DNA of 64,000 nt from Oleiharenicola sp. (GTDB lineage Bacteria; Verrucomicrobiota; Verrucomicrobiia; Opitutales; Opitutaceae): NCBI GenBank assembly GCA_025363455.1, contig JANYDW010000038.1, forward strand, positions 1 to 64,000, written 5' to 3'. Positions 1-64,000 of the stretch are shown piece by piece. A program made the position numbers and the translations under genes. Each line of letters starts with the position of its first letter. The stretch's first letter is position 1. Under the pieces are notes generated by a model, which saw nothing but the letters and a program-made list of their open reading frames with translations, was not told the origin of the DNA and did not search any database.

Positions 1-2
1 GC

Positions 3-98
3 AAACCCGCCAACGTCTGCCTGCTCGCCGTCATGCGCAAACTCATCGTCGTACTCAATCGCATGCTCAAAGACACCAACTTTACCCTTGTCAGCTGA
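3..98 (+). CDS. IS110-family transposase, C-terminal end (cut by window edge)
   Basis: The frame is open from the first bases and ends at TGA 96-98, giving 31 residues. The peptide contains VCLLAVMRKLIVVLN followed by a short DTNFTLVS tail, which resembles the extreme C-terminus of IS110/IS116-type transposases (DEDD plus Ser recombinases). The rest of the gene lies upstream of the window, so intactness cannot be judged. Right after the stop comes a palindromic-repeat fragment rather than a gene, as expected for the edge of an insertion. Family assignment rests only on this tail. Confidence 0.7.
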   Translation, partial: KPANVCLLAVMRKLIVVLNRMLKDTNFTLVS

Positions 99-288
99 CA
101 CCGCTGCTTCGCTGCGCTCAGGATGACAAACGGGATTGGTAAAGGCTCGCTGGATGGCCACGGCCCGCTGCTGCGGGCCTCGCGATGACAGACCTGTGAA
201 GGTCTGGGGCTGGTCGAAACGTAACATGGGCCTTTGGGGTGTTAAGAGAAACCGGCAGGCCCGCAGCGGTTTCAATATGTGTGGTCAG
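99..288. repeat. Intergenic stretch with a REP-like half repeat at 149-192
   Basis: No gene is seen between the transposase stop and the acs stop. Bases 149-192 are nearly identical (one or two differences) to bases 40729-40772, and end in CCTCGCGATGACA. In the second copy this is one arm of a longer palindrome that begins GTCATTGCGAGG. Here only the right half is recognisable, so it is probably a decayed copy. The remaining bases up to 288 hold a weak AACCG/CGGTT inverted repeat but no clear terminator. Confidence 0.6.
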
Positions 289-2247
289 CTAGTCGTCGGC
301 TTGCAACGCAGCGATGACGGAGAAGTCCTCAAGCGTGGTGGTGTCGCCCTTGACGGTACCCGTCGTAGCCAGCTCCTTGAGGAGGCGGCGCATGATTTTT
401 CCGGAACGAGTCTTGGGCAGGCTCGCGGCGAAGCGAACCTGGTCGGGTTTGGCGAGCGAACCGATTTCCTTGCCCACGTGGGCGCGGAGATCTTCCTTCA
501 ACTGCTCGCTGGCGGTGTGAGTGGACTTAAGCGAGACGAAGACCACGAGCGCCTGGCCCTTAAGCTCGTCGGGCCGGCCGACCGCGGCGGCTTCGGCGAC
601 GGCAGGATGCGACACGAGTGCGCTCTCGATCTCGGCCGTACCGATGCGATGGCCTGAAACGTTGAGCACGTCGTCAATGCGACCGACGATCCAGAAGTAG
701 CCATCCTTGTCCTGCCGGGCGCCGTCGCCCGTAAAGTACATGGAGGGTTTGCCGGGGAATTCGCTGAAGTAGGCCTTCTTGAAACGCTCGTCGTCGCCCC
801 AAAGAGTGCGGAGCATCGAGGGCCAAGGCTTCATGATGGCGAGCTTGCCGCCGGAGTTGCGCGGGACCTCGTTGCCCTTCTCGTCAACAATCAGGGGGAC
901 GACCCCAAAGAACGGCAGGGTGGCCGAGCCGGGCTTGGTCGGGACGGCGCCAGGCAGCGGCGTGATCATGATAGCGCCGGTCTCGGTTTGCCACCAGGTG
1001 TCCACGATCGGGCAACGTTTCTTGCCGATCATCGTGTGATACCACATCCACGCCTCGGGGTTGATGGGCTCGCCGACGGAACCGAGCAGGCGGAGCGAGT
1101 CGAGGCGGTGGCGCAGCACGTAGTTGTCGCCCCAGCGCATGAAGGCGCGGATCGCGGTCGGCGCGGTGTAGAGGATGGTCAGGCCGTGGCGGTCGATCAT
1201 CTGCCAGAAGCGGTCGGGCTCGGGCTGATTGGGCGCGCCCTCGTAGAGGAACACCGTGGAGCCGTTCGACAGCAGGCCGTAGACCACGTAGCTGTGGCCG
1301 GTGATCCAGCCGATGTCAGCCGAGCAAAAATAGCGGTCGTTTTCCTTCAGATCGAAAACGTAGTGCGAGCTGAGCTTGGCGCCGAGCAGGTAGCCTGCGC
1401 TGGTGTGGAGCACGCCCTTGGGTTTGCCCGTGGAGCCGGAGGTGTAGAGAATGAAAAGCGGGTGCTCGGAATCGAAGGCCTTGGCTGTATGTTTGTTCGG
1501 CGCACCCTCCCAAGCCTCCCTCCACCAGACGTCACGGCCCTCGCGCATATTGACGGCATTGCCGCAGCGTTTGACCACGAGGACGGAATGGACGGTCGGC
1601 GCGCCATCGAGCGCCTTGTCCACATTGGCCTTCAACTCGATGACCTTGCCGCGCCGCCAGCCGCCGTCGGCAGTGATGACCAGCTTGGCCTGGCAGTCAT
1701 TGACGCGATCCTTGATCGCCTCAGCGCTGAAGCCGCCAAAGATGACTGTGTGCACGGCTCCGATCCGGGCGCAGGCCAGCATGGCGATCACGGCCTCGGG
1801 GATCATCGGCAGGTAGATCGCGATGCGGTCGCCGGCCTTAATGCCCATGTTTTCCAAGATGTGGGCCATCCGGCAGACGTGGAAATGCAGCTGCTTGTAG
1901 GTAATCGTGCGGACGTCGCCTGGCTCGCCCTCGAAAATTATTGCCGCCTTGTTTTCGCGGGCCGTGCCGAGGTGCCGGTCGATACAGTTCTCGGATACGT
2001 TTAACTTGCCACCCAGGAACCACTTGGCATGCGGTGGCTTCCACTGCAGGGTCTGCTTGAAAGGCTTGCGCCAGACCAGCTGTTCGCGGGCCTGTTTTGC
2101 CCAGAATTTGTCTGGAGCGTTGACAGACTCGGCGTAGAGCCTACGGTAAGTGGCGAAGCTGCCAAGGTTTGCTTGGTTCTTGAATTCAGCCGATGGTTTA
2201 AAAATCCGGCTCTCGCGAGATACCGAGGTTATCGTTTGGTCCGTCAC
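289..2247 (-). CDS. acs: Acetyl-CoA synthetase (AMP-forming)
   Basis: Converts acetate, ATP and CoA to acetyl-CoA, AMP and PPi in the cytoplasm. The 652-residue length is normal for Acs. The adenylate-forming P-loop motif [13 protein letters not shown] lies near residue 268, the DTWWQTETG motif near 415, and the C-terminal catalytic lysine in [13 protein letters not shown] near 615; that lysine is the usual site of reversible acetylation in the family. The start is a GTG at 2245-2247, supported by a GAGGAG Shine-Dalgarno eight bases upstream, one of the few clear ones here. It is divergent from the short rho gene, with about 110 bp between them that must hold both promoters. It is the only gene of central acetate metabolism in the window. 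Confidence 0.97.
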
Positions 2248-2357
2248 AAGTTTCTCCTCTGTCTATTGGGGGTTGAAGCTGAGTACTGAGCAGAAATGCC
2301 CCCGACGGATTGTACGGTCAAGCTTAGGCAGCACGTCCCACTCATTTCCGTTTTTGT

Positions 2358-3536
2358 ATGGATAAAGAAAATCCGCCGGCGGCTCCCTTGGAGACGTCGG
2401 CTACCCCCACCACCGCCCCGGCCCAGCCGGACAACTCCATCCGCGTCGAAGGTATCCTCGACATCGACAACAGCCGCAATGGCCAGTTGCTCGACCTCGC
2501 GCGCCATGGCAAACGCCGGCCGACCGATCCCTTCGTCCCCCGCGAACTGATCCGCCGCTTCCACTTGCAGCAGGGCAGCATCATCACCGCCATGGCGGCG
2601 CCCGACGGCCGCTTCCCGAACCCGAAGGTCCGTTTCATCGAGAAGGTGGATGGCATGGACTTCGACGAGCGCCGCCGTCGCATCGACTTCGGCAATCTTG
2701 TCACCATCACCCCGGACAAGCAGCTCAAGCTTGAGATGAAGGACGGCCGCATGACCAACCGCGTCATCGATCTCCTCTGCCCCATCGGCAAGGGTACCCG
2801 CGGCCTCATCGTCGCCCCGCCCCGCACCGGCAAGACGACCTTCCTCCGCGACATCGCCCTCGGCGTCCTGGAAAACCACCCCGAGTGCCACGTCATGATC
2901 CTCCTCGTGGACGAGCGCCCCGAGGAAGTCACCGACTTCAAGCGCAGCGTGCCCTGCGAGGTCTGGGCCTCGTCCAACGACGACCCGGTCGAGAACCACC
3001 TTCGCGTGTCCGACCTCTGCATCGAGCGGGCCCGCCGCCTCGTCGAGGCCGGCAAGTCCGTGGTGCTCCTCATCGATTCGCTCACCCGCCTCGCCCGCGC
3101 CCACAACACCGCCAAGAACTCCGGCCGCACCGGCACCGGCGGCCTTGACGTCCGCGCCTTGGAAAAACCCCGCCAGCTCTTCGCTTCCGCGCGCAACACC
3201 GAGGACGGTGGCTCGCTAACCATTATCGCGTCCATCCTGGTCGAAACCGGTTCACGCATGGACGACGTTATCTTCCAGGAATTCAAAGGTACCGGCAACA
3301 TGGAGCTCGTCCTCGACCGCAAGGCCGCCGAGATGCGCATCTGGCCGGCCATCAATGTCGCCTCTTCGGGCACCCGCAAGGAGGAGCTCCTGCTCGACCC
3401 GAAGACGCTTGAGGGCATCCATTTCTTCCGGCGCGCCCTGGTCCAGACCAAGATCGAGGAAGCGACCGACACCCTGATCACCCGCCTGGGCAAGACCAAG
3501 ACCAACGCCGAGTTTATCAAACTCATCGTCAAGTAA
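2358..3536 (+). CDS. rho: Short Rho-type transcription termination ATPase (paralogue)
   Basis: A 392-residue RecA-fold hexameric helicase of the Rho family. The Walker A motif [11 protein letters not shown] is near residues 153-163, the [13 protein letters not shown] segment and the LLIDSLTRLARA Walker B region follow, and the secondary-site loop reads RALEKPRQLF. It lacks the N-terminal Rho_N helical bundle. Its cold-shock-like RNA-binding domain reads NGQLLDLA where canonical Rho has the aromatic GFGF (RNP1) motif, so primary-site RNA binding is probably altered. A full-length Rho with GFGF is encoded at 30615-32471. The paralogue stands alone, divergent from acs. Whether it still terminates transcription, or works on a special RNA set, cannot be told from sequence. 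Confidence 0.93.
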   Translation: MDKENPPAAPLETSATPTTAPAQPDNSIRVEGILDIDNSRNGQLLDLARHGKRRPTDPFVPRELIRRFHLQQGSIITAMAAPDGRFPNPKVRFIEKVDGMDFDERRRRIDFGNLVTITPDKQLKLEMKDGRMTNRVIDLLCPIGKGTRGLIVAPPRTGKTTFLRDIALGVLENHPECHVMILLVDERPEEVTDFKRSVPCEVWASSNDDPVENHLRVSDLCIERARRLVEAGKSVVLLIDSLTRLARAHNTAKNSGRTGTGGLDVRALEKPRQLFASARNTEDGGSLTIIASILVETGSRMDDVIFQEFKGTGNMELVLDRKAAEMRIWPAINVASSGTRKEELLLDPKTLEGIHFFRRALVQTKIEEATDTLITRLGKTKTNAEFIKLIVK

Positions 3537-3587
3537 CTTCATTCTTGCCCGCCCGCACCCTCTCCAGCCAACCTGACCGTTCACTGA

Positions 3588-5345
3588 ATGAATAGCTTCT
3601 CCGAGCAATGTCTCGATATGGCCCGCTCAATGCTGGCCCATAACCTCGACTCGATCAACGCTGACGGCAGCGTCACTCCCATTGCCGGTGAAACCCCGCG
3701 CTCCGACGAACCCGGCCACGTTGCCTTCGCTCTGGGGGAATACTACCGCGCCACCGGTGAAACCACGCTGAAGGGCTACGACCTGATCGATCTCGCCGCC
3801 CGCTCGATCACCGCCCAAGCCTTCACCGAACCCGCCCATGAGAACGGCCTCGCCTATGCCGCCCTCGGTCTCCTCTCCTTCGGCCCCTCCAAGGAGCGTA
3901 ATCCCGTGTGGGAGCGCCTCGTCGAGGAAACCCGCCAGCGGCTCGACAAGCTCCTCCTCACCCGCAGCGACTATGACAACTACTGGCAGGCCTTCAACAT
4001 CGCCAAGGCCGTCTGCCGGTTCAGCCTCGGCCTGTCCAAGAAGGACGAGACCTCCCGCCTCATCGAGCGGATGGTCGAGCGCATCGAGCAGACCAGCTCC
4101 GCCGGCTTTTTCGATGACGTCGAAAAGGGCTTCGGCGGACATTTCAATCTTTACGGCGTCTGGGCCCTGGTTTTCACGCGTTCGGCCCTGCAGCTCCACG
4201 CCAACTCCGCCCTGCGCGAGCGCAAGCTCCCCACCCTCCGCACCTACGCCGAGAAATATATCAAGATGATGCCGGACCTGGTCCGCGCCGACGGACTCGG
4301 CTGGGCCTATGGTCGTTCGGCCGGCGCCTACGGGCAGATGCACTGCATCACCATCATCCTGCAGGGCCTGCGCGACGGCTGGATCGCCGACGACCAGAAG
4401 AACAAGTATTTCGATATCCTGCGCCGCCTGTTCTATTACTTCTTCCAGACCTACCTCGACCAGGAGCACGGCTTCCTCGACATCCGCGACGAGGAACGCA
4501 CTGCCTACACCTCGCACACGACCCGGATGGCGAACTTCGACGCCGCCCGCTACCTCTGCCAGTGGGCCCGACTCGCCAAGACCGTGGCGATGCCTGATAA
4601 CGTCAAGGCCGAGCCGACCCGCACTACCGGCCGCTTCGTCATCTACGACAAGAGCAACCGCAAGGAACAGGGCCTGTTCCTCTACCGCGATGCCGAGTCC
4701 GGCCTGCACATCCAGCTCCCGCTCGCGAGCTCGGGCACCGACTGCACGGCCGACAACCTGCCGTTCCCCCACTGTCCGGGCGTCTTCGACTGGCCCAATA
4801 ACATTTACCTCCCGGTCATGGTGCCCGAGCTCACGTTTGGCGACCAGGTCACCCTTCCCGCCTTCTACGGCCAGAAATGCGTCACCGGCCTCGGCCAGAA
4901 AAACTCGTTCTACTTCCGCTACGAGCAACCCGAACTGATTAACACGAAGGAAGAACTCGCGCGCGGTATTGGCAGTGTGAAGGTCCAGTGGACCTTCACC
5001 GGCAGCAAGATCGCCGCCGAATTCGCCTATACGGTCAAGAACCAGATCCAGTTGGACAAGTTTCGAATGGCTCTGGTCATCGGCGCTCCGCACTCGAAAT
5101 ACCGCCTGGGCAGTTCACCCGCGCTGGGCTCGCACGGGCACCGCTGCTCGGTGCTCAAGGACGACTTTCACGCCAACTGGGCCGAGACCGAGATCGTCAG
5201 TGCCGACCCGGCCTACAAGACCAACTTCGGCAAGCTGCATTATGTGCAGATGTTTGTGCGCGACCATCCGCTCATCATGCGCCCGGGCCAGGTTTACCGT
5301 CTGTCGGTCGCCTTTGACCCCGACCTGACTGTGGCGGGAGCCTGA
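3588..5345 (+). CDS. Conserved hypothetical protein, alpha/alpha-barrel-like plus beta-sandwich
   Basis: I do not recognise a named family. The 585-residue protein has no signal peptide and looks cytoplasmic. Residues about 1-340 are rich in amphipathic helices with aromatic pairs (for example DYDNYWQAFNIAK and LGWAYGRSAGAYGQMH), like the (alpha/alpha)6 toroids of polysaccharide lyases and unsaturated glucuronyl hydrolases. From about 345 onward it turns into beta-strands rich in Gly, Tyr and Phe, resembling the sandwich domain that follows such toroids. It lies 51 bp after the short rho on the same strand and may be co-transcribed. A carbohydrate-active role is possible but unproven. Confidence 0.8.
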   Translation: MNSFSEQCLDMARSMLAHNLDSINADGSVTPIAGETPRSDEPGHVAFALGEYYRATGETTLKGYDLIDLAARSITAQAFTEPAHENGLAYAALGLLSFGPSKERNPVWERLVEETRQRLDKLLLTRSDYDNYWQAFNIAKAVCRFSLGLSKKDETSRLIERMVERIEQTSSAGFFDDVEKGFGGHFNLYGVWALVFTRSALQLHANSALRERKLPTLRTYAEKYIKMMPDLVRADGLGWAYGRSAGAYGQMHCITIILQGLRDGWIADDQKNKYFDILRRLFYYFFQTYLDQEHGFLDIRDEERTAYTSHTTRMANFDAARYLCQWARLAKTVAMPDNVKAEPTRTTGRFVIYDKSNRKEQGLFLYRDAESGLHIQLPLASSGTDCTADNLPFPHCPGVFDWPNNIYLPVMVPELTFGDQVTLPAFYGQKCVTGLGQKNSFYFRYEQPELINTKEELARGIGSVKVQWTFTGSKIAAEFAYTVKNQIQLDKFRMALVIGAPHSKYRLGSSPALGSHGHRCSVLKDDFHANWAETEIVSADPAYKTNFGKLHYVQMFVRDHPLIMRPGQVYRLSVAFDPDLTVAGA

Positions 5346-5427
5346 GGAAAGGAAGAATCAGGAATTAAGAAGGAAGAAACGATCCAGTTCCTTCCCGCTG
5401 GTTTCCTAATTCATCCTTCTTCCTTCT
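5345..5427. terminator. Imperfect inverted repeat between convergent genes
   Basis: A purine-rich arm (GGAAGAATCAGGAATTAAG, about 5351-5369) is mirrored by a pyrimidine-rich arm (CCTAATTCATCCTTCTTCC, about 5405-5423). It fills nearly all of the gap between the convergent 585-residue gene and pap and includes the last bases of both. It probably acts as a two-way terminator and also looks like a member of the word-like intergenic repeats seen elsewhere in the window. Confidence 0.5.
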
Positions 5428-6901
5428 AACTTTCCAACACGGCCTCGATCTGGCGGCTGGCGCTGCGCAGGACTTCGAGCCGGGCATAACGCTTGTTGTC
5501 CGCCGGGATCAGGTGCCACGGCGCATTCTCCCGGTCGGTGAGGGCGAGCATGTCACCGACGGCAACCTCGTAGTCCGCTCGCTTTCTGCGATTGCGCCAG
5601 TCCTCCTCATTCATCTTGTGCCGCTTGTGGGCCGCGGCTTCCCGCTCACGGAACCGGCGCAACTGCTCGGCATGGGAGATGTGCAGCCAGTATTTCAGAA
5701 CGATCGTGCCGTGGTCCGTCAGTTGCCGCTCAAAGGCGTTGATCTCGGCATAGGCCCGCTTCCATTCGTCCGGCCGGCAGAATCCCTCCACTCGCTCGAC
5801 CAAGACACGACCATACCAGGAGCGGTCAAAAATTGTCATGCGACCGTCCCGCGGGACATCCCGCCAGAAGCGCCAGAGATAGTGGGCGTGCTTCTCCTCG
5901 GCGGTCGGCTTCGCTACGGAAACCACATTGTAATCCCGCGGGTCGATGGCGCTCGTCAGCCGGCGGATGGCGCCGCCCTTGCCGGCCGCGTCCCAACCCT
6001 CAAAGGCAAATGCGATGGAACGACCTGCCGCGAGCGCTGCGCGCACAGCCCGGTTGAGGCGCCCGAGCCATTTTTCACGCAAAGTGTCGTAATCCTTCTC
6101 TGACAGATCCTGGTCCAAGGGCAGCGCATGCAAGCGACGCAGTCCCGACAGCCGCAGGGGTTTCCCGGCCTTCACGACCCGGACCCGTTCCAGGCGGGCG
6201 ATGCGACGTTGCTGCTGCCGGAATTGCGAGAGCAGGAGCCGGCCGACTGCCAGATCCCGAGCGCGCTCGTCCTCGGCATCAATCAGGTTCCACCCGGCCC
6301 CGGGCCGGTCTGTCATGTCCCGGATCAGCCGGGCCGTCCTGGCCAGCCGCGCGTAATTGCGGTGGTGATGCCAATCCTCGTCCGTCACCCGCCACGCCGT
6401 GGCCGGTTCCGCCCGGAGGGTGCGCAACCGGCGACCTTGCGCCTCTTTGGATATTTGCAGCCAGACCTTGACGATCAGTGTGCCGCCGTCGGCCAGGAGT
6501 TTCTCGAAGTCCCGGATGCGCTCGGCTTCATGGGCGACATGCCCCAACGCCCGCCCGCCCTGCGCCTCCTCCCGCAGCGTCTCGGTATACCAGGAGCCCG
6601 CGTAAAGACCAATCCGCCCGAGGCCCGGCAGGCTGCGCCAGAATCGCCATTGGTGCGGATGGGACTGCTCGTTGTCGGTCGGATTGTGGTAGGAAAATGT
6701 CTCTACTCCGCGCGGGTCGAGCCACTCCGCGAGCGTGTGGAGGAGATTGCCGCGGCCGGCGCCCTCGGGTCCCGCCAGAATCAGCAGGACCTTGAAGGGC
6801 ACGTGCTTCAATTCCACCTGCAGCTGCACCAGCTGCTCGCGGAGCCGGATGGCACGCGTCTGGTATTCCTTCTTGGACAATCGCAACTTTGCTTTCCCCA
6901 T
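5426..6901 (-). CDS. pap: Polyphosphate:AMP phosphotransferase, two-domain PPK2 (class II)
   Basis: Transfers phosphate from polyphosphate to AMP, giving ADP. The 491 residues form two tandem PPK2 domains, the length expected for Pap. The N-terminal domain has a degraded P-loop (LAGPEGAGRGNLL, about residue 43). The C-terminal domain has an intact one (FEGWDAAGKGGAIRRL, about residue 300) and the lid/Walker B-like FDRSWYGRVLVERVEGF. This is the usual pattern: the second domain is catalytic, the first structural. It lies head to head with the single-domain PPK2 at 7084. The surrounding block carries two more PPK2 types, so the neighbourhood is dedicated to polyphosphate-driven nucleotide recharging. 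Confidence 0.93.
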   Translation of the reverse strand: MGKAKLRLSKKEYQTRAIRLREQLVQLQVELKHVPFKVLLILAGPEGAGRGNLLHTLAEWLDPRGVETFSYHNPTDNEQSHPHQWRFWRSLPGLGRIGLYAGSWYTETLREEAQGGRALGHVAHEAERIRDFEKLLADGGTLIVKVWLQISKEAQGRRLRTLRAEPATAWRVTDEDWHHHRNYARLARTARLIRDMTDRPGAGWNLIDAEDERARDLAVGRLLLSQFRQQQRRIARLERVRVVKAGKPLRLSGLRRLHALPLDQDLSEKDYDTLREKWLGRLNRAVRAALAAGRSIAFAFEGWDAAGKGGAIRRLTSAIDPRDYNVVSVAKPTAEEKHAHYLWRFWRDVPRDGRMTIFDRSWYGRVLVERVEGFCRPDEWKRAYAEINAFERQLTDHGTIVLKYWLHISHAEQLRRFREREAAAHKRHKMNEEDWRNRRKRADYEVAVGDMLALTDRENAPWHLIPADNKRYARLEVLRSASRQIEAVLES

Positions 6902-7083
6902 GTCGGTAAGAAAGTGCCGCGGTGGCGAACGGTGTCGAGTTCTTGTGGGCCGTTCTCTCTCCCGGTTTAGAGGCGAAAAACGCCCGCCCGCAGCGGTTTG
7001 CCCATGTTACGGGCGTGTTAAATCCGAAGCTGAGGTAATGACCAACCCGCGGGCTGCTTGCTACCACCGGGCAAACAGTTTTC

Positions 7084-8037
7084 ATGCCCTTTCCCATGGC
7101 GCCGCCCAAAGACAAAGAATCCCCGAAGAACGACGACGAGCTGATGAAGCGCGTCCACCACGAGCTGATCGATGACTATGACGAGGAGCTCGAAATGGAG
7201 CGGGAGGACTGGGAGCATGTCGAGGCCGGCCAGCCGGCCCGCCCGGTGGAAAAGGATTCCTCCGCCACGGCCCGCAACAAATATTTCAAGGAGCTCTTCC
7301 GCCTGCAGGGCGAATTGGTGAAGATGCACGACTGGATCGTGCACAGCGGCCACCGGCTGGTCATCGTGTTCGAGGGACGTGACGCCGCCGGGAAGGGCGG
7401 CACCATCAAACGCATCACGCAGCGCCTGAATCCGCGCGTCGCCCGCGTGGCCGCGTTGCCCGCCCCCTCCAGCCGCGAGAAAACCCAGTGGTATTTCCAG
7501 CGCTACGTCGCTCACCTGCCGGCCGCTGGCGAGATGGTCCTCTTCGACCGCAGCTGGTACAATCGGGCCGGTGTCGAGCGGGTCATGGGCTTTTGCTCCG
7601 ACGAGGAATACGAGGAGTTCTTCCGCTCCGTGCCGGAGTTCGAGAAGATGCTCGCGCGCTCCGGCATCCAACTGATCAAGTACTGGTTTTCCATTCCCGA
7701 CGAGGAGCAGGAGTTCCGGTTCCGCTGCCGCATCAACGACCCGCTGAAGCAGTGGAAACTCAGTCCAATGGACCTTGAGTCCCGCAAGCGCTGGGAACAA
7801 TACACCAAGGCCAAGGAAATCATGTTCAAGCGTTCCCACATCCCCGAGGCCCCGTGGTGGGTCGTCCAAGGCAAGGACAAGAAGAAGTGCCGGCTCAACT
7901 GCATCCACCACTTGCTTGCCCAGGTGAAATACACCGAGGTCCCGCACAAGACGGTCAAACTCCCGCCGCGCGAACACAGCCCCGATTATCGCCGGGAGCC
8001 GATCAATCCCAAGATGGTCGTGCCGGAGGTTTACTGA
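7084..8037 (+). CDS. ppk2: Polyphosphate kinase 2, class I type
   Basis: A 317-residue single-domain PPK2. The P-loop FEGRDAAGKGGTIKRI lies at about residues 95-110 and is followed by LFDRSWYNRAGVERVMGF, both hallmarks of class I enzymes that use polyphosphate to phosphorylate nucleoside diphosphates. The first 60 residues are acidic and low in complexity (DDYDEELEMERED). The PVEKDSSATARNKYFKEL segment and the C-terminal HSPDYRREP segment are typical of this class. It is divergent from pap (182 bp apart) and its last 7 bp overlap the end of the convergent lysine-rich gene. The M at 7084 gives the usual length; the M five codons later (MAPPKDKE) is an alternative start. Confidence 0.93.
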   Translation: MPFPMAPPKDKESPKNDDELMKRVHHELIDDYDEELEMEREDWEHVEAGQPARPVEKDSSATARNKYFKELFRLQGELVKMHDWIVHSGHRLVIVFEGRDAAGKGGTIKRITQRLNPRVARVAALPAPSSREKTQWYFQRYVAHLPAAGEMVLFDRSWYNRAGVERVMGFCSDEEYEEFFRSVPEFEKMLARSGIQLIKYWFSIPDEEQEFRFRCRINDPLKQWKLSPMDLESRKRWEQYTKAKEIMFKRSHIPEAPWWVVQGKDKKKCRLNCIHHLLAQVKYTEVPHKTVKLPPREHSPDYRREPINPKMVVPEVY

Positions 8038-8393
8038 ATCGGCCCGGCCGGCAGAACACTCTCGGGCGCCACCGGCGTCATCCCGGCAACCGTCACCGCT
8101 GGGACGGCCCGGCTCGGACGCGATCGCTTTGCCGTGGACTTCCTGGGCGCAGCTTTACGCGCGGGCTTCTTCGTTTTTATTTCGGCGAGTTCAGCTTTGA
8201 GGGCCTTGATCGCCTTGCGGAGCTTCTTGGCGGCCTGCTTGGCGGCCTTGAATTTCTCTTTGGCGGTCCGCACATCGAGCTTGGCCAATTTGGCAGTGCG
8301 CTTGGCGGCGTCGGCCTGTTTTTGAACCGCCGCGATCCGGGCGAGGAGTTTGCTTCCGGCTGTGGTGGACGGGGCGGATTGTTTGGTTGTCAT
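8031..8393 (-). CDS. Lysine/alanine-rich histone H1-like small protein
   Basis: A 120-residue, highly basic protein. Residues about 18-75 form one long helix or coiled coil with Lys-Ala heptads (AAVQKQADAAKRTAKLAKL, FKAAKQAAKKLRKAIKAL). The C-terminal part has a KKPARKAAPRKSTAKRSR tail like bacterial H1-type nucleoid proteins. I chose the ATG at 8391-8393 because the upstream in-frame extension reads as non-coding. It sits between two PPK2 genes, on the same strand as the class III enzyme. Basic coiled-coil proteins of this kind can bind DNA or polyphosphate granules; that role is inferred from composition and context only. Confidence 0.75.
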   Translation of the reverse strand: MTTKQSAPSTTAGSKLLARIAAVQKQADAAKRTAKLAKLDVRTAKEKFKAAKQAAKKLRKAIKALKAELAEIKTKKPARKAAPRKSTAKRSRPSRAVPAVTVAGMTPVAPESVLPAGPIQ

Positions 8394-8498
8394 GGGAAAG
8401 CTGGTTCGCAGGTTGCCCCGGCAGGATGAGAGAATCTCGCACCGACGGGCAATGCCCCGAATGTTACATTCTGGCAAAGTAACGGAGGCAGGACATCC

Positions 8499-9296
8499 TC
8501 ATTTGATCCGGATTTTCGAAAGGTCCTCGGCCGCCTTGGGCCATTTGAGCTTCAACTCGCGCAGGGCACGGACCACCGTGTCCGCCACCACAAAGACCCG
8601 ATACCAGTTGCGATCGGCCGGGACGAGATGCCAGCGGGCCGCCGCGTGACTCGTGGCATTCAGCATATCCTCATACGCCCCGACATAGTCGCCCCAGTGC
8701 TGGCGCGTCGCGAGGTCCGCATGGGAGAACTTCCAATTCTTCTTGGGGTTGGCCAGTCGCTCCTCGAAGCGCCGCGCCTGCTCCTTCCGGCTGATATGCA
8801 GGAAGAATTTGAGGACCAGCACCCGATTCTCGACCAGCATCCGCTCGAAATCCACGATCTGCCCGTAGCGCGCCCGCCAGACCTTGGCGGGAACCAGGCC
8901 CAGCACCCGCTCGGCGAGCACCGCCTCATAATGGGAGCGGTTGAAGACGCCGATGTTGCCCTGCCGCGGCACCGCGTGATGGATTCGCCAGAGGAAATCG
9001 TGCGCGCTCTCCTCTGCCGACGGCACCTTGAAATTCGCCGTCTCCACGCCGGCCGGATTGACATATTGCAGGACGGTGCGGATCGAGCCATCCTTGCCGC
9101 TGGCGTCCATGCCTTGAAAGATCAGGAGCAGGGCATGACGGGAGTTCGCGTATAGCAACTGTTGCATCTCGCCAATCTGGTGGCCGAGTTTATCGATCCG
9201 CTCCTTGGTTTCCTTCTTGTCCCACCGGCCGCAATAGCTGGGATCGAAATGCTTTAGGTTGATCCTCCCCTTGATGACGATCGGTTGGTTTTTCAT
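8499..9296 (-). CDS. Polyphosphate kinase 2, class III-like polyphosphate:nucleotide phosphotransferase
   Basis: A 265-residue PPK2 starting at the ATG 9294-9296. The 52 codons in frame upstream run back into the preceding lipoprotein gene and were rejected. The P-loop FQGMDASGKDGSIRTV at about residues 59-74 has the GMDxSGKDG form typical of the class III group, whose members can phosphorylate both AMP and ADP. The second motif is FNRSHYEAVLAERVLG: Asn replaces the usual first Asp of FDRS, as is common in this subgroup. It is the third PPK2 within 4 kb. Substrate range cannot be fixed from sequence. Confidence 0.9.
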   Translation of the reverse strand: MKNQPIVIKGRINLKHFDPSYCGRWDKKETKERIDKLGHQIGEMQQLLYANSRHALLLIFQGMDASGKDGSIRTVLQYVNPAGVETANFKVPSAEESAHDFLWRIHHAVPRQGNIGVFNRSHYEAVLAERVLGLVPAKVWRARYGQIVDFERMLVENRVLVLKFFLHISRKEQARRFEERLANPKKNWKFSHADLATRQHWGDYVGAYEDMLNATSHAAARWHLVPADRNWYRVFVVADTVVRALRELKLKWPKAAEDLSKIRIK

Positions 9297-9351
9297 GAGC
9301 GGTTGGTCCAGCAATGTGCCGGGACACCACCCGGGACGAGGCAAGGCGGCC

Positions 9352-9771
9352 TCATTGCGTCGCCGCAACGAATGAATCCGGGCTATGCCAATCTCGCGGA
9401 TAGCGGCGCACCACTGCAGCATGCGTCTTTGCCGGATGATCGGCCAACTCAAGCTCCACGCCGGGCGAAGCCCGCAGTAATTCCGCGGAAGCCTCCGGGG
9501 GAGGCTCTTTCGACGTCATCCACTTCTGGCCGTCCCAGAAGGTATATTCGCCCCGTCCGGGGTTATGATAAATCTCGTAGTTTGAAATATAGATATACGT
9601 GGTCGGACCCAACAGAACCGCCGCGATCTCCTGCTTCGTGGGCGTCTGGGACCACCCGCCCCACGGCGGCGAATCGACGCAGCCAGCCAGCAGCATCACG
9701 ACCAACGCGCCCAAGCTGCTGCTGACCGCGAGTCTGACCCGATCAACGACGCTGATATTATTTTCGGTCAT
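9352..9771 (-). CDS. Putative lipoprotein
   Basis: A 139-residue protein with an N-terminal hydrophobic stretch ending in a lipobox (VVMLLAGC), so it should be lipidated at that Cys and exported. The mature part is short and Trp/Tyr-rich (TTYIYISNYEIYHNPGRGEYTFWDGQKWM), with no family I can name. The ATG at 9769-9771 puts the lipobox at about residues 24-30, a normal distance; the upstream ATG at 9825 would make an untypical leader. It precedes the class III PPK2 by 55 bp on the same strand and may be co-transcribed. Confidence 0.75.
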   Translation of the reverse strand: MTENNISVVDRVRLAVSSSLGALVVMLLAGCVDSPPWGGWSQTPTKQEIAAVLLGPTTYIYISNYEIYHNPGRGEYTFWDGQKWMTSKEPPPEASAELLRASPGVELELADHPAKTHAAVVRRYPRDWHSPDSFVAATQ

Positions 9772-9865
9772 GAATGATTGGACAGCCTGTGACGCCCCTT
9801 TGTGTGGGCGACTTCTCAATCCCAACGGCCGGGCGTTAGGGATGCGGGCCGCCGAAGAGGATACT

Positions 9866-10021
9866 TTAGGTCCGGGTCCGGAATCCGCCCGTCAAAAAGA
9901 CGACCAGACAAATCAGCAGGATCAAACCCAGCGCACTGCCCCCAAAAACCGGGCCGCCGAGATAAAAGCCGCCGCCGCCAAACAGGAGAAGCAACACAAT
10001 GATGAGAAGCAGAGTATTCAT
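9866..10021 (-). CDS. DUF3309-like small membrane protein
   Basis: A 51-residue peptide from the ATG at 10019-10021. It consists of two hydrophobic segments (NTLLLIIVLLLLFGG and ALGLILLICLVVFLTGG) joined by a Gly-rich turn. Size and layout match DUF3309 proteins, tiny inner-membrane proteins of unknown function often near stress genes. It lies about 94 bp upstream of the lipoprotein gene on the same strand. Confidence 0.7.
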   Translation of the reverse strand: MNTLLLIIVLLLLFGGGGFYLGGPVFGGSALGLILLICLVVFLTGGFRTRT

Positions 10022-10122
10022 GGGTGAAGGATAACCTTTGATGCCTTCCGCCAATATGGGGCCTTACCCGACTTTCCTCTACGGGTTGTGCCCCTCCCCT
10101 GTCTCGGCCCTGTCACAGCAGC

Positions 10123-10302
10123 CTAGCATTCCGTGACTTCCAATCCATCGATCTCTCCCTCAGTCACGCGGACTGCGACAGTCATTGGTCGGCAACATAC
10201 CTCGCAGTCCACAATGAACTCGGCGCTCCCCTCCGACTCATCGAAAGCCAGGGAAAAAGTCTCCCCACAATGCGGACATTCGATGGCAAGGGATTCATTC
10301 AT
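10123..10302 (-). CDS. CPXCG-motif cysteine-rich small protein
   Basis: A 59-residue reading frame from ATG (10300-10302) to TAG (10123-10125), found by reading the minus strand. The peptide begins MNESLAIECPHCGETFSL and continues to DCEVCCRPMTV, giving two Cys pairs spaced for one zinc site: CPHCG and CEVC. Both the CPHCG motif and the acidic C-terminal half match the CPXCG cysteine-rich family, conserved small proteins of unknown role. It is downstream of the HupE-like gene on the same strand, about 155 bp away. Confidence 0.85.
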   Translation of the reverse strand: MNESLAIECPHCGETFSLAFDESEGSAEFIVDCEVCCRPMTVAVRVTEGEIDGLEVTEC

Positions 10303-10358
10303 ATCGCTACAATGCGGGGGAGAGTTTTGAAAGCAACCGACTGCTCCTCCCGTTTTTT

Positions 10359-10448
10359 ACCACAAAGGCACGAAGGCATAATGGTCGGAATCAAGTCGGA
10401 GTTGGTCGATGGCGTTCCTCCGTGTCTTTGTGCCTTTGCGGTGAATCC
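10359..10448. repeat. Dispersed inverted repeat, family A copy 1 (ACCACAAAGGCACGAAGG)
   Basis: Left arm ACCACAAAGGCACGAAGGCA at 10359-10378 and right arm TGTCTTTGTGCCTTTGCGGT at 10423-10442, about 44 bp apart, followed by GAATCCTG. Related copies lie at 12251-12340, 23585-23676, 44391-44517 and 62519-62623. All are intergenic. Confidence 0.85.
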
Positions 10449-10457
10449 TGAATTGTC

Positions 10458-11600
10458 CTATCCGGCCAAAATCCGCTGCACGGTCCAGAACAACCCCACC
10501 GCCGCGATCGTCAGGCAGCACGGGATCATGATTCTCACCCGGAACCACGGCTTGTCCCGGAACCACCCGACCGCCAGTAACGCCAAACCGACGATGAACA
10601 GCTGGCCGAAATCGACACCAAAGTTAAAGCCCAGCAGGGCCATTAGGAATTGGTCTCGCGGAAACTTTACCTCACTCAGACTGCCTGCAAAACCCAGCCC
10701 ATGGACGAGCCCGAACGCAAATACCAGGACGAGCCGCGTTGGTCCCAGTTTGGGGCTAAAGATGTTTTCCAAGGCGATGCACGCGATGGAGAAGGCGATG
10801 AGCGGTTCGACATAGCGACCGGGCAGGCTGATGACACCATAGTGGGCCAGGAACAGCGTGGTGGCGTGCGCCACGGTGAAGATCGTCGTCTGGGCCACGA
10901 GCTTGCGCCAGGTCTGGCCAAGAAAGAACAGCGCGAGGACAAAGAGAATGTGGTCGAGCCCTTGGGGTACGATGTGCGTAAAACCCAGCCGCAGGTATTT
11001 GCCGAAATCACGCCACCAAGGTGGACGCGGTGCGAGCGTCTTCCAGTCGAAAGGCTCGCTTGGTCCCTCCTCGACCCAACCGCGGGAAATTACGCCAGCG
11101 GCCGGTGTCCCGACGGCAAACAACACCGGGTGGTCCACTCGCGCGCCGTAGGGCACCACCAACACCAGCGGGCCTCCGTTGGTCGGCAGCGCGGCGGTGA
11201 AGCGCAACACCGTAGACCGGTCCTGCGCTGGATCCTGAAAAGCCGCGGCGGGAAGCTTGGGCATGGTAAAGCTCTGCAGTGTCAGCCGCAACGGCTGGTC
11301 GCCCGCATAGAATTGGAGGGCCTCACGGATCTCCGGCAACGCCTGCGTGACGGCAGCCTGCTGCGTTTCGGCGGGGGCGGCGGTGAGAGCGTAATACCCG
11401 TTCCGTTTTGGCAGAACGAGGCCCAGGTCATATTCCACGGTTATGTTAACCACACCCGGCTCAGCAAACATCGCCTCCACCTTGGTGAAGACCAGACCGT
11501 GCGCGTGCGCTGCAGCCACCGTCAGGAAAAAAAGGGCCAGCAGGGCGACGGTGGAGAACAAGCGGTGCGTGACCGTGGGACTGCTATTGGGATGATTCAC
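10458..11600 (-). CDS. HupE/UreJ_2-family membrane protein
   Basis: A 380-residue integral membrane protein. An N-terminal export signal (FSTVALLALFFLTVAAAHAHG) precedes a beta-rich exported region to about residue 190. The C-terminal half has about six membrane spans containing GFTHIVPQGLDHILFVLALF, the His-rich signature of the HupE/UreJ_2 group; relatives of HupE are linked to nickel or cobalt uptake, but members with this extra exported domain are uncharacterised. I placed the start at the GTG 11598-11600, which gives a normal 35-residue leader; the first ATG in frame (11732) would add 44 residues of unlikely sequence. No metal enzyme is nearby. Confidence 0.85.
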   Translation of the reverse strand: MNHPNSSPTVTHRLFSTVALLALFFLTVAAAHAHGLVFTKVEAMFAEPGVVNITVEYDLGLVLPKRNGYYALTAAPAETQQAAVTQALPEIREALQFYAGDQPLRLTLQSFTMPKLPAAAFQDPAQDRSTVLRFTAALPTNGGPLVLVVPYGARVDHPVLFAVGTPAAGVISRGWVEEGPSEPFDWKTLAPRPPWWRDFGKYLRLGFTHIVPQGLDHILFVLALFFLGQTWRKLVAQTTIFTVAHATTLFLAHYGVISLPGRYVEPLIAFSIACIALENIFSPKLGPTRLVLVFAFGLVHGLGFAGSLSEVKFPRDQFLMALLGFNFGVDFGQLFIVGLALLAVGWFRDKPWFRVRIMIPCCLTIAAVGLFWTVQRILAG

Positions 11601-11843
11601 TTGGAGCGGGACGCCGCACAAAAGACGGTGCAGGAGCCGCTGACAAGACGTGAGCGCCCAACGCCCCGATGGTGTCGCTGCGTTGGAGCATAGCGACAAC
11701 GTGGCAGAACCACGCTTTCGCAGGAGGCTCAAGCGCGGCTACTGTCGGGACGTAAAACCCCTCCTACAGCCGGAGAAGCAAGATCCCGCCCGTGAATCTT
11801 TCATCGTTGATTCAATAATTGGCCCGGATTCAGTGTCCGGCGC

Positions 11844-12224
11844 ATGGAAAGCAGTCCCTTTTTCGACGTCAGGCTGAACCTCCCTCATGCGGGGCGCATC
11901 TCCCGTCGCTTGCTCACGATCCTGCATGGCGACGGCCATGATCACACGGACGCTGCTGCGACCATCGCCCAGCTGGTCGACCTGCTCGACCCCTTTTACG
12001 AGAGCGATGAAAACCCGCGTCCCGACAAGGCCGCCCGGGTGCGCCTGCAGGCCGCTGAACTCGGCCGCGTGTTCGTGGATCAAGTCGAGGTCGAGCGACT
12101 GGGCCACGATCGCCTCGGCCAATGTGTCCGCAATCTTTTCGAGTGTCTCGAGTTCGGCCGCGAAGGCGCGGCCATTTCGCTACGAGCCGGCGAGGAGCCC
12201 GGATCGATGCAGCGCCCGCGGTAG
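11844..12224 (+). CDS. Hypothetical protein
   Basis: A 126-residue protein starting MESSPFFDVRLNLPHAGR. Third codon positions are mostly G or C in this frame (CTC, CTG, ATC, GCC), unlike the overlapping minus-strand frame at 11739-12122, which I take as a shadow. It has no signal peptide or membrane segment. Acidic and helical, with a DPFYESDENPRPDKAARVRLQAAELGR core. I know of no family. Upstream, 11601-11843 holds no clear gene; the sequence AAACCCCTCCTACAGCC there recurs near 40093. Confidence 0.6.
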   Translation: MESSPFFDVRLNLPHAGRISRRLLTILHGDGHDHTDAAATIAQLVDLLDPFYESDENPRPDKAARVRLQAAELGRVFVDQVEVERLGHDRLGQCVRNLFECLEFGREGAAISLRAGEEPGSMQRPR

Positions 12225-12250
12225 CATTGGAACAACCCAATCCTTGTGTT

Positions 12251-12340
12251 CACCAGAGAGGCACGAAGGCACAAAGTGATATCCCTCGCTCTGGATTGAT
12301 CCGAGAGCTTTGTGTCTCTGTGCCTTTGTGGTAAATCCTG
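12251..12340. repeat. Dispersed inverted repeat, family A copy 2
   Basis: Left arm includes AGGCACGAAGGCACAAAG (12259-12276); right arm CTTTGTGTCTCTGTGCCTTTGTGGT (in two parts, 12308-12332), then AAATCCTG. Same family as 10359-10448. It lies between two plus-strand hypothetical genes. A pyrimidine-rich tract (about 12378-12425) follows directly before the next ATG. Confidence 0.85.
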
Positions 12341-12426
12341 TTTGGATAGCTTGCAGCGCCCCACCAAACCCGCATTCTCCCGTCTCCCGTCTCTCGTCTT
12401 CCGCCCCCTCTCTCCTGTCTCCCTTT

Positions 12427-13074
12427 ATGTCCGACCCCAATGCCGAGTTTGACCACGCCGTGCTGGATAAGATTGACCAGAGCGCCATCGGCGCGGTGCC
12501 CACCACCCCCGCTTATCAGGACGCCCTCCGGCGGCTCTATGCCGCGCAACAGGTCTATACCAGCGCCGATCACAAGGGCGGGCATGTCACGGCCCGCTCG
12601 CTGATCCAGCTACCATCCTTTCACGCGAACAACCTGGAGGCCTTCATCGCCGGGGAGATTTCAGATGATCTGCTTGAAAGCAGCGCCAGCATCTACGACC
12701 GCTACGTGCATTCCCTGCCCCTCGATCTCCGCGCCAAGGCGGACAAGTTGCGTCTGATGGTGATCGGCAAGGCGGTCCATCATCGCGCCAAGGCGGGCCA
12801 TGCCACGGTCCATGACCCGATGCACACGCTCTTCCTCGTGCCCGGCACCGGGCCGCACCCGGGTTTGCCGGGCAACTACCTCCACGGCTCGATCTTTCAT
12901 GTCGGCGACGAAGTGACGGGGTCCTGGGCGGTGCATGTGCATGATTCCGACGATGGCGCCTCACTATTTAATACGCCGAAATTGCCCGAGGCCCTCGCCA
13001 AGCTGCAGGAAGTCCTTGCCAGCGCACCCTTCCATTTGAACGAACTCGAGGGGCTCGGCTTCAAGCTGACGTGA
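12427..13074 (+). CDS. Hypothetical protein
   Basis: A 215-residue protein beginning MSDPNAEFDHAVLDKIDQ. I chose ATG 12427 because the 39 codons in frame before it are encoded by a repeat and a pyrimidine tract. No signal peptide. The middle part is His-rich (KAVHHRAKAGHATVHDPMH, GNYLHGSIFHVGDEVTGSW, AVHVHDSDDG), which could bind metal, but no family motif is recognised. It is followed by a family D hairpin repeat and then the convergent fusion gene. Confidence 0.7.
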   Translation: MSDPNAEFDHAVLDKIDQSAIGAVPTTPAYQDALRRLYAAQQVYTSADHKGGHVTARSLIQLPSFHANNLEAFIAGEISDDLLESSASIYDRYVHSLPLDLRAKADKLRLMVIGKAVHHRAKAGHATVHDPMHTLFLVPGTGPHPGLPGNYLHGSIFHVGDEVTGSWAVHVHDSDDGASLFNTPKLPEALAKLQEVLASAPFHLNELEGLGFKLT

Positions 13075-13083
13075 GGATCTAAA

Positions 13084-13148
13084 GGTAGGGCGGGACCGCT
13101 GGGCCCGCCGCAAACGACGGCCGTCGCGCCCAGCGGTCGCGCCCTACC
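13084..13148. repeat. Dispersed hairpin repeat, family D copy 1 (GGTAGGGCGGGACCGCTGGGC)
   Basis: A near-perfect 65-bp palindrome beginning GGTAGGGCG and ending CGCCCTACC, with the 13-20 bp arms pairing GACCGCTGGGC with GCCCAGCGGTC. Other copies are at 18875-18938 and 25039-25104. Here it separates two convergent genes and could serve as their terminator. Confidence 0.85.
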
Positions 13149-13151
13149 CGC

Positions 13152-14675
13152 TCATTTCTCCACCGGCCTCCGCCCAAAACCCCACGCAAAGGACGTCTTC
13201 AGTTTCTCGCTGCCGCCGAGCCGCACGCCGTGGAACATCGTTTCAGCCATTGCCGTCGACTTTAACAGCCGTGCGACGTCAAGCATCAGCTCGGCATCCG
13301 CGGCCAGCCGCTCCACATCCTCGCCGGGATAACCCGCCCAATATTTCAGGTCGTGCAGGAAACCGGCCGGGTAAAGGCTTTCGCCCTTCCAGTCGTCGAA
13401 CCAGCCCGTGCAGCCGTCGCTTTTGAAGGGCCGCACCGGCGGATCGCGCTCAATTTTCCGCCACAGGTCATGCAACCCGTAGTGCTCGCAGATTTCCTTG
13501 ATGCGCGGAAGGGTAACCTCGGTGTTTATGGCCGGAAGTTCAAAGGCAGGGCGCGTCATCCCTAACGCGCTTGCCTGGTCCGTCCTCTGTCCTCTGATCT
13601 CTGTCTTCTGATCCACCCCCAACGCCGCGCGGATCTTCGCTGCCACGGGCGCAAGCTCGGTCAGCGGGAAAGGGTCCCCCGGCCGCTTCGGCGGTGGCGG
13701 GGCGTCCGCCTGTCCCGAGCTGCCCTCGGCGGGCGGTGTCGGGGCATCCCCCGCAAACCTCGGGATGATGTGCAGGTGGGCATGGAAGACCGCCTGCCCG
13801 GCCGCTTTACCCGAATTCATCTGCAGCATGAATCCTTCCGTCCGCAGATCGGTGCGCTGGAGGGCGGCGATCAGGATCTGCGCCACGTCCGTCAGGTGAT
13901 GCATCGTATCAGCCGGCACGGTCATGAATGTTTCCGCGTGCTGGTTCGGCACGATCAGGATGTGCCCGGGGTTGCGGGCTCCCAGGCTGAGAAATGCTGT
14001 CACCTGGCCATCACGGTACACGATTCCCTCCTGCTGGCGGCGGCCGGCAGCGATCTCGCAGAACGGGCACGGCGCGGACGACCCGGGCACCATGATACGC
14101 AGGTTTCGGTACTCCACCTTCATTTTAAGCCCGCCATGGATCTGGAGACCCAGTGGCGCCGGCCCGGAAAACTTTTCGTCCGTGTAATGCGACGCCGGCT
14201 GACCGTTGATCCAGACCGTGAAGTCCGCTCCCTTGGCCTCGAGGCGAAACGTGTTCCACTGCCCCTCGGGATGCATGAGCTGAGCCGCGGTCTTCGCTTG
14301 GCCCGCCTCGGGATACTTGATCTTGCTGTCCACATAGAATGAGCCGGTCATGTCATGCTTGAGGCTGCGCGACACCCCGAGCTGGAGCTGAATGTCGGGT
14401 TTCCGCATCTCCACCCCACTGTCGATCTCGCCCGTCCAGCGGACGTCGAACTCCAGGACAAAGTCGCCGTATTCCCGGTCTGTCCAGAGGTAGCTCTCCT
14501 TCAACTGCCCTGTGCTTTCGCCAATGAGAACCCCGTCCTCTACCCGCCAGAACTTGTCTCGATCCGTCGCATGCCAGCCGCTCAGATCGCGACCGTTGAA
14601 AATCGGCTCCAGTTTAGGGGATTCCGCGGCCACCGCCACCGTGAGCAGGGCAATAAACAGAAGGGGTGAACGCAT
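13152..14675 (-). CDS. DUF1080 - HIT - DUF1353-like three-domain fusion protein
   Basis: A 507-residue exported protein with signal peptide (RSPLLFIALLTVAVAAES). Residues about 22-195 are a DUF1080/3-keto-disaccharide-hydrolase-like beta-sandwich (EPIFNGRDLSGWHATD). Residues about 203-312 form a histidine-triad nucleotide-binding domain: CPFCEI at the start and HAHLHIIPR at about 298-306. A Pro-rich linker then leads to residues 355-366, which are encoded by an intergenic-type repeat (13579-13614). From M373 on, a third domain shares the HDxxY...ADAxL pattern with the DUF1353 protein next door. HIT enzymes are cytoplasmic, so the fusion to an exported domain is odd. It may be a true fusion or two or three genes that lost their stops. 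Confidence 0.75.
   Translation of the reverse strand: MRSPLLFIALLTVAVAAESPKLEPIFNGRDLSGWHATDRDKFWRVEDGVLIGESTGQLKESYLWTDREYGDFVLEFDVRWTGEIDSGVEMRKPDIQLQLGVSRSLKHDMTGSFYVDSKIKYPEAGQAKTAAQLMHPEGQWNTFRLEAKGADFTVWINGQPASHYTDEKFSGPAPLGLQIHGGLKMKVEYRNLRIMVPGSSAPCPFCEIAAGRRQQEGIVYRDGQVTAFLSLGARNPGHILIVPNQHAETFMTVPADTMHHLTDVAQILIAALQRTDLRTEGFMLQMNSGKAAGQAVFHAHLHIIPRFAGDAPTPPAEGSSGQADAPPPPKRPGDPFPLTELAPVAAKIRAALGVDQKTEIRGQRTDQASALGMTRPAFELPAINTEVTLPRIKEICEHYGLHDLWRKIERDPPVRPFKSDGCTGWFDDWKGESLYPAGFLHDLKYWAGYPGEDVERLAADAELMLDVARLLKSTAMAETMFHGVRLGGSEKLKTSFAWGFGRRPVEK
13579..13614. repeat. Word repeat, family F (TCTGTCCTCTGATCTCTGTC), inside a coding frame
   Basis: The plus strand reads as a chain of TCTG/CTCTG words, as in the intergenic copies at 14791-14822, 18944-18973 and (inverted) 24965-24997. 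Here it lies in frame inside the fusion gene and encodes a DQKTEIRGQRTDQ linker. Confidence 0.75.
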
Positions 14676-14790
14676 GGGGAATTCTTGCCCACGGATTATA
14701 CGGATAGCACGAATGAAACAGACCGGATCAGAAAAGTAATTCCCGGGAGATAACTCGGTTGGGTCCTATGAGATCTTCTGTCGGTTCGGG

Positions 14791-14822
14791 CTGACTTCTA
14801 TCCTCTGACCTCTGTCATCTGC
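14791..14822. repeat. Word repeat, family F, intergenic copy
   Basis: CTGACTTCTATCCTCTGACC followed by TCTGTCATCTG, between the fusion gene and the DUF1353 gene. The rest of the 14676-14830 gap holds a remnant of another repeat type (CACGGATTATACGGATAGCA, about 14690) and no gene. Confidence 0.7.
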
Positions 14823-14830
14823 TCCCCGCC

Positions 14831-15238
14831 CTACCCCCAGTGGTTACCACCAAAAGCCCGGACTGCCTGGTAGACCGAGTTGCGGACCATTGGGCTCGCG
14901 CCGCACACCTCCATGCCCTCGCGCAGCACGGCATCGGCCTGCTCCCGAATGTAGGTGAAGCCGTCGGGCAGCGTGCCCTTGCACGAATACATGAAATCGT
15001 GGATCACCGACGGCCAGGCGATGATAGGGTCCTCCGGATCGAGAAACTCCCAGGCCGCGCGCGGGATGCCGGCGAAGTCGGTTTCAAATCCGCGAGGCGC
15101 GGTGATGATCCGACCCAGCTTGTCGGAGACGTAGGCAAAGGAGCGGGTCACAGCGTAGAGCTGCGCGAAGCCTCCCTTCTGCTTGATCTCCCCAACGGAA
15201 TAGGAACGCAGGTACAGCTGGCTGATGAACTTGCTCAT
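14831..15238 (-). CDS. DUF1353 family protein
   Basis: A 135-residue protein with the DUF1353 pattern: a first part with beta-strands (APRGFETDFAGIPRAAWEF) and a helix with the conserved IHDFMY motif and ADAVLREGM. DUF1353 is found in phages and bacteria; function unknown. No phage genes surround it here. It lies upstream of the DUF1080-HIT fusion on the same strand, whose C-terminal domain looks related, so the pair may be a tandem duplication or an old two-gene unit. Confidence 0.88.
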   Translation of the reverse strand: MSKFISQLYLRSYSVGEIKQKGGFAQLYAVTRSFAYVSDKLGRIITAPRGFETDFAGIPRAAWEFLDPEDPIIAWPSVIHDFMYSCKGTLPDGFTYIREQADAVLREGMEVCGASPMVRNSVYQAVRAFGGNHWG

Positions 15239-15452
15239 GAGGATGATGGGGTTCGAAAACGGCCGGAGGAATGAGATTCAGCAAACAAACCGTCTTTCCC
15301 GAAGGCTGCGGCGCTAGACTTGGACTCCCGGGCCCACTGGTCAATGACAGGAAGCGACCAGGTCGCTTCGAACCCTAAACTGATTAACCGCCGCGATACG
15401 GCGACACAGAGAAATGCCTTCCGCCGCGACTGGGTGGTGCTAGCCTCCGCCC

Positions 15453-16523
15453 ATGAAAATCCGCTGCGCCCGCCCGCTCCTGTGCTGCGTTGTCCTGCTG
15501 ATGTCATCGCAGATGGGAGCGGCTGAACCGACGCCCACGTCGGTCGCAGTGCCACGTCCCGCGATTGTGAGCCGGGCGGACACCCTGCCGCGTAAGGTCA
15601 TCGTCGCTTCGGCCGTTGCCGACATCAACGGCCCCGTGGAGGCGCGGCTGACAAAAATCGGCGGGATGATTGACGACGCGGCCCGGCAGGCGTCCACGCA
15701 GTATCCCAGCCACGGGCTCGATCTGATGGTGTTCCCGGAGTTTACCCTCCTGCGCGAGAGTGGCATCACCGCAGCGGAGCGCGCCGTGTCCCTGACCGGC
15801 CCGGTGCTCGAGACCCTTGGGGCCAAGGCGCGCGAACACCATACGTGGCTCATCGTGCCGATGACGCTGCAGGAGGAAGGCGCCGGTGTTCGCTTCAGCA
15901 ATGCCGCGGTTCTCCTGGATCGGACTGGGCGCGTCGCGGGAATTTTTAGGAAGGTGCACCCGATCGCCGACGAACACGGCGGATTCGAGGGTGGCGTCAC
16001 CCCGGGAGGCGGCTACCCGGTCTTCGATTGTGACTTTGGCCGGCTGGGCATTCTCATCTGTTGGGACATGGCTTATCCTGAGGCGTGGGCCGCCTTGGCG
16101 GCAGGAGGGGCGGAACTCGTGGCATTGCCGTCCGCCTCGCCGCAGAACCTTCGGCCGATGGCGGCGGCGTTGCGTCATCGGTACTACGTGGTCAACAGCG
16201 CGCCCCGGGACAACGCTTCGGTGTTCGATCCCATCGGCCGGACGGTCGCGCAGCAAACGATCGCCCCCGGCGTGGTGGTGCACCAGATCGATCTCTCGTT
16301 CGCGATTCTGCACTGGAGCGAGACCCTGCACGAAGGTCGGGCGTTAACGGACCGGTTTCTCGCCGGCGGCAGCTATTCGACGCGCGAAGACACGGGCGTG
16401 TTCTGGTCCGACGACCCGACGCGCAGCATCGGAACGATAATCCGCGAGCTCGGCCTGCACGAAATGCCCGCCGAGATCGAGCGCATGGAAGCCGCCCGCC
16501 TCAAGGCCATCGGCCCGCGCTGA
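15453..16523 (+). CDS. Exported carbon-nitrogen hydrolase (nitrilase superfamily)
   Basis: A 356-residue nitrilase-fold amidase or nitrilase. The catalytic triad is visible: Glu96 in MVFPEFTLL, Lys167 in FRKVHPIADE and Cys203 in GILICWDMAYPEAW. An N-terminal signal peptide (LLCCVVLLMSSQMGAAE) predicts export, which is unusual for the mostly cytoplasmic superfamily but known in some branches. The ATG is at 15453. The substrate cannot be predicted. It stands alone on the plus strand, with a 214-bp upstream gap to the divergent DUF1353 gene. Confidence 0.9.
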   Translation: MKIRCARPLLCCVVLLMSSQMGAAEPTPTSVAVPRPAIVSRADTLPRKVIVASAVADINGPVEARLTKIGGMIDDAARQASTQYPSHGLDLMVFPEFTLLRESGITAAERAVSLTGPVLETLGAKAREHHTWLIVPMTLQEEGAGVRFSNAAVLLDRTGRVAGIFRKVHPIADEHGGFEGGVTPGGGYPVFDCDFGRLGILICWDMAYPEAWAALAAGGAELVALPSASPQNLRPMAAALRHRYYVVNSAPRDNASVFDPIGRTVAQQTIAPGVVVHQIDLSFAILHWSETLHEGRALTDRFLAGGSYSTREDTGVFWSDDPTRSIGTIIRELGLHEMPAEIERMEAARLKAIGPR

Positions 16524-16697
16524 AGAAGTCTTAGGATTAGGAACCAAATGCCAATTTCAACCATTACCTCTCCCACGTCGATATTTCCGGCTTCAGTCAG
16601 AGGGCTTTTTGTGTGAGATTCTCAGGACTCAGCTTTCAGCCCTCAGGTTTCACGTCCCTCCGTTCTCTGTCCTCCCCGTTCCCCTCCTCCCCACCCC

Positions 16698-17258
16698 ATG
16701 AATTCCCTCCTCGCCCTTTGGTTGCCGATCCTGCTCAGCGCAGTGGTCGTGTTCGTGATCAGTTCCCTCATCCACATGGTCGTCAAATGGCATGCGGCCG
16801 ATTACCACGGTTTGGCCAACGAGGACGCCGTGCGCGCCGCGATCCGGGCCGGCAATCCTGCCCCCGGCGGATATGTGATGCCCTATTGCAAGGACATGAA
16901 GGACATGGCCAGCGATGCCATGGTGAAGAAGTACCAGGAGGGCCCGGTGGGACACATCACGCTCGGGTCGGCCGGCGCGCCCAAGATGGGCAAGTATCTT
17001 GGCTTGTGGTTTCTTTGGAGCTTGGCGGTCGCGGTGGTCGCGGCGTTCATCGTGGCGCAGCTGATCGGCCTGGACCCTGAGCGGGCGCGGGCGGCGGCCA
17101 AACTCGTCGGGGCCGTTACTTTCATCGCCTATGGCTTCGGGTCGGTCTCGGAATCGATCTGGATGATGCGCCCTTGGTCAGTGACAGCGAAGAATCTGCT
17201 CGACGCCGCTCTCTATGCCATCGGCTCCGGCCTGGTGTTTTTCTACCTCTGGCCCTGA
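16698..17258 (+). CDS. Conserved hypothetical membrane protein
   Basis: A 186-residue protein with an N-terminal membrane span (LLALWLPILLSAVVVFVISSL, in part), a soluble loop of about 75 residues and three further hydrophobic segments at the C-terminus. The loop contains HMVVKWHAADYHGLANED and PAPGGYVMPYCKDMKDM. I do not recognise a family. The ATG at 16698 directly follows a pyrimidine-rich tract made of repeat words (CTCAGGACTCAGCTTTCAGC, about 16620-16690). Confidence 0.75.
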   Translation: MNSLLALWLPILLSAVVVFVISSLIHMVVKWHAADYHGLANEDAVRAAIRAGNPAPGGYVMPYCKDMKDMASDAMVKKYQEGPVGHITLGSAGAPKMGKYLGLWFLWSLAVAVVAAFIVAQLIGLDPERARAAAKLVGAVTFIAYGFGSVSESIWMMRPWSVTAKNLLDAALYAIGSGLVFFYLWP

Positions 17259-17299
17259 CTTTCCAAGGCACGGTCCGCCGGGACTCGGGCCCTCCCAAC

Positions 17300-17962
17300 C
17301 TACGACTTAAAATAGGTTTCCCGGGCTTTGACTTGCACGATTTTTTTCTCGGGCAGGACGTACGCCGTGAGGCTGCCGCCGAGGACACAGGCGGTGTCGA
17401 TGCCGAGCGTCCACTTGGTGCGGGAGATGTCCTCGCGCGGCGTGTGGCCGTAGACGACGAAGGGCGGGCCTTCCCACAGGGTCGACCAGTGCGGGGCGTC
17501 GGGCATCTCGGAACGCTTGTGCGGCTCGCCGTCCTTGCCGACCACCTGGATGCGGGTGACGACCCGCGCGGGCTGCTTCTGCCAGGGCCGGCCGGGCAGG
17601 AAGCCGCCATGAACGAAGACCACGCCAAGTTCCTCGTCCTCGTAGGTGAGCTTCATGGTCTCGAGATAATCCCAGTCCCTGCCCCGGAGCTGCTCCATCG
17701 TGGCGTAGTCGTATTTCTTGAGGTGGCTGGGGTCGTCGGTGCGACGGTAGTTGAGGTGGCGCAACTCATGGTTGCCCATGAGCGAGGCCGTGGCGTGCTC
17801 CCGGGCCAGTTCCACGACCTTGCCGCTGTCGGGTCCGCGGCTGATGAGGTCGCCCAGCAGGATCAGGCGGTCGTCCTTCTTCAGGTCGAGCTTGTCGAGC
17901 AGGTCGGCAAATTCCTTGTGACACCCGTGGATGTCGCCGACGGCGATGAGACGGCCGCTCAT
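17300..17962 (-). CDS. PPP-family serine/threonine (metallo)phosphatase
   Basis: A 220-residue calcineurin-like phosphoesterase. The metal-binding signatures are in order: GDIHG (residues 8-12), GDLISRGPDS (about 37-46) and GNHELRHLNY (about 64-73), followed by the C-terminal YGHTP and GIDTACVLGG motifs. This is the bacterial PPP type related to lambda phosphatase and ApaH/PrpA. Substrate could be phosphoprotein or dinucleoside polyphosphate. It converges with the membrane protein gene and is divergent from 18167. Confidence 0.92.
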   Translation of the reverse strand: MSGRLIAVGDIHGCHKEFADLLDKLDLKKDDRLILLGDLISRGPDSGKVVELAREHATASLMGNHELRHLNYRRTDDPSHLKKYDYATMEQLRGRDWDYLETMKLTYEDEELGVVFVHGGFLPGRPWQKQPARVVTRIQVVGKDGEPHKRSEMPDAPHWSTLWEGPPFVVYGHTPREDISRTKWTLGIDTACVLGGSLTAYVLPEKKIVQVKARETYFKS

Positions 17963-17973
17963 GGGGATGAGCG

Positions 17974-18118
17974 GAAGTAGCGAGCAGTGAGTAGCGCGTG
18001 GTGAGTAGGGAGAGACCCCAGCACCCGCAGAGCTGATCTCTTTCTTAGTCTAGTCATAGAGGCTGCGGAAGTTTGTTACGTAGGATGCTCGCTACTCACT
18101 ACTCGATGCTCGCTACTT
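17974..18118. repeat. Inverted repeat of GTAGCGAGCA / TGCTCGCTAC words
   Basis: GAAGTAGCGAGCAGTGAGTA begins near 17974 and is answered by CTACTCACTACTCGATGCTC and GCTACTTC ending near 18118. It fills most of the 204-bp divergent gap between the phosphatase and the next plus-strand gene. No promoter motif stands out. Confidence 0.7.
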
Positions 18119-18166
18119 CATTTTAGCTAGCCTTCACCGGGCCCCGGGGTAAACAGGAAAACGTCC

Positions 18167-18868
18167 ATGGAGCTGAATCTTCACCCGATTGCCACAAAGT
18201 GTTTCGTCAGTAACCGCGAGTTCGCCGAGGGCGACCGCATCGTCAGTTATCTTGTCCGCCCTGCGACGGATTCGACCCGCTCACCGCAGGCCGGCTCAGG
18301 GTCTGGCGGCGAGGCGAAACCGGCCTTCGCCCGATACGATCTGCTTGAATCCGAAGACTGTCCGGCCTTCAGCCAAGGCGACTTTAGCGCGGGGGCGAAT
18401 CGCCCCCAGTCGGTCGAACGGGCTTTCGTCTATTGCCGGTGGGTCACGGCCTACAAGCCGCGGCGCGACGAGGACTCCGCCCTGGCGCTCAAGCTCACCG
18501 CCGAGAACCTGTTCCTGACCTTGGCGACGCCGTCGGGTGATTCGACTCTCAACGCTCAACCCTCAGCTCTTAACACTCCCCTCCTCCAGTTCCTCGCCCT
18601 CATGCTCGAACGTAAGAAGCTGATCAAGCTGCGCGGCCTGACAGAGGACGGCGCCCGCCAGATCTATGAGCATATGCCCTCGCACCAGCTCTACGAGGTG
18701 CCGGTCGGTGACCTGAACGTGGAGTTTTTCCAGAAGATCCAGGAGCACCTCGGCGTGCTCGTCGGCACGCCAAAGCCGAAGGCAGCGGCACCAGACGGCG
18801 CCGACAGAGGACAGAAGTCAGAGGTCAGCCGGCAGCCGGCAGCCCCAGCCGAAACCCTCAACTCATAG
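18167..18868 (+). CDS. Conserved hypothetical protein with repeat-derived insertions
   Basis: A 233-residue protein of unknown function starting MELNLHPIATKCFVSNREF. The conserved-looking parts are the N-terminal half, with RYDLLESEDCPAF, and a helical region LQFLALMLERKKLIKLRGL. Two stretches look like intergenic words that became coding: DSTLNAQPSALNTPL (18543-18580, CTCAACGCTCAACCCTCAGC) and DRGQKSEVSRQ (18803-18829, inverse of the TCTGACTTCTGTCCTCTG word). The end may be longer than in relatives for this reason. It precedes the YhaM-like gene by 116 bp. Confidence 0.75.
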   Translation: MELNLHPIATKCFVSNREFAEGDRIVSYLVRPATDSTRSPQAGSGSGGEAKPAFARYDLLESEDCPAFSQGDFSAGANRPQSVERAFVYCRWVTAYKPRRDEDSALALKLTAENLFLTLATPSGDSTLNAQPSALNTPLLQFLALMLERKKLIKLRGLTEDGARQIYEHMPSHQLYEVPVGDLNVEFFQKIQEHLGVLVGTPKPKAAAPDGADRGQKSEVSRQPAAPAETLNS

Positions 18869-18874
18869 ATGGGA

Positions 18875-18938
18875 GGTAGGGCGCGACCGCTGGGCGCGCC
18901 GTTACCAATTCGCGGCGGGCCAGCGGTCCCGCCCTACC
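18875..18938. repeat. Dispersed hairpin repeat, family D copy 2
   Basis: GGTAGGGCGCGACCGCTGGG at the left and CCAGCGGTCCCGCCCTACC at the right, with GTTACCAATTCGCGG between. It follows the stop of the 233-residue gene by 6 bp and is followed at 18944-18973 by a family F word repeat that runs almost to the next start codon. Confidence 0.85.
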
Positions 18939-18984
18939 CAATTGACTCTGTCCTCTGACTTCTGTCATCTGACCACCGATCCCC

Positions 18985-19974
18985 ATGGCCGACCTCTCCA
19001 CTCCCATCACCGTCCGCGACATCAAGAATCTGCCTCGGGATGGAGGTGATACCTGTGCCAGCGTGCTCCTCGTCCGCCGCGTCACACCCAAAACGGCCAA
19101 GAATGGCAATCCCTTCCTCGCCGTCGATGTCGGCGACAAGACCGGTAATTTCAACCTGAACGTCTTCGGCGACAGCCCGGCCTTCGAGCTGTTCTCCTCT
19201 CTCAGGGAGGGCGGCATCGTCCGGGCCGAGCTTCGCATCGAGTATTTCCAGGACCGGCTCTCGCCCAAACTCCTGCGGGCCGAGGCCCTCACCCTCGACC
19301 AGCTCGCCGACTCCCCCCTGCTGTCGAACCTCGTCGAGACCGCCCCCGAGGACGGCGGCGCACTCTGGACCGAGTTCCAGCAACACATCGCCGCAATCGG
19401 CCAGGCCGAGCTGCGCGCGACGGTGCAGGCCGTGTTCGACGACATCGGCGAATCCTTTCGCGTCGCGCCCGCCGCCGTCGCCATGCACCACGCCTACCGC
19501 CACGGCCTGCTGGAGCACACCACGCACATGGCCCGGGCCTGCCGCGCCCTCCTGCCACTCTACCCCGAGGTGGACGCCGATCTCGCTCTCGCGGGCGTGC
19601 TCGTGCACGACACGGGCAAGGTGATCGAATACCAGGGCGACCTCGTCACGTCGCGCAGCCGCAAAGGTATTTTGCAAGGCCACGTTGTTCTCGGCTACCA
19701 ACTCGTGCGCAAGGCCGGCATCAAGTCCAAGCTTAACGCCGACCTGCTCGAACGCCTCGAGCACATCGTGCTCAGCCATCAGGGCGAACTCGAGTGGGGC
19801 GCGGCCGTCATTGCCGCGACGCCCGAAGCGGTCTTCGTCGCCAAGATCGACGACCTCGACGCCAAGATGGGCATGGTGCAACGCCTCCTCCGCCAGGCCA
19901 ACGAGGGCGATTCCTTCTCTGATAAACACATCGGTCTCAACGCACAGCTGTTGCTGGCGAAGCCGGTGAAGTGA
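18985..19974 (+). CDS. YhaM-like 3'-5' exoribonuclease (OB fold plus HD domain)
   Basis: A 329-residue protein. Residues about 5-90 form an OB-fold nucleic-acid-binding domain (NPFLAVDVGDKTGNFNLNVF). Residues about 160-280 form an HD domain with YRHGLLEHTTHMARAC, VLVHDTGKVIEY and LSHQGELEWGA. This OB-HD order is that of YhaM/CBF1, a Mn-dependent exonuclease acting on RNA and DNA ends. The ATG at 18985 follows a TCTGTCATCTGACC word repeat by 12 bp. The downstream gap holds a family B repeat shared with the convergent MFS gene. Confidence 0.9.
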   Translation: MADLSTPITVRDIKNLPRDGGDTCASVLLVRRVTPKTAKNGNPFLAVDVGDKTGNFNLNVFGDSPAFELFSSLREGGIVRAELRIEYFQDRLSPKLLRAEALTLDQLADSPLLSNLVETAPEDGGALWTEFQQHIAAIGQAELRATVQAVFDDIGESFRVAPAAVAMHHAYRHGLLEHTTHMARACRALLPLYPEVDADLALAGVLVHDTGKVIEYQGDLVTSRSRKGILQGHVVLGYQLVRKAGIKSKLNADLLERLEHIVLSHQGELEWGAAVIAATPEAVFVAKIDDLDAKMGMVQRLLRQANEGDSFSDKHIGLNAQLLLAKPVK

Positions 19975-20055
19975 ACCCAAGACAGTTTGCGCAGAAGCCA
20001 ACCGAGGAAACAGAGGCCGCTGGAGGGCCCGCCTCCCTGCGGGCCGGATAGCTGA

Positions 20056-20160
20056 ACACACCCCGCCCTCCGGGCACCCCTCTTGATAGAGGGGACCAAG
20101 CCCACGGGTGCGAAGTTCCCCTCTACGACGAGGGGTGGCGCATGGCGCCGGGGTATGTGG
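20056..20160. repeat. Dispersed double-hairpin repeat, family B copy 1
   Basis: Begins ACACACCCCGCCC and ends GCGCCGGGGTATGTGG. Inside are two short hairpins of the type CCCCTCTTGATAGAGGGG and CCCCTCTACGACGAGGGG. It lies between the YhaM-like gene and the convergent MFS gene, where it may act as a two-way terminator. Other copies: 39965-40074, 40600-40838 (interrupted) and 44002-44104. Confidence 0.9.
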
Positions 20161-20161
20161 A

Positions 20162-21448
20162 TCAGGCCCCCCGCCCCACCCGATGCCCGCGCAGGGCATA
20201 GTGCAGGATGAACACGTAACACGGCAGCGTGCACCAGAAGAAGGCGGGCTGTGATCCGAGGCTCAGAGCCAGCCGGCCGTAGATCTGCGGTACGATCGCC
20301 CCGCCGGCGATGCCCATGATCAGGAGGGCGGAACCGGTTTTCGTGAAACGGCCGAGGCCGTCGATCGCCAGCGGGAAAATCGCCGGCCACATGAGAGAGT
20401 TGGCCAAGCCGAGCAGCGCGATGCAGGTGACGGCCGTGCGTCCGCCCGTCGCGAAGGCCGCGCCGGCCAGGGCGATGCCTGCAACCGCCGAAAGCGCGAG
20501 GGCCGTCTGCTGCTTCAGGTATTTCGGAATCATGAACACCCCGATCAGGTAACCGGCAATCATCGAACAAAGCGTGTACGAGGTCAGGCTCTTGGTCTGG
20601 TCGAGGCTCATGCCGAGGGATTTGGCATAAGGGCCGATCACATCGCCCGCCATCACCTCGACGCCGACATAAACGAAGATGCAGACCACCCCGAGCAGCA
20701 GGTGCGGAAACTGCCAGATGTTGGACCGTCCTCCGGCTGGGCTTTCAGCGCTGTCCTCCAGGCCCGGGTTGATGTCCTGCAGCGGCGAAAACCGAATAGC
20801 CAGCGCGAGCAGGAAGAGCACGACCGCCATCATGACGTAAGGCGCGACCACGCGTTGCGACAGTTCCTGCAGCAGCAGCGCCCGTTCCCCCGCAGAGGTG
20901 GCGGCGGCGATGCGCGCTTCGGTCTCGCTCGCGCCCTTCAGCACGATGGCTCCGAGAACGAGCGGACTGAGGGCACCCGCGACCTTGTTGCAGATGCCCA
21001 TGATGCTGATGCGGCTGGCGGCGCTCTCCAGCGGCCCGATCACGGAGATATAGGGATTGGAGGCCGTCTGCAGCAGGGCGAGGCCCATGCCCTGCACGAA
21101 AAGTCCGGTCAGAAACAGGGCGAAGCTCCGGCTCGATGCCGCCGGCACGAACAGCAGCGCCCCGAGCGCCATGATGGCGAGGCCGAGCGACATGCCGTTC
21201 TTGAACCCGACGCGCTGCAGGATGAAGGACGACGGAAGCGCGAGGCAGAAGTAGGCCATGTAGAAGGCGAACGTCACTAGCAGCGCCTGCGCATCGGTCT
21301 GGAGATCGCAGGCCAGTTTCAAAAACGGAATCAGCGTGCCGTTCAGCCAGGTAACGAAGCCGAAGATAAAAAATAGTGCACCGATGATGCCGATTGACAG
21401 GGCTTGGCTGCCGCCCGAGCGGGGCGAATTGGCGGGGGCTTGGGTCAT
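20162..21448 (-). CDS. FucP-type sugar:proton symporter (MFS)
   Basis: A 428-residue, 12-span transporter of the FHS/FucP branch (fucose, glucose/galactose, N-acetylglucosamine NagP). Typical parts are FFIFGFVTWLNGTLIPFLK in span 1, FVQGMGLALLQTASNPYI in the first half and YVGVEVMAGD at span 7. The start is the ATG 21446-21448, which overlaps the TGA of the hexosaminidase gene by 4 bp (ATGA), so the two are translationally coupled. With GH20 upstream, uptake of N-acetylglucosamine or a related sugar is the likely job. Confidence 0.92.
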   Translation of the reverse strand: MTQAPANSPRSGGSQALSIGIIGALFFIFGFVTWLNGTLIPFLKLACDLQTDAQALLVTFAFYMAYFCLALPSSFILQRVGFKNGMSLGLAIMALGALLFVPAASSRSFALFLTGLFVQGMGLALLQTASNPYISVIGPLESAASRISIMGICNKVAGALSPLVLGAIVLKGASETEARIAAATSAGERALLLQELSQRVVAPYVMMAVVLFLLALAIRFSPLQDINPGLEDSAESPAGGRSNIWQFPHLLLGVVCIFVYVGVEVMAGDVIGPYAKSLGMSLDQTKSLTSYTLCSMIAGYLIGVFMIPKYLKQQTALALSAVAGIALAGAAFATGGRTAVTCIALLGLANSLMWPAIFPLAIDGLGRFTKTGSALLIMGIAGGAIVPQIYGRLALSLGSQPAFFWCTLPCYVFILHYALRGHRVGRGA

Positions 21449-23535
21449 GGGGCAAGAGAAGCGCCGATCAGACGCGGCAGGGTTTTGCTGACGGGTAGTT
21501 CCGCAGCTCCGTGGGGCACGGCGGCACCCTTGAAGGCATCCGCAACCTTGCGCTGCTCCTCGGTGGACAGTTCCCGGCCGTCGCGCAGCGCGGCGGTTGC
21601 GATCGTGCCATACGACGACGCATCCGCCAGGGCCTGCAACAAAGGCTGCGCCTCCGCCAGACGCGGGGAAAGCGCCGGCAGCCGGTCGAGCAGGTACTGC
21701 GCGGTGTCCCGCCAATCGGAGAGCATTGTCTCCACGCGCCGGGCCGCCGGGGCCGAGCGTGGCGTGGCGAGGAATTGGTCGATCGTTGAGGCAAATTCTC
21801 GAGACGGGGCGCTGTCCGGGCGGGCGCAATCCACCAGGCCGTCCAGCGGTGTGAACTGGGTCGCACCCGGTTGCTGTCCCCCACGCTTGTAATCCTTCAC
21901 CGGCTCCAGCAGATCGACGAAGGCGCGCAAAGCCCGGAGGTCATTCACCGTGGCCCCGTCCCCAGCGAGACGTCGAAGCGCGGGATCAATGTACCTCTCG
22001 TGGTAGAGCCCGGCCTCCTCGAGGCGGCGGCTGACGACCGCGAGCCGCCGATACATGTCAGGCACATCCCGGACGTTTTCAGGCGACCAGAGGCGTTCGG
22101 CAATGGCGGCGGTGCGCGGCCAGATACGCGAGTCGATCAGCTCGGGCGTTACCCACTCGGCCCACATCGTGGCCTCGCCGCCGAGGACGAGAGCGCGCTG
22201 GGCGGCGGTCAACGCTGCCGTGGCGGGCGCGGGATCGTTCAGGTAGTGCTTCGCGGCGGGATGGTTCAGGTCGATGTAGTAGCCATTCGAAAGCAGAACT
22301 TGGAAGCCCTGCTTGGTGGCGGCAGCGATTCCTTCCGGGCCGCGCCATGAGTGGACCACGCTGCCGGCCGGCAGGTCGGGGTGCAGGATCTCGTCCCAGC
22401 CGACGAGCTTCTTGCCGTGCTTGAGGAGAATAGCGTTTACCCGCTGGTTGAAATAGGCGTGGAGGCCGGCGTTGTCCTTGAGGTTGTGCTCCTTGATGAA
22501 CTGCTGGATGTGCGCATTGGCCGACCAATGCTTGCCGTTGTTCTCGTCTCCGCCGATGTGCAGGTAAGGATCGGGGAAGAGCGCGGCCATCTCGCCGAGG
22601 AAGCCGTCGAGCACGCGGTAGACCTCCTCGTTGGTGGGATCGAGCACGGGGTTGAAAATGCCCCACTTCCGCTCGATCGCATAGGGTCCGGGCGCGCTGC
22701 CCAGCTCCGGGCGGCCCACCAGCCAACTCGTCGCATGGCCTGGCATGTCGAACTCCGGCACGACCCGGATGCCCCGCGCCGCGGCGTAGGTGATGAGCTC
22801 GCGCATTTCGTTCTGGGTAAAATAGTGCCCGTCGGAACCCAGTTCATGCAGTTTGGGAAAGGTCTTGCTCTCGATGCGGAACCCCTGGTCCTCGGTCAGG
22901 TGCAGGTGGAGGACGTTGAGCTTCACGAGGGCCATGCCGTCGAGATTGCGTTTGATGACGTCCATCGGCTGCCAGTGCCGGCAAACGTCAATCATCAGTC
23001 CGCGCCAGGGAAACCGCGGCTCGTCGGTGATCGTCACCACGGGGAGGAACCAGCCGCTCGCGTCGGACTGGATCAGTTGCTGCAAGGTAGCCAGCCCATG
23101 CAGGACGCCGCGGGCTGTAGGCGCACGCAGCAACGCGCGCGTCGGGCTGATTTCCAGGAGGTAGGATTCGTTCTCGCCGAGTTGCGGGATCACCTCGCCG
23201 GGGGCAGCGCACTCGATGACGAGCTGGCCGGAACCGGCGTCCGCTGCCGGGGTGTATTCGCCGACGGCGGTGCGAGCAAAAGTCAGGCCGCTCCTCTCCT
23301 CCATAGCCCGCAAGGTCCGGCGCAGAGCGCCCATGAGCCGCGCATCGGGCGCAGCGGCGAAGGCGACGCTGAAACCGGCGGTCACGGCCAGGCGGCCGGA
23401 ACCCATTTTCAGGGTCGCGGGCGCAGGCATCAGGACGGATTCGTTTGGAGCGCCCATGGTCATCGGGCCGGCCAGCAGCCCGCCCAATAGGAGCGAAACA
23501 CCGCAACGGGAAGCGAACCAAGCGAATTCATTCAT
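21445..23535 (-). CDS. Exported beta-N-acetylhexosaminidase (GH20)
   Basis: A 696-residue secreted glycosidase that removes terminal GlcNAc or GalNAc. The N-terminus has an export signal (GVSLLLGGLLAGPMTMGAP). A GH20b-type alpha/beta domain comes next, then the TIM barrel with PWRGLMIDVCRHW, HLHLTEDQGFRIE and the catalytic pair D330-E331 in HIGGDENNGKHW. The ATG at 23533-23535 was chosen because the 54 upstream in-frame codons lie in a family A repeat. It is the first gene of a two-gene operon with the FucP-type transporter. Confidence 0.94.
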   Translation of the reverse strand: MNEFAWFASRCGVSLLLGGLLAGPMTMGAPNESVLMPAPATLKMGSGRLAVTAGFSVAFAAAPDARLMGALRRTLRAMEERSGLTFARTAVGEYTPAADAGSGQLVIECAAPGEVIPQLGENESYLLEISPTRALLRAPTARGVLHGLATLQQLIQSDASGWFLPVVTITDEPRFPWRGLMIDVCRHWQPMDVIKRNLDGMALVKLNVLHLHLTEDQGFRIESKTFPKLHELGSDGHYFTQNEMRELITYAAARGIRVVPEFDMPGHATSWLVGRPELGSAPGPYAIERKWGIFNPVLDPTNEEVYRVLDGFLGEMAALFPDPYLHIGGDENNGKHWSANAHIQQFIKEHNLKDNAGLHAYFNQRVNAILLKHGKKLVGWDEILHPDLPAGSVVHSWRGPEGIAAATKQGFQVLLSNGYYIDLNHPAAKHYLNDPAPATAALTAAQRALVLGGEATMWAEWVTPELIDSRIWPRTAAIAERLWSPENVRDVPDMYRRLAVVSRRLEEAGLYHERYIDPALRRLAGDGATVNDLRALRAFVDLLEPVKDYKRGGQQPGATQFTPLDGLVDCARPDSAPSREFASTIDQFLATPRSAPAARRVETMLSDWRDTAQYLLDRLPALSPRLAEAQPLLQALADASSYGTIATAALRDGRELSTEEQRKVADAFKGAAVPHGAAELPVSKTLPRLIGASLAP

Positions 23536-23584
23536 TGGGGCACCGATTGAAAGCCCTTCCAGTGCAAACACCGCAAGACCAAAG

Positions 23585-23676
23585 CAGGTTACGCACAAAG
23601 GCATGGAGACACAAAAGTCGATCCCCCGGCTATTCTTTTCTGAAACCTGTGCCTTTGTGTCTTTGTGGTTCACCTG
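23585..23676. repeat. Dispersed inverted repeat, family A copy 3
   Basis: Left part CAGGTTACGCACAAAGGCAT and right part GTGCCTTTGTGTCTTTGTGG, upstream of the GH20 gene. It would lie in the promoter or 5' leader region of the GH20-MFS operon. Confidence 0.8.
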
Positions 23677-23756
23677 GGGGTGAGTCTTCAAAACCACTAT
23701 GTCCCACCGCTGAATACCGATGCAGAGAAGAACCGATCAGGTTTAGCCACTTATCC

Positions 23757-24007
23757 TTCGCCTAACGGCTGCGCTTTAAGATCCCCTTCGCCTAATCGGC
23801 TCCGATCTTGGTTCCCGGGGAGCGGCTAATCGCCCCAAAGAGCAGTAAAACTCGATTGTCCGTCGGCGATTAGCCGACCCCCGAAGCCCACTGTGGAGCC
23901 GATCATCCGCCTGAGTTTCGCATCGCGAGAACTCAGGACGGACCCTGGGCGGCCAGCCAGGCCGCAACAGGGTCGGAGCTCACAATATAGCGCAGCCGTT
24001 AGGCGAA
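23757..24007. repeat. 251-bp nested inverted-repeat element with 19-bp perfect ends
   Basis: The ends are a perfect 19-bp inverted repeat: TTCGCCTAACGGCTGCGCT at 23757-23775 and its complement at 23989-24007. Nested inside are ATCGGCTC (23795-23802) with GAGCCGAT (23896-23903) and a perfect 12-bp pair CGGCTAATCGCC (23823-23834) with GGCGATTAGCCG (23865-23876). The outer arms contain GCCTAAC and GTTAGGC, which fit the RYYYAAC/GTTRRRY cores of integron attC sites, but no integrase or cassette is seen. It could equally be a MITE or a structured RNA. It is not coding. Confidence 0.75.
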
Positions 24008-24055
24008 GCGTTAGTGGTTAATCTCTTCTACGTTTTGAAAACACGCCCGAGTGCC

Positions 24056-24946
24056 TTATCTTAGAATTTCTCCCTTGGTCGCGTCGCCCGGCAGGTCCAG
24101 TAGCTGGATCTGGTTGATGGTCTTGAAATGCGCATGGTCGGCAAACTCCCAGACCACCTTCTTGTCCGGCGTGACCTCGAAGAAATGCGGCTGTTTGCCA
24201 ATATTTCCGTGCCCGAGATAATTGCAGAAAATGGTATTCCCGTTGGGCAGGCGCTGCAGCCCGGCCATCAGGCGCAGGGTATTGCCGGGCAGGTCTTGCT
24301 CGCTGAGTTCCCAGACGACCTTGTCGTGTTCGTCCACCTCGATGACCTTGTGGCCGTCGCCACAGGTGATGAGCAGGTTGCGATTGGCTAGCAGCACTGC
24401 CCCACGTACGTCGCCGGGGACGGCGATGGAACGCAGCACCTTGCCGTCGCCGTCGAGTTCCTCAACGCGGTGCTCGCCCTTGCGGCAGACGAGATAGTGC
24501 CCGGCGCTGGTCTTGCGCACGCCGCGGAATTGGTCGTGCAGTTTGATGGGGGCAGGCGGCACCGGCAGCTTGATCTCCTTGGCAATCTGGCCGTCGCGGC
24601 CGATCTCAAGAATCCGGCTGGTGCCATTCTCCATCACGAGCACGCGCCCATCGGACAGCGGCTGGCAGGCATGGATTTCAGTCTGTTCCGGGGACTTGTA
24701 CTCCCACACAATCTGCTTGGCCGGGGTCATCTCGATGGCGCCGCGCGAATGACAGAAGAGATAATTGCCATTGGGCAGGGCCCAACAGTCCTGCGGGTGC
24801 TTGTACGAAACCTCCCATTCGACGACGCCTTCCGCGGACACCACGGCGATCTTGTTACCATAGGAATCGGTGCAGAGGAAACGGTGGCCCGCTTGGGCAG
24901 CGGACACGAGGAGGAGGAACGAGACGAGCAGGGAGACGGGTTTCAT
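24056..24946 (-). CDS. Exported beta-propeller protein (PQQ/arylsulfotransferase-like repeats)
   Basis: A 296-residue protein with a clear signal peptide (PVSLLVSFLLLVSAAQA). The mature part consists of six or so short beta-propeller repeats, each with a W-E-x motif near a strand end (GVVEWEVSY, QIVWEYKSPEQTE, KVVWELSEQD, KVVWEFADH) and LPNGN turns. Such proteins bind or process small organic ligands or act as scaffolds; no catalytic residue can be assigned. The ATG at 24944-24946 follows a family F word repeat (24965-24997, in the minus-strand sense TCTGTCTTCTGTCATCTG). Confidence 0.85.
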   Translation of the reverse strand: MKPVSLLVSFLLLVSAAQAGHRFLCTDSYGNKIAVVSAEGVVEWEVSYKHPQDCWALPNGNYLFCHSRGAIEMTPAKQIVWEYKSPEQTEIHACQPLSDGRVLVMENGTSRILEIGRDGQIAKEIKLPVPPAPIKLHDQFRGVRKTSAGHYLVCRKGEHRVEELDGDGKVLRSIAVPGDVRGAVLLANRNLLITCGDGHKVIEVDEHDKVVWELSEQDLPGNTLRLMAGLQRLPNGNTIFCNYLGHGNIGKQPHFFEVTPDKKVVWEFADHAHFKTINQIQLLDLPGDATKGEILR

Positions 24947-24964
24947 GGGGTTGGGGAGGAAGCG

Positions 24965-24997
24965 CAGAGAACAGATGACAGAAGACAGAGAACAGTC
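24965..24997. repeat. Word repeat, family F, in the leader of a minus-strand gene
   Basis: Plus strand AGAGAACAGATGACAGAAGA followed by CAGAGAACAG, the complement of the TCTGTCATCTG word. It ends about 20 bp before the ATG of the propeller gene, the same placement as the copy before 18985. Confidence 0.7.
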
Positions 24998-25038
24998 GAT
25001 CCGGCAGTGCAGTGCAATCGGACAGTAAGCAGGGTAAA

Positions 25039-25104
25039 GGTCGGACGCGACCGCTGAGCGTGCCATATTCAATTCGCGGCAGACCAAGCGGCCCCATCCT
25101 AACC
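25039..25104. repeat. Dispersed hairpin repeat, family D copy 3 (decayed)
   Basis: GGTCGGACGCGACCGCTGAG at the left and AAGCGGCCCCATCCTAACC at the right, with AATTCGCGG in the middle as in copy 2. More diverged than the other two. It follows the stop of the pilC/gspF gene, so it may end the pilus operon transcript. Confidence 0.75.
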
Positions 25105-25108
25105 CAAG

Positions 25109-26356
25109 CTAGGTCAGCAGCTGCACGATACGGATTATAGGCAAAAACAGGGCAATCACGATCGTGCCGACGACGAGCGCGAGAAAGAGGATCAAAAGAG
25201 GTTCAATCATGGCACTGAGCCCGGCGACGGCGTTGTCCACCTCGCCCTCGTAGATGTCCGCCACCTGATTGAGCATGGCGGACAACTGGCCGGATTGCTC
25301 CCCCACGTCGACCATGCTCGTCAGCATCGGTGGGAACACAGCCATGGCCTCGAGGGAGCGGGCGACCGGGGCGCCTTCCTGCACCCGGTCATGAACCTGG
25401 GCGATGGCCTCGGCCACGCGTGCATTGCCGCAAGTATCCCGGGTGATGAGCAAGGCCGGCAGGATCGGTACACCACTGGAAAGCAGCGTACCCAGCGTCC
25501 GGCTGAAACGGGCAATGACTGCCCGGAGAATAAGATCACCGAAAAGCGGCAATTTAATGACTAGCGTGTCGCCCCAACGGGCGCCAGCCGGAGTCCGCCG
25601 GAAAAACCCGCCGGCCAGCCACAACCCAAAAGCCAAGGCAGCTGCCGCCGGCAGATTGTGCCGGACCAGATCGCTGGCGGTCAGGACGGCCTGGGTCAAC
25701 GGCGGCAGCGGAGCGCCCTTGAGGAGGTCGGCGAAGATCTGCTGGAATTTCGGCACGACGAACACCAACAGACCGCAGAGAATCGCCACGGCGACGCTGA
25801 GCACGATGATCGGATAGACCAGTGCGGCCGTCACCTTGCCTCGGACCTGCAGGCTCTTTTCCTGGAAACGCGCCAGGCGATCGAGCACCGTGTCCAACAC
25901 GCCGCCCGCCTCGCCGGCCTTGATCATGTTGAGGAAGAGCCGGTCGAAGATTCGCGGATAAGGTCGCAGCGCCTCGGAGAGCGTGGCGCCGGACTTGATG
26001 CTGGCAGCGACCTCCGCGACCACGCGGCTGAATCGAGGGTTCCTCTCCTGCCGGCCCAGCACCTCGAGACCGCGCAGCAGCGGCATGCCGGCCCGGAGCA
26101 GTGTGCCCAGCTGCCGGGTGAAAACGGCGAGCTCCCTCGTGCGCACTTCGTGGACAAAAGGTATTTTGAACACGAAGGAGCCAAGCAGCAAAGAGGTCTT
26201 CCTCGCTGCTTGGATGCTTGGAGGTAATCCAACATTGGTTGGGAAAAGGCCCTGTGCCTTGAGGAGCACGGCGACCTGCCGGACATCGGGGGCGTCGAGC
26301 AGTCCGGTTTTTTCGGTACCGCGAGAGTCAAGAGCGATGTAGGAGAACTTAGGCAT
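25109..26356 (-). CDS. pilC: Type IV pilus/type II secretion inner-membrane platform protein (PilC/GspF)
   Basis: A 415-residue GspF-family protein with two repeated cytoplasmic T2SSF domains and three membrane spans. It begins MPKFSYIALDSRGTEKTG, shows FTRQLGTLLRAGMPLLRGLE in the first domain and FSRTLGTLLSSGVPILPALL in the second, and ends with a membrane span LILFLALVVGTIVIALFLPI. The start ATG is at 26354-26356. It is the last gene of the minus-strand run coaE-rho-pilB-pilT-gspE-pilC. The 122-bp gap before it holds repeat words (TTTGGCATTTGGAGTTTGGC). Confidence 0.93.
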   Translation of the reverse strand: MPKFSYIALDSRGTEKTGLLDAPDVRQVAVLLKAQGLFPTNVGLPPSIQAARKTSLLLGSFVFKIPFVHEVRTRELAVFTRQLGTLLRAGMPLLRGLEVLGRQERNPRFSRVVAEVAASIKSGATLSEALRPYPRIFDRLFLNMIKAGEAGGVLDTVLDRLARFQEKSLQVRGKVTAALVYPIIVLSVAVAILCGLLVFVVPKFQQIFADLLKGAPLPPLTQAVLTASDLVRHNLPAAAALAFGLWLAGGFFRRTPAGARWGDTLVIKLPLFGDLILRAVIARFSRTLGTLLSSGVPILPALLITRDTCGNARVAEAIAQVHDRVQEGAPVARSLEAMAVFPPMLTSMVDVGEQSGQLSAMLNQVADIYEGEVDNAVAGLSAMIEPLLILFLALVVGTIVIALFLPIIRIVQLLT

Positions 26357-26478
26357 GGCAGGAAAATGGGGAATGACGAATGCCGAAGAACGAATGTCCA
26401 AAGCCAGGCGCCCGTGGCGGAATCCGAAGTATTTGGCATTTGGAGTTTGGCATTCTATTTTGCCGCGCGCGGCGCGGC

Positions 26479-27792
26479 TTAGGTGTATTTGAGCACTTCT
26501 TCCACGGTTGTTTCCCCGGCAAGGATCGCGGCGAGGCCGGCGTCGCGCAAAGGTATCAGGCCATCTTTCCGGGCCTGTTGCTTAAGGTCGACCAGCGAGG
26601 CGCCTCCCATGATCAATTCACGGAAGGCGTCGGTCATGCGCAGGAATTCATAAAGACCAATCCGTCCTTTGTAACCTGATTGGTTGCACGCCGCGCAACC
26701 CGTCCCGCGATAGAATCTCCGGCCTGCGCGCGTCGCCGGATCAAGCCCGAGCTGGCGTAGCAGGACCGCGTCCGGCTCCCAGTCAACGCGGCACGATGGA
26801 CAAATGCCGCGCAACAGGCGCTGGGCGAGCACGGCCTCGACCGTCGAGGCCAGCAAAAACGGCTCGATGCCCATGTCCACCAGTCGCGTGATCGCGGACG
26901 GAGCATCGTTCGTGTGCAGCGTGGACAGCACGAGGTGGCCGGTGAGCGCGGCCTGAAGGCCGATCTGCGCCGACTCCAGGTCGCGGATCTCGCCGATCAT
27001 GACGATGTCGGGATCCTGCCGGAGAAAACTGCGCAGCGCCGCGGCGAAGGTGAGCCCCGCCACCAGATTCACCGGCACCTGCATGACGCCGTCGATCTCG
27101 TATTCGACGGGGTCCTCGATGGTGAGCAGCTTCGCCTCGGGGGTGTTGAGCAGCTTGAGGCAGCTATACAGCGTGGTGGTCTTGCCGGAGCCGGTTGGAC
27201 CAGTGACGAGAAAAATACCATTGGGCCGGTGGATGACCTCCTCCACGCCGCACCGGACGGTTTCGGGCAGCCCGAGCTGGCCCAATTCGAGGCGGACCGC
27301 CGATTGGTCAAGCACGCGCAGCACCACGCTTTCGCCGAACTGGGTCGGCAACGTGGAGACGCGCAGGTCCACGGCCCGTCCGGCGAGAGTGAGCCGGATG
27401 CGCCCATCCTGCGGCAGGCGACGCTCGGCGATGTTGAGGCCGCCGACCACCTTGAGCCGCGAGATGATCGGCCGCGCGAGCGACCGGGGCGGCGACGGCA
27501 TGTCCTGCAGGGTGCCGTCGATGCGATAGCGGATCCGGAACTCCCGCTCGAAAGGCTCGAAATGGATGTCCGACGCCCGGTCCCGAATGGCCTGGGCGAG
27601 GACGACATTAACGAAGCGGATGATCGGGGTCAGGCCCGCCAGCTGCTCAATGTCGTTATCCGTGAGGGCGATGTCGTCCGGCGTGGCCCGGGCCTGGGCC
27701 ACCAGCTCTCCCAGCGAGGCGTCGATCAAGGATTCGCCGGGCTGTTGCCCCGCGGGAAGATCGTAAATGGCCTGGTCGTGTCCCTCGTACAT
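26479..27792 (-). CDS. GspE/PilB-family assembly ATPase lacking the N-terminal MshEN domain
   Basis: A 437-residue secretion ATPase. Walker [14 protein letters not shown] lies near residues 195-207, Asp box and Walker [19 protein letters not shown] follow, and a C4 zinc-binding region (CPSCRVDW to [14 protein letters not shown]) sits near the C-terminus. The usual N-terminal regulatory domain is absent; the protein starts only about 50 residues before the [20 protein letters not shown] helix. It is the second extension-type ATPase of the operon, placed between pilT and pilC. It may power a distinct pseudopilus, or work with the longer enzyme. Confidence 0.93.
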
Positions 27793-27831
27793 GAGGAATC
27801 CCGCCGGGCCCGGCAGCTGGGGAAGATATTT

Positions 27832-28914
27832 TTAGAGTTCGCGCAGCTTGAAGCCCATGGTCAGCAGTTTTTCCTTCATCACGACCGGATCCTGCGATTT
27901 CTCGAGGGCCTCGTCGGCCTCGATCATCTCGCGGTTGACCAGGCTCATCAGGTGGGTGTCGAGCGTGATCATGCCGAGGTTGGCGCCGGTCTGGATGTCG
28001 GACGGGATGCGGAACGTCTTGTTGTCGCGGATGAGCGACGCGATGGACGAGGTGTTGACCATGATCTCGTAGGCGGCGATGCGCCCGCCGGACTTTTTCT
28101 TGCAGAGGGTCTGGGAGATGACGGCGATGATCGACGTCGATAGCTGCATGCGGATCATCTCCTTCATGTTGGCCGGGAAGGCGTCGACGATGCGGTCCAC
28201 GGTCTTGGCAGCGCTGTTGGTGTGCAGCGTGCCGAACACCAAGTGGCCCGTCTCGGCGGCGGAGATGGCGGCCTCGATGGTCTCGAGGTCGCGCAACTCA
28301 CCGACGAGAATGACGTCGGGGTCCTGGCGGAGGGCGCGCTTGATGGCTTCGGCGAAGCTCGGCACGTCGGAGCCGACCTCGCGTTGGGTGACGACGCACT
28401 TCTTGTGCGGGTGGTAATACTCGATCGGGTCCTCGATGGTGATGATGTGACCGTCGCGGTTTTCGTTGATGTAATTCATCATCGAGGCGAGCGTCGTGGA
28501 CTTCCCCGAGCCGGTCGGGCCGGTGACGAGGAACAGCCCGCGCTGGCGGTAGAGCAGCTCCTTGATCTTGTCGGGCATGCCGATGGTGCGAAGGTCGAAG
28601 AGCTGGTTGGGAATCTGGCGGAGGACGAGGCCGTAGTTGCCCTTCGCCTTGAGCACGCTGACGCGGAAACGGGCCTTGTCCCCGAAGGCGAAGCCAAAGT
28701 CGGTGCCGCCGTTGAGCTTCACGTTCTGGATGTGGTTGTCGGGCGTGATGGAGAGCATGAGCTGCTCCGTGTCCTCGGGGCGCAGCTCCGGGCCGTCGAT
28801 GGGGGTCATGCTGCCGCGCAGGCGCAGGCAGGGCGGCACGCCGACCTGCAGGTGGAGGTCGGAACTCTTCTGGTCGACGACCAGCTCGAGGAGATCGTTC
28901 ATTTCATAGCTCAT
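27832..28914 (-). CDS. pilT: Pilus retraction ATPase PilT
   Basis: A 360-residue PilT/PilU-type ATPase that depolymerises the pilus. The N-terminal PAS-like domain starts [20 protein letters not shown]. Walker [16 protein letters not shown] is near residues 128-142, followed by [13 protein letters not shown], Walker [15 protein letters not shown] and the [17 protein letters not shown] His box. The C-terminal region reads [20 protein letters not shown], close to but not identical with the AIRNLIRE motif of PilT. Its presence implies a retractile type IVa pilus rather than only a secretion system. Confidence 0.95.
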
Positions 28915-28940
28915 GCGGTGGGTGGGTTAAAGGGATTGGG

Positions 28941-30563
28941 TCAAACCTGGTCGCCGACGGTCACGGACGCAACCTCTTCGATTGTGGTGAGCCCGGCGAG
29001 AACTTTGCGTAGGCCGTCTTCTCTCATGGTGCGCATGCCATCCGCCCGGGCCTGGTGGCGCAAGCGGGCGGCGGTAATGTTGTCGTAAATCATACCGCGA
29101 ATCCCGTCGTGGACGAGAAAGATTTCAAAGATTCCCAACCGGCCGCGATAACCGGTGCCGCGGCACGCGGCGCAACCCGCCCCGTGGGCAAAGTCCGCCC
29201 CCGCCAGCCGGGCGGGATCGAGGCCGAGCGCGTGCCGCTCCCGGACGGAGGGGATGTAGGATTTCCGGCAATCCTGGCAAATGCGCCGGACCAGCCTTTG
29301 CGCCACCACGGAGCGCAGGGCGGCGGCCACGAGGAAGGGTTTGACCCCGATGTCGATCAAACGGGTTACCGCCGAGGGGGCGTCGTTGGTGTGCAGGGTG
29401 CTGAAGACCATGTGGCCGGTCAGCGAAGCGTTGAGCGCGATCTCGGCCGTTTCCCGGTCGCGGATTTCGCCCACCATGATGATATTCGGCGCCTGCCGGA
29501 GCATCGCGCGGAGCGCCGCCGCAAAGGTCATGCCGATGCCGGGATTAACCGGCACCTGGTTGATGCCAGTGATCTGGTACTCGACCGGATCCTCCACCGT
29601 GATGATCTTGCGATCGGACCGGTTGAGATGATGCAGGCTCGCGTAGAGCGTCGAGGTCTTGCCGGAACCGGTCGGGCCCGTGACGAGCATGATGCCGTCG
29701 GGCGACGCGATCTGCCGCTCAAACACCGCCTGGTCATCCGGCAGGAAACCCAGTTCGGGCATCCCGAGCTTCAGGCTCTCCGCGTCGAGGACCCGCATGA
29801 CAATGCTCTCGCCATGCACCGTGGGCAGCGAGGAAACGCGCAGGTCGAGGTTGCGGTCATCGACCCGCACCTGGATGCGGCCATCCTGCGGCACGCGCTT
29901 CTCCGCGATGCTGAGACCGGCCATGATCTTCAAACGGGAAATAACCGGGAGCTGGAGGCGCCGGGCCGGCGCCTGCACTTCATGCAACACCCCGTCGACC
30001 CGGTGTCGCACGCGGAAACGCTGGGCCAGCGGCTCCAAATGGATGTCCGAAGCCCGGCGCCGGATCGCCTCGGCGATGACTTCCTGGACGAGCCGGATGA
30101 CCGGCGCATCGCGTTCCTCCGGGCTGACGGTCACCCCTGATGAAGCTTCCGTTCCGGGGAGTCCGCCCGTCGGCTCTGAAAGTTCCCAACCGTAGGCGCG
30201 GTCCAACGCCTGCCGGATATCGGCGGCGGTGGCGAGCACCGCGCCGACAGGCGACCCGGCGACGTAGGCCAGGCTGTCCATCAGGTCGATCGCCATCGGA
30301 TCGGATACGGCCACCTGCAATATCCCATCTTTCCGGGCGAACGGGATCACCGCCCGATCCAGCACAAAGTTGCGGGGCAACGCATCAAGGACGTCTTGCG
30401 GGATCGCGCAGTCGCCGAGCTCTACCCATGGCAGACCGAACTCTTTCGCTACCGCCCTGCCCAACGCGGCGCGTTCCATCCCGACGGTAGGCCAGCCGGC
30501 CCCAGGCGGCAGCAGACCGCGTTGGCGGGCAATCTGCAGGAGAGGTTCTTCGGCGGTTGTCAC
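28941..30563 (-). CDS. pilB: GspE/PilB-family assembly ATPase with N-terminal MshEN-type domain
   Basis: A 540-residue ATPase. Residues about 10-135 are a T2SSE_N/MshEN-type regulatory domain (LGRAVAKEFGLPWVELGD), a fold that binds cyclic-di-GMP in some homologues. The catalytic core has IRRRASDIHLEPL, Walker [15 protein letters not shown] near residues 293-306, Walker B NIIMVGEIRDRETAEIAL and a zinc region (CQDC to CAACRGTGYRGRLG). It is 26 bp upstream of pilT. This is the likely pilus extension motor. No pilin or secretin gene is present in the window. Confidence 0.94.
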   Translation of the reverse strand: MTTAEEPLLQIARQRGLLPPGAGWPTVGMERAALGRAVAKEFGLPWVELGDCAIPQDVLDALPRNFVLDRAVIPFARKDGILQVAVSDPMAIDLMDSLAYVAGSPVGAVLATAADIRQALDRAYGWELSEPTGGLPGTEASSGVTVSPEERDAPVIRLVQEVIAEAIRRRASDIHLEPLAQRFRVRHRVDGVLHEVQAPARRLQLPVISRLKIMAGLSIAEKRVPQDGRIQVRVDDRNLDLRVSSLPTVHGESIVMRVLDAESLKLGMPELGFLPDDQAVFERQIASPDGIMLVTGPTGSGKTSTLYASLHHLNRSDRKIITVEDPVEYQITGINQVPVNPGIGMTFAAALRAMLRQAPNIIMVGEIRDRETAEIALNASLTGHMVFSTLHTNDAPSAVTRLIDIGVKPFLVAAALRSVVAQRLVRRICQDCRKSYIPSVRERHALGLDPARLAGADFAHGAGCAACRGTGYRGRLGIFEIFLVHDGIRGMIYDNITAARLRHQARADGMRTMREDGLRKVLAGLTTIEEVASVTVGDQV

Positions 30564-30614
30564 TCGTGTGAACTGTTTCCGCCCTTCGATTGGCCCGGAG
30601 ATGAAGGAGCAGGA

Positions 30615-32471
30615 TCAGCGGTTGAGGCTCAGGAGGAATTCAGTGTTCGTCTTGGTCTTCTTGAGTCGCTGGATGAGCATGTCGATCGAGTCCGCGGCGG
30701 GCACACCCTGCATGGCGCGGCGCAGAGAGTAGATCTTGAGCAATTCGTCGGGATGGTAGATGAGCTCTTCCTTGCGCGTGCCGCTCTTGTCGATGTTGAG
30801 CGCGGGGAAGATGCGCTTGTTAACGAGATCGCGGTCGAGGTGCAGCTCCATGTTGCCGGTGCCTTTGAACTCCTCAAAGATGATCTCGTCCATGCGGCTG
30901 CCGGTATCAACCAGCGCCGTGCCGATGATGGTAAGGCTGCCGGCACCCTCGATGTTGCGGGCCGAGCCGAAGAATCGCTTGGGCTTCTGCAGGGCGTTGG
31001 CCTCGAGGCCGCCCGACATGATCTTGCCGCTGTTGCCGGCGAGCGCGTTGTAGGCGCGGGCCAGGCGGGTGATGGAATCCAGCAGGATGATCACATGCTC
31101 GCCCTGCTCGACAAGCCGGCGGGCCTTCTCGATGACCATCTCGGCGCAATGGATGTGGCTTTCCGGCGCCTCATCAAAGGTCGAGCTGACCACCTCGCCC
31201 TTGCAGTGGCGCTTGAAGTCCGTGACCTCCTCGGGACGCTCGTCCACCAGCAGGATGATAAGCTTCGCTTCGGGCGAATTCTCCGCGATGGAGTTCGCCA
31301 TGTTTTGCATCAGGATGGTCTTGCCGGTGCGGGGCGGGGCGACGATGAGGCCGCGCTGGCCGAAGCCGATCGGCGTGATGATGTCCACCATGCGCATCGA
31401 GACGTCCTTGAGACCCTGGACCTCAAGCCAGATGCGCTTGAGCGGGTAATAGGGCGTGAGCTCCTCGAAGGGCACGACTTTCGAAATCTCGGCGGGCTTG
31501 ATGCCCATGACGTGCTTGATGGCTACGACGGTCGGGCAACGCTCGCTGCCGGAAGGGGCCTGGCACTGCACCTCGACGTAGTGGCCGCGCTTGAGGCCGA
31601 AATGCCGGGCGAAGATGTCGGGCAAAAAGGCGTCCTCCGGATAGAGCCGGTAGTTCACGTCCTCGTGGACGATGAAACCGAAGCCGCGATCGGTGACATC
31701 GACGTAGCCACGATCCATGAGCGGGATTTTCTGCTCGGCGACGGCGAGGAACACCTGCGTCATGAGTTGCTTGCGGTTGGGCGCGCCCTCGAACTTGGCG
31801 CCCATTTTCCGGGCGAAGACGGTGAGCTCGGCGAGCTTGAGCGCGTAGAGTTCGTTGAGCCAGATGGGCTCCTCCTTGCCGGAGGCGATCTCGTCGGCGA
31901 CCTGGTCGACTGATTCAATGGTGGGGAAGCGGGCCGGATCGGGCAGGTCGCCGTAGATGACGACTTCCTTCGGCGGGAGGGGTTGCGGCGGTTTGTTGCC
32001 GCTGGGCTGGAAGTTGGGTTTGCCCCACTTGCCGCCGCCACCACCTTGGAAATTCTTCCCGCGCTGGCGTCGGTTCCATTTGCCACCGCCGCCGCCGTGC
32101 TGCTGATAACCGCCGGCGTTGCCACCACCGCCTTCATCATAGTTTCCCTGACCGCCGCCCTGCGGGGCTGCGGCCTGGTCGTAACCACCGGATGAACCTG
32201 GAGACTCCGCGGCCGGAGCGTGGGGCGGAGGTTCGGGGGCCGGAGCGGGTGCTTCCACGCGAACCGGTTCCGGAGCGGGACGCGGCTCCGGGGGCGCGGA
32301 TTTGGGCGCCGGGGCCTCGCGATACTCGGTCTCCTTGACGGCGGAAACCTTAAGGGGTTTTTTGCCACCACGGATAAGGCGGGAGCGCGCGGGGCGCTTG
32401 GTGGCGGAAGACCCGGTTGAGGAGTCGTCTGGTTTGCTGGTATCCTCGGCGGATTTAGGAGGGACTGACAT
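30615..32471 (-). CDS. rho: Transcription termination factor Rho (full length, Gly-rich insertion)
   Basis: A 618-residue Rho. Residues 1-110 are Pro/Ala/Glu-rich, about 115-165 are Gly- and Arg-rich ([20 protein letters not shown]), then come the Rho_N domain (about 195-245), the cold-shock domain with the intact RNP1 motif [10 protein letters not shown] (about 260), and the RecA core with Walker [13 protein letters not shown] near residue 375, [13 protein letters not shown] and the RNA loop [11 protein letters not shown]. Disordered insertions of this kind are common in Rho of several phyla. The ATG at 32469-32471 overlaps the coaE 3' end by 17 bp. It heads the pilus ATPase run, an unusual place for rho. 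Confidence 0.96.
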
Positions 32472-33096
32472 GAGAGCGGGCGTTGGGCCCGGGGGGGTGG
32501 GATTGCATGAGGCGATCAGCCAGGGCATTGACCTGTTCTCGGAGAAATTCGGGTGAACCGTCGTTCAGGAGAACATGGTCTGCCAGCTCGCATTTTCGGG
32601 CCAGTGGCAGTTGCTTGACCAAGCGCTGGCGGGCCTGTTCCGGGGGAACGCCACGCAGCTCCAGCCGCCTCAATTGTGTCGCGGAGTCTGTGGTCACGCA
32701 GACGGTGAAATCAAACCAATTCTCCAGGCCTTTTTCGAAGAGCAGCGGTACCTCCACTATGAAGGCCACGCCCGACGCAGCGGCAAAGATCTCCCGCCAG
32801 CGGGCCAGCAGGAGCGGATGCAGCAGTTCCTCCAACCAGGCCAGCGCACCCGGGTCGGCAAAGACCTGCTCGGCGATCTTGTCGCGACGAATCTCGCCGC
32901 TCCCGGTCAGCATGGCGGGGCCGAGCCGGGCCCGGATCGCGAGGGCGACCTCAGGTCTCGGGAGGAGCTCGTCGCGGACGACCTGGTCGGCGTCGAGACG
33001 GCGGAATCCGCGTTCGGCAAACAGGGCGGCGGCCGTTGACTTTCCACATCCCATCCCGCCTGTCAGCCCAACGAGCAGGTTGGTGCTGTTAACCAT
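32455..33096 (-). CDS. coaE: Dephospho-CoA kinase
   Basis: The last enzyme of CoA biosynthesis, phosphorylating the 3'-OH of dephospho-CoA. 213 residues from the ATG 33094-33096. P-loop GLTGGMGCGKST near residues 10-21, DADQVVRDEL, the LEELLHPLLLARWREIF segment and VEVPLLFEKGLENWFD are all standard for CoaE. The 3' end overlaps the start of rho by 17 bp, so the two are likely co-transcribed. It supplies CoA, which Acs in this window also uses, though the genes are not linked. Confidence 0.95.
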   Translation of the reverse strand: MVNSTNLLVGLTGGMGCGKSTAAALFAERGFRRLDADQVVRDELLPRPEVALAIRARLGPAMLTGSGEIRRDKIAEQVFADPGALAWLEELLHPLLLARWREIFAAASGVAFIVEVPLLFEKGLENWFDFTVCVTTDSATQLRRLELRGVPPEQARQRLVKQLPLARKCELADHVLLNDGSPEFLREQVNALADRLMQSHPPGPNARSHVSPS

Positions 33097-33161
33097 TTCT
33101 TCTATGGATGTTACAATGGGCTTGCTGATGGAGGGGGGCAACCCCTATTTCCTACGAGAGG

Positions 33162-34016
33162 ATGGTCTTACCCCACTCCATCGACACCAAAAACACCGCC
33201 GCCGTGGTCAAGGCGGTAAAAGACGCCTTCACGGACATCGGATCCGAGGCCAGTCATCCTCTGGTGGCCCGCTTGTTTCAAGATGTGCAGGACATGTTTG
33301 AGGGCAATTACGCCGGGTACCAAAGCATTGACATGCAGTACCACAATTTTGAGCACACCCTGCAGGCCACCCTTTGCCTCATTCATATCCTGCACGGGCG
33401 CAGCCGCACGGTGGACCGGCCGGTGATCACGGCCCGCACCTGGGAACTTGGAGTCATGGCGGCCCTGCTCCACGACAGCGGCTACCTTAAGATCAACGGT
33501 GACCTCGGCGGCACCGGGGCCAAGTACACCTTCGTTCATGAGCGGCGGAGCTGCGAGTTTGCCCGCGACTACCTGCCCCGCATGGGCGTTACCGCCACCG
33601 AAGTGGAAGACATTTGCGCATCCATTATCTGCACCGGCCCGCGCAGCAAGATCAGCCAGATCGCTTTCCGCTCCGAGGAGGGCCGGCACATGGCCTTTGC
33701 CCTGCTGACCGCCGACTACCTGGCGCAGATGAGCGCCCCGGATTATGTGGAAAAACTGCCGGCGCTATACCGGGAATTCTACGAAGCCTTTGAGTTTGAA
33801 CAGACGCCTTTGGAGAAGCGACCCTACCGCAGCCTGCGGCAATTGCTGGAACTGACCCCGGGCTTCTGGACGAATCTTGTGCACCCCATGCTCGACTTCG
33901 AGGCGGGCGGCGTGTATCGCTATTTGACGACAGCGGGCCAACCCAATCCTTATCTGCAGGCCGTCGAGGCCAACATGGCCGAGGTCCATCGGCTCTTGCA
34001 GTCGGGAGAGGGCTAA
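33162..34016 (+). CDS. HD-domain phosphohydrolase (cyclic nucleotide phosphodiesterase-like)
   Basis: A 284-residue all-helical protein. The metal ligands of the HD fold are H61 and H65 in [10 protein letters not shown], the H104-D105 pair in ALLHDSGYL, and further acidic residues in [10 protein letters not shown]. The YHNxxH start and spacing resemble class I 3',5'-cyclic nucleotide phosphodiesterases more than dNTPases. It has no signal peptide. It is divergent from coaE and only 29 bp upstream of comM on the same strand, so it may be co-transcribed with it. Substrate unknown. Confidence 0.85.
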
Positions 34017-34045
34017 ACTCCACCCTCTTACTCAGTCCCCTGTCC

Positions 34046-35581
34046 ATGTTAGCCACTATCGGCTCAGCCGCGTTGCTGGGCATTGATGCCGTTCCGGTCC
34101 AAATCGAGGTCAATACCGGGGAAGCCGGCATCCCTGACCTCATCCTCGTCGGCCTGCCCGACACCGCCGTGAAGGAATCCGAAAACCGGGTGTTCTCCGC
34201 GCTGAGCAATTCCGGCCTGCGGATGCCGAAATCCCGCACGACCATCAACCTCGCTCCGGGCGACCTTCGGAAGGAAGGAGCGATCTACGACCTGCCCATT
34301 GCCCTCGGTATCCTCGTGGCGACCGGCCAGCTTGCCTGCGACCAGCTGGCCCGCTACCTCATCGCGGGCGAGCTGAGCCTTTCCGGCGCCACGCGCCCAA
34401 TCAAGGGTGGGCTCGCCATGGCGGTCCTCGCCCGGGACTGCGGTCGTAAGGCGATTTTGCTGCCGCCCCTCGCCGCCCAGGAGGCCGCGCTGGTCGAGGG
34501 CATCGAGGTCTACGAGATCACGTCGCTCGACCAGGCCCACCAGTTCCTGGGCGGCAAGCTGACCCTGTTTCCGCTGCGGCCCCCGCGCCGCACGTCGGCC
34601 AGCGCCCGGCCGGAGAACGAACCCGATTTCTCCGAGATCAAGGGCCAGCACGCCGTCCGCCGCGCGGTCGAGATCGCCGTCGCGGGTGGTCACAACCTGC
34701 TCATGATCGGGCCGCCCGGCTCCGGCAAATCCATGATCGCGCGCCGCATCCCCGGCATCATGCCGCTCCCCACGCTGGAGGAATACCTCGAGATCCTGCG
34801 CATTCACTCTGCCGCCGGCCAGACGATGCCGGGCGGCCTGCAGCTCTTCCAGCGACCCGCCCGCGCCCCGCACCACACGATCTCCGATGTCGGCCTGCTC
34901 GGTGGTGGCACCATTCCCGGCCCGGGGGAAATTTCCCTCGCACACCACGGCGTGCTGTTCCTGGACGAATTGCCTGAGTTCCAGCGGTCCGCGCTCGAGG
35001 TCCTGCGCCAGCCATTGGAGGACGGCCACGTGACCATCTCTCGCAGCGCCGGCAAGGTCACCCTGCCCTGTCATTTCATGCTCGTGGCGGCGATGAACCC
35101 CTGTCCTTGCGGCTACTTGGGCGATCCCAAGCACGAGTGCCGGTGCTCGCCCTCGCAGATCCAACGTTACCGGGCCCGCATCAGCGGCCCGCTCCTCGAC
35201 CGGATTGACCTGCATGTCGAGGCCCCCGCCCTCTCCTTCGCCGAGTTGCGCAACGACCAGGGAGGTGAATCGTCCGGTGCCATGCGCGAGCGCATCGACA
35301 CGGCGCGCCAGCACCAGCTTATCCGCTTCCGGGGCACCAAGCTGACCTCCAATTCCCGCATGGCCCCCTCGCAGATCAAACGCTTCTGCGCCATCGACGC
35401 CAAACTCGGCGACCTGCTGCAGCAGGCGATGGAGCAACTCTCGCTCTCGGCGCGCGCCTACGACCGCATCCTCAAGGTCGCCCGCACCATCGCCGATCTC
35501 GCCGAGGCCGAGTCCATCCAGTCCCCGCACCTACTCGAGGCCATCCAATACCGGAGCCTGGACCGCAATGTGTTCTACTGA
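34046..35581 (+). CDS. comM: YifB/ComM family Mg-chelatase-like AAA ATPase
   Basis: A 511-residue protein, the usual length of ComM, a hexameric helicase that promotes branch migration in natural transformation. The N-terminal ChlI-type domain has [16 protein letters not shown] and [18 protein letters not shown]. The AAA core has Walker [14 protein letters not shown] near residues 222-234 and [10 protein letters not shown] as Walker B. It ends with the helical [13 protein letters not shown] segment. The last part of the gene has a 30-bp near-duplicate at 38166-38195, beyond the next two genes. The pilus genes nearby fit a transformation-capable cell, but no other competence gene is seen. Confidence 0.96.
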
Positions 35582-35587
35582 CACGCC

Positions 35588-36490
35588 CTAGCGTCGGTGG
35601 ACCTCCCAATACTCGTTAAGCTTCGCCGAATCGATCTGAAGGGTCAGGTAAGGGATCAGCTGTTCGGGGGTTGATGCGTCTTGTCCGTGGTTGGCCAAGG
35701 CAAAGCTCTTTTCTGCCTGGGTTACTGCCTTGCCCAATCGACTGACGCCCAGCGTGGCCCAACCACCTTTTTCCAGAATGCCGATCCACGTATCATAATC
35801 CTCGTCGACTGGTGCTTTTTCCTGAAGGACGACACGGCCTGAGCCCAAAAATTGCATGCCGTCGCGGACCAACCCCTTGGCGTCGTTTTCACCTGCGATT
35901 TCGGGAGCCGCCTCATACCGGCGAAGCAGCTCGTCCGGGAGCGACGGATTCAGGTAGGGCTTGAGCTGACCTGCGTCGGCGGGAAGACGTCCGTCATTCG
36001 ATTTGATATAGGCCGCCACGGCCTTCGATAGGTTCGCTGCGACCTGGGGTTTGGCCTTGGCGAGCGCCCGCAGTTTACTGAGAGCGCCACGAATCTTCGC
36101 GTCGGTTTCCAAGGAATTGCCCATGGTGACTGAAAGCCAGTCATTCGAACTCAAATACTTCATCTCGGGAATTTCTCTGTCTGGGGTCTGCTTCAATGCT
36201 TGTTCCAGGTGATTCACTCGCTCCAGCCACCTGCCCAATTCGGAATTTCCGGCTACAGGTTTGCCTGACTCAGTTTGTGCCGGCGCCACCATCTTCTGCA
36301 TGGAAGAGAGATCCGCCAGGGCCTGATCCCGCTGGTCGCGAGTTTGCCCGATTCTGACATCCAGCGCCGCCGTTTTTTGCGTCAATTCGCGCGATTCGGC
36401 GCGCTGACGATGCAGCAGGTGAAGTTGAAAAGCTGCACCAACTGCCAGCAAGAGCGCGGTGACGCCGAGGGTTTTGGTGAGCGCGGTCAT
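35588..36490 (-). CDS. Membrane-anchored module, sigma-less paralogue of the neighbouring sigma-fusion C-terminus
   Basis: A 300-residue protein that aligns along most of its length with residues about 230-515 of the sigma factor fusion just upstream. Both start MTALxK, have one membrane span (VTALLLAVGAAFQLHLL here), a coiled coil, the block IPEMKYLSSNDWLSVTMGNS (IPEMRFLTSNDWLAVTLNND in the other), a KPYLNPSLPDELLRRYE block, EKAPVDEDYDTW, and end with KLNEYWEVH. It lacks sigma domains. The gap to the sigma gene is 28 bp, same strand. It is clearly a tandem duplicate, maybe a partner or antagonist of the sigma fusion. Function unknown. Confidence 0.88.
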   Translation of the reverse strand: MTALTKTLGVTALLLAVGAAFQLHLLHRQRAESRELTQKTAALDVRIGQTRDQRDQALADLSSMQKMVAPAQTESGKPVAGNSELGRWLERVNHLEQALKQTPDREIPEMKYLSSNDWLSVTMGNSLETDAKIRGALSKLRALAKAKPQVAANLSKAVAAYIKSNDGRLPADAGQLKPYLNPSLPDELLRRYEAAPEIAGENDAKGLVRDGMQFLGSGRVVLQEKAPVDEDYDTWIGILEKGGWATLGVSRLGKAVTQAEKSFALANHGQDASTPEQLIPYLTLQIDSAKLNEYWEVHRR

Positions 36491-36518
36491 GGTCCGTAGG
36501 TGAGTTACAAAGGACCAC

Positions 36519-38078
36519 TCAAGGCATTCTTGGGCGCGAATGCGCCTCCCAGTATTCCTTAAATTTCACCTCATCGACTGGTCCCGTTACGTATGGCAGT
36601 ACCTGCGCTGCGGCGGTCGGCTCCTGTCCGTTGTGGTCCTTTGCGAACGCAATCGTGGCTTCGTGAACCGCTTTGCCGAGGTTGCCCAGGACGACGCGAA
36701 CGTTCGGTCCGCCGACTGAATATTCAGCCAAAACGTCGAAGTCCTCATCTACCGCAGCCTTTTCATGCAGCACGCGCGGGCCGTTTGTGTCCGGCATTTC
36801 GGGCCAGAATGAAGCCGACACCGGAACAAATTCGTAACGCTGGAGGATATCATCATCGAGCAACGGTTTTAGGTACGGACGAAATTGCGCGATCTCCGTA
36901 GCTGATCGTCCATTGTGCTCGTCGCGATAGTCTCTCAGGGCGTTCCCCAGATTCTGGCGCATCTCGGGCTTAAGCTTGGCGATGCGCCTCAGATCAGTGA
37001 GCGCCAACCTTATCTTGGCCTCCGTTTGCAGGTCGTTGTTCAAAGTGACCGCCAGCCAGTCGTTGGAAGTGAGAAACCTCATTTCGGGAATGTTCTTTTC
37101 CGGCATTCGCCCCAGCCGGTCTTTGAGTCGGTCCACCCTGCCCAGCCATTTCTCCAACTCGGAATCGGCCGCATCCTCCTTTTTTCCGCGATCCCGGGCA
37201 GATTCCAAATCCTGGTGTATCCGGGCCTGGGCGGCAGTGGCGCGATCCCTCTCCTCGGTTAGCCGCTGCACCTGGCTCTGTTGGTCGGAGATTTTCTCGC
37301 TGAATTCCTGCAGATGGTTGCGCCCGTTCCCCAGCAGGTTGGTTTCGTACACCAGGCTGGCGATCAGCACGGCGGTGGTTGCAATCAGGGATTTGTTGAG
37401 GGCAGTCATGGAGAGAGTGTTGGCGGTCTGCGCCAGGAGAGCGGCGGGAAGCGCGCTGGAGGCAATGGCCGCGCCCAACCCGGCCGGGGCGGCCACGACC
37501 GCATTGGCCGAAAGATCGGCGACCAGGCCGGCGGCGGTGAGGGCGATGCCTCGGCGGGTGAAAACCAACCGCAATTGCTCGAGGGCCCGGCTAACCCGCT
37601 TTTGCGCGGCATCCTCGGAAGTGCCAAGATTCTCACCCACCTCGCGCAGACTTTTGTTGGCCATGTAACGCAGTAAAAGCGCCTGCCGATCCTCCTCATT
37701 TAAAGTTTCCAGTGCTTCATCCAGCAACGGTTCAACTTGGGCCCAAACAGAAGGATTAGAATTCATGGCGGCAATTTCCGTGGCCGTTTGTTCCCGTGCT
37801 TGTCGCCGCGATTCGCGGCGAATGACATCGGCGGCGGTACGGCGGGTAACCAGATAAAGCCAGGCTACGAGTGGCTGGCCGGGATTTAGTTTCGCTGCAC
37901 TTCGCGACAGATCCAGGAAGACTGATTGCGAGATTTCTTCGGCGAATGCGGTTGACCTTACCTGACGAAGCGCGGCCGAATAAACCGCATCCAAATACCG
38001 GCGGACCAATTCTGTAAAAGCAGGGTTGGAACCGTCGCGGACGTATTGACGGAGAAGTTCGTCGTCGGACAAGGCCAT
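36519..38078 (-). CDS. ECF-type RNA polymerase sigma factor fused to a membrane and extracytoplasmic module
   Basis: A 519-residue protein. Residues about 11-80 are sigma region 2 (LVRRYLDAVYSAALRQ, EEISQSVFLDLSRSAAKL). Residues about 115-175 are region 4 (LNEEDRQALLLRYMANKSL, REVGENLGTSEDAAQKRVSR). Residues 180-225 are Ala-rich and partly hydrophobic, a membrane span follows (LIATTAVLIASLVYETNLLG, about 238-256), then a coiled coil and a globular end containing IPEMRFLTSNDWLAV. Fusion of ECF sigma factors to membrane domains is known in Planctomycetes and Verrucomicrobia. The likely job is direct sensing by the sigma factor, in place of a separate anti-sigma. Its extracytoplasmic part is duplicated as the next gene. 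Confidence 0.9.
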   Translation of the reverse strand: MALSDDELLRQYVRDGSNPAFTELVRRYLDAVYSAALRQVRSTAFAEEISQSVFLDLSRSAAKLNPGQPLVAWLYLVTRRTAADVIRRESRRQAREQTATEIAAMNSNPSVWAQVEPLLDEALETLNEEDRQALLLRYMANKSLREVGENLGTSEDAAQKRVSRALEQLRLVFTRRGIALTAAGLVADLSANAVVAAPAGLGAAIASSALPAALLAQTANTLSMTALNKSLIATTAVLIASLVYETNLLGNGRNHLQEFSEKISDQQSQVQRLTEERDRATAAQARIHQDLESARDRGKKEDAADSELEKWLGRVDRLKDRLGRMPEKNIPEMRFLTSNDWLAVTLNNDLQTEAKIRLALTDLRRIAKLKPEMRQNLGNALRDYRDEHNGRSATEIAQFRPYLKPLLDDDILQRYEFVPVSASFWPEMPDTNGPRVLHEKAAVDEDFDVLAEYSVGGPNVRVVLGNLGKAVHEATIAFAKDHNGQEPTAAAQVLPYVTGPVDEVKFKEYWEAHSRPRMP

Positions 38079-38165
38079 TTATACCTATTATCGCCGCCGA
38101 TGCTGAAATCCGACAAGAAATGATGAAACGAAATCCGCCAGGGCAGCGATTCTCTTCCCCGATAT

Positions 38166-38195
38166 CCGCACCATCGCCGACCTCGCTGAGGCGGA
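38166..38195 (+). pseudogene. Fossil of the comM 3' end
   Basis: Thirty bases matching 35482-35511 in comM with 27 identities. Both encode [10 protein letters not shown], and the three differences are all synonymous. After this the similarity stops. The fragment lies upstream of the sigma gene, so the two sigma-module genes are bracketed by the real comM end and this remnant. Confidence 0.65.
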
Positions 38196-38237
38196 AATGC
38201 ATTGGGGCTTGCCCCGAGGATCTTTACTGAAGACTTG

Positions 38238-38273
38238 TCATGGCACCAATACGGCACCATAATGATGCCATGA
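38238..38273. promoter_or_regulatory. Probable toxin-antitoxin operator
   Basis: A perfect 8-bp inverted repeat TCATGGCA (38238-38245) and TGCCATGA (38266-38273), with two GGCACCA words between, overlaps the antitoxin start codon at 38270. Ribbon-helix-helix antitoxins repress their own operon by binding such palindromes. The 38079-38237 stretch before it otherwise holds only the comM fossil. Confidence 0.55.
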
Positions 38274-38512
38274 ACATCACCCTCAAAACCGTGCCCAAGC
38301 GCCTCCACCTCCGGTTGAAGGAGGCCGCCCGGCGCAATGGGCGGAGCCTCAATACCGAGGCGATCGCAGCGCTGGAACGCGAATATTTTTCCAAGCCGCT
38401 CGATGCCGGTAGTTTCCTGGCGGACCTGCGGGAGCTCCGCGAAAAGTTTCCCGTCGCCGCCGGGCTTTCCGCGAGGGAGCTTAAAGCAGCCATCCGCGAG
38501 GGACGCGAATGA
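38270..38512 (+). CDS. FitA/VapB-like ribbon-helix-helix antitoxin
   Basis: An 80-residue protein from ATG 38270. The N-terminal Arc/FitA fold reads MNITLKTVPKRLHLRLKEAA then NGRSLNTEAIAALEREYF: one strand for DNA contact and two helices. The C-terminal part (ADLRELREKFPVAAGLS) would wrap the toxin. Its stop overlaps the toxin start by 4 bp (ATGA). The upstream in-frame ATG at 38240 is rejected because it lies in the operator palindrome. It neutralises and autoregulates the PIN toxin. Confidence 0.88.
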   Translation: MNITLKTVPKRLHLRLKEAARRNGRSLNTEAIAALEREYFSKPLDAGSFLADLRELREKFPVAAGLSARELKAAIREGRE

Positions 38513-38895
38513 TCGTGGCCGATTGCAACGTGATCGTCCGGCTGATCCTCCGCGCCGATAATCCGGCGGCCGTGGATGCCCTCCTGGTACGAGATCCGCA
38601 ATGGGCGGCCCCCAGCCTCTGGCAGGCCGAGTTTGCCAGCGTACTGCGCAAATATGAACGCGCCGGACAGCTTTCTCCCGACGCCAGTCACGCCTACGCC
38701 CAACGGGCCCTGACCCTGCTGGCCCATTCGACCCGGCAGGTTTCCCTTTCCACTGTCCTTGCGACCTCCCGCCGCACCGGCTGCAGTGCCTACGACAGCC
38801 ACTATCTGGCCCTCGCCGAGGACCTCGGCATCAAGCTCTACACCTACGACGAGGAGATTCTGGCCAAATGCGCCAACCGGGCGCAACGCCCCTGA
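38509..38895 (+). CDS. VapC-like PIN-domain ribonuclease toxin
   Basis: A 128-residue PIN domain protein. The acidic metal-binding residues are D5 ([10 protein letters not shown]), E41 (WQAEFASVL), D95 in [16 protein letters not shown] and D114 in TYDEEIL. VapC toxins cleave tRNA or rRNA. It overlaps the antitoxin by 4 bp and forms a complete type II pair. The pair sits next to the sigma-module duplication and may have helped fix the insertion there. Confidence 0.9.
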
Positions 38896-38992
38896 TTTGA
38901 GGTGCGCGCGGAGCAGCGTCAAACGCATAGCGGGCTGGATTGTGTTTCCACACCGATGCCATGTCGTAGATGTGGAATCGACGACCACCTTT

Positions 38993-39072
38993 GGCGGGAT
39001 CGCTCATCCCGCCTTGGAGGGCTCGCATCCCTGCGAGCCGGGGGGTGATCCACGGCCCGCAGAGACGCGGGC
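38993..39072. repeat. Three tandem hairpins
   Basis: GGCGGGAT/ATCCCGCC (38993-39013), GGCTCGCA/TGCGAGCC (39020-39039) and GCCCGC/GCGGGC (39055-39072) form three short stem-loops in a row in the gap between the toxin gene and trhO. No T-run follows. The rest of 38896-39139 shows nothing recognisable. Confidence 0.7.
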
Positions 39073-39139
39073 GCTCCACCACCCCCAATCCCGCGCTTGC
39101 CAGCATGCCGCCGGCCGCCCTGCATGCCCTGACCCGCGC

Positions 39140-40000
39140 ATGCCTGGATTCATCAACCTCTCCGCCTATAAGTTCGCCCCGCTGGACAATCTCCCGGTGT
39201 GGCGCGACCAGCTCAAGGCCGTGGCTGCCGCTGGCGGGCTACGCGGCACGATTCTACTCAGCCCGGAGGGCATTAATTTCTTCATCGCGGGCGAACGGGC
39301 TGCGGTCGATGCGCTGCTCGCCGTCATTCGCAGTCTGCCGGGCCTCGCCGACCTCACGCCCAAGGAGAGTGTGAGCGACGATCAGCCCTTCAACCGGATG
39401 CTCGTGAAAATCAAGAAGGAGATCATCGCGTTCGGTGTGGCTGGCATCGATCCCGCGCGCCGGCCCACGGCTAAGCTCCCCGCTCGCCTGCTCAAACAGT
39501 GGCTCGACGAGGGCCGCCCGGTCACCCTGCTCGACACCCGCAACGACTACGAGGTGCGGCTGGGGACCTTCCGAGGCGCGACGCCTGCCGGCATCGAGAA
39601 CTTCCGTGACTTTCCCTCGGCCGTGGACCGGTTGCCGGAAGCACTAAAGGAACAGCCCGTCGTCATGTTTTGCACAGGCGGCATCCGTTGTGAGAAGGCC
39701 GGTCCTTACATGGAGAAAATGGGTTTCAAGCAGGTGCTGCAACTCGACGGCGGCATTTTGAAGTATTTCGAAGAATGCGGCGGCGCCCACTACGAAGGCG
39801 AATGCTTCGTCTTCGACAAGCGCGTCGGCGTGGACCCGGCCCTGCGCGAGACCAACACGGTGATGTGCTTCGCCTGCCAGATGCCCCTCATCGAGGCCGA
39901 GCAAGGGGATCCTCGCTATGTGCCGGACGAGAGTTGTCCGTATTGTTTTGGAGGCGCAATACCCCACACACCCCGCCCTGACGGGCACCCCTCTTCATAG
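39140..40000 (+). CDS. trhO: Rhodanese-type tRNA uridine hydroxylase (TrhO/YceA family)
   Basis: A 286-residue protein. An N-terminal acylphosphatase-like domain ([33 protein letters not shown]) is followed by a rhodanese domain with catalytic Cys178 in [12 protein letters not shown], and a zinc-type C-terminus (CFACQMPL to CPYCF). TrhO makes 5-hydroxyuridine at the wobble position of tRNAs. The ATG 39140 is the first good start. The last dozen residues ([12 protein letters not shown]) and the stop codon are encoded by a family B repeat that begins at 39965, so the native C-terminus has been replaced or extended. Confidence 0.92.
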
Positions 40001-40074
40001 AGGGGATTCTCGCTGCGATGGTTTGAGTCCCCTCTATGAAGAGGGGTGGCGCGAAACGACGGGGCGTGTCGGTT
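39965..40074. repeat. Dispersed double-hairpin repeat, family B copy 2, overlapping a gene end
   Basis: CCACACACCCCGCCCTGACG at the left, two hairpins of CCCCTCTTCATAGAGGGG and CCCCTCTATGAAGAGGGG, and GACGGGGCGTGTCGG at the right. The first 36 bases are the end of trhO and its TAG lies in the first hairpin. Confidence 0.92.
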
Positions 40075-40166
40075 ATTCCCGTTTGCACCTTCAAGCCCCT
40101 CCTACAGCCACACCGAATCCCAAAGGAATACCTTTCCCCCGGCGTCATTGTGCGTATGTTGATTCC

Positions 40167-40487
40167 ATGGAAATCCGACTGACACAAATGCCCTTTAAAT
40201 TTCAAACGCCAGACGGACTGATGGAAGTCACCGTTCGCAGTGGCAATCAGCAGACCAAGGCCGAAGCCCGGCACCTATTTAATGCGTCAGCCGCCTTCAT
40301 CGGCCACGGGCCGCGTGCGTTGGAGCGCATCCAACTCACGCCCAACGCCGCTTCCCACAGCGAGGTGATGAAGACGCTTGTGACCGGCTTTAAGGTGAAC
40401 CCGGCGGCTCACGACAAGGACAGCCTCAATTACCGCGTACTCAGCGCCCTTTGCACCGCGCAGGGCGTGGTGGATCTGGATAATTGA
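40167..40487 (+). CDS. Hypothetical protein
   Basis: A 106-residue protein from ATG 40167 (MEIRLTQMPFKFQTPDGL). It has no export signal, membrane segment or known motif; the middle part has QTKAEARHLFNASAAFIGHG and the C-terminal helix includes VLSALCTAQGVVDLDN. Codon use is less GC-biased at the start than in its neighbours. A terminator follows 18 bp after the stop, which supports it being a real transcription unit. Confidence 0.6.
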   Translation: MEIRLTQMPFKFQTPDGLMEVTVRSGNQQTKAEARHLFNASAAFIGHGPRALERIQLTPNAASHSEVMKTLVTGFKVNPAAHDKDSLNYRVLSALCTAQGVVDLDN

Positions 40488-40505
40488 GGTGCGAATTGAG
40501 GACAG

Positions 40506-40532
40506 AGCGCGGTGACCTGAGCGCGTTTTTTT
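40506..40532 (+). terminator. Rho-independent terminator / family J hairpin
   Basis: GAGCGCGGTGACCTGAGCGC followed by GTTTTTTT. The stem is short (GCGC core) but the T-run is clear. Hairpins of the same make lie at 42532-42551 (CGCGCTGACCCCAGCGCG) and 43955-43980 (GCGCGCTGACCTCAGCGGGC), so this is also a dispersed repeat. Confidence 0.65.
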
Positions 40533-40538
40533 GATTTT

Positions 40539-40594
40539 TGTAGGGCTGCCGCTTGTCGGCATGCCTCGGCCCGGCGACGAGCGCCGGCCCTACA
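40539..40594. repeat. Hairpin repeat TGTAGGGC ... GCCCTACA
   Basis: Outer arms TGTAGGGC and GGCCCTACA with GC-rich inner pairs (GCCGCTTGTCGGC). It lies between the terminator and the family B copy at 40600. The whole 40488-40864 gap is built of repeats; no gene is seen in it. Confidence 0.65.
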
Positions 40595-40599
40595 TTCCC

Positions 40600-40838
40600 C
40601 ACACACCCCGCCCCGCAGGGCACCCCTCTTCCTAGAGGGATCTTCGTCAGCGTTGGTTGAGTCCCCTCTATGGTACGTCTTCAAAATGTCATTGCGAGGA
40701 GTCCCGCCCGGGACGACGAAGCAATCCAGCTGGATCGCCACGGCCCGCTGCTGCGGGCCTCGCGATGACAAGACATTTTGAAAACGTACCCTAGCAAGAG
40801 AGGTGGTCCCGCGTCCCGCGGGATCGGGGTGTGTTGGT
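40600..40838. repeat. Family B copy 3, interrupted by another element
   Basis: The left half (40600-40671) reads CACACACCCCGCCCCGCAGG to TCCCCTCTAT; the right half resumes at 40791 and ends GGGATCGGGGTGTGTTGG. The element at 40672-40790 sits exactly in the loop of the second hairpin. Confidence 0.85.
40672..40790. mobile_element. 119-bp MITE-like element with 19-bp terminal inverted repeats
   Basis: Left end GGTACGTCTTCAAAATGTC (40672-40690), right end GACATTTTGAAAACGTACC (40772-40790), one mismatch. Between them is a REP-type palindrome from GTCATTGCGAGG to CCTCGCGATGAC. CTA occurs on both flanks (40668-40670 and 40791-40793), a possible 3-bp target duplication. No coding capacity. It splits a family B repeat, so it moved in later. 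Bases 149-192 carry the same core. Confidence 0.75.
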
Positions 40839-40864
40839 CCGTTAGGAGATACCCACCACTCCCC

Positions 40865-42364
40865 TCACGGCACGATCTTCACCGGATACGTCCGCTTGAG
40901 CCAGGCCTCGGGCACGGGCACGACAACGATGTTCAGGGCGCGCTTGTCCTCCGACAGCATCGCCGACTGGATCTCGATCTTCGTGCTGGCCGCGTTGAAC
41001 GTAGGGTGGATGTGGTCCGCCGCTCCCGTCATGTGACCCATGTCAGCGAGCATGATGCTCTCGCCGCTGGTGAGGTCATAAAGCCAGAGCCGGTATTGAA
41101 AATCGTCGGCAACCGCCCAGCGCCCGTCGGGTGAACCGCCGACGTGCCAGACGGAACGGCCGGGGTTGCCCATGGGGACCTGGCCGGCGATGCGCATCTC
41201 GCGCGTGCGCAGGTTGACGATGCCGATACCGGTCGGGTGCTCACCGGTGCCGTTTGCACCCCAAGCATCGCCCTGCCCCGGGCCGTCGTTCTCCAGCGCG
41301 TTCTCGCCGGGACTCTTGACCTTGCGATGAGCGAGGATCGCGATTGCGACGGTGTCTTTGGTGGCGACCGCCTCGTGGGTGATCCAGTCATAGGGCGCCT
41401 CGGGGAACAGGGGACGCAGGCCCCTGCCGTCGCCCATCACCGTCCAGGTGCGCTGCGGGGCCTTGCCCCCAGTTTCCCAGCAGAAGACAATTTCACCCGG
41501 CATCCAGGGATTGGTCTGCACGTGGCCAATCTGGAACGGCACGGCCACGACAAAGTTGACCTCGCCAGTCTTGAGATTCATCCGGCCAAGCCCGGCCGGA
41601 CCGGCTCCCATGTTTCGTGGACCATAGTTGGCTTCGGCTTTGGTGTCAGCGACCAGGTGCTTGGCGGCCTCCTCCTTGCCTACGCGGAAATACGCCCAGT
41701 CCTCCGTGCAATCGAGCGCCATGTCGCCGCCCGCGCCCCATTCCATCGGAATGGTGCCGCAAATTTTTTCGTAGGCGGAGGCGGGCTGCACTTTGCCCGC
41801 TTCGCTGTCGGCAAAGAGTTTGCCCAAGTCGACCTTCATGATCTTGGCCGGCCCGGTCTGCCGGCCACGACCGGCGGCGCCGCCCGCCGGACGCACGCCG
41901 GGTGGGGTCGTCAGCGGTGTTTCCGTCGTTGTCGACGGCGGCGCACCGTAAGCCGGCTCACCCCCCACCATCGCCGGAGCCGGACGCTCGAACGGGATCC
42001 GCAGGAAATACAGGCTCATGGAATGGTCAGCCAGGCACAGCATGCCGGAATAACCGCCCTCGGAGACCTGGACCATCTTGCCGGTCTCCTCGTTGACCGC
42101 CATGGCCTCGCCGCGCACCCGATTGGAACGGAAAATGAGCCACTTGCCGTCAGCCGTCCACTGGTGGTGCGTCTGGTAGATCTTCGAGTCGCCATGCGGC
42201 GTACTCGTTAGGAAGGTCAGCGGCACGCCGGTGACGGGATCCGCCACCACTTTCTTCTCCGAAGGAAAGCGCGTACCAATCTGAGCACTGGCCGCTGGCA
42301 GCAGACAGGCGGTGGCGAGGACGAGGGCGACGCGGAGCAGCAGGGAATTCAACGTTGGGTACAT
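40865..42364 (-). CDS. Exported oligogalacturonate lyase-like (PL22-related) beta-propeller protein
   Basis: A 499-residue protein with a signal peptide (LRVALVLATACLLPAASAQ). The propeller repeats include QWTADGKWLIFRSNR and HVGGSPDGRWAVADDF. The region IGHVQTNPWMPGEIVFCWE, then RTWTVMGDGRGL and WITHEAVATKD, follows the PL22 order of a metal-binding HxQ...HE pattern in oligogalacturonide lyases. A Pro/Gly/Arg-rich insertion of about 60 residues (near 135-180) is unusual. Pectin-fragment breakdown outside the cytoplasm is possible. It stands alone, facing away from the 42365-42654 gap. Confidence 0.78.
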   Translation of the reverse strand: MYPTLNSLLLRVALVLATACLLPAASAQIGTRFPSEKKVVADPVTGVPLTFLTSTPHGDSKIYQTHHQWTADGKWLIFRSNRVRGEAMAVNEETGKMVQVSEGGYSGMLCLADHSMSLYFLRIPFERPAPAMVGGEPAYGAPPSTTTETPLTTPPGVRPAGGAAGRGRQTGPAKIMKVDLGKLFADSEAGKVQPASAYEKICGTIPMEWGAGGDMALDCTEDWAYFRVGKEEAAKHLVADTKAEANYGPRNMGAGPAGLGRMNLKTGEVNFVVAVPFQIGHVQTNPWMPGEIVFCWETGGKAPQRTWTVMGDGRGLRPLFPEAPYDWITHEAVATKDTVAIAILAHRKVKSPGENALENDGPGQGDAWGANGTGEHPTGIGIVNLRTREMRIAGQVPMGNPGRSVWHVGGSPDGRWAVADDFQYRLWLYDLTSGESIMLADMGHMTGAADHIHPTFNAASTKIEIQSAMLSEDKRALNIVVVPVPEAWLKRTYPVKIVP

Positions 42365-42531
42365 CAGGCGGTGGGATTGTGTTGGACCGGCGCTTGGTCC
42401 AATCCGGAGTGAGAGGTATGCGGATATGACAGACCGATCCGCCCAAGGTTACCCGGCCCATCCCCGGTGCAAGCGGGCCCGCCCAAATAAGAAATCGGAG
42501 CGTCAACCTGAGTTGGCGGGAAGGTGGAACG

Positions 42532-42636
42532 CGCTGACCCCAGCGCGTTGGTCAGGTTGTAGGAGCTTGTTTACAAGCGATGCAGAACGTTGTCCGGCGG
42601 CGGGAATTTCGAATCGCCTGTAAACAGGCTCCTACA
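42532..42636. repeat. Family J hairpin and REP pair TGTAGGAGCYTGTTTACARGCGA
   Basis: A CGCGCTGACCCCAGCGCG hairpin (42534-42551) is followed by a pair of 23-bp inverted arms at 42558-42580 and 42614-42636. Each arm is itself a small hairpin (GCTTG TTTA CAAGC on the left, GCCTG TAAA CAGGC on the right). The two arms differ at two paired positions in a compensating way. The rest of 42365-42654 shows no gene. Confidence 0.8.
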
Positions 42637-42654
42637 CGTCGAAACGAACTCACT

Positions 42655-43947
42655 CTACCTCACCCGCGGCCACGAAAACTTCTTTTCCTTCGCCGCCGGC
42701 GGGGGCGGCTCCTGCCCTGCCGCTTTCGCCGCCGCGGCGCGCGCCTTGTCTTTCTTGTTCGGACGCTTTCCCTTGATGCCGCCAGTCGGATCCGCTGGCA
42801 CCTCCAATTCCTCCGGCTCAAAGCCCTCAAGCTGTTCGCGCAGCAGGCTGAAGCCGTTGCGCTTCTCGATCAGACGGAAATGTGCATGCGTGCTGGCGCT
42901 GATGAAATTCACCGCGAGACCGCTCTCCCCCGCCCGCCCGGTCCGGCCGATGCGATGCGTGTAGTCCGTCGCGGAACGCGGCAGGTCGAAGTTTACGACG
43001 ACGGGCATCTGCGCGATGTCGATGCCCCGCGACGCCAGGTCGGTGGTGATCAGCACTTGCACCTGCGAGGCCTTGAAGGCCGCCAAGGCCTGCGTCCGTG
43101 CGCCCTGGCTGAGTTCACCGTGGAAAGCCGTGGCGCTGATGCCGGCTTTGCGCAGCTTCTCGGCGACGTGCTCCGTGGCGTATTTGGTGGCGACGAAGAC
43201 CAGGACGCGCGTCCATTTGTTCTCCTCGATCAAATGCCGCAGAAGTTGCGTGCGACGCGGCGGAGCAACCTCGATGGCCCGCTGGAGGATGTCGGGCGTC
43301 GTGGTGGTCGCGGCAGCGACCTCGATTCGCACCGGATCTCGCAGCAGCCCGGTTGCGAGAGCCTCCACCTCAGGCGGAAACGTGGCGGAGAACAGCAGGT
43401 TCTGCCTCCGCGCCGGCAGCAGCGCGAGGATGCGGTTGAGTTCGGCCGAAAAGCCGAGGTCGAACAACCGGTCGGCCTCGTCCAGCACGAGCGTCGAGAC
43501 GGCACCGAGCGAAACGGCATTGTGGTCGATCAAGTCGAGCAGGCGCCCGGGTGTGGCAACGATAACGTCCGCGCCGCCGCCGAGGGCCATCATCTGGGGA
43601 TTGATGGAGACACCGCCGTAGACGACGAGGATCTTGATCGGCTCCGGCAGCCAACGGCCGTAAAGGCGGAACGACTCGCCGATCTGGGCCGCCAGCTCGC
43701 GGGTGGGCGCGAGGACCAGGGCGCGGACAAAACGCCCCCGCTCCCGGCGTCCGGCGGCCAGGCGCTGCAAGATCGGAAGCGCAAAAGCCGCGGTCTTACC
43801 CGAGCCGGTCTGCGCCGAGGCCCAGACGTCGCCGCCACGCAACACGGCCGGGATGGCGTCCACCTGCACCGGCGTCGGCGTGGTGTAGTTCCGCTCCGCG
43901 ACGGCCCGCAGCAGGGGTTCGGATAGGCCGAGGGAGGAAAAGGTCAT
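42655..43947 (-). CDS. DEAD-box ATP-dependent RNA helicase (RhlE-like)
   Basis: A 430-residue helicase. In order: Q motif (FSSLGLSEPLL to PTPVQVDAIP), Walker A AQTGSGKTAAFALP, motif Ia PTRELAAQI, GGVSINPQ, motif II VLDEADRLFD, motif III SATFPPE, and in the second RecA lobe VLVFVATKYATEHVAEKL, ARGIDIAQMPVVVNFDLP and HRIGRTGRAGESG. A Lys/Ala/Pro-rich basic tail (PNKKDKARAAAAKAAGQE) likely adds RNA affinity. It acts in ribosome assembly or RNA turnover. The start ATG is 43945-43947. The upstream gap carries a family J hairpin and a family B repeat. Confidence 0.95.
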   Translation of the reverse strand: MTFSSLGLSEPLLRAVAERNYTTPTPVQVDAIPAVLRGGDVWASAQTGSGKTAAFALPILQRLAAGRRERGRFVRALVLAPTRELAAQIGESFRLYGRWLPEPIKILVVYGGVSINPQMMALGGGADVIVATPGRLLDLIDHNAVSLGAVSTLVLDEADRLFDLGFSAELNRILALLPARRQNLLFSATFPPEVEALATGLLRDPVRIEVAAATTTTPDILQRAIEVAPPRRTQLLRHLIEENKWTRVLVFVATKYATEHVAEKLRKAGISATAFHGELSQGARTQALAAFKASQVQVLITTDLASRGIDIAQMPVVVNFDLPRSATDYTHRIGRTGRAGESGLAVNFISASTHAHFRLIEKRNGFSLLREQLEGFEPEELEVPADPTGGIKGKRPNKKDKARAAAAKAAGQEPPPPAAKEKKFSWPRVR

Positions 43948-44001
43948 GGCAGATGGAGCGCGCTGACCTCAGCGGGCTTTTGGCAGGACGCATGCACCAA
44001 T

Positions 44002-44104
44002 CACACACCCCGCCCTGACGGGCACCCCTCTTGATAGAGGGGACCTTGGGCTTGATTCCCCTCTATGAAGAGGGGTGGCGCGAAGCGACGGGGTGTGTTG
44101 GTTC
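44002..44104. repeat. Dispersed double-hairpin repeat, family B copy 4
   Basis: CACACACCCCGCCCTGACGG at the left, CGAAGCGACGGGGTGTGTTG at the right, hairpins CCCCTCTTGATAGAGGGG and CCCCTCTATGAAGAGGGG inside. The best preserved copy in the window. It lies between the S4-protein gene and the helicase gene, both on the minus strand. Confidence 0.92.
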
Positions 44105-44120
44105 GCCATGGAAAACCCTC

Positions 44121-44378
44121 TCACCCCAGCTGAACAATGATCGTGTGCCCGTTGGCCTTCACCTGGTCGCCGACGGCGAGCTTCTTGCGCTTCTGCGTCT
44201 CGACGACGCCGTTAAGGAGGACGGCGCCCTCGCTGATCAGCTGCTTCGCCTCGCCGCCGCTCTCGGTCAGGCCACCGAACTTGATGAACTGACACAGCTC
44301 GATCGGCACTTCCCGCACGACGACCTTGCGCGGGCTGGACGAGTTGGTGGCTTGGACGGGCGAGCGAGGTTTCGGCAT
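44121..44378 (-). CDS. S4-domain RNA-binding protein (YbcJ-like)
   Basis: An 85-residue protein from ATG 44376-44378. The S4 alpha-L motif is seen in PIELCQFIKFGGLTESGGEA and KQLISEGAVLLNGVVETQKR, then KKLAVGDQVKANGHTIIV. Small stand-alone S4 proteins of the YbcJ/YaaA type bind structured RNA, often in ribosome assembly. It precedes the DEAD-box helicase on the same strand with a family B repeat between them, so co-transcription is possible. Confidence 0.9.
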   Translation of the reverse strand: MPKPRSPVQATNSSSPRKVVVREVPIELCQFIKFGGLTESGGEAKQLISEGAVLLNGVVETQKRKKLAVGDQVKANGHTIIVQLG

Positions 44379-44390
44379 GGACGTGATATG

Positions 44391-44517
44391 AACCACAAAG
44401 TCACGAAGGCACAAAGGATTTTTGCCCGCTAATCACGCGAATAATGCGAATGAGCGGAGTGTTTTTCGTGGCCAACCTGCCCGGATCTCTGTGTCTCCGC
44501 GCCTTTGCTTGCCGTGC
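44391..44517. repeat. Composite repeat: family A copy 4 around a family E word
   Basis: AACCACAAAGTCACGAAGGC starts the family A part, and GTGTCTCCGCGCCTTTGCTT ends it. Between them lies TTGCCCGCTAATCACGCGAA (44422-44441), the family E word also found at 63132. The gap 44379-44550 holds nothing else recognisable. Confidence 0.7.
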
Positions 44518-44550
44518 CCTCCATTAGCGATCATTAGCGCCAATTAGCGG

Positions 44551-45408
44551 TTACTGCTTTGGTTTCTTCTCCGGTTCCACCAACCGGATGCCATCGGGCT
44601 CAATATAAATCCGTTGCTCCTTGAAGAGTGCGCCGATCGCCTGCTTGAAGGCCTTCTTGCTCATGCCAAAAACCTCGCGGATCTCCTCCGGCAGGCTGTT
44701 GTCGTGGTAGGGCAGGCGTCCGCCCTTGGCCTCCAGCATCGCGACGATCTGGTCCATCAGCGGGCCGATGCGACGGTAACCCGCCTGGCCGAGTGCGAGG
44801 TCGAGTTTGCCGTCCGGCCGGATGGTGCGGATGTAGCCCTCGACCAGCTGGCCGACCTTGAGCGTGCCCGTCACATCGGTGTGGTAGATCAGGCCACGGT
44901 GGGCATTGTTGACGACAAGATTGTAGCCCAGCGGGCTCTTGCTCGCCACCAGCAACCTGACCGATTCACCCTCGTGATAGGGCGGCGGCGTCTGATCCAG
45001 TCGACGGTTGAAGCGCGCACTGGCGATGAGCCGGTTGGTACGCTCATCCAGCACCACCATCACGACCACATGGTCGCCGGGATTGAGCGGGCCGTCCATC
45101 TCCCGCATCGGAAGAAGCAAATCCTTCTCCAGTCCCCAATCGAGAAACACGCCGACCCGCGGGTTGATCGCCGCGACCCGTAGGTATGCCAGCTCGCCCA
45201 CGGTTGCCAACGGCTGCTGGGTCGTGGCGACGAGGCGGTCCTCCGAGTCGCGATAGACAAACACGTCGACCTTGCCCCCCACGGTCGCTCCGGTCGGAAT
45301 ATATTTCCCCGGCAGCAGGATTTCCCCCTGGGCCCCGCCATCGAGATAGAGCCCCGGTTGCGCGGAGCGGACGACGGTGAGCAGATTGCGTTTGCCGATT
45401 TGGGCCAT
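44551..45408 (-). CDS. cvfB: CvfB-type RNA-binding protein with S1-like domains
   Basis: A 285-residue protein from ATG 45406-45408. Three S1-like OB domains (LLLPMREMDGPLNPGDHVVV; GYNLVVNNAHRGLIYHTDV; EGYIRTIRPDGKLDLAL) are followed by a winged helix (MSKKAFKQAIGALFKEQRI), the standard CvfB/YitL layout. Homologues affect virulence gene expression and RNA metabolism, but the exact role is not settled. It lies upstream of the S4 gene on the same strand, 172 bp away. Confidence 0.92.
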   Translation of the reverse strand: MAQIGKRNLLTVVRSAQPGLYLDGGAQGEILLPGKYIPTGATVGGKVDVFVYRDSEDRLVATTQQPLATVGELAYLRVAAINPRVGVFLDWGLEKDLLLPMREMDGPLNPGDHVVVMVVLDERTNRLIASARFNRRLDQTPPPYHEGESVRLLVASKSPLGYNLVVNNAHRGLIYHTDVTGTLKVGQLVEGYIRTIRPDGKLDLALGQAGYRRIGPLMDQIVAMLEAKGGRLPYHDNSLPEEIREVFGMSKKAFKQAIGALFKEQRIYIEPDGIRLVEPEKKPKQ

Positions 45409-45761
45409 GGCGCAACTTGACCGGTCGCCCGGGCCTTGGGGAGGCAATTCGGCAACAACACGTCCAAGAGTCTCGCCATTGCCTACTGGTCCTGTCGGTT
45501 ACGAGGTCGGATTCATGTCTCGTGAAGGAGGCGTCGTAAGCGAGTAGCCAACAGCCCCGACCTTCGTTCCCGTCGCCTCCTGCGCGAGGCATCTGCTTGC
45601 GAATCTTTGTGCCCTCGTGCCATTGCTTGCCGTGCCGTAGCCCCGCGACCGCGGGACGAAGGCAGGTGGTTCACCTAAATCAGTATGTAGGCGCATTTGT
45701 ATAGTCGAAAATCCCGCCCAAGTCGTCAGTCCTGCTTGGTCGACAATCCTCCCACCCACCA
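45409..45761. other. 353-bp divergent gap without a gene
   Basis: Separates cvfB and the S1/P1 nuclease gene. It contains a GGAGGCG/CGCCTCC hairpin (about 45525-45590) and a decayed family A word (CTTTGTGCCCTCGTGCCATT followed by GCTTGCCGTGCC, about 45604-45635) that recurs near 44505. No reading frame with typical codon use was found. Confidence 0.5.
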
Positions 45762-46721
45762 ATGAAAAAATCCCTCGGTGCACTCACGTGGTGTTTCGCC
45801 CTGCCCGCCCTCGCCTTCGCCTGGTCCAACCCGGGCCACATGGCAGTGGCTGCCGTCGCCTATGATGAACTTACCCCCACTGAGCGAACGAAGATTCTGG
45901 GCGTCCTCCGGCAGCACCAGGATCTGAGCCAGATCAACAGCGGATTCCGAACTTCCCCGGACGACCGCTCCTTCTTCATGGCCGCGGCAACGTGGCCCGA
46001 CCTCATTCGCAATGACGCACATTACACCGAATCCACCGACGATCCCTACGACACCCAGAAGCCGGCGGTGGCCAAGATCGACTATCACGACAAACTCAAG
46101 CATCGCGGCTGGCATTTTCACAACACCTACTTCTGGGCGGACACACCACCGGCGGGAAATCTTCCCACCACTGCGCCGGTCAACGCCGTTGGCGTAGTCA
46201 AGGTTCTGGTAGGCCAGATCGGCTCAAACGAAGACGCGAAGGAAAAAGCCTACGACCTCATGTGGCTGTTCCACCTGGTCGGAGACCTGCACCAGCCGTT
46301 GCACGCTGTGTCAGCCGTCAGCCGGCAGCACCCCGATGGCGACCACGGCGGAAATTCCGTGCCGCTCCGGGGCGTTGATGGGATCGATGAACTCCACGCC
46401 TTCTGGGACAGATTACCCGGAACCACCGCCGGCCACCACGACCTCCAGGCAGACGTTGCCACTGCCAGCAGCTTCGTGGCTTCGCTGGGCGGGGTCTCCC
46501 TCGGTTCCACTCCCAACAACACTAATCCCGCGACCTGGGCCGACGAATCGTTCGCCCTGGCCAAGAAACACGGCTACCACTTCAAACTGGTTAAAAAGCC
46601 CGACGGCACCAAGGCGGAGCTGAGCAGCAGCTACCGGAAAGCCGCCCTGAAGGACGCAAAACGCCGGGTGAAACTAGCCGGCCACCGTCTGGCCTTGATC
46701 CTCCGGGATGCGTTCAAGTGA
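45762..46721 (+). CDS. Exported S1/P1-type zinc nuclease
   Basis: A 319-residue secreted nuclease with a signal peptide ending ALAFA. The mature protein would start with Trp21, and in P1 nuclease the N-terminal Trp amino group is a zinc ligand. The other ligands are visible: WSNPGH, TWPDLIR, WHFHNTYF, LFHLVGDLHQPLHA, GDHGGN and LHAFWDRLP. Members degrade single-stranded DNA and RNA at the cell surface, for nutrient gain. The gene stands alone. Confidence 0.93.
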   Translation: MKKSLGALTWCFALPALAFAWSNPGHMAVAAVAYDELTPTERTKILGVLRQHQDLSQINSGFRTSPDDRSFFMAAATWPDLIRNDAHYTESTDDPYDTQKPAVAKIDYHDKLKHRGWHFHNTYFWADTPPAGNLPTTAPVNAVGVVKVLVGQIGSNEDAKEKAYDLMWLFHLVGDLHQPLHAVSAVSRQHPDGDHGGNSVPLRGVDGIDELHAFWDRLPGTTAGHHDLQADVATASSFVASLGGVSLGSTPNNTNPATWADESFALAKKHGYHFKLVKKPDGTKAELSSSYRKAALKDAKRRVKLAGHRLALILRDAFK

Positions 46722-46794
46722 CAACGGCGGGGTACTCTCATACCTCCTCATACGCGTCCTGACCCCGTAGAAGGCGTGGCCCCGTAGTAGGCGC

Positions 46795-47061
46795 TCAATT
46801 GCCGCCGCTGGCGGCGAAACCCTGCGTTTTCAAAGGGGCCAGGACCACCAAGGAAGATTGGGACGACGAGGGCACGATCACAGCGAGAACTTTTCCCCGG
46901 GCTTCGTGCTGCACGACAACCGCCCAGGCGTAGTCATCGTAAGCAGCGATTGGTGCCAAGCCCCCGGGCGGCGGCGGCGGCGGTGAGGTGACCCCCATCG
47001 GGCGGGTGACGGTAGTGCAGCCAGCGAACAGAACGATGACGGCAAAAAAGCCCGTCCGCAT
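46795..47061 (-). CDS. Putative small lipoprotein
   Basis: An 88-residue protein. Starting at ATG 47059-47061 the N-terminus is MRTGFFAVIVLFAGCTT, a short signal with lipobox LFAGC. A second ATG 16 codons upstream (47107-47109) is possible. The mature part has a PPPPPPGG run, then AYDDYAWAVVVQHEARGKVL and VIVPSSSQSSLVVLAPL. Family unknown. It is divergent from the hybrid kinase gene. Confidence 0.6.
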   Translation of the reverse strand: MRTGFFAVIVLFAGCTTVTRPMGVTSPPPPPPGGLAPIAAYDDYAWAVVVQHEARGKVLAVIVPSSSQSSLVVLAPLKTQGFAASGGN

Positions 47062-47370
47062 GAGGACGGTAGTGAAGTAGGGGGAGTTAGCTATTTCCAA
47101 GGTGGTCATGATTGGTTCGCCGAAAGGTTCAATATCGGCGGAAGGTCCCCGGACTTGATGGCGCGGCGCGCACAGACGGTCAGGAAATTCCTGCCCCCGC
47201 ATTACACCCAACAGCCGGCTCGTGAAGCGCTGACTTCCCGCGTCACTTGCGCGCCATCCTCCCCCGTGATCGTGGGGTTTGGGGCCGGAATCCCGCTATC
47301 GCCTCGGGAGAATTTTTCTGATTTGGCATGGGCCCCAACTGGACTTGCGCCGATTAGCTTAGACTGCCTC

Positions 47371-50127
47371 ATGAAATTACAAACCAAGCTAACCCTGAGC
47401 TTTACCCTCGTGGCCATCATCACCTTGGTCGTGGCGGCGATCGGTTATTGGCAGGTGGAAAAATTGGCCACGGCACTCTATGAAGTCGGTGCCGTGCGTT
47501 TGCCCAGCATTCAGGGTCTCGATACCATCAACGAGGGCATGACGGCCATCCGCGCGGCGGAGCGCCTCGTACTGGTGCCGGGCGTGGACCAGGCCACCCT
47601 GGCTGAACTCGCGGAGCAGGAAAGGCGCGCCTGGGTTCGCGTGGACCGGGGCTGGAAACTCTACGAACCGCTCCCGCAGACCCCCGAGGAGAGCGTCAAA
47701 TGGCGCGCCTTTGTCCCGGCCTGGCGAACCTGGCAGACCGAGCATCAGGCGGTGATGGATATCGCCTTCACGAACTGGCTGCACCCCAATGCCGCGACGC
47801 TCACCCGCGCCCAGGCGCAGAGCCGGATCGCCGAGCGCCACGCCCGGGAGGCCGCCGGCCTGCTGGCCGAGGTCACCGCCATCAACGACGCGGTGGCGGC
47901 GCGGGCCAAAAAGGACTCGGTCGCCAGCCAGGAGGACATGAAGACAGTACAGTACCTGATGCTTGGCACGGCCGTCGCCGGATTCGTCGCCGCCATCGGG
48001 GTGGGCATATATATTGGGCGGCGGATTAGCCGGCCGGTGGAGAAAATGTCCGCGGCTTTTGCCGCTATCGAGCGCGGCGACCTGGACGTGCACATCCCGC
48101 CGCATTCTGGTGATGAAATCGGGCAGGCCACCCAGGCCATGAACAGCATGGTCGAGGCGTTGCGCAATGCCCAGGCGACGGTCCGGGTCGTCAGCGACAA
48201 CCTGCCGAACTGCCTGCTTTACCAGCTGGTCCGCGAACCCGACGGCCGACGGCGCTTTCTCTATATGAGCGCCGGGGTCGCACAGCTGCACGGCCTCACG
48301 GTGGAGGCCGTGTTGCGGGACCCGGACCTCCTCTACAGCCGGGTGGTGGCCGGGGACCGGGAGGCGCTCGAGGCCGCAGAGTTGACCTCGATGACCACCC
48401 TGTCCGTCTTCAATATCGTGGTGCGTATGCAGCTGCCCACGGGCGAACTGCGCTGGCGGCAACTTTGCTCGCAGCCGCAGCGGTTATTGGACGGGCGGGT
48501 TCAATGGCACGGCATTGAACTGGACATCACCGAACAGCGGTTGGCGGAGGAGTCGCTCAAGGCCACGACCGAGCGCTTGAAGCTGTCACTGCAGGCCTCC
48601 CGCCTTGGCGTCTGGCACCGCGATCTGCTGACTGGCGCCTCGGAATGGGACGACCGTGTAGCGGAAATACTGGCGCAGGAAATCCCGGGCCGCCATCGGT
48701 CCGTGGACGAGGTTTTGGCCTCGGTTATTCCGGAAGACCGTCCGACGCTGGTGGCCGCACGCGAGCAGCTCTTGCGCGGGGGTGGCTACGATATCAAGCT
48801 ACGCTTCCGGCGACCCAACGGGGAACTGCGGCACATCAGTATTCAAGCCGTGCTCCAGCGTGATGCCGCCGGCCAGCCGCAGTCCACCATTGGCGTCATG
48901 GCAGACATCACCGATCTCGTGCACACCGTAGAGGAGTCCGGTCGCCTGCGGGAAAAACTGCGGCAGGCGCAGAAGATGGAGACCCTCGGCACGCTGGCGG
49001 CCGGCATTGCGCACGACTTCAACAATCTGCTGACCGGGATCAATGGTTTTGTGGACCTGGGCGTCTCCACGCTCCCGCCCGACCATGAGGCGGTCTCGAT
49101 GCTCCGGCAGGCGCGCCAAGGCGCCACCAGCGCCCGGGACCTGGTCCGTCGCATCCTGGATTTTTCCCGCCGGATGCCCGACACCGAACGTGCCGTCGTG
49201 CGGCTGGCGAACTTCGTGCGCGACAGCGCCCCGCTCATCACCGCGGGCCTGCCCGACCAAGTATCGCTTTCCTTTGCGCTGGAAGAGAACACCCCCACCG
49301 TACGGGCAGACGGAGGCCAGGTTCAGCAGGTGCTCATGAATCTCTGCGTCAACGGCGCGCATGCCATCGGGGAACGCGGCGGAACGATCAAGATCGGCCT
49401 GCGGGCCGAGGAGCTCGCCGACGAAGGCGTCGCCGACGCCACCGCCCGTCAGATCAAAGTCGGGCGCTATGCCTGCCTGTCGGTGACCGACACCGGCTGT
49501 GGCATGAGCCCGGAGGTTGCCGCCCGGATCTTCGAGCCGTTCTTCACGACCAAGCAAGCCGGGGTGGGCACCGGGCTCGGCCTGTCGGTGGTGCAGGACA
49601 TTGTGGCGGAACACGGCGGATACATCCGGGTGCGAAGCGAACCCGGCCGCGGCACCCGTTTCGAGGTGCTGCTTCCGGCGGTCGAGGGCGAAGCGACGCC
49701 GACCCTGGTCCCGGAAGCCGGGAGCACGGCTCGAGGCCAAGGGGAACGCGTGCTCGTGATCGATGATGAGCCCTCGATCGCAGCCGTGACCAAGCGCGTC
49801 CTGACCGACGCCGGCTACGTGCCGGAGGTGTTCGGTTCCGCCCTGGAGGCTTGGACGCAATTTGCCGCGCAGCCCGACCGTTACGCCCTGCTGCTCGTAG
49901 ACCACCAGATGCCCGGCCTCACGGGGACCGAGTTTGCGGGCCGGGCGCGGCAGCTGTCGGCCGCGCTACCGATCGTGGTCATGACCGGGCGCATCGACGG
50001 CGGGGAATCGGGGGAGCTGAAGCGACTCGGCCGGATCGATATGCTGGCGAAGCCCTTCGGAATCGCGGATCTGGTGGCGCGAGTCACGGCCTCCCTGCAC
50101 CCGCCGGCGCCGACGCTACCCGGCTAG
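47371..50127 (+). CDS. Hybrid sensor histidine kinase with PAS domains and C-terminal receiver
   Basis: A 918-residue membrane kinase. TM1 about 8-28, an extracytoplasmic four-helix-type sensor to 190, TM2 about 197-216 (LGTAVAGFVAAIGVGIYI), HAMP to 270, two PAS folds (about 275-390 and 400-515; the second includes GVWHRDLLTGASEWDDRV), HisKA with phospho-acceptor His548 in AAGIAHDFNNLL, HATPase with DTGCGMSPEV and GTGLGLSVVQDI, and a receiver domain with Asp844 in LLLVDHQMPG. The start ATG 47371 gives a normal signal-anchor; the earlier in-frame ATG at 47155 adds 72 unlikely residues. The 309-bp gap before it shows no clear promoter. It converges with the NarL-type gene, overlapping by 4 bp. 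Confidence 0.94.
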   Translation: MKLQTKLTLSFTLVAIITLVVAAIGYWQVEKLATALYEVGAVRLPSIQGLDTINEGMTAIRAAERLVLVPGVDQATLAELAEQERRAWVRVDRGWKLYEPLPQTPEESVKWRAFVPAWRTWQTEHQAVMDIAFTNWLHPNAATLTRAQAQSRIAERHAREAAGLLAEVTAINDAVAARAKKDSVASQEDMKTVQYLMLGTAVAGFVAAIGVGIYIGRRISRPVEKMSAAFAAIERGDLDVHIPPHSGDEIGQATQAMNSMVEALRNAQATVRVVSDNLPNCLLYQLVREPDGRRRFLYMSAGVAQLHGLTVEAVLRDPDLLYSRVVAGDREALEAAELTSMTTLSVFNIVVRMQLPTGELRWRQLCSQPQRLLDGRVQWHGIELDITEQRLAEESLKATTERLKLSLQASRLGVWHRDLLTGASEWDDRVAEILAQEIPGRHRSVDEVLASVIPEDRPTLVAAREQLLRGGGYDIKLRFRRPNGELRHISIQAVLQRDAAGQPQSTIGVMADITDLVHTVEESGRLREKLRQAQKMETLGTLAAGIAHDFNNLLTGINGFVDLGVSTLPPDHEAVSMLRQARQGATSARDLVRRILDFSRRMPDTERAVVRLANFVRDSAPLITAGLPDQVSLSFALEENTPTVRADGGQVQQVLMNLCVNGAHAIGERGGTIKIGLRAEELADEGVADATARQIKVGRYACLSVTDTGCGMSPEVAARIFEPFFTTKQAGVGTGLGLSVVQDIVAEHGGYIRVRSEPGRGTRFEVLLPAVEGEATPTLVPEAGSTARGQGERVLVIDDEPSIAAVTKRVLTDAGYVPEVFGSALEAWTQFAAQPDRYALLLVDHQMPGLTGTEFAGRARQLSAALPIVVMTGRIDGGESGELKRLGRIDMLAKPFGIADLVARVTASLHPPAPTLPG

Positions 50128-50765
50128 GGATCGATCAGGCCCTCGTTGATCGCGATGTGGACCAAGTCGACCACCCCGTTGACCTTGAGCTTGGCAAAAA
50201 GACTGAGGCGGTGCGTCTCCACGGTCTTCGGGCTCACTTGCAGGCGGAACGCAACTTCCTTCGTGCCGTGGCCCTCGGCCAGCAACTGCAGGACCTCCCG
50301 TTCTCGGGCGCTCAGCAATTCGGCGAGCAGGGGCACCTCGCCGCGCTCCATCAGGCCGCGGAGCTGGGGACTGAGCCAGGTCTGGCCGGCCCGCGCCGCG
50401 CTGATCGCAGTCAACACCTGCTCGAAGGCATGGTCCTTCAGCACGTAGGCGTTAACACCGGCGTTGAGCGCCTGGGCCACCGAGCGGCGTTCGCTGCGCA
50501 TGGAAAGTACGACTATGATCCCGGCATACCCACCCGCCCGCAACTGGGCCGCCGCCTCCAACCCGTTGAGCTCGGGCATGGCGATGTCCGTGAGCACCAC
50601 GGCGGGTTGCAACGCCCGCACCCCATCCACCAGGGCCCGGCCGTCGGCGGCCTCGCCGACCACGCGCAGTCCCGGCTGGCGCGCGATCAGCAGGCACAGG
50701 CCGTCGCGGACGATCTTGTGATCATCGGCGACGAACAAGGTCAGGCTGGCTCCGTCGTTCGACAT
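50124..50765 (-). CDS. NarL/FixJ-family response regulator
   Basis: A 213-residue regulator from ATG 50763-50765. Receiver domain with the acidic pocket DD (14-15), phospho-acceptor Asp60 in VLTDIAMPELNG, then Lys in VLKDHAFEQVL. The C-terminal LuxR-type HTH is LSAREREVLQLLAEGHGTKE, VAFRLQVSPKTVETHR. It binds DNA when phosphorylated. It converges with the hybrid kinase gene and is followed upstream by the stand-alone receiver gene, so the three probably form one signalling set. Confidence 0.94.
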   Translation of the reverse strand: MSNDGASLTLFVADDHKIVRDGLCLLIARQPGLRVVGEAADGRALVDGVRALQPAVVLTDIAMPELNGLEAAAQLRAGGYAGIIVVLSMRSERRSVAQALNAGVNAYVLKDHAFEQVLTAISAARAGQTWLSPQLRGLMERGEVPLLAELLSAREREVLQLLAEGHGTKEVAFRLQVSPKTVETHRLSLFAKLKVNGVVDLVHIAINEGLIDP

Positions 50766-50808
50766 GGGTCGAGCTTGCAAGGCGTCCGTGGCTTCCGCCA
50801 GCCGCAAA

Positions 50809-51198
50809 CTAGCCGGCCGTTTCGGCGGCGTCGCCGGGGCAAAGGCTGGTGACTTGCGCGAGGAGATCCTCGATCGAGAACGGCTTGGGCAGGACGACGT
50901 CGGCGCCCAAGAGCTTGGCCGCCCGCAGGAGGTTGGGCTGATACGCGTCGGCGCCGCCGGAGATTGCGAGGATGGGGGCGCGATGAGTGTGGCGACGCAT
51001 TTCCCGGATCGATTCGAGGCCTTCTTTCTCGGGCATAAACAGGTCGCAAATCACGCAGTCAGGGCGCAGTGAGGCGTAGAGCTGGAGGCCTTCGTTGCCG
51101 TTGGCGGCCTCAGTAACGGCATAGCCCGCCCGTCCCAGCGCGTGGCGGACGAAGGTTCGCACGTAGGGATCGTCGTCGATTAGCAGAATTTTTTTCAT
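50809..51198 (-). CDS. Stand-alone receiver domain (CheY-like)
   Basis: A 129-residue single receiver domain with no output domain. DDD at 8-10, phospho-acceptor Asp52 in CVICDLFMPEKEG, Ser/Thr in ILAISGGADAY and Lys in VVLPKPFSIEDLL. It lies 43 bp upstream of the NarL-type gene on the same strand. Close to an MCP and a CheW it could be a chemotaxis CheY or a shuttle between the hybrid kinase and the regulator. Confidence 0.92.
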   Translation of the reverse strand: MKKILLIDDDPYVRTFVRHALGRAGYAVTEAANGNEGLQLYASLRPDCVICDLFMPEKEGLESIREMRRHTHRAPILAISGGADAYQPNLLRAAKLLGADVVLPKPFSIEDLLAQVTSLCPGDAAETAG

Positions 51199-51374
51199 TG
51201 GCCCGTTTTTTTTGGCGCGGTTGATGGTGTGCGCCGGTCCGAGATTTGGACGCGGCGAGGCAAAAGGGGAGCCTGCAGAAGTAAGGATTTTCCTGACCTG
51301 GATGCGGCCATTCGGGATTCAGGCGGCGGGGTACGCTCCGATGTTAATGCTCTTAACAATTATCCAACATACTC

Positions 51375-52973
51375 ATGAACAACTGGACCATCGGTCAACG
51401 CGTCTCATTCGGCTCCGGCCTCCTCTGTCTCCTCCTGGCCGGCTTGGGGGGCTTTGCCGTCCTGCGCCTCAACGTCATCAACCGGATCAGTGACAGCGTC
51501 GCCTTCGACTCACTGCCCGGCGCGATCTACGCGGGCGAGATCAACAACAACCAGGGAGAAAACCAAATCCGTGTCGTCTCGCTGCTCCTCGCCACGACAC
51601 CGGAAGAACGGCAGGCGATCCTCGCGGAGATCAAGGAACGGAATGCCCTGATCACCGAGTCGATCAAGAAATACGAGGGTTCGATCAACGCCGACGAGGA
51701 CCGCAGGAACTTCGAGGTTCTCAAGAAGACGCGCGAGGAATTCAGCGCGGCCCGCGCCAAATACGTGCAATTGGTCGAGACCAGCCACGATGCGGCCGCG
51801 GCGTTCCTGGCGCGGGAGCTCAAGCCACTTTACCAACACTATTCTGATGCGGCCGGCGTCCTGCTCGACTACAACGCGAAAAACGGCAGCGCACGGGGCG
51901 ACAGCCTCGCGACCACCGTGAAGTCCACCACCCGCATCCTCATCATCACGGCCATCGCCGGCCTCGTAGTCGGCATAGCTTTCGCCGCGTTCACCGTGCG
52001 GGCCATCAAGCAGGTGCTCAAACGCGCGACTTCCGAGCTCAGCGCTGGCGCCGACCATACGGCGGCGGCCGCGGTCCAAGTGTCCTCTTCCAGCCAGTCT
52101 CTTGCCGAGGGCGCCAGCGAACAGGCCGCCTCACTCGAGGAGACCAGCGCCTCGCTGGAGGAAATCTCCAGCATGACAAAGCGCAACGCCGAGTCCGCCA
52201 CTCAGGCCAAGGATCTTTCCGCCCAAACCCGCCAGGCCGCCGAGACCGGGGCCGCCAGCATGGCGGAAATGAAGACGGCCATGGACGCCATCAAGGATTC
52301 GTCCGCCAACATCGCCAAGATCGTGAAGACGATCGACGAGATCGCCTTCCAGACGAATATTCTCGCGCTCAACGCTGCCGTCGAGGCCGCCCGGGCCGGC
52401 GAGGCCGGGGCCGGGTTCGCCGTCGTCGCCGAGGAGGTGCGCAACCTCGCCCAGCGCTCCGCGCAATCCGCCAAGGAGACCGCCACCCGCATCGAGGACT
52501 CGGTCGCCCGCAGTGAGCACGGGGTGATCATCAGCGCCAAGGTGGTCGAGAGCTTTGACGAGATCGTGACGAAAGCCCGCAAGGTCGACGACCTCATCGC
52601 CGGGATCGCGACGGCCTCAAACGAGCAGAACGAGGGCATCACCCAGGTGACGACCGCGGTTTCGCAGATGGACAAGGTCACCCAGTCCAGCGCAGCCAAC
52701 GCCGAGGAAACCGCCAGCGCCTCCGAAGAGCTGAGCGCCCAGGCTGAGATGATGCGCGAGTCGGTCAGCACGCTCCATCAATTGGTGGATGGTGCCGGTT
52801 CGAGAGGGTCACAGCCGGGTGGGAGCGAGATCGTCTCGCCCGCGAAGACCCCTGCGCCGAGCCCGGCGGCGGGTCTCCGGAAGCCGGTTATCTCTGCCAA
52901 GCCCGCGCGCCAGAGCGGGGCCACCTTGATTGCGGGCAATGGCGGCCGCCAGCACGATGAATTTTTCAAATAA
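51375..52973 (+). CDS. Methyl-accepting chemotaxis protein without a recognisable HAMP domain
   Basis: A 532-residue transducer. TM1 about 9-30, a periplasmic four-helix sensor (4HB_MCP type, [20 protein letters not shown]), TM2 about 190-212 ([20 protein letters not shown]). Only about 35 residues separate TM2 from the methylation helix ([20 protein letters not shown]), too few for a full HAMP. The conserved hairpin tip reads [20 protein letters not shown]. The C-terminus is Pro/Gly-rich and ends HDEFFK, with no NWETF pentapeptide. It is followed by cheW after 6 bp. Confidence 0.94.
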
Positions 52974-52979
52974 CCCGTC

Positions 52980-53471
52980 ATGAGCATCACCACCGCCACG
53001 TCATCGCTGGCCGGCAAATATCTTACCGTTGCCCTCGCCGGCGAGTCCTACGGCATCGCCGTCCTCAAGGTACGTGAGATCATCCGCCTGCAGAAGATCA
53101 CTCCGGTCCCGCATATGCCGGATTTCGTGAAGGGGGTCATCAACCTGCGCGGCCGGGTCATCCCGGTCATCGATCTGCGGCTCAAGTTCGGCCTCCGCGC
53201 GGTGGACACCGAACGCACTTGCATCGTGGTCGTGCGCCTCGTCACGGTCGCCGACGGCTCGAACGCGATGGGGCTGATCGTCGACTGCGTGGAAGAGGTG
53301 GTAAATCTGACCGCCGGCCAGATTGAACCGACGCCGGAATTCGGCGTGTCCCTCGGCGCCTCCTGCCTGCTGGGCATGGCGAAGGTAAACGACCAGGTCA
53401 AAACCCTGCTCGATATTGAACGAGTCGTGAACGCCACGATTCTGGCGAAAGCCGCGATCGGGCCTGCCTGA
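52980..53471 (+). CDS. cheW: Chemotaxis coupling protein CheW
   Basis: A 163-residue CheW. Typical parts are YGIAVLKVREIIRLQKITPV, PHMPDFVKGVINLRGRVIPV and IDLRLKFGL, the last containing the NLRGxxxPVIDLR signature. It joins MCPs to CheA kinase. It begins 6 bp after the MCP stop and must be co-transcribed. No CheA, CheB or CheR gene lies in the window, so this pair has to use a kinase encoded elsewhere. Confidence 0.95.
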   Translation: MSITTATSSLAGKYLTVALAGESYGIAVLKVREIIRLQKITPVPHMPDFVKGVINLRGRVIPVIDLRLKFGLRAVDTERTCIVVVRLVTVADGSNAMGLIVDCVEEVVNLTAGQIEPTPEFGVSLGASCLLGMAKVNDQVKTLLDIERVVNATILAKAAIGPA

Positions 53472-53620
53472 TCTGTTCGCGGCCACCGCTGTCGGGGCTC
53501 TCGTTCCCGGCCCTGACATCGAGACCGTCGGCCAGCCAATTTTGGACATTATTTTCGCGGATCCAAACGCGGCGCTTGCCGCCCAACCTAGAATCGGGAA
53601 TCTGAATCGAAAATTGAAAC

Positions 53621-53705
53621 GCTCGGGTGATGGAATGGCAGACATGCGGGTCTTTGAAGCCCATGCCGTAAGGCGTGTGGGTTCGAGTCCCACCCCCGAG
53701 CACCA
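53621..53705 (+). tRNA. Class II tRNA, Leu-like body, apparent anticodon UUG, encoded CCA
   Basis: The 85-nt sequence folds as a tRNA: acceptor GCTCGGG/CCCGAGC (7 bp), D-arm with the leucine-type GGAATGGCAGAC, anticodon loop CTTTGAA (53652-53658) flanked by CGGGT/GCCCA, a variable arm GCC-GTAA-GGC, T-arm GTGGG-TTCGAGT-CCCAC, discriminator A and CCA. Three features are odd: the anticodon at 53654-53656 reads UUG (a Gln codon reader) on a long-arm body; the first anticodon-stem pair is C.A; and one extra C lies between T-stem and acceptor, giving 13 rather than 12 nt on the 3' side. It ends 18 bp before the araC start. It may be a working tRNA, a suppressor or a decayed copy. Confidence 0.75.
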
Positions 53706-53723
53706 CACATCCCTCGCCAATAC

Positions 53724-54590
53724 ATGAAGACCGCCTACGAGCCCCTTTATTTCTACCGGGGATCGGATGCGGCCTCGATCGAGGTGGCCCGTCCGGTGCT
53801 CGGGTTTCTCAATGTGGTGACGATCAACGATGATTTTGTTTTTCCGCGTCACCAGCATTTCAACTACCAGTTGATCTTCACCAAGCGCGGCATCTACCGC
53901 TGCCTGGTGAACGATGTCCGGCTCACGATGAAGGCGGGCGAAATCCTGCTGGTCAAGCCGGGGGACTGGCACGAGGACCACGGTCGGAAGGGCCTGGTGT
54001 ACCACGCATTGAACTTCGAACTCGCCGGGGGCGGAGGCGAACGCGGCATCGACATTGTTTTCCAGCCGGGCATCGCGCCGCACCAGCAGGTGTTGCGCGG
54101 CCGGAATACGGAATGCTGGAGCATCATCGACGGCATGCAAACCGAGGCCACGCGGACGGACCCGTTTGTGGCTCATCTGGAAAATGCCCTGCTGCTCGAG
54201 TTGTTTTGGCGGATCATCAGGGCGCTGCCTCGCATCCGCCTTTCCTCGGTGTTGCTCCACCGATCGGAACAGCAGGCGTTCAGCGAGCGGTTGCGCCGCG
54301 TGTTCGACGGCCACCTCGACAAGCCCCTCGATGCGGAAAGCGTGGCGGCGCAGTTGGGCGTCAGCGTGCGCACGCTCACCACCCGCTGCCGCGAGATCAC
54401 GGAGAAGCCGCCGATGCAGGCGTTCATGACGCACAAGATGGACTATGCCGCACAGTTGTTGCAGATCACCTCCCTGCCCGTGAAGGCCATCAGCTACCGG
54501 CTCGGTTTCCAGAACCAATATCATTTTTCACGGGTGTTCCGCCGGTTCATGGGCCAGCCTCCGACGGCCTTCCGCGCGTTGCCGAAATAG
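53724..54590 (+). CDS. AraC-family transcriptional regulator with cupin sensor domain
   Basis: A 288-residue regulator. The N-terminal cupin-type ligand domain includes HFNYQLIFTKRGIYRCLV and EILLVKPGDWHEDHG. The C-terminal double HTH has LDAESVAAQLGVSVRTLTTR and ISYRLGFQNQYHFSRVFRR. Members of this type usually sense a sugar and activate the neighbouring catabolic genes. It lies on the same strand, 235 bp upstream of the TonB receptor gene, and is its likely regulator. Confidence 0.93.
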   Translation: MKTAYEPLYFYRGSDAASIEVARPVLGFLNVVTINDDFVFPRHQHFNYQLIFTKRGIYRCLVNDVRLTMKAGEILLVKPGDWHEDHGRKGLVYHALNFELAGGGGERGIDIVFQPGIAPHQQVLRGRNTECWSIIDGMQTEATRTDPFVAHLENALLLELFWRIIRALPRIRLSSVLLHRSEQQAFSERLRRVFDGHLDKPLDAESVAAQLGVSVRTLTTRCREITEKPPMQAFMTHKMDYAAQLLQITSLPVKAISYRLGFQNQYHFSRVFRRFMGQPPTAFRALPK

Positions 54591-54660
54591 ATATCTCTTG
54601 GCGAAACAGGGCATTTTCTGGCGCCGGGGTTTTTTGCTAGACTGGGAGAGTTAAAAACCC

Positions 54661-54679
54661 GCCCGCCCCCGCGGGCTTT
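54661..54679 (+). terminator. Weak hairpin after the araC gene
   Basis: GCCCGC-CCCC-GCGGGC followed by TTT, 70 bp after the regulator stop. A short T-run makes it a weak terminator. The rest of 54591-54825 should carry the promoter of the TonB receptor gene, but no clear box was found. Confidence 0.4.
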
Positions 54680-54825
54680 GCCCTCCAGACGATCCTTTGC
54701 TTGCGCCGGCCCCGGCCGGCGCAAACACCCGGCAAGTCTGTTCCCCCCACCCCAAACGCCTCGCGCACTTTCCGGAACAGCCGGAATGAAGCGGGACGGA
54801 GTTTTGCCCAAATCAGAACCAGTAT

Positions 54826-57800
54826 ATGAGAACCACCTGCCTTCCCCTCCTCGCCGGCCTTCTTTTGCTGCCGGCTTTGCCCCTCGGGGCTCAAGCAACC
54901 AACGCCCAATCCGCTCCGGGCACCACCCCCGCCAGCCGGAGTCCCGTCCGGAAGGAAGCGGAAGAAACCATCGAGCTCTCGCCCTTTACCGTCACTGGCG
55001 AAGGCGACAAGGGCTATCGGGCGGCGAGCACGCTCGCGGGCACCCGGATCAACACCAGCCTGCGCGATACCGGCTCCGCTATCACCGTGCTAACGGAGGA
55101 GTTTTTCAAAGATACCGGCGCCACCAGTGCGGAATCGACCCTCGTCTATGCGACGAATGCCGAAGCCGGTGGCCTGGGCGGAAGCATGTCGGGTGCGTCC
55201 ATCACCGCCTATGCCGACTATGAGTTGACCCGCTACCGCCCCCAGACCCAGACCCGCATCCGCGGCCTGACGGCGGCTGATCTCACCCGTGATTTGTTCC
55301 TGACCGATATCCCCTTCAACACCTACAATACCGGACGCGTCGATATCCAGCGCGGACCCAATTCGCTCCTCTTCGGCCTGGGCAGCCCCGGTGGCATCAT
55401 CAACAACGTCCTGAATCAGGCGCTCTACAAGAACTCCCTGGAAGTCAGCCTCCGCATGGATCAATATGGCAGCAACCGGACGACGTCTGATATTAATCTG
55501 CAGATTATCCCCAAGGAATTGGCGATCCGGGTGGACACTCTTTACGGCGACACGATATTCCGGCAAAAACCGGCTTTCGAAATAGAAAAACGCCTTTATC
55601 TCGCGGCCAAGTATGAGCCGAAATGGCTGAAGTTTCCCAGTGCCCATACCATGCTGAAAGGCAGTTATGAGTATGGTGATATCAGTGCCAACCGCCCTCG
55701 CATCCGCCCGTTGCAGGATCAAATCAGCCCTTGGTTCAACACCAGCGGCCTGAACAAACTCACTGTCGACCCGGCGAATGTTGCGGCCAATCGTGCGCTC
55801 TATCCGATCCTCGGCAGTCCGCCGCGCGGCGGTGGCAATGTGGTCGCGGCAATGTGGGCCAACCCCAACTCAGACGTCCAGGGTGGCACCGGTATCACCC
55901 CCTATGTGCAGCTGGGCCGCAACACCGCGTCCAACAGCCCGGCCTTGCCGCGCCTCGAGTGGGTCGCCATCGGCTCCCGCAGTCAAAGTCCGGCTGCCTC
56001 CACCGCCTGGGGCGCCACGGCCTTCCCCGGTTTCTACAAGAGCCAGGAGCTGCTGGACCCGACCGTGTTCAATTTCTTCGATTTGCTGATCGATGGCCCG
56101 AACAAGTCGGAGCACCAGAAATTCAATGCGACGATCTTCACCCTCGAGCAGACCCTACTGGACGGCAACGTCGGTTTCGAACTCGGGGTTGACCGGCAGT
56201 ATTACTACAGCACGGCGGACGCCGCGACCACCGGCTTCAGTGACGGCCAGGCTCTGGCGGTTGACATGAACACCACGCTGATCAACGGCCTGCCCAACCC
56301 CAACCTCGGCCGCCCCTATATTTCGTCCGACTCGCTGGACAACGCCTCGGATCGGAACACGCGCGAGTCCTTTCGCGCGACCGTCTATGGGATCTTCGAT
56401 GCCCGGAAGCACATGCGGGAGTCCTTTCTCTCCCGGTTAATCGGCCGCAATACGTTCACCGGGCTCTACACCAAGCAGTCGGTGTATAAGGATTTTCGCA
56501 AATGGCGTGGCTACGTCGCCAGCGGTCAGCACAGTGCGGCGCTGCTGGGCACCAATGCGGCGACCGGCCTGCCCAATGCCGGCCTGAGCTTCATTGTGGG
56601 CCTCCACTATCTGGGTGACAGCCTGCTCACCCGCCCGCAGCTCGCTGGCGCGAACATCTCGAATATCAAGGTTCTCCAGGAGCCCCGGGGCGGCCTGCAG
56701 GGGTCCTACTGGAATCCGTCCGTCAACAGCGGCGCGGGCGGGTTTGTCACCACCCCCTTCAGCATCGTCTCCCGCTACTATGACGGCCCGGGCTATATGT
56801 GGAGTCCCAGCTCCCGGAAAGAGCGGACGGACATTACGTCGCGCGCTTTCGTCTGGCAGGGACAAATGCTCGACGGCGTCATCGTCCCCACCATGGGCTG
56901 GCGCGAGGACGCAGCCAAAGCCTACAATTCGGGCCCGCCCCCGACCAATCCGGTCACCGCCCACGCTCTGCCGGACAGCCCCCTGTTTGTGGTGCCGAAG
57001 ATCCCGACGACGAATGTCGAAGGCGAAACCTTGAGCTATGGTGTCGTCGTCCACACCCCCAGGTCCATCAGCCAGCATCTGCCGGCCGGCCTGAACTTCG
57101 ACTTGTTTTGGAACAAGTCCGACAACTTCCAGGCCGGAGCCGGCCGCACGGATGTCTATGGGCGGAACCAGCCGTCGCTCTCAGGCCAAACCAAAGACTA
57201 CGGTTTCCTTATCTCCGTGCTGGATGACAAATTCATCCTCCGGGTGAATAAATATGAGTCGGCCGTGCAGAATGACAGCGTCGTCATCTTGAACCGGTTC
57301 TACCCCGGTGACGTTGAAGCCGGCTATTGGGATTCCGCCTCCCGGGCCTACAATATCATCAATCACCCGGCCGCAGTCGCTGCCTGGAATGCCAACCTGC
57401 CTTCCACGCTCTTCCAGCAGGGCTGGGCCTTCGCGCGCACCCCCACCCTGGACGGCTTCACCACCTTCAACAACCGGCCGGGCGGCGGCATCGAGCTGGC
57501 GGACACCGTTTCGACCGGCATGGAATACGAGCTGACCTACAATCCCACCCCGAACTGGCGCATCTCGATCAATGCCTCGAAACAGGATGCGGTTCGCAGC
57601 AACATTGGCAAAGACCTCGATGAGTGGATCGCCACCCGGCGCGTGATCTGGGAAGGTCCCGCAGGCGATCTGGAACGGGAAGGCGCCGGCGGCGCGACCC
57701 TGCGCGACTACGCCAGGGCCAACATCATCATCCCTTATGAGACCTTCAAGAACCAGAGCGGCGGTCCCGCCCAGGAAGTCCGCAAGTGGCGGTGGAACGC

Positions 57801-58152
57801 GATCACGAATTACACCTTCGCGAGCGGAATGCTGAAGGGTTTCAGCGTGGGCGGCGGTGTCCGCTGGCAGGACAAAGTGGCAATCGGCTTCCCCGTGCAA
57901 TTGGTCAACGGGGTCGCGCAGTTTAATGTCAAGGCGCCCTATTATGGCCCGACCGAGACCAACATTGATTTCTGGCTTGGTTACGAGCACCGGCTGACCG
58001 ACCGCATCGGATGGCGCGCCCAACTCAACGTGAAGAACGCCAACATCGGTGACAAACTGATTCCGGTCTATGCCCAGCCTGATGGCACGATCGGCGGCGC
58101 CCGCCTGGCCGAATCCCGGCTGTTCTATCTCACCAATACCTTCACGTTCTAA
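54826..58152 (+). CDS. TonB-dependent outer-membrane receptor
   Basis: A 1108-residue outer-membrane importer. A signal peptide (LPLLAGLLLLPALPLGAQA) is followed by a Pro/Thr stretch and the motif ETIELSPFTVTGEGDKGYRA, the style of start common in Opitutaceae receptors. The plug domain contains RIRGLTAADLTRDLFLTDIP and RVDIQRGPNSLLFGLGSPGG. A long 22-strand-type barrel ends in the required aromatic residue (YLTNTFTF). No SusD partner follows. Placed before a beta-mannosidase, it probably takes up mannose-containing oligosaccharides. Confidence 0.95.
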   Translation: MRTTCLPLLAGLLLLPALPLGAQATNAQSAPGTTPASRSPVRKEAEETIELSPFTVTGEGDKGYRAASTLAGTRINTSLRDTGSAITVLTEEFFKDTGATSAESTLVYATNAEAGGLGGSMSGASITAYADYELTRYRPQTQTRIRGLTAADLTRDLFLTDIPFNTYNTGRVDIQRGPNSLLFGLGSPGGIINNVLNQALYKNSLEVSLRMDQYGSNRTTSDINLQIIPKELAIRVDTLYGDTIFRQKPAFEIEKRLYLAAKYEPKWLKFPSAHTMLKGSYEYGDISANRPRIRPLQDQISPWFNTSGLNKLTVDPANVAANRALYPILGSPPRGGGNVVAAMWANPNSDVQGGTGITPYVQLGRNTASNSPALPRLEWVAIGSRSQSPAASTAWGATAFPGFYKSQELLDPTVFNFFDLLIDGPNKSEHQKFNATIFTLEQTLLDGNVGFELGVDRQYYYSTADAATTGFSDGQALAVDMNTTLINGLPNPNLGRPYISSDSLDNASDRNTRESFRATVYGIFDARKHMRESFLSRLIGRNTFTGLYTKQSVYKDFRKWRGYVASGQHSAALLGTNAATGLPNAGLSFIVGLHYLGDSLLTRPQLAGANISNIKVLQEPRGGLQGSYWNPSVNSGAGGFVTTPFSIVSRYYDGPGYMWSPSSRKERTDITSRAFVWQGQMLDGVIVPTMGWREDAAKAYNSGPPPTNPVTAHALPDSPLFVVPKIPTTNVEGETLSYGVVVHTPRSISQHLPAGLNFDLFWNKSDNFQAGAGRTDVYGRNQPSLSGQTKDYGFLISVLDDKFILRVNKYESAVQNDSVVILNRFYPGDVEAGYWDSASRAYNIINHPAAVAAWNANLPSTLFQQGWAFARTPTLDGFTTFNNRPGGGIELADTVSTGMEYELTYNPTPNWRISINASKQDAVRSNIGKDLDEWIATRRVIWEGPAGDLEREGAGGATLRDYARANIIIPYETFKNQSGGPAQEVRKWRWNAITNYTFASGMLKGFSVGGGVRWQDKVAIGFPVQLVNGVAQFNVKAPYYGPTETNIDFWLGYEHRLTDRIGWRAQLNVKNANIGDKLIPVYAQPDGTIGGARLAESRLFYLTNTFTF

Positions 58153-58163
58153 GAGGGCCAACC

Positions 58164-58186
58164 GGCGGTGGCCGCTTGCCACCGCC
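58164..58186 (+). terminator. Stem-loop between receptor and beta-mannosidase genes
   Basis: A perfect 9-bp stem GGCGGTGGC/GCCACCGCC with loop CGCTT, 12 bp after the receptor stop. No T-run follows. It could stabilise the receptor mRNA end or lower read-through into the beta-mannosidase gene. Confidence 0.6.
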
Positions 58187-58257
58187 ATACCGGATCCTCT
58201 GCGCGCGGCCACCCGTGTTCGTGCGCAGGGGCGGTTTCTTTCTGTTTGAACATTTCC

Positions 58258-60816
58258 ATGCTTTCCCGCCACGCGCTGTCATCCACCGGCATTGAGTTTT
58301 ACCATGCGGACCGCGATGCTTGGTTTCCCGCCCGCGTGCCGGGCTGCATCCACACGGATCTTCAGCGGCACGATCTGATTCCCGATCCGTTTTATGGGCG
58401 TAACGAAGCCGGGCTGCAATGGATCGAGCGCCGCGAGTGGCGCTACCGCGCGCGGTTTGACGTCCCGGCGGACGCCCGGGACCGGGCGCACGTCGACCTG
58501 GTCTTTGGTGGGCTCGATACGCTTGCCGAGGTCAGGCTCAACGGCCAGCTCCTCGGCCGGACGGAAAACATGTTTGTGTCGCATCGGTGGGACGTCCGTT
58601 CCCTGCTGCAGCCGGCCGGCAATCTGCTGGAGGTGATTTTCCATAATACGCTCGATTACCTGCGCGACCGGGCATCGTGGCAGCCTTTCCGGGAACGCAA
58701 TGATCCTGTGGGCGGGCGCTCCCGCATTCGCAAGGAACAATGCCAGTATGGCTGGGATTGGGGCCCGCGCTTTGTCACCTGCGGCATCTGGCAGCCGGTG
58801 TGGCTCGAGTCCTGGGATGGCGCACGGCTCGACCAGGTTCACCTCCGCCAGGACCATCAGCCCGATCACACGGTGGTGCTGCACGCCACCGCGGCACTCG
58901 ATCGCCCAGGCGGCGGCGAACGCCTGGTGCTCTCCGTCGCGCTGGACGGCCGGACCGTCGCGGAGAGCGCCCCGTTGCCGGACGCGCTCGCCGTCGCCAT
59001 TCCCGACCCTCAGCTGTGGTGGCCGAACGGGCAAGGGGCGCAACCCCTCTACACGGTCACCTTGCAGTTGCTCGGACCCGACGGGGTGGTGCGCGACGAG
59101 TGGACCCGGCGGGTGGGCCTGCGGACCATCGAGTTGGTCCGGGAGAAAGACACCGCGGGCGAATCGTTCTATTTCCGCGTGAACGGGCGGCCGGTCTTCG
59201 CGAAGGGCGCAAACTGGATTCCCGACCACGCGTTCGTCACGGAGTGCGCGCCGCAGGGCTACCGTGAGCGGCTGCAGGCGGCGGCCGACGTGCACATGAA
59301 CATGCTTCGCGTTTGGGGTGGCGGCATCTACGAGGCCCGGGACTTCTACGACACCTGCGATGAACTCGGCCTGCTGGTCTGGCAGGACTTCATGTTCGCC
59401 TGTGCGATCTATCCGGGCGTCCCGGAGTATTGCGAGCTGGTGCGCCGGGAGGCGGAGCACCAGGTCCGCCGCCTCCGGCACCACGCCTGCCTCGCGCTCT
59501 GGTGCGGGAACAATGAGATTGTGATGATGGACATCTACATCGCGGAGCTGCGCCGCGATCCCGCGAAGTGGGCCGACTACCAGCGGGTCTTTCACGGGGT
59601 TCTGCCCGAGGTGGTGGCGGCGTTCGATCCGGCCACGCCTTACTGGCCCTCGTCACCGTGGACCCCGGAGGAATATTCGGCCGACGCCAACCATGAGGGA
59701 GCGGGGGACACCCACTTCTGGGAGGTGTGGCATGCGCGGGCACCGGTGAAGGCCTACGAAAAACTCACCACCCGCTTCTGCTCGGAGTTCGGCATGCAGT
59801 CCTACGCCTCGGCCGGGCTCGCCGCCACTTTTTGCCCGCCGGAGTCCCTGAACGTGTTCTCCCTGGTGATGGAGAACCACCAGAAGAACGGCGGCGGCAA
59901 TGCGACGATGCTCCACTACATGGCACAGCGCTACCGTTACGTCGACGGCTACGCCAACCTCGCCTATCTCTCACAGCTCAACCAGGCGTATTGCATGAAG
60001 GTGGGCGTCGAGCACTTCCGGCACCGCATGCCCCGGACGATGGGCGCGCTCTACTGGCAGATCAACGACTGCTGGCCGGTCGCCTCGTGGAGTTCCATCG
60101 AATATGGCGGCCACTGGAAGGCGCTGCACCACGAGGCCCGCCGGTTCTTCGCCCCGAGCCTCGTGTATCTCCGCACGGAGGCCGGCGTGGAAATCGGCCG
60201 CTACAACGAAATTTTCAACCACCTCACCTGCTACGAAATCTTCACCATCCACGACGCCCCTCAGCCCCGCGCCGCCCGGCTGCGCTGGTCGTTGCGCACT
60301 CTGGACGGACGGATCGTCGGGACCGAGCACGCCCGCGAGGTGGCGCTGGCGTCCCGCCAGGTGGTGCGACAGGCGGAGTGCGCGTGCGCCGAGGCGGGGG
60401 AGGAATGGACCCGCGAGCAGATTTACCTGCGCGCCGAACTGCTCGACGTGAACGGGGCCCGACTGTCGGTACAAACCGCCTTTTTCACGGTCCCGCGCTT
60501 CATTGACTTCGTGGATCCCCGGATCACGGCGGAGATCCGCGCGGCCGCCGGCGGAGGGGCAGAGATCACCCTCCGCAGTGTTTCCCTCGCGCCCGCCGTC
60601 GCGCTCGGGTTTGGCGGGATGCCAGTCTGGCTTTCCGACAACTGGTTCGACCTGACGGCAGGTGAAGACTACACTGTAACTGCGCGCCTGCCGGCGGGCG
60701 TGGGGATTGACGCGCTGCGCGCGGCGATCACCATCACTTCGCTCTGGCACAGCTACCAGCCATGCGCCCGGTCCAGCAACGCCGCGGACGGGGGTCGCGC
60801 CCATCACCCCAGTTAA
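58258..60816 (+). CDS. GH2-family beta-mannosidase
   Basis: An 852-residue glycoside hydrolase. Sequence RIRKEQCQYGWDWGPRF is typical of beta-mannosidases. The acid/base is E420 in LWCGNNEIV and the nucleophile E510 in RFCSEFGMQSYAS. Domains in order are the sugar-binding jelly roll, an immunoglobulin-like sandwich, the TIM barrel (about 320-680) and C-terminal sandwiches. No signal peptide is seen from ATG 58258, so it probably acts in the cytoplasm or leaves by another route. It is followed 10 bp later by an MFS transporter. Confidence 0.93.
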   Translation: MLSRHALSSTGIEFYHADRDAWFPARVPGCIHTDLQRHDLIPDPFYGRNEAGLQWIERREWRYRARFDVPADARDRAHVDLVFGGLDTLAEVRLNGQLLGRTENMFVSHRWDVRSLLQPAGNLLEVIFHNTLDYLRDRASWQPFRERNDPVGGRSRIRKEQCQYGWDWGPRFVTCGIWQPVWLESWDGARLDQVHLRQDHQPDHTVVLHATAALDRPGGGERLVLSVALDGRTVAESAPLPDALAVAIPDPQLWWPNGQGAQPLYTVTLQLLGPDGVVRDEWTRRVGLRTIELVREKDTAGESFYFRVNGRPVFAKGANWIPDHAFVTECAPQGYRERLQAAADVHMNMLRVWGGGIYEARDFYDTCDELGLLVWQDFMFACAIYPGVPEYCELVRREAEHQVRRLRHHACLALWCGNNEIVMMDIYIAELRRDPAKWADYQRVFHGVLPEVVAAFDPATPYWPSSPWTPEEYSADANHEGAGDTHFWEVWHARAPVKAYEKLTTRFCSEFGMQSYASAGLAATFCPPESLNVFSLVMENHQKNGGGNATMLHYMAQRYRYVDGYANLAYLSQLNQAYCMKVGVEHFRHRMPRTMGALYWQINDCWPVASWSSIEYGGHWKALHHEARRFFAPSLVYLRTEAGVEIGRYNEIFNHLTCYEIFTIHDAPQPRAARLRWSLRTLDGRIVGTEHAREVALASRQVVRQAECACAEAGEEWTREQIYLRAELLDVNGARLSVQTAFFTVPRFIDFVDPRITAEIRAAAGGGAEITLRSVSLAPAVALGFGGMPVWLSDNWFDLTAGEDYTVTARLPAGVGIDALRAAITITSLWHSYQPCARSSNAADGGRAHHPS

Positions 60817-60826
60817 CCCCTGCCCC

Positions 60827-62104
60827 ATGCCATTTCCCAAAGTCCGAGGTTTGCGCTGGTGGCTGGTAGGACTCCTCACGCTGGGGGCGGTCATCAATTA
60901 TCTCACGCGCAGCACGCTGGCCAACGCCGCCCCGACGCTCCTGACGGAACTGCACATCACCCCGCAGGAATATTCGTGGATCCTGAACGCCTTCCAGGCG
61001 GGGATCATGCTGCAGCCGGTCTGCGGCTATGTGTTCGATGTGATCGGCCTGAAGGCGGGTTTTGCGATCTTTACCATCGCCTGGTCGCTGATCAGCATGG
61101 CGCACGGCCTGGGGCATACCTGGCAGCACTTCGCCTGGCTGCGCGGTTTCCTCGGTCTCGCGGAAGGTTCGTCGAACCCAGGCGGGATGAAGACGATCGC
61201 CGAGTGGTTTCCCAGCAAGGAACGCGGGCTGGCCACGGGGGTGTTCAACATCGGGGCAACCTTCGGTTCCATGCTGGCGCCGCCGCTCGTCGCGCTGGCT
61301 ATCCTCTACTATAACTGGCAGTCGGCGTTTGTGATCACCGGCGTGCTCGGCCTCGGTTGGGTGGGCCTGTGGCTGTTGCTTTACCATTCGCCCGCGAAAC
61401 ACCCGGCATTGTCCGAGCAGGAACGGACCAGCATCGCCGCCGGCCAGGAAAAGCACCTGCGCGGCGACGCCACCCGTCCGTCCATTTGGAAAATCATCCG
61501 CCAGCGGAATTTCTGGGGCATCGCCCTGCCGAAGTCCCTCACCGACCCCACTTGGAGCATCCTCACGTTCTGGGTCCCGCTCTATCTCAGTTCGGTGCGT
61601 CATTTCAATTTGAAGGAAATCGCCATGACCGCCTGGCTGCCGTTTCTCGCCGCCGACCTCGGCTGCCTGTTCGGCGGTTTCCTGGTGCTGGCGTTGCAAA
61701 AGCGGGGCGTCGGCCTGATCAACGCGCGCAGGTGCGCGGTCACCGTCGGGGCGTTGCTTATGACGAGCATGGCGTTCGTAGGATTTGTCACGAGCCCGTA
61801 CGCCGCGATCGGGCTCCTGTGCATCGGTGGGTTTGCCCAGCAAACGGTGTCGGTCACGGTGCTCACGATGTCGACGGACTTGTTCAATCGGAATGAAGTC
61901 GCCACTGTTACCGGCATGATCGGCACCTGCACGAACGCCGGGGTGCTGGTTTTCAATCTGCTTGTCGGCGGCTTGCTGGCCCGGATCGGCTACGAGCCGT
62001 TTTTCGTGGTCGTGGGCCTGCTGGACCTGGTGGGGGCATTTATCCTGTGGACGTTCGTGCGGGTGCCACCCATGCCGGTCGCCTCCGTCGGTCGCGCTGA
62101 TTGA
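60827..62104 (+). CDS. MFS transporter, anion:cation symporter (ExuT-like)
   Basis: A 425-residue, 12-span transporter from ATG 60827. NYLTRSTLANAAPTL in the first span region, LRGFLGLAEGSSNPGGMKTI and AEWFPSKERGLATGVFNIGA match the ACS family that imports hexuronates, glucarate and related sugar acids. It lies 10 bp after the beta-mannosidase gene, so both are on one transcript. Mannuronate or a manno-sugar derivative is a plausible load; the exact substrate is unknown. The gap 62105-62361 after it shows no gene. Confidence 0.92.
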   Translation: MPFPKVRGLRWWLVGLLTLGAVINYLTRSTLANAAPTLLTELHITPQEYSWILNAFQAGIMLQPVCGYVFDVIGLKAGFAIFTIAWSLISMAHGLGHTWQHFAWLRGFLGLAEGSSNPGGMKTIAEWFPSKERGLATGVFNIGATFGSMLAPPLVALAILYYNWQSAFVITGVLGLGWVGLWLLLYHSPAKHPALSEQERTSIAAGQEKHLRGDATRPSIWKIIRQRNFWGIALPKSLTDPTWSILTFWVPLYLSSVRHFNLKEIAMTAWLPFLAADLGCLFGGFLVLALQKRGVGLINARRCAVTVGALLMTSMAFVGFVTSPYAAIGLLCIGGFAQQTVSVTVLTMSTDLFNRNEVATVTGMIGTCTNAGVLVFNLLVGGLLARIGYEPFFVVVGLLDLVGAFILWTFVRVPPMPVASVGRAD

Positions 62105-62361
62105 CGGCGGGCACTGCCCCTGTGTCACTGGCTGAGCTATCTGACGTTGGTATGGTTAGGGTCGCAGCATCGTGAAAGCAGGCTACAGCGGATTTGCCCC
62201 CATGGCTGGCAAATCGCGATTGATCGGGCGATTTTCAGAGCGGGCCCTCACGGGGTACTAATGCAAACGGGACGTACGCAATACTGTTTCCCCACTCTGG
62301 CGCGTAGCGCTTTGCTAGCTCGCCAATTGCAAACGCTCCCAAGACCTACGATATTTTAGAG

Positions 62362-62436
62362 TGGTGCCCCCACGCGGAATCGAACCGCGGTTTGATGAAT
62401 GAGAATCATCTGTCCTAGCCGCTAGACGATGGGGGC
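62362..62436 (-). tRNA. tRNA-Glu (anticodon CUC)
   Basis: Minus strand: acceptor GCCCCCA/TGGGGGC, D-arm TCGTCTAGCGGCTAGGACA, anticodon arm GATGA-TTCTCAT-TCATC, T-arm CCGCGGTTCGATTCCGCG, discriminator A and encoded CCA (62362-62364). The anticodon CTC (plus strand GAG at 62401-62403) reads GAG codons. All arms are standard. Confidence 0.97.
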
Positions 62437-62518
62437 GGAAAAACGAAAGAACAAAAAAGCGCACCGAACGGCGGGCCGTCAAGAGCGGAGATGAACTACC
62501 CAGCCAAGGGCACTGTTT

Positions 62519-62623
62519 GCCACAAAGAACACAAAAACCGGTCAGCAAGTGGAACTAGCAGGCGTCTATAGTCGCTCGGAAAAGTCACGATCCAACCCGA
62601 ACCCTTTTCGTGTTTTTTGTGGC
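62519..62623. repeat. Dispersed inverted repeat, family A copy 5
   Basis: Left arm GCCACAAAGAACACAAAAA (62519-62537), right arm TTTTCGTGTTTTTTGTGGC (62605-62623). Less GC-rich than the other copies. It lies between tRNA-Glu and the ndk stop codon and may terminate ndk. Confidence 0.75.
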
Positions 62624-62641
62624 TAAAATGCCTCGGTCGAT

Positions 62642-63058
62642 TCAGCCGAGCAGCTCCTCGGGCTTGAAGAAGCGGGCCAGCTCGGCCTTCGCGTTCTCGT
62701 CGCTGTCGGAGGCGTGGACCACGTTCTTCATCATCTCGGTTCCGAAGTCGCCGCGGATCGTGCCCTTGGCCGCCTTGCGGGAGTCCGTGGGCCCGAGGAG
62801 GTCGCGCACCTTCTGGACGATGCCGTCGCCTTCCAGCGCCATCATGATGACCGGGCGCGAGCTCATGAAGGCCTCGATCTCCGGGTAAAAGGGTTTGTCG
62901 GCGACATGGGCGTAGTGCTCACGCAGCTTGGCCGGGGTCAGCTTGGCCAGCTTGCAGCCGACAATGGTGAAACCCGCGCTCTCAAAGCGGTTAAGCACGT
63001 TGCCGACATGGCGCTGGGCCATGCAGTCCGGCTTAAAGATGACGAATGTTCTCTGCAT
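62642..63058 (-). CDS. ndk: Nucleoside diphosphate kinase
   Basis: A 138-residue enzyme that equalises NTP and dNTP pools with ATP. MQRTFVIFKPDCMAQRHVG at the start, SRPVIMMALEG, and the phospho-histidine motif NVVHASDSDENA are typical. One residue differs from the usual KPDAV: it reads KPDCM. The ATG 63056-63058 was chosen over the frame's upstream start because it begins the conserved fold. Length is normal. It follows the photolyase gene on the same strand. Confidence 0.96.
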   Translation of the reverse strand: MQRTFVIFKPDCMAQRHVGNVLNRFESAGFTIVGCKLAKLTPAKLREHYAHVADKPFYPEIEAFMSSRPVIMMALEGDGIVQKVRDLLGPTDSRKAAKGTIRGDFGTEMMKNVVHASDSDENAKAELARFFKPEELLG

Positions 63059-63131
63059 ATAAGCGGCCCACCATAGTTTCGGAGACTCGTTTGAAAAGCC
63101 CCGATTTGAAGAATCTTCTGACCTCGGAAGC

Positions 63132-63220
63132 TGCCCGCTAATCACGCGAAATATACGAATTGGGATCAATCCCCGGTTCAGAAGCCTCTCATTTCGTGTG
63201 GTTCGCGTGATTGGCGGGCA
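63132..63220. repeat. Dispersed inverted repeat, family E (TGCCCGCTAATCACGCGAA)
   Basis: Left arm TGCCCGCTAATCACGCGAA (63132-63150), right arm TTCGCGTGATTGGCGGGCA (63202-63220), one mismatch. It fills most of the 169-bp gap between the photolyase and ndk genes. The left word recurs at 44423-44441. Confidence 0.88.
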
Positions 63221-63227
63221 AATTCTG

Positions 63228-64000
63228 TCAGGTCTCTTCCACCCTACCCCGCATGGACTTCAACGCCGCCAAGGCCGCCAGCCGGGCTTCCCCGTGGTCC
63301 ACGATGGGGTGCGGATAGTCCCGGCCCAAAGCCAGCCCGGCCCCGGCCAGCACATCCATCGGGGCTTCCCAAGGTTGATGGATGAACTCGACCGGCAGTT
63401 TCGCGAGTTCCGGAACCCAGCGGCGGACATACGCACCCGTCGGGTCGAACTTCCCGCCCTGCAGAATCGGGTTGAAGATGCGGAAATACGGCGCGGCGTC
63501 CGCCCCGCAGCCCGCGCTCCACTGCCAGCCGAGCGTGTTGCTAGCCAGATCGGCGTCGACGAGTGTGTCCCAAAACCACCCCGCGCCTTCCTGCCAGGAC
63601 AGCCGCAGGTGCTTCACCAGAAACGAAGCCACGATCATCCGCACGCGGTTGTGCATCCAGCCGGTCGCCCACAGCTGACGCATTCCGGCATCCACGATCG
63701 GATAGCCGGTCAAGCCCCGCTGCCACGCGCGCAGTTGCTGCGGATCCTTCCGCCACGGGAAGGCAGCAAAGTCTGTCCGTAACGGCTGCTCCGGCGTGGA
63801 AGGAAAATGATACAGCAGATGATGCGCAAACTCCCGCCAGCCCACCTCGGTTAGAAACACCTGCGCACCGCGGTTCGCGGGGAACACACCGCTATCCTTC
63901 GACAACGCCCGCACGGCGGCCCAGATTTGACGCGGCCCGATGTCCCCGAAATGCAAATGCGGCGACAGCGCGGACGTCCCCTCGATGTCGGGCAGATTGC
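63228..64000 (-). CDS. Deoxyribodipyrimidine photolyase, C-terminal part (cut by window end)
   Basis: The frame is open to the window edge, so the N-terminal antenna domain and the start lie beyond 64000. The visible 257 residues are the FAD-binding domain: LSPHLHFGDIGPRQIW, EVGWREFAHHLLYHFP, YPIVDAGMRQLWATGWMHNR and WDTLVDADLASNTLGWQWSAG, all signatures of class I CPD photolyases. The enzyme repairs UV-induced pyrimidine dimers with light. The end ALKSMRGRVEET is normal. It is followed by ndk after a repeat. Confidence 0.95.
   Translation of the reverse strand, partial: NLPDIEGTSALSPHLHFGDIGPRQIWAAVRALSKDSGVFPANRGAQVFLTEVGWREFAHHLLYHFPSTPEQPLRTDFAAFPWRKDPQQLRAWQRGLTGYPIVDAGMRQLWATGWMHNRVRMIVASFLVKHLRLSWQEGAGWFWDTLVDADLASNTLGWQWSAGCGADAAPYFRIFNPILQGGKFDPTGAYVRRWVPELAKLPVEFIHQPWEAPMDVLAGAGLALGRDYPHPIVDHGEARLAALAALKSMRGRVEET

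Follow-up and report, generated by a model that had tools for sequence, protein, structure and literature searches.

How a tRNA gene that joins the anticodon of one isotype to the body of a different one comes to stand in a bacterial genome, and whether its product takes part in decoding, is the question raised by positions 53621-53705 (+) of the window, the 64,000-nucleotide stretch of Oleiharenicola sp. DNA analysed here. ARAGORN, run on the window, called a tRNA gene with anticodon TTG over this interval, the one further tRNA being a tRNA-Glu, and positions 53621-53702 scored 42.1 bits with the Rfam tRNA model, for which the gathering score is 29. Inspection by eye revealed a 7-bp acceptor stem (53621-53627 with 53695-53701), a Leu-type D-arm, A73 and an encoded CCA, together with the long variable arm of a class II tRNA (13 nt, 53664-53676) and a T-arm of sequence GTGGG-TTCGAGT-CCCAC followed by one extra C. 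The anticodon loop CTTTGAA lies at 53652-53658, with the anticodon TTG at 53654-53656, and the anticodon stem is composed of four pairs plus C27.A43, which a scripted check identified as the sole non-canonical pair of the cloverleaf. A previous sequence-only reading of this DNA had described a long-arm UUG tRNA with a Leu-type D-loop, A73 and CCA, a description confirmed by ARAGORN, Rfam and inspection; its further points, an extra C and a C.A pair in the anticodon stem, were likewise recovered, by alignment to a sister copy and by the cloverleaf check. A pattern for a class II Leu body with UUG had a single match in the window, and none of 100 shuffles contained one.

The assignment of the body to the leucine class also agrees with the result of a Leu-specific covariance model, which was built from 22 Leu tRNAs and run on 41 loci, the training members scoring high by construction. 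With this model, the window tRNA reached 95.1 bits, in comparison with 95.6-109.5 bits for the other Leu tRNAs, except for the genome's own tRNA-Leu(CAA) at 88.0, and with 37-51 bits for the non-Leu tRNAs of the genome that were tried (Ser, Gln, Thr, Lys, Tyr, and Glu). Its score was thus the second lowest of 33 matches, comprising canonical Leu tRNAs and the window copy. The alignment of 22 Leu tRNAs, a chosen set with 15 UAG, 3 CAG, 2 GAG, 1 UAA, and 1 CAA anticodons, has an invariant A35 (22/22), so that the window tRNA resembles tRNA-Leu in its body but not in its anticodon UUG, where A35 is replaced. Cloverleaf energies were −31.7 for the window tRNA, −32.8 for its parent (see below) and −31.7 for the UAG gene of one relative; minimum-free-energy folding of the unmodified RNAs took all three away from the cloverleaf alike, and is for this reason uninformative.

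A search of 57 genomes with the 85-base sequence as query located another copy in the same genome (G000:C44:4415-4498), 95% identical, which is a tRNA-Leu(UAG). The two copies are equal in 81 of 85 aligned columns and present four differences. One of them, A at position 70 in the window (U3-A70) vs G in the C44 copy (U3.G70), belongs to the C44 side, since near relatives with the GCTCGGG acceptor carry A70 as the window does. The changes on the window side are A35U, an A to T substitution at 53655 that turned the parental anticodon TAG into TTG (UAG into UUG in the RNA); G43A at 53663, which resulted in the C27.A43 mismatch in the anticodon stem; and the addition of one C between T-stem and acceptor, where a run of five C (53693-53697) corresponds to four in the sister copy. 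All three hit functional places. The variable arm is the same in both copies, and so are the D-arm and the T-stem GTGGG/CCCAC. This T-stem is absent from the UAG genes of the nearest relatives, although the observation is weak evidence alone because the genome's own tRNA-Leu(CAA) carries it as well. Judged from these comparisons and from the searches of relatives described below, the window tRNA is shown to be a lineage-specific duplicate of the tRNA-Leu(UAG) of its own genome.

The C44 copy differs from the window copy also in adjoining an integrase. A tyrosine recombinase/integrase frame (L031 3184-4659, +; PF00589) runs into the antisense strand of the parent tRNA, and an integrase overlapping a tRNA gene is typical of islands integrated at a tRNA 3′ end; the parent was accordingly read as the integration site of an island. 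The displaced tRNA 3′ end that such an insertion should leave behind did not turn up in a search tolerating up to 3 mismatches, which matched only the parent and two other Leu tRNAs at their 3′ ends, in a genome that is 94.94% complete.

The likeness between the two copies extends upstream of the tRNA. Within the first 50 bp, 36 of 49 aligned bases match, with two additional gap columns, the maximum of 300 shuffles being 33, whereas in the next two 50-bp upstream blocks and in the 60 bp downstream the matches were no better than in shuffled sequences. Two promoter-like hexamers, TTGCCG (53576-53581) and AATCTG (53599-53604), are separated by a 17-nt spacer, the second ending 16 nt before the tRNA, and the pair is common to the upstream region of the parent. 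A sigma-70 consensus scan gave no match at these hexamers; from its conservation, we read the pair as the putative promoter of the tRNA. Among 24 upstream regions compared with that of the window tRNA, the best matches were those of the C44 copy (36), the UAG gene of G015 (35), and G003 (32), followed by G020a (31) and the genome's own tRNA-Gln(UUG) (30), both slightly above the 95% shuffle level, with the rest at or below it. In view of this likeness to other tRNA genes, part of the similarity may be a general one of tRNA promoters. Given the shared 50 bp, the promoter-like region and the tRNA were most likely copied together, as a unit of about 135 bp.

The copy sits between cheW (52980-53471, +; PF01584) and an araC-TonB-glycosidase cluster, the first gene of which encodes an AraC-family regulator (53724-54590, +; PF12833, PF00165, and PF02311). 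No tRNA was found within the fetched flanks beside the araC relatives (4 of 4 loci, L054-L057) or beside nine cheW relatives, so that the tRNA seems to have been added to this locus. A Pfam scan of seven neighbour proteins in the window revealed neither a synthetase nor a mobile-element family. An island boundary at the window tRNA was considered and discarded: the last 16 bases of the gene had one other near match, at position 149736 of C57:1-184000, which lies inside a long open frame with 1 mismatch in 16 bases and 4 in 20 and was read as chance, and the 25-base 3′ end gave no other match in C57:1-184000 with up to 6 mismatches. As to the neighbourhood itself, the araC-TonB receptor-GH2 cluster spans positions 53724-60816 of the window, and the comparison with G015 points to an uneven history, the TonB protein being 90.5% identical (400 residues compared) and AraC only 62%.

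The UUG form appears to be confined to this genome among those searched. A loose pattern matched 2 of 21 genomes of the genus, its own and G005, and the match in G005 proved not to be a tRNA. In the family, a closer pattern matched 1 of 252 genomes, while its UAG counterpart, identical except for TTAGAA, served as a control and matched 158 of 252, indicating that the pattern reaches about 63% of the genomes. Two UAG copies were seen by eye in three of these 158 genomes (G020, G169, and G307), and a plasmid search produced two distant matches only. The locus combines the body of one isotype with a foreign anticodon, as expected of an off-code tRNA, but not with conservation of a family across species. 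Close to the UAG gene of G025 lies a tRNA-like match of 94 nt (L045 1763-1856, −) that shares the 3′ half of that gene and is perhaps an integration remnant.

The comparison with the parent bears on whether the copy has been maintained. Substitutions between the window and C44 copies amounted to 3/84 in the body and 13/49 in the upstream flank (Fisher p = 0.00015), and those in the body on the window side were 2, where neutrality would predict about 11 (P about 0.001), an expectation that takes the flank as neutral and evenly split and a result that gene conversion would mimic. Having changed less than the flank, the body has for most of its history been constrained or subject to gene conversion. 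The acceptor, the T-, D- and variable arms and the CCA end are intact. With regard to decay, the window tRNA was the lowest-scoring among the 36 Rfam tRNA matches listed for its own genome (42.1 bits vs 51.3 for the parent) and has one mismatch and one bulge, the other stem pairs being standard and the score above the cut-off. The intact parts, the Leu score, the cloverleaf energy and the kept promoter-like region are equally compatible with a functional gene and with a recent pseudogene. The earlier proposal of a decayed tRNA is compatible with these data, and its parent can now be named as tRNA-Leu(UAG); among the arguments against a functional tRNA that had been named with it, absence from relatives was borne out (1 of 252 genomes) and a low score typical of a pseudo-tRNA was not, the score exceeding the tRNA cut-off.

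Altogether, we consider, with a probability of roughly 60%, that the locus is a young off-code duplicate of tRNA-Leu(UAG) drifting out of use, its product being at most a weak missense suppressor inserting leucine at CAA. The comparison shows a copy placed between cheW and the araC cluster, most likely as a unit of about 135 bp with the promoter-like region and the tRNA, after which A35U exchanged the leucine anticodon UAG for the glutamine anticodon UUG, G43A broke the outer pair of the anticodon stem and one C joined the run at the junction of T-stem and acceptor. Some transcription from the inherited promoter is likely; the bulge and the mismatch would make the RNA a poor substrate, charged, if at all, with leucine. 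It would then have little or no part in decoding and be on its way to becoming a pseudogene, with CAA staying glutamine and being read by the normal tRNA-Gln(UUG). If so, an early step of an anticodon switch would be seen here within one genome, with the parent, the copied promoter-like region and each change nameable, and the case raises the question of whether structural decay, such as the extra C and the mismatch, silences copies of this kind before they do harm.

The amino acid that such an RNA would carry can be predicted from its identity elements. Glutamine acceptor identity resides in U1-A72 and G73, which the genome's own tRNA-Gln displays, whereas the window tRNA has G1-C72, C2-G71, A73, and a long arm; it shares with tRNA-Gln the anticodon (UUG/CUG) but not the short variable loop, U1-A72, or G73. 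In E. coli, leucine identity is described as depending on A73 and on elements of the D-loop and T-loop, the anticodon not being an element (PMC9976931), and the E. coli elements readable by eye in the window tRNA are all present (A73, G18G19, A20a, A15-U48, and U54-A58). With the Leu elements intact and the Gln acceptor elements missing, LeuRS is the expected charging enzyme, and the RNA would be predicted to insert leucine at CAA. The sequence-only reading had invoked the indifference of LeuRS to the anticodon, which the account of E. coli in PMC9976931 supports, and had allowed for charging with Leu or Ser; of the two, leucine is retained as the expected amino acid, and serine is unlikely because of A73, C2-G71, the Leu-type D-loop and the Leu model score of 95.1 bits. 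Given that indifference (PMC9976931), a single base change is predicted to make a mistranslating tRNA.

A working missense suppressor is, in our estimation, unlikely, even though several observations favour it. The RNA would be expressed and charged with leucine by the ordinary LeuRS, and would turn a small share of CAA codons (perhaps also CAG) into leucine, a low-level statistical variation of the proteome in which the extra C and the mismatch would keep the efficiency tolerable. In its favour count the presence of the readable E. coli Leu elements, among which the anticodon does not figure (PMC9976931), the constraint on the body relative to the flank, the kept promoter-like region and the natural precedents of tRNA-ProX in Streptomyces and of nev-tRNAs in nematodes. 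Against it stand the failure to find the gene in relatives, the lack of a synthetase among the seven neighbour proteins scanned and, for yeast, the report in PMC9976931 that leucine identity requires A35 and G36 in vitro, although they are marginal in vivo.

The precedents themselves resemble the window tRNA in part. In nematodes, the nev-tRNAs combine a long-arm, Leu-type body with an anticodon for Gly or Ile and are leucylated in vitro, and they are described as matured and exported in cells, with no detectable misincorporation in the account of PMC4300185; those of C. elegans are mature but weakly expressed (PMC4300185), and their lack of detectable misincorporation also speaks against an active suppressor. 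They share with the window tRNA the Leu-type long arm, a non-Leu anticodon beside cognate normal tRNAs and the expected leucylation, but they form a nematode family, whereas the window tRNA is a single copy in one bacterial species among those searched. In Streptomyces, tRNA-ProX inserts Pro at Ala, Asn, and Thr codons and has its own ProRSx (PMC10365949). As portrayed there and in PMC11415595, it is, like the window tRNA, bacterial, with a body and an anticodon that belong to different isotypes; unlike it, the window tRNA has a Leu long-arm body, no partner synthetase among the neighbours scanned and no conserved family. The limited literature search found no bacterial Leu tRNA with a Gln anticodon, which is not a claim of absence.

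The extra C recalls tRNAs with unusual branch lengths. A selenocysteine or allo-tRNA reading of this base was rejected, as position 8 is U, which cannot pair with the extra C, and no eighth pair is formed. tRNA-Sec has an 8/5 acceptor branch, a UCA anticodon, and G73, whereas the window tRNA has a 7/5 branch with a bulge, UUG, and A73. Allo-tRNAs, as presented in PMC7609411, have a Ser-type body and 8/4 or 9/3 branches, combined in most cases with a non-Ser anticodon; the long arm, the off-code anticodon and the unusual length of the 3′ side of acceptor and T-stem are common to the window tRNA, but in place of their 12-bp 8/4 or 9/3 branch and Ser identity it displays 7 bp, a bulged C and 5 bp together with Leu-type elements.

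The meaning of CAA in this genome was examined from codon usage and from aligned sites, with genes predicted by a simple script and not by a gene finder. Normal tRNA-Gln(UUG), tRNA-Gln(CUG) and GlnRS are encoded, so that the window RNA would compete with the normal reader of CAA. In 464 kb of this genome (the window and 20 further stretches, 262 predicted genes, 116,900 codons), CAA accounted for 9.0 per 1000 codons and for 0.244 of the Gln codons, in comparison with shares of 0.185, 0.149, and 0.129 in samples of 120-140 kb, with higher GC3, from three relatives. At this frequency, an efficient suppressor would be costly. When 321 predicted genes were aligned with 120 fetched loci (47 genes with hits), CAA sites were aligned by best hit with Gln in 55/102 cases and with Leu in 3/102, and CAG sites in 258/479 and 15/479, respectively (p = 1 for both fractions). 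A change of code at CAA was discarded, the codon not being depleted and its Gln and Leu fractions being equal to those of CAG; as judged from these codon data, CAA is glutamine in this genome. The misreading of CAA suggested earlier has left no trace in the sampled codon usage or conservation, and this lack of depletion and of a Leu signal weighs against the suppressor; misreading at a low level is possible and would stay invisible in both tests. The more specific proposal of a one-step natural bacterial missense suppressor, in which a tRNA-Leu(UAG) duplicate with A35U, still charged by the ordinary LeuRS, would insert leucine at CAA at a low rate, attenuated by its bulged C and by C27.A43, with CAA still meaning glutamine, appears to us quite unlikely. 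If active, the tRNA would join the few code-breaking tRNAs known from bacteria, as a case involving leucine.

Another possibility is that the unit has been kept because its promoter drives araC, the tRNA body acting as a processing signal in an exapted leader. The distance of 18 bp from tRNA to araC ATG given in the sequence-only reading was verified in the sequence, and this short distance, which leaves little space for a separate araC promoter after the tRNA, is in line with such a leader, as is the result that no terminator-like site was found in 53450-53800. Nevertheless, the araC relatives in G015 (62%) and G005 (46%) keep the same downstream TonB gene with no tRNA in the fetched flanks, indicating that araC does not need the tRNA there, and the tRNA body is better conserved than the promoter region. 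An araC leader RNA, as initially suggested, is thus not supported by the araC relatives, and the exapted form of the idea is rather improbable. It is very improbable that the gene is an assembly artefact, with reads of the C44 gene misassembled or mutated: the genome is a draft of 83 contigs and the extra C falls in a homopolymer, but the flanks of the two copies differ on both sides, there are four separate differences and the locus lies inside a 193-kb contig.

That GlnRS charges the RNA through UUG, making it merely an extra, odd-shaped tRNA-Gln, is hardly credible: GlnRS is encoded in the genome, UUG is a GlnRS recognition element and two viral contigs pair a long-arm body and UUG with a Gln-type acceptor, but the acceptor features of both viral tRNAs are absent from the window tRNA, which keeps G1-C72, C2-G71, and A73 where the genome's own tRNA-Gln has U1-A72 and G73.

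These viral tRNAs came from a search of viral contigs with two pattern forms, which matched 10 stretches; tRNAs overlap three of these (L100, L183, and L185). A narrower pattern matched only contigs L100 and L183. The tRNAs at L100 7623-7707 (−) and L183 10893-10977 (+) are homologous, with 7 differences in 85 positions, among which those at bases 29 and 43 together preserve an anticodon-stem pair (C-G vs A-T). Both have UUG, U1-A72, G73, and U38, and look like class II tRNAs turned into tRNA-Gln; contig L183 also encodes an ordinary short-loop tRNA-Gln(UUG). They share with the window tRNA the Leu-like body and the UUG anticodon, but their Gln-type U1-A72, G73, and U38 correspond to a switch of identity rather than to a missense tRNA. 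The contrast suggests, on two cases only, that a Leu-body tRNA with UUG persists when its acceptor has changed as well, a change absent from the window copy.

In cellular genomes, a Leu-like long-arm UUG pattern matched 25 stretches in 84,980 species genomes, a lower bound given that the pattern was limited to the T-loop TTCGA and left out TTCAA and Ser-like forms. One of these stretches overlaps an ARAGORN tRNA, a long-arm UUG tRNA from an Acidobacteria MAG (L088 7828-7914, +) with A73, stems intact by eye and no encoded CCA; a search around it in 39 other genomes gave three weak matches. Among the phage matches listed, many were annotated as tRNA-Leu and others bore a protein name or nothing, and the one inspected was UAG. 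The third viral contig, L185, carries an array of 25 tRNAs (438-2443, −) in which the tRNA-Leu genes (CAA, GAG, and UAG) have short variable loops, and its UUG tRNA (1250-1333, −) displays a long arm, A1-U72, and U73.
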